From: Nitrospirae bacterium CG2_30_53_67
GTDB lineage: Bacteria > CG2-30-53-67
Direction of reading: 5' to 3'
DNA length: 8,757 bases
NCBI GenBank assembly: GCA_001873285.1
Contig: MNYV01000159.1
Span: 1 to 8,757, forward strand
The notes under the pieces were generated by a model, which saw nothing but the letters and a program-made list of their open reading frames with translations, was not told where the DNA came from and made no database searches. Position numbers and translations under genes: made by a program. Positions 1 through 8,757 of this stretch are shown piece after piece. The stretch's first letter is position 1. Every line of letters begins with the position of its first letter.

Positions 1-79
1 CATGGATCAGATCTTCCAGCTCAAGGATGAGATCCGTAGGCTTAAACAAGTCCAGCAGGAGATCCGGGAGCAGAAATAA
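1..79 (+). CDS. 3' end of an unidentified gene (partial)
   Basis: An open frame enters from the left edge and stops at TAA 77-79. The last 25 codons start at an ATG at position 2, which may be internal. They encode a strongly charged peptide, MDQIFQLKDEIRRLK followed by QVQQEIREQK, with a heptad-like spacing of I/L/V residues that suggests a helical or coiled-coil tail. The fragment is too short to name a family. The stop is followed within 5 bases by a GC hairpin, consistent with the end of a transcription unit that converges on the minus-strand operon. Confidence 0.45.
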   Translation, partial: MDQIFQLKDEIRRLKQVQQEIREQK

Positions 80-83
80 ATAT

Positions 84-102
84 CCTCCGGCAAAGCCGGA
101 GG
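84..102 (+). terminator. GC hairpin after the first gene, terminator- or REP-like
   Basis: A perfect 8-bp inverted repeat, CCTCCGGC / GCCGGAGG, with an AAA loop begins 5 bases after the stop codon. No run of T follows (TATTACG), so it may be a REP-type palindrome or an mRNA 3' end stabiliser rather than a classical Rho-independent terminator. A related hairpin (CCCCCGGC-AGA-GCCGGGGG) lies at 293-311. Confidence 0.5.
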
Positions 103-107
103 TATTA

Positions 108-144
108 CGATTGCCGGCCCCTCAAAGGGGCCTGATCGCAATCG
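108..144. repeat. Two-tier palindrome (hairpin)
   Basis: The outer arms CGATTGC (108-114) and GCAATCG (138-144) pair over 7 bp. The inner arms GGCCCCT (116-122) and AGGGGCC (126-132) pair over 7 bp around a CAA loop. An asymmetric internal loop (C / TGATC) separates them. The same stem-within-stem plan is seen in the palindrome at 7613-7657. It could act as a terminator for the gene ending at 79 or be a REP-like element. Confidence 0.6.
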
Positions 145-167
145 GTTAAAAAACACCCTCCCCTCAA

Positions 168-190
168 TCCCCTCCCATCAAGGGAGGGGA
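168..190. repeat. C-rich/G-rich palindrome
   Basis: A perfect 9-bp stem, TCCCCTCCC / GGGAGGGGA, with an ATCAA loop, preceded by CCCTCCCCTCAA. It belongs to the family of C-rich/G-rich palindromes scattered through this window (206-241, 1327-1362, 6847-6867, 6907-6927, 7200-7244, 7402-7442, 7613-7657). Confidence 0.65.
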
Positions 191-205
191 AGCCCGCCGG
201 CAGTT

Positions 206-241
206 CCCTCGCCCCTTGTGGGAGAGGGCAAGGGTGAGGGG
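206..241. repeat. C-rich/G-rich palindrome, CCCTCGCCCC...AAGGGTGAGGGG type
   Basis: An imperfect inverted repeat with CCCTCGCCC on the left and GGGCAAGGGTGAGGG on the right, around TTGTGGGAGA. This is the CCCTCACCC-type dispersed repeat common between genes in several proteobacterial and related genomes. It contains no coding sequence. Confidence 0.6.
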
Positions 242-281
242 TAAAGCATTTCGATTAACTGCATACTCCCGGAATGGCCAA

Positions 282-314
282 ACTCTAAGAGTCCCCCGGC
301 AGAGCCGGGGGTTT
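282..314. repeat. Palindrome plus GC hairpin (REP- or terminator-like)
   Basis: An 11-base palindrome, ACTCTAAGAGT (282-292), directly abuts a perfect 8-bp hairpin, CCCCCGGC-AGA-GCCGGGGG (293-311), followed by TTT. The hairpin shares its CCGGC/GCCGG core with the one at 84-102. The short T run would allow weak plus-strand termination. The combination of a small palindrome and a strong hairpin resembles REP/IS200-type ends, but no transposase is visible, so that is only a suggestion. Confidence 0.5.
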
Positions 315-372
315 ACCTAAGTGCTAATTACCCCATTCCCGACGACAGAGTGAAGAGAAGTAAGCAGCGCAT

Positions 373-1311
373 TCACGAATCCGGGGGGTGACCGGATTCG
401 TCCTCCCACATGTCTTCAAGCTCCCACTTCATGACCGTTTGTCTGGCCTGGCGCCTCTTGCGCATATAGACAACAAGGAACGAAACTGAGACCAGGAACC
501 AGAGCGCAGCGGATGACGTGATGACCGGGATCCACGTATACCGAAGCCTGAGGTACCTGTGCCATCTCTGCTCCATCATGTAGAAACTGAGACCGAAGGC
601 ATCCTGCATGCACTGACTCAAGGTCTCCCCCTTTTTCAGGTTCAGGATCAATTGATGAAAGGCCTCCCGGCCTCGGCTGGACAGAAGATAGGAAACCATG
701 GAAAAACTTTCGGCGTAGGCGGCCTCGGCCTCGTTGAATGCGATGGGGAATTCCTGGTTCAGAGAGGCGAGAGGGATGAAATTTTTTTTCAGTGTCACGG
801 CTGTGATCACGGCCGTGGTCCTGAGCGTCCACTCCCTGGCCTCATACATGGCAAAACCCTCGTCCAGCCACCTCGGGATGCGGGCGCCGGCCAGGGCCTG
901 ATGCAGGACCAGGTGCGAGAGTTCATGACGGAGGGTCTTGACCGGGTCGATGGTCCCGTACAGGGCCGCATGGGGCGCCTTGAGAATCATGAGGTTCAAC
1001 TCCGGGTAGGCCAGGCCCGCGGCCCATTCCGGGGCCTTGACCGGATGAGGCTGCCGGCTGAGGAAGGCCTCATGCGTATGTTCTATATAGATCTCTACTC
1101 CGGGACGGGGTTCAACACCGGCATCAGATACGATGTCGGCATAGATCTTTTCTGAAAGGCCTGCAAGATACCCGGCCAGTTTTTGATCCGGTGGAGAAAA
1201 ATAAAAAACAAAGTGTTCCGTGGAGAGGGATTGAGATTCCTCAGCATGGACCGGAGCAAAGAACGCGAAGACAAAGAACCAGGCAAGGAGGAGGACGACG
1301 CGATTGATCAC
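373..1311 (-). CDS. Membrane-anchored gluzincin metallopeptidase (peptidase MA-like)
   Basis: A protein of 312 residues. The N-terminus (1-23, ending PVHA) is a typical signal peptide. The zinc-binding HExxH motif is H129-E-L-S-H133, and the expected third ligand is E151 in WLDEGFAMYEA, the layout of peptidase MA-type gluzincins. A hydrophobic helix at about 261-283 followed by RKRRQAR suggests a single C-terminal membrane anchor with the catalytic domain outside the cytoplasm and a short acidic cytoplasmic tail. The substrate is unknown. The start is GTG at 1311, chosen because it begins the signal peptide; the ribosome site is weak. It follows gatB by 80 bases in the same direction, with a C/G-rich palindrome in the gap, so it may be the last gene of that operon or separately transcribed. 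The family call rests on motifs and is fairly secure; the physiological role is not. Confidence 0.8.
   Translation of the reverse strand: MINRVVLLLAWFFVFAFFAPVHAEESQSLSTEHFVFYFSPPDQKLAGYLAGLSEKIYADIVSDAGVEPRPGVEIYIEHTHEAFLSRQPHPVKAPEWAAGLAYPELNLMILKAPHAALYGTIDPVKTLRHELSHLVLHQALAGARIPRWLDEGFAMYEAREWTLRTTAVITAVTLKKNFIPLASLNQEFPIAFNEAEAAYAESFSMVSYLLSSRGREAFHQLILNLKKGETLSQCMQDAFGLSFYMMEQRWHRYLRLRYTWIPVITSSAALWFLVSVSFLVVYMRKRRQARQTVMKWELEDMWEDESGHPPDS
376..400 (-). terminator. Hairpin overlapping the end of the metallopeptidase gene
   Basis: A perfect 9-bp inverted repeat, CGAATCCGG (376-384) and CCGGATTCG (392-400), with a 7-base loop. It lies within the last codons of the minus-strand peptidase gene, ending one base before its TGA (373-375). 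No T run follows on the minus strand, so it may be an atypical terminator or a 3' stabilising structure at the end of the gat operon. Confidence 0.4.
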
Positions 1312-1326
1312 GAGAGCTCTTTTCTT

Positions 1327-1362
1327 TACCCGCCACTTTTTACAAAGGGGGGCGAGGGGGAA
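1327..1362. repeat. C-rich/G-rich repeat in the gatB-peptidase gap
   Basis: The sequence has CCCGCCACTTTTTACAAAG followed by GGGGGCGAGGGGGAATT, a degraded copy of the dispersed palindrome whose core is CCCCTTTTACAAAGGGG. The left arm has diverged (CCGCCACTTTTT), so the stem is imperfect. It fills nearly half of the 80-base gap between gatB and the metallopeptidase gene. Confidence 0.5.
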
Positions 1363-1391
1363 TTGCTGTTCTGCCGGACAATATCCATGAC

Positions 1392-2819
1392 CTACAGCCT
1401 TTCTTTGAGGAGCTGGTTCACCAGGGCGGGACTGGCCTTTCCCCTGGAAGCCTTCATGACCTGTCCCACCAGGAATCCGAAGACCTTCTCCTGGCCGCTT
1501 CGATACGATTCGACCTGAGGGGCGTAATCCGTGAGGACCTGGTCGATGATTCTGATGATCTCTGTCTCGTCGGTGACCTGGATCAGGTTCTTCTTTTTGA
1601 CAATCTGTTCAGGTCTCTTTCCGGTCCGGTACATCTCCTCGAAGACCGTTTTTGCGATCTTGCCGCTGATGGTCTTTTGTTCGATCATCCGGATCATCCC
1701 CGCCAGCATCTCGGGTGTCACCGGGCATGCCCTGATTCCTCGCTCATCCCCCTTCATTTCACGGAGGAGCTCTCCCATGATCCAGTTTGAAACCGTCTTC
1801 GGGGATTGTGCCAATTGGTTGCAGGCTTCGAAATAGTCTGCAAGTTCCCTGGATCCGGTCAGGATCTCCGCATCGTACACGGGGAGGTCATATTCCTTGA
1901 TAAAGCGGTTCATCTTTGCATCCGGAAGTTCCGGAAGGGCGCATCGTATCTCCTCGATCCAGGCCTTATCCACATGCAGAGGGACCAGGTCAGGTTCGGG
2001 GAAATAGCGGTAGTCGTGGGCCTCTTCCTTGCCCCGCATGGAAATGGAGATGCCTCGGTCCGCATCCCAGAGGCGGGTCTCCTGCACAATGGCGCCCCCC
2101 TGGTCCAGGATCCGGGCCTGCCTCTTGATCTCGTATTCGAGGGCCTTCTGCACATGCTTGAAGGAGTTCATGTTTTTGGTCTCGGTCCGGATGCCGTATG
2201 CCTTTTGACCCGCAGGTCGGAGCGAGATGTTGGCGTCGCACCGGAGAGAGCCCTCCTCCATGTTCCCGTCGCAGACATCAATATAGCGGAGGATGCTTCG
2301 GAGCTTCCGCATGTAGGCCGCCGCTTCCTCGGGGCTTCGGATATCAGGCTCGCTCACGATCTCCATGAGCGGCACACCGGTCCGGTTCAGGTCCACGTAA
2401 CTGCATGGGTTGCCGTGCTCGCCATGGATATTTTTTCCGGCGTCCTCTTCCATGTGGATCCTCGTAATCCCGATCCGTCTTTCTGTCCCGTGGAGATCGA
2501 TGGTGAGAAAGCCGTGCTCGCAGAGCGGAAGTTCGTATTGTGAGATCTGGTATCCCTTGGGGAGGTCCGGATAGAAATAATTTTTTCTCGCAAAACGGGA
2601 GATCGGGTTGATCTTGCAGTTCAACGCCAGGCCGGTCCGCAGGGCGAAGTTCACGACCTCCCGGTTCAGGACCGGAAGCACACCGGGCATGCCGAGGCAG
2701 ACCGGGCAGGTATGGTGGTTCGGAGGCCCTCCGAATTCCGTGCTGCAATGGCAGAAGATCTTGGTCCGGGTCTTGAGCTGTGCGTGAACCTCCAGGCCGA
2801 TGACGGTTTCAAATTCCAT
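1392..2819 (-). CDS. gatB: Asp-tRNA(Asn)/Glu-tRNA(Gln) amidotransferase subunit B
   Basis: A protein of 475 residues, normal length for GatB. This subunit binds the misacylated tRNA, phosphorylates the Glu or Asp side chain with ATP, and receives ammonia from GatA. The N-terminus [10 protein letters not shown] is the family signature. Four cysteines (C23, C25, C38, C41, in FCHC and TCPVC) are placed as in zinc-binding GatB proteins. The conserved segment [19 protein letters not shown] follows, and the C-terminus ([16 protein letters not shown]) matches the tRNA-binding YqeY-like tail. The start is ATG at 2819, at the family's usual first residues, with a weak AGAAAG ribosome site. It is separated from gatA by about 1.4 kb of AT-rich inserted DNA, whereas these genes usually adjoin. 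Confidence 0.97.
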
Positions 2820-2859
2820 GCTTTCTTCTCTTATAACACTTGTGTTGAGGTGTTGAAAT

Positions 2860-2870
2860 TCTAAATCCTA
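2860..2870. repeat. 11-bp direct repeat, gatB-side copy
   Basis: TCTAAATCCTA, repeated exactly and in the same orientation at 4035-4045. It sits within TTGAAATTCTAAATCCTA, which looks like a fragment of the AT-rich palindromic repeat at 4035-4157. The two copies bracket the inserted gene between gatA and gatB. Confidence 0.5.
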
Positions 2871-2878
2871 CCGATGTA

Positions 2879-3877
2879 TTAATAGTCATTCATTGCATTC
2901 CAGTATTTTTCAATTTGCCAGAAACCTGCTTCGTCGTCAAGGATACTTCGCAACTTGTTCACCACATCGAAATACTCCTCCTCCGTGAGGTTCGTCCACT
3001 TCACTTGGGCGAGGTTTCCTAGTATTGGGTTTTCCTTAGCGATTTCTTGCAATAGAATGTGATCAATAGGCGGATGGGCTACTCGCGCCAGAGGAGAAGT
3101 TGGATCTTCACCAATTATCACCGTCACCTTCAAGTAGATAGCCACCAATTTCGCTGCGCGGCCATAAGTAATATCTGAAACGCCCGCATCCAAAAGATTT
3201 TTGATTATCTTGCGGCACAAACTTTTGTGCCAAACATCAAATTCCTCGGGCACTACATTTGCACTCATCAAGCTATAGATTGCGTCTCTGATATTGCTAT
3301 CTTCCAAAGCTATTCCTAATATACTGTTCTTTGCGCCACGAAAGCCTCTTTGGATAGCACGAGCAGCTGCCCAAATCGCAAAGTTATGTTTGTGAGTCTC
3401 TAGTGTGTATGGTATTTGATCTGCCCCACCCACTGAATCAAGTAATTCTTGAAATGGCATGTCACCGCTTGCTCGTCCATGTTCGAGGGCATCTCGCACC
3501 GTTTCCACATCTGTAGCATTAACAATGATGCGCCATTTAATTCCCCTTTTTTCCCTATTCCATTCCAAAAGATTAATCTCCTCAAGTACAACGCCCAAGT
3601 AACTCGATCCCTGAGCGTGAGTGCTATCACCTGGTTTAAGATCATAAATTGCAGTTCCAAATCCGCGGATTTCTATGCCTTTGTACATTTTCTCAACATT
3701 GTTAGCAAGCGGAATCCAGCCTTTTCCAAATTCCTTGAATAGATTAGTCAACACTGTCGCGATTTCTTCAGAGGAATACTCGTGCTCAATTCCGTCTTCG
3801 TTTGCAATACGCAGTAGTCCGCGTTGGTAAGACCATTCAAAACTCTTGGCTTTTCCACCATGCGTTCGAGATGTCAT
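2879..3877 (-). CDS. Unrecognised 332-residue protein inserted between gatA and gatB
   Basis: I do not recognise the family. The frame runs 332 codons from ATG 3877, with GGG about 8 bases upstream as a poor ribosome site. The protein reads as a real soluble one, with no signal peptide or membrane helix. The N-terminal half contains NNVEKM (about 59-64), HAQGSSYLGVVLEE (about 87-100) and GIKWRIIV. The C-terminal half is helical and contains FAIWAAARAIQRGF, TYGRAAKLVAIYL, AHPPIDHILL and a final WQIEKYW. Codon and base use are clearly more AT-rich than in gatA and gatB on either side, and repeat pieces flank it, so recent acquisition is likely. It lies in the operon direction and could be expressed by read-through. 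It may be a defence- or mobile-associated cargo gene, but nothing in the sequence proves that. Confidence 0.75.
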   Translation of the reverse strand: MTSRTHGGKAKSFEWSYQRGLLRIANEDGIEHEYSSEEIATVLTNLFKEFGKGWIPLANNVEKMYKGIEIRGFGTAIYDLKPGDSTHAQGSSYLGVVLEEINLLEWNREKRGIKWRIIVNATDVETVRDALEHGRASGDMPFQELLDSVGGADQIPYTLETHKHNFAIWAAARAIQRGFRGAKNSILGIALEDSNIRDAIYSLMSANVVPEEFDVWHKSLCRKIIKNLLDAGVSDITYGRAAKLVAIYLKVTVIIGEDPTSPLARVAHPPIDHILLQEIAKENPILGNLAQVKWTNLTEEEYFDVVNKLRSILDDEAGFWQIEKYWNAMNDY

Positions 3878-4028
3878 TGTCGGCCCTTTTTTTAGATAAG
3901 ATATCTACACAGTGATACTGCACACTGGTTGTAGCATCATGATTTTCGACAGTCAAATCATATAAATCGGCTTTCTGCGACTTACATGGAACCTGTAAAA
4001 CAAAACCGCCCGCGCGATCGACAATCAC
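3837..4028 (-). CDS. Doubtful small ORF or gene remnant upstream of the inserted gene
   Basis: A 63-codon frame from GTG 4028 that overlaps the start of the 332-residue gene by 41 bases. The peptide (VDRAGGFVLQVPCKSQKADL, then YDLTVENHDATTSVQYHC) has a protein-like composition, and the frame remains open upstream as RYR into the edge of the AT-rich palindrome at 4035. It could be the tail of a gene cut off by the repeat, or simply part of the leader of the next gene. There is no clear ribosome site and no family I recognise. Confidence 0.2.
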   Translation of the reverse strand: MIVDRAGGFVLQVPCKSQKADLYDLTVENHDATTSVQYHCVDILSKKRADNDISNAWWKSQEF

Positions 4029-4034
4029 ACGATA

Positions 4035-4157
4035 TCTAAATCCTAAACAAGTTCAAAATTCTAAATTCCAATGACCCAAACGTTCGGTCATGTTCTGTCT
4101 TGAGTTTTAGATTTCGGTCCTTTGATATTGTTTAGTATTTCGAATTTCGGATTTAGA
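4035..4157. repeat. AT-rich imperfect palindromic repeat (about 123 bp)
   Basis: The left end TCTAAATC...CTAAACAA-GTTCAAA is mirrored on the right by TTTGATATTGTTTAG...GATTTAGA. The right arm has about 16 extra bases (TATTTCGAATTTC region). The centre is a 21-base near-palindrome, ATGACCCAAACGTTCGGTCAT (4071-4091 less its ends), with 8 of 10 base pairs. This AATTCTAAATCC/GGATTTAGAATT style is a known kind of dispersed intergenic palindrome. It lies directly downstream of gatA, 62 bases from its stop. Confidence 0.65.
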
Positions 4158-4219
4158 ATTTGTGAATCCTTTCTCTTATCATTTATCATTGTCTTCTCAC
4201 ATCCAATCGTACCAGACGA

Positions 4220-5668
4220 TTATAATTCGGGTTGCCTCTTGTGCCAGTCGGTCTGCTGCTCGTAGGCGTAGGCGGTCCTGAGAACCGCTTCCTCATCAAA
4301 GTGACGCCCCAGGACCTGAAGCCCGATGGGAAGTCCCGAGGAATCCAATCCGCAGGGGATGGAGATCCCCGGAATGCCGGCCAGGTTCACAGAGATGGTA
4401 AAGATGTCCGAGAGGTACATCTGGAGCGGGTCGTTGATCTTCTCTCCGATCCTGAAGGCCGTGGTCGGGGAGGTCGGTGTGATCAGGACGTCGCAGGTTT
4501 GAAACGCCTGATCGAAATCATTCTTGATCAGGGTCCTCACCTGCTGGGCCTTGCGGTAATAGGCGTCGTAGTACCCCGAGGAGAGGACGTAGGTCCCGAG
4601 CATGATCCGTCTCTTGACCTCCGGGCCGAAACCCTGGGCCCGTGTCTTCATGTACATCTCCATGAGATCCGCTGAATCGTCGGTCCGGTAGCCGTACTTG
4701 ACCCCGTCGTAGCGCGCCAGGTTTGAAGAGGCCTCGGCCGTGGCCAGGATATAATAGGTCGCAATGGCATAGCCGGCATGGGGGAGCGAGACCTCCTTGA
4801 TGACCGCCCCCCTCCCTTCAAGCAGCGCAAGGGCGGCTCGGACGGCATCCTCCACCTCCGGCTGAATGCCCTCTACAAAATACTCTGCGGGCACGCCGAT
4901 GGTCAGGCCTCGAATCTCCCCGGTGAGGGCTGATGTGAAGTCGGGCGCCGGGACCTTGACCGATGTGGAATCCCGGGGGTCATGCCCTGAGATCGCGTTC
5001 AGGAGCAGGGCGCAGTCCGTCACGTCCTTGGTGATGGGGCCGATCTGGTCCAGGGAGGAGGCAAAGGCCACCAGGCCGTACCGGGAGACGCGGCCGTAGG
5101 TAGGTTTCATCCCCACCACGCCGCAGTGGGCCGCGGGCTGTCGGATGGATCCCCCCGTATCGGAGCCCAGGGCTGCGATGCACTCGTCTGCGGCCACGGC
5201 CGCGGCCGAGCCCCCGCTTGAACCTCCGGGGATCCGCTTTAGGTCCCATGGATTTCTCGTCACGCCCATGTACGATGTCTCCGTGGAGGAACCCATGGCG
5301 AACTCGTCCATGTTGGTCTTTCCGATCAGGACTGCTCCTGCCCGATACAGCCGTTCCACCACCGTGGCATCGTAGGGAGGGATGAAATTCAAAAGTATCC
5401 TCGATGAGCAGGCGGACCTGATCCCCCGTGTGGTCATGTTGTCCTTGACTGCAACGGGGATGCCGGAAAGGGGACCCGCCTCTTGCCGGCGATCCGAAGA
5501 AGGACTTTTGGTTTCGGGAGGTCTCTCCGGTATCGTCACATAGGCATGGACCCGCTCCTCGACTTCACGGATCCTCTGTTTTAAGGAGTCCATGAGATCA
5601 CCGGAGGTGATTCGGCCTCTTCTCATTTCATCGGAGGCTTCATGAATGGTCAGTTCATAGAGGTTCAT
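4220..5668 (-). CDS. gatA: Asp-tRNA(Asn)/Glu-tRNA(Gln) amidotransferase subunit A (amidase)
   Basis: A protein of 482 residues, full length for GatA. This subunit hydrolyses glutamine or asparagine and feeds ammonia to GatB. The amidase-signature Ser-cisSer-Lys triad is intact: K75 in AVKDN, S150 in [10 protein letters not shown] and S174 in [10 protein letters not shown], with the same spacings as in characterised GatA enzymes. The C-terminal part retains [13 protein letters not shown] and [10 protein letters not shown]. The start is ATG 5668, 9 bases after the panD stop; the bases before it give almost no Shine-Dalgarno match, so translational coupling to panD is likely. Downstream lies a palindromic repeat and an inserted gene rather than gatB directly. 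Confidence 0.97.
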
Positions 5669-5677
5669 GGCATGGCA

Positions 5678-6031
5678 TCACTTACGGATGATCCGGTTTT
5701 TCCGGTCCACGTAGACGATCCTGGGTGAATGGGCTGAAATTTCTTCCGGCGCCAGATAGACATACTGGAAGATGATGATGAGATCTCCCTTGGCCGCCTT
5801 GTGCGCCGCGGCCCCGTTGATGCAGATGGCGCCGCTGTCCACGGGCCCGGGGATCACATAGGTCTCAAACCGCTCCCCGTTCCTGAGATTCGCGATTTTC
5901 AACTGCTCAAAGGGGAGAATCCCGGCCTCCTGCATCAGGGCCTCATCAATGGTGATGCTCCCCTCATAGTCCATGTTGGTCGCAGTCACCGTTGCACGAT
6001 GGATCTTGGACTTGAGGATCTTACGCAGCAT
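5678..6031 (-). CDS. panD: Aspartate 1-decarboxylase (pyruvoyl enzyme precursor)
   Basis: A protein of 117 residues that converts L-aspartate to beta-alanine for pantothenate and CoA synthesis. The self-cleavage site is G24-S25 (in DYEGSITID), where the serine becomes the pyruvoyl cofactor. Other active-site residues sit at the standard numbers: K9, Y22, R54, T57 and Y58, with the family segment NGAAAHKA further on. The start is ATG 6031, preceded by AAGGAG (6049-6044) at a rather long 12-base spacing. It starts 20 bases after the gatC stop and ends 9 bases before gatA, so it is embedded in the amidotransferase operon. That placement is unusual, since panD often sits with panB or panC. Confidence 0.97.
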   Translation of the reverse strand: MLRKILKSKIHRATVTATNMDYEGSITIDEALMQEAGILPFEQLKIANLRNGERFETYVIPGPVDSGAICINGAAAHKAAKGDLIIIFQYVYLAPEEISAHSPRIVYVDRKNRIIRK

Positions 6032-6051
6032 GGTACGGACTCACTCCTTGT

Positions 6052-6336
6052 TCAGATAATCCGGGGGACCTTGAAGAAATCATCCTCTTTGTCCGGGGCA
6101 TTGGCCAGGGCATCCTCCACAGGGATCGAATCCCCGACCTGATCCTCCCGAACCACGTTCCCCGTCTCAATCACATGAGACGTCGGCTCCACGTCTTTCG
6201 TATCCAGTTCATTGAGCTTGTCCATATACATCAGGATCGCATCAAGCTGGCCGGTGAACTGCTCGATCTCTGTTTCGGAAAGATTCAGCCGGGCCAGCAG
6301 GGCCACATGCTCGACTTCTTGTCTTGTAATCTTCAT
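6052..6336 (-). CDS. gatC: Asp-tRNA(Asn)/Glu-tRNA(Gln) amidotransferase subunit C
   Basis: A small subunit of 94 residues that wraps around GatA and holds it to GatB. The N-terminus MKITRQEVEHVALLARLNLS and the ending DDFFKVPRII (the VP.ii tail) are typical of the family. The middle carries LDAILMYMDKLNELDT and the EPTSH motif. I chose ATG 6336, with GGGTG about 7 bases upstream, over a TTG four codons earlier (6348) because the family normally begins MKIT. It is the first gene of the gatC-panD-gatA-gatB set. Confidence 0.95.
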   Translation of the reverse strand: MKITRQEVEHVALLARLNLSETEIEQFTGQLDAILMYMDKLNELDTKDVEPTSHVIETGNVVREDQVGDSIPVEDALANAPDKEDDFFKVPRII

Positions 6337-6360
6337 AAAAGCACCCAATTTTAAAAAAAT

Positions 6361-6390
6361 AATATAGCATAATGCCTATAGCAGGAACAA
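6361..6390 (-). promoter_or_regulatory. Candidate sigma70-type promoter for gatC
   Basis: On the minus strand, TTGTTC (6390-6385) and TATATT (6366-6361) are spaced by 18 bases. The -10 box matches the consensus at 5 of 6 positions, the -35 box only at 3 of 6. Initiation near 6353 would give a leader of about 17 bases before the gatC ATG. A second AT-rich patch (TTTACA ... TATAAA, about 6505-6526) has poor spacing. Confidence 0.3.
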
Positions 6391-6454
6391 CAGCAAAATG
6401 AAGCCCCATCCCATTGCGTTCGCATTTCTCCTTTTCCCTCTGAATTTTGCCTTC

Positions 6455-6487
6455 TGTCCCAAACTTCCCCATGTCCCAAACTTCCCC
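6455..6487. repeat. 17-bp tandem duplication upstream of gatC
   Basis: TGTCCCAAACTTCCCC occurs exactly at 6455-6470 and at 6472-6487, separated by one A, giving a period of 17. On the gatC strand it reads GGGGAAGTTTGGGACA twice, about 120-150 bases upstream of the gatC start. It may be a replication-slippage duplication; a paired protein-binding site is also possible. Confidence 0.6.
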
Positions 6488-6846
6488 TTGCATCTCCCCT
6501 GAATTTATAATATCTTTCCACTTGTAAAGCCTCTCTGGTAGAAGCTTAAACGTATCGTATCGCAGCCGCCATGAACGGGAGACCAGCCCATGCCTTTTGA
6601 TTCTTGCAAGGAAAATATCCGGTGAAACAGGTCATTATCAAAAACCCTGTCATCTGGTGAATTAGGTAACAACGTAACGAGGACTTACTTGCCTTCATTG
6701 TGATAATCAAAGTATGAAAGGAAGTCAAAGGCCTATTAAGGTTCTCATAATTATGAAAACATCAAATAAGAATTTCGCCTGCCCCCTTTTTTCAAGCGGG
6801 GAAACGCAAGGTAGACAATCTTTTTGATCTTTCTCCTAACCATTCT

Positions 6847-6867
6847 CCTCCCCTTTGTAAGGGGAGG
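6847..6867. repeat. C-rich/G-rich palindrome
   Basis: A perfect 9-bp stem, CCTCCCCTT / AAGGGGAGG, with a TGT loop, followed by TCAGGTGGGGT. This is the classic CTCCCCTTTGTAAGGGGAGGT form of the dispersed palindrome family in this window. Confidence 0.7.
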
Positions 6868-6906
6868 TCAGGTGGGGTAGGAAAAATGCAGATCTACCTC
6901 TTCTTC

Positions 6907-6927
6907 CCCCTCCTTACAAAGGAGGGG
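6907..6927. repeat. C-rich/G-rich palindrome at the truncation point of the methyltransferase gene
   Basis: A perfect 9-bp stem, CCCCTCCTT / AAGGAGGGG, with an ACA loop, followed by AACCGAGGGGGGGATT. Recognisable methyltransferase sequence starts about 30 bases further right (6962), so the repeat lies next to the break in that gene. Confidence 0.7.
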
Positions 6928-6979
6928 AACCGAGGGGGGGATTTTGTATAAGACATAAGGGGACATCAAGAAGGGCTTC

Positions 6980-8590
6980 GTGTACAAGCGCGTGCCGCAC
7001 GTAACGCTCAAGTCCATTGCGAACAACCCGGACATCAAAGAGGGGATGAGCCGCGAGGAAATCGACGCTGCTATTGCTCGGCATGCGGATACTGAGACGC
7101 TTTATGATCAACCGTACGAAGACAACAAGCGCATCCGCGTGACAGGGCCTTTCACTGTTGTGAGTCTTTCGCCTCACAGAACGCTGGCGCCGGAAGGCAA
7201 ATCCCCCCAACCCCTCTTTGGCAAAGGGGGGCAGAGGAGGGATTCGAGCATAGGTGTACATGGAGATTTTATTCACATGATCCTCGACAATCTTAAAAAA
7301 GCGGGCGTTCAGAACACGGTCAAGAATGAGCGATTGAATTTCGACAGGCTGGAACCCTATGCGGGTGAGTGGCTGCACTTTGCCGGGGAATATACGGAGT
7401 ATCCCCCTCACCCCGGCCCTCTCCCACGGAGGGGAGAGGGAATTACGAAGCGGGTTGCGGTCTGCCTGGGGCCGGAGCACGGGACTGTCGGGCCGGAGCT
7501 GATCAAGGAAGCGGCCAAGGAGGCGCTTCGGGGCGTAGGGTTCGATCTTCTCGTTGTCTGCGGCTTTGCCTTTGATGCTCATGCCGGAGAGACAGCCAGG
7601 CAGTTTACACCGACCCCCCTCAATCCCCCCTTACGAAGGGGGGAAGATAAGGGGGGTGGACAGATCATAGCCGAAGAAGAGAAGCACTATGGGAAATTGC
7701 CGATCCTGCTTGCGCGCATGAATCCTGACCTGACCATGGGAGAGGATCTTCTGAAGAAGACCGGCGCAGGAAACCTCTTCATGGTCTTCGGCGAACCGGA
7801 TATTGCAGTGAGCAGTGGGCTGTGGTTAGTGAGCAGCAATGGAAGAAAGGTGGTGCAGCTTGACTTCGCTCAAGAATTATCGGGACTTGCAGGTTTGGCA
7901 GAAATCAATCGAATGGGTGGAAGCGATTTACAACGCTTCAAAGAACTTTCCGCAGGACGAGCGGTTCGGTCTGACCAGTCAAGTCAGGCGAGCGGCAGTA
8001 TCGGTCGCAGCGAACATAGCCGAGGGCGCGGAAAGGACATCAACAGGGGAATTCCTTCAGTTTCTGGGGATAGCGAGGGGATCTCCGGCGGAAGTGGAAA
8101 CGCTGCTGATTTTGGCGGAGCGTCTCGGGCTTCTGCGGACGGAACAACGGGACACTCTGCTCGCACAGGCGTCGGAGATCGGGAAAATGCTCGTAGGGTT
8201 GCAGCGCTCACTGCGATCCAAGCACTGACGCCATCTGATTTTCCGCTGCACACTGCCCACTGCGCACAGGCCACTATCTTCGGCGTTGACGTGTACGACC
8301 CGACCACGGGCCAGATACGGAGTTCTTCAACGGATGACATCGCCTGCTGGTTCATAGACACGGACTACAACGGCGAGAGCTTCTTTGTCCGTCATGCCTA
8401 CTTCACCGGCGCTGATGAGCCCTACGAGAAGCTTAAACGGGCGCTTCGCTCCGAAGTGGACGAGGCCGCCTGGTCCATGCTTTACTCCACCATGAGTCAG
8501 CCCTTCGACCCACCCGCGACCGGCAAGATCGCCGTGAAGGTCATTAATCACTATGGGGATGAAGTGCTGAAGGTCTATGAGGTGAAGTGA
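6980..8590 (+). CDS. C-terminal remnant of a type III/Mod-like site-specific DNA-methyltransferase, 5'-truncated and repeat-invaded
   Basis: The frame has 536 codons from GTG 6980. Family-like sequence (DIKKGF) already starts at 6962, just after an in-frame TAA at 6956-6958. Recognisable blocks in order are YKRVPHVTLKSIANNP, YDQPYEDNKRIRVTGPFTV with SLSPHR, FDRLEPYAGEWL, GPEHGTVGPELIKEAAKEA, LLVVCGFAFD, RMNPDL, LLKKTGAGNLFMVFGEPDI, GVDVYDPTTG, DDIACWFIDTDYNGESFFV and GKIAVKVINHYGDEVLKVYE. These match the C-terminal half of large (about 900-1000 residue) adenine-specific methyltransferases as I remember them. The DPPY and FxGxG catalytic motifs, expected in the lost N-terminal part, are absent, so methylation is not expected. 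Three palindromes and one four-helix-bundle cassette interrupt the blocks, yet no stop or frameshift appears. It may be a pseudogene or a novel expressed protein; GAAGGG just upstream of the GTG is probably coincidental. Confidence 0.75.
   Translation: MYKRVPHVTLKSIANNPDIKEGMSREEIDAAIARHADTETLYDQPYEDNKRIRVTGPFTVVSLSPHRTLAPEGKSPQPLFGKGGQRRDSSIGVHGDFIHMILDNLKKAGVQNTVKNERLNFDRLEPYAGEWLHFAGEYTEYPPHPGPLPRRGEGITKRVAVCLGPEHGTVGPELIKEAAKEALRGVGFDLLVVCGFAFDAHAGETARQFTPTPLNPPLRRGEDKGGGQIIAEEEKHYGKLPILLARMNPDLTMGEDLLKKTGAGNLFMVFGEPDIAVSSGLWLVSSNGRKVVQLDFAQELSGLAGLAEINRMGGSDLQRFKELSAGRAVRSDQSSQASGSIGRSEHSRGRGKDINRGIPSVSGDSEGISGGSGNAADFGGASRASADGTTGHSARTGVGDRENARRVAALTAIQALTPSDFPLHTAHCAQATIFGVDVYDPTTGQIRSSSTDDIACWFIDTDYNGESFFVRHAYFTGADEPYEKLKRALRSEVDEAAWSMLYSTMSQPFDPPATGKIAVKVINHYGDEVLKVYEVK
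7200..7244. repeat. Palindromic element A, in frame within the methyltransferase ORF
   Basis: The outer arms AATCCC (7200-7205) and GGGATT (7239-7244) match, and the inner stem pairs CCCCTCTTT with AAAGGGGGG (7211-7231, one G-T pair). It is read as KSPQPLFGKGGQRRDS, which breaks the host protein after SLSPHRTLAPEG. The 45 bases equal 15 codons, so the host frame is kept. Confidence 0.7.
7402..7442. repeat. Palindromic element B, in frame within the methyltransferase ORF
   Basis: A perfect 9-bp stem, CCCTCTCCC (7417-7425) and GGGAGAGGG (7432-7440), is preceded by CCCCCTCACCCCGG. It is translated as YPPHPGPLPRRGEGI, the Pro/Gly-rich peptide typical of the CCCTCACCC repeat when it is read through. 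It falls between GEYTE and KRVAVCLGPEHG of the host protein, in what should be a loop. Confidence 0.7.
7613..7657. repeat. Palindromic element C, in frame within the methyltransferase ORF
   Basis: The outer arms ACCCCCCT (7613-7620) and AGGGGGGT (7650-7657) pair perfectly. The inner arms CCCCCCTT (7625-7632) and AAGGGGGG (7636-7643) also pair perfectly around an ACG loop. Its 45 bases equal 15 codons, and it is read as TPLNPPLRRGEDKGG, between the host blocks CGFAFDAHAGE and GKLPILLARMNPDL. Confidence 0.75.
7808..7824. repeat. Left inverted end of the four-helix-bundle cassette
   Basis: GTGAGCAGTGGGCTGTG pairs with CACTGCCCACTGCGCAC at 8251-8267, with 15 of 17 positions matching in inverted orientation. 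A second short GTGAGCAGC (7829-7837) echoes GCTGCAC on the right side (8246-8252). Confidence 0.6.
7860..8228 (+). CDS. Four-helix-bundle protein, 23S rRNA intervening-sequence-protein (S23/IVP) family
   Basis: A protein of 122 residues from the TTG at 7860, which has AAAGGTGG about 6 bases upstream and begins TSLKNYRDLQVWQKS as family members do; an in-frame ATG at 7839 would add seven residues. Family segments visible are DLQVWQKS (about 9-16), FPQDERFGLTSQVRRAA (30-46), NIAEGAER (52-59), FLQFLGIARGS (65-75) and EVETLLILAERLGLL (78-92). Related proteins are encoded in intervening sequences of 23S rRNA genes and resemble the Avd accessory protein of diversity-generating retroelements; their own function is poorly known. 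The gene is intact, lies +1 in frame relative to the methyltransferase ORF that encloses it, and is flanked by inverted repeats. No reverse transcriptase or rRNA sequence is nearby. Family assignment is secure; role is not. Confidence 0.85.
   Translation: MTSLKNYRDLQVWQKSIEWVEAIYNASKNFPQDERFGLTSQVRRAAVSVAANIAEGAERTSTGEFLQFLGIARGSPAEVETLLILAERLGLLRTEQRDTLLAQASEIGKMLVGLQRSLRSKH
8251..8267. repeat. Right inverted end of the four-helix-bundle cassette
   Basis: CACTGCCCACTGCGCAC is the inverted partner of 7808-7824 (15 of 17 positions). It lies 22 bases after the stop codon of the four-helix-bundle gene and just before methyltransferase sequence resumes at FGVDVYDP (from about 8280). Confidence 0.6.
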
Positions 8591-8757
8591 TGTCGGCAAA
8601 ACGCACTATAAACGATACTGAAGAGCTGGCTGCCCGTATTTTGGACTTTTTTGAAAAGAAGAATATTGACGTGGCCGTTCGGCGTGACCGTTATGGCGTA
8701 TCGATCATTGAGCGAACGGGTGGACACCCTGTCGCAAGATTCAAGATATGCGGAAAG
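8590..8757 (+). CDS. Unidentified gene downstream of the methyltransferase remnant (partial, 5' end)
   Basis: The ATG at 8590 overlaps the TGA of the preceding frame by one base (TGATG), and GAGGTG (8579-8584) lies 5 bases upstream, a good ribosome site. These signs of translational coupling suggest it was the next gene in the original restriction-modification operon. The 56 visible codons begin MSAKRTINDTEELAARILDF and continue with an alternating charged and hydrophobic pattern (KKNIDVAVRRDRYGVSIIE) before running off the window. I do not recognise the family. The frame appears intact, unlike its neighbour. Confidence 0.65.
   Translation, partial: MSAKRTINDTEELAARILDFFEKKNIDVAVRRDRYGVSIIERTGGHPVARFKICGK

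What the first reader, a model, noticed from the sequence alone, without database searches (positions are those of the whole stretch)
7808..8267. Four-helix-bundle cassette with inverted ends nested inside a protein-coding gene
An intact S23/IVP-type gene flanked by 17-base inverted repeats sits between two conserved blocks of a DNA-methyltransferase. The family is best known from intervening sequences inside 23S rRNA genes, so a copy inside a protein gene suggests that such cassettes are a broader class of non-autonomous mobile DNA that tolerates insertion into genes. The inverted ends are seen directly; mobility is inferred.
Basis: partly seen in the sequence, partly recalled or inferred. 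Interest (0 to 1): 0.75.

Follow-up and report, generated by a model that had tools for sequence, protein, structure and literature searches.

The report
Mobile gene nested inside DNA methyltransferases
A small mobile DNA cassette carrying its own four-helix-bundle gene, of a kind known mainly from ribosomal RNA genes, has repeatedly landed at one exact spot inside bacterial DNA-methyltransferase genes without breaking their reading frame, so one stretch of DNA keeps two genes readable at once.

Summary
An intact PF05635 (23S rRNA IVP/S23) gene with 17-nt, 15/17-complementary ends sits inside the C-terminal half of a type-III-Mod-like DNA methyltransferase, and uninterrupted orthologues lack the segment. 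Tools went well beyond it. (1) Seven more methyltransferases from at least two other phyla carry the same cassette at the same codon of the same loop. (2) The host frame is stop-free across all eight cassettes, in a frame different from the IVP gene (joint shuffle minimum 4 stops, observed 0). (3) Host and cassette phylogenies disagree: hosts 60% identical carry cassettes 78% identical, and hosts 95% identical carry cassettes 62% identical. DNA identity switches sharply at the array ends, so the cassette is a discrete unit, moved or exchanged repeatedly. (4) IVP genes in general are flanked by inverted arrays of ~7-bp repeats whose sequence differs per element while the two ends match. How the cassette moves, and whether the IVP protein takes part, is inferred. 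The window's own host gene is N-terminally truncated. I found no published account of either pattern in the open-access papers searched.

The parts
7808..8267 (+). IVP cassette (array - IVP gene - array) inserted in the loop between FGEPDI and GVDVYDPTTG of the host methyltransferase; right border uncertain between 8261 and 8267
   Evidence: absent from 77 of 78 measured orthologue loops; borders agree with the sharp identity switches in G147/G315 and L087/G659
7808..7837 (+). left heptamer array GTGAGCA GTGGGCT GTGGTTA GTGAGCA GC
   Evidence: sequence; inverted repeat; lag-7 enrichment around IVP genes in general
8247..8267 (-). right heptamer array, reverse complement GTGCGCA GTGGGCA GTGTGCA
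   Evidence: pairs with the left array in the folded RNA
7860..8228 (+). IVP (S23, four-helix-bundle) gene, 122 aa from TTG 7860; the ORF can also be opened at ATG 7839 (129 aa)
   Evidence: PF05635 E 4e-39; solved relatives 2gsc and 2rld; start aligned with the ATG of relatives
7846..7853 (+). Shine-Dalgarno-like AAAGGTGG before the IVP start
   Evidence: sequence; SD-like purine runs precede the IVP start in the other methylase-resident cassettes
6980..8590 (+). host ORF, C-terminal half of a type-III-Mod-like DNA methyltransferase, open through the cassette in the frame one base before the IVP frame (in-frame sequence continues up to 6959)
   Evidence: homologues; corresponds to residues 533-1083 of the L087 host
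7197..7250 (+). short in-frame palindromic repeat in the host gene (peptide ..SPQPLFGKGGQRRDS..), approximate limits
   Evidence: absent from the L017 orthologue
7398..7446 (+). short in-frame palindromic repeat in the host gene (peptide PPHPGPLPRRGEG), approximate limits
   Evidence: absent from the L017 orthologue
7605..7662 (+). short in-frame palindromic repeat in the host gene (peptide TPLNPPLRRGEDKGGG), approximate limits
   Evidence: absent from orthologues; the G055 protein match breaks at residues 207-230

Best explanation
This is a site-preferring, non-autonomous mobile cassette of the IVP/S23 kind, nested inside a protein gene. Shown: the unit is inverted heptamer array - IVP gene - inverted heptamer array; it lies at one codon position in a loop of the C-terminal domain of type-III-Mod-like DNA methyltransferases (a hairpin in the predicted model); it moves or is exchanged as a unit between hosts; and the host frame is kept open through it. 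Inferred: host ribosomes read straight through the cassette and make a methyltransferase with a non-conserved insert of about 150 residues that the loop tolerates, while the IVP protein is made from its own internal start in a different frame of the same mRNA. Inferred: the paired arrays form a hairpin in RNA or single-stranded DNA, which the IVP protein (relative of Avd of diversity-generating retroelements) binds, and a polymerase, reverse transcriptase or transposase acting in trans moves the cassette. Selection then keeps only insertions whose length and phase leave the host readable, which helps explain why the same loop recurs. The confidence refers to the nested, recurrently gained or exchanged, frame-preserving cassette; the molecular route of movement is much less sure (about 0.3 for any one route).
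For: Eight methyltransferases carry the cassette at the same loop (window; L087; G168, G147, G315; G747, G659, G856). GxPD[VI] to IVP start is 18 codons in 7 of 7 measurable, and the inserts are 456, 477 or 480 nt, all multiples of 3. Host-frame stops are 0 in 8 of 8, while among 61 IVP loci only the window and L087 have none. Per-locus synonymous-shuffle P is 0.0015 to 0.10; for six loci jointly the minimum was 4 stops in 2000 shuffles with 0 observed, and the third frame was not depleted (40 observed, 37 expected). IVP differences concentrate at third codon positions ([45,36,74] window vs L087), so the IVP protein is under selection. Incongruence: L087/G659 host 60%, IVP 78%; G147/G315 host 95%, IVP 62%; identity switches at the array ends. 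The L087 host nests with support 1.0 among hosts lacking the insert. End-pairing signature: 61% of 61 IVP loci score at least 15, against 0 to 1.3% in controls; self-match at lag 7 is 0.354 against 0.261 far away. An orthologous cassette in two genomes of one genus has both ends changed in concert. Predicted model of the L087 host: the insert has low pLDDT between two better-predicted strands of one hairpin.
Against: No integrase, transposase or reverse transcriptase lies in the cassette, and no target duplication was found. Cassette exchange between hosts could be recombination between resident cassettes rather than fresh insertion. The G.U asymmetry test for RNA-level pairing was inconclusive (83 vs 52 sites, but 15 vs 11 loci). 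The window's host lacks its catalytic half, so read-through matters less here than in full-length L087, G168 and G147. The five first-found methylase IVPs group together only weakly (support 0.42). Protein queries spanning the insert favour frame-open cases; the unbiased C-terminal search gave 1 inserted host in 78.
Confidence: 0.8

Rival explanations
1. One ancient insertion in the methyltransferase family, lost many times, with resident cassettes later swapped by recombination between their conserved parts; no recent movement into empty sites.
For: The same codon position and spacing in all cases would follow from a single event; the five first-found methylase IVPs group together, weakly.
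Against: L087 sits inside a fully supported clade of hosts without the insert, and its near flanks follow that clade, not the window. Cassettes 78% identical lie in hosts only 60% identical, with the switch at the array ends. 77 of 78 measured orthologues are empty of the cassette, so very many losses would be needed.
Confidence: 0.25
2. The cassette is an RNA-level intervening sequence as in 23S rRNA: the array stem is cut by RNase III, and the mRNA is fragmented or rejoined, so the methyltransferase is made without the insert or switched off.
For: The arrays close a long stem, and rRNA IVS elements with the same protein family are cut by RNase III at such stems (PMC4990558).
Against: If the insert were spliced out of the mRNA, or always destroyed it, there would be no reason for a stop-free host frame in 8 of 8 cassettes. 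rRNA IVS fragments are not rejoined (own knowledge). No intron family matched.
Confidence: 0.15
3. A transposon-type element: the cassette is a MITE moved by an ordinary insertion-sequence transposase.
For: The same genome holds a multi-copy MITE family whose copies carry a degraded IVP gene and have 8-bp target duplications in 11 of 17 copies.
Against: That MITE has its own fixed outer ends, which the window cassette lacks; the IVP part is cargo there. Cassette ends in general have no common sequence, and no duplication was seen at the methyltransferase site.
Confidence: 0.1
4. Chance: the window's host is a decaying pseudogene in which an ordinary IVP gene happens to lie, and the open frame is luck.
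For: The window host lacks its N-terminal half and carries three other repeats; the single-locus chance of an open frame is about 0.01.
Against: Seven further methyltransferases show the same arrangement, three of them with full-length hosts (L087 1083 aa, G168 1015 aa, G147 1004 aa).
Confidence: 0.03

Closest known systems
23S rRNA intervening sequences (IVS) with an S23 ORF, e.g. Coxiella burnetii (PMC4990558)
   Same: Protein family, size (428 nt there, about 440-465 nt here), inverted ends forming a stem around the ORF, scattered distribution
   Different: Host is a protein gene whose frame is preserved; ends are heptamer arrays; recurs at one codon of a methyltransferase family
Rickettsia palindromic elements and similar in-frame repeats in proteins (own knowledge)
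   Same: In-frame insertion into surface loops; the host stays readable
   Different: The IVP cassette encodes its own protein in another frame, is much longer, and is exchanged as a unit with paired arrays
Inteins and homing introns
   Same: Repeated gain at one position of a conserved gene; discordant host and element trees
   Different: No splicing domain, no ribozyme, no endonuclease recognised; the IVP is in a different frame from the host
Avd of diversity-generating retroelements
   Same: Related four-helix-bundle family (bAvd E 8e-7, below its cut-off; DivGenRetAVD 31.6 bits against 80; homology noted in PMC10053308)
   Different: No reverse transcriptase or template repeat seen in the window
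Heptanucleotide tandem repeats of cyanobacteria, Xanthomonas and Beggiatoaceae (PMC4692102; PMC4679880)
   Same: 7-bp units; inverted pairs noted in Xanthomonas
   Different: Those papers do not mention S23 or four-helix proteins; here the arrays flank IVP genes

Membership tests
PF05635 / TIGR02436 IVP (S23) protein family | Profile match above the curated cut-off | tested here: met
   133.5 bits against 33.8; 127.9 against 24
23S rRNA IVS element | S23 ORF between inverted ends that form a stem | tested here: met
23S rRNA IVS element | Located in a 23S rRNA helix | tested here: not met
   lies in a methyltransferase gene; no rRNA match
23S rRNA IVS element | Excised by RNase III without rejoining | not testable with these tools
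   needs RNA data
Transposon/MITE | Fixed terminal inverted repeat shared by copies | tested here: not met
   no other copies with these ends in the genome; array sequence differs per element
Transposon/MITE | Target-site duplication | tested here: inconclusive
   no duplication seen; the host loop is replaced, so the empty site is not exact
Intein | Self-splicing Hint domain in the host frame | tested here: not met
   only methyltransferase domains match in two hosts carrying the insert
Group I or II intron | Ribozyme core | tested here: not met
   no Rfam match in the window or the L087 host region
DGR Avd | Avd-level score and a nearby reverse transcriptase | tested here: not met
   31.6 bits against cut-off 80; no reverse transcriptase recognised among the window ORFs (judged by eye)

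The most novel reading that the evidence does not exclude
IVP cassettes are a broad class of mobile element whose only constant end feature is mutual complementarity of ~7-bp tandem arrays that evolve in concert, and one lineage homes to a single codon of DNA-methyltransferase genes, persisting as an overlapping gene while the host is translated through it. The heptamer repeats long known in cyanobacteria and other genomes may partly be footprints of such cassettes.
Probability: 0.45. Interest if true: 0.88.

Novelty: new variant of a known kind. Interest (0 to 1): 0.74.

Why it matters
The origin and purpose of S23/IVP elements have been open since they were found in rRNA genes. Finding the cassette as a discrete unit with paired, concertedly evolving ends in many intergenic sites, and at one exact codon of protein genes, makes mobility and end function testable in cultivable bacteria. 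It also gives a case of recurrent overlapping coding in which the host is kept readable through a whole foreign gene, and suggests a source for unexplained heptamer repeats in bacterial genomes.

Tried and rejected
Search of the own genome for other copies with the same ends: none. Gene-conversion tract from a window-like donor around the L087 insert: rejected, near flanks follow L141. G.U asymmetry to tell RNA from DNA pairing: inconclusive, driven by few loci. Conservation of the host-frame peptide beyond the IVP constraint: host and third frames both exceed codon shuffles, so it reflects shared codons and gives no evidence that the insert peptide is functional. Viral contigs and phages: only two IVP hits in viral contigs and none in phages, and no inserted host. 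Phylum of G094 holds only two genomes. Literature searches found no paper linking IVP cassettes with heptamer arrays or methyltransferases; only open-access papers were searched. Searches failed on frames, input or code and were redone where needed.

Full report
What is there. The window (contig C159 of a 2.36-Mb genome bin) holds at 7808-8267 a PF05635/TIGR02436 gene between inverted ends. The ends are 7-bp tandem arrays, GTGAGCA GTGGGCT GTGGTTA GTGAGCA on the left and GTGCGCA GTGGGCA GTGTGCA on the right when reverse-complemented. In RNA the whole cassette is closed by an end-to-end stem (z = -3.97). The surrounding ORF 6980-8590 is the C-terminal half of a type-III-Mod-like methyltransferase. 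Full-length relatives carry PF01555 and match EcoP15I Mod; the window host begins only at residue 533 of its L087 homologue. Orthologues match it on both sides of residues 279-431 but not inside.

Empty sites. A scan of GTDB genomes with the host C-terminus returned 80 loci. In the 78 that could be measured, the loop between FGEPD[IV] and G[VL]DVYDP is usually 27-42 nt and always a multiple of three. Seven or eight other hosts carry short repeat-derived peptides in this very loop. One, L087 (Phycisphaerales), has the IVP cassette there, with a complete 1083-aa host ORF and an intact IVP gene.

Recurrence. Surveys of 392 genomes of the L087 phylum and 395 of a second phylum, that of G505, a Desulfobacteraceae bin, found six more: G168, G147, G315, G747, G659, G856. 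G168, G147, G315 and G856 belong to a different methyltransferase subfamily (IGQP[DE]V...GFDYYNPKTG), whose uninterrupted members have only 25-30 residues from the residue before GQP to GFDY[YF]. In seven the distance from GxPD[VI] to the IVP start is exactly 18 codons, and the insert is 456, 477 or 480 nt. In G856 the IVP has one stop codon and the host is broken downstream.

Unit of exchange. Host and cassette identities do not agree: L087/G659 host 60%, IVP 78%; G147/G315 host 95%, IVP 62%; L087/G747 host 86%, IVP 60%. In G147/G315 the DNA is nearly identical up to CCGGATGTG, diverges across the cassette and becomes similar again at CAGGTAGARGT. In L087/G659 the reverse is seen, with identity rising at the left array and falling after CCACTCGCCACT. 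The L087 host sits within a clade (support 1.0) whose other members lack the insert, and its near flanks follow that clade. The cassette is therefore a discrete unit gained or exchanged several times at one codon. Fresh insertion and exchange of resident cassettes cannot be told apart for each case.

Two frames. In all eight cassettes the host frame (one base before the IVP frame) has no stop. Of 61 IVP loci first sampled, only the window and L087 have none there, and the next lowest have two. Codon shuffles that keep the IVP protein give 0.0015-0.10 per locus. For six loci jointly, 2000 shuffles never went below 4 stops (mean 12.8) against 0 observed, while the third frame was not depleted. 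The loci are related, so these are not fully independent trials, and protein queries spanning the insert favour open frames. Between window and L087 the IVP changes lie mainly at third positions, so the IVP protein is also constrained. The peptide made from the host frame shows no sign of its own constraint. A predicted model of the L087 C-terminal domain (mean pLDDT 69) places the insert, at low confidence (about 30-60), between the two strands of one hairpin. From this I infer translation straight through the cassette and separate translation of IVP from its own start.

The wider class. Around 61 IVP genes, 58 of them from 24 genomes plus L087, L089 and the window, the inverted-repeat score between flanks is at least 15 in 61%, against 0 of 120 mismatched pairs and 1.3% of far-flank pairs. 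At least one such cassette occurs in 18 of the 24 genomes. Pooled self-match peaks at lags 7, 14 and 21 near IVP genes and not in far flanks. Held-out cyanobacterial plasmid loci show heptamer ends in most cases. The heptamer differs between elements even in one genome, yet left and right match. In an orthologous cassette between cusB- and cusA-like genes of two genomes of one genus, both ends have changed together. Most cassettes lie between genes, often inside operons such as nuoD/nuoH and carA/carB (gene names read from the translations by eye).

Own-genome MITE. The same genome carries tens of copies of a MITE whose interior derives from another IVP cassette. Its outer ends are fixed and its 8-bp AT-rich duplications are clear in 11 of 17 copies. 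This shows that IVP cassettes can ride on a transposon, not that the window cassette does.

What is shown and what is inferred. Shown: anatomy, recurrence, borders, incongruence, frame preservation, end covariation. Inferred: read-through translation, internal IVP start, hairpin as substrate, IVP as binder, movement in trans. Not found: target duplication, partner enzyme, RNA evidence. Prior knowledge: IVS elements in rRNA with S23 ORF and RNase III processing (PMC4990558); relation of IVP and Avd (PMC10053308). Absence of an earlier report rests on open-access papers only.

Noticed in passing
own genome: L192-L221, L005, L011 (about 40 places on many contigs): MITE family with outer ends GGWTCATCTCCAAAAGAGTGGGT / ACCCACTAAATGGGAGAAGAACC, 8-bp AT-rich target duplications and an internally deleted IVP gene; several contigs end inside it.
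   Followed up: partly
window 7197-7250, 7398-7446, 7605-7662, and 6840-6945 upstream: Short palindromic repeats (SPLTLALSPRRGE-like peptides) inserted in frame in the host gene and next to it; unrelated hosts carry other repeat peptides in the same loop as the IVP cassette.
   Followed up: partly
window 6944-6980: The host methyltransferase lacks its catalytic N-terminal half; homology starts abruptly next to palindromic repeats.
   Followed up: partly
L031 (G000 contig C115, start): A second copy, 96% identical to window 8449-8757, begins at a contig end; a second allele, strain variant or assembly split.
   Followed up: no
L356 1501-1860; L361 1495-1863: IVP genes sit between cas6 and cas4 of CRISPR loci on Pseudanabaena and Anabaena plasmids.
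   Followed up: no
L240 and L252: Orthologous IVP cassette between cusB- and cusA-like efflux genes in two genomes of one genus; the IVP is shortened in one, and both arrays changed in concert.
   Followed up: yes
L352 and L353: Two plasmids of Calothrix brevissima NIES-22 share an integrase - S23 gene block at matching positions.
   Followed up: no
L215 (G000:C154): MITE copy whose flanks are inverted repeats of each other; a nested insertion or an assembly artefact.
   Followed up: no
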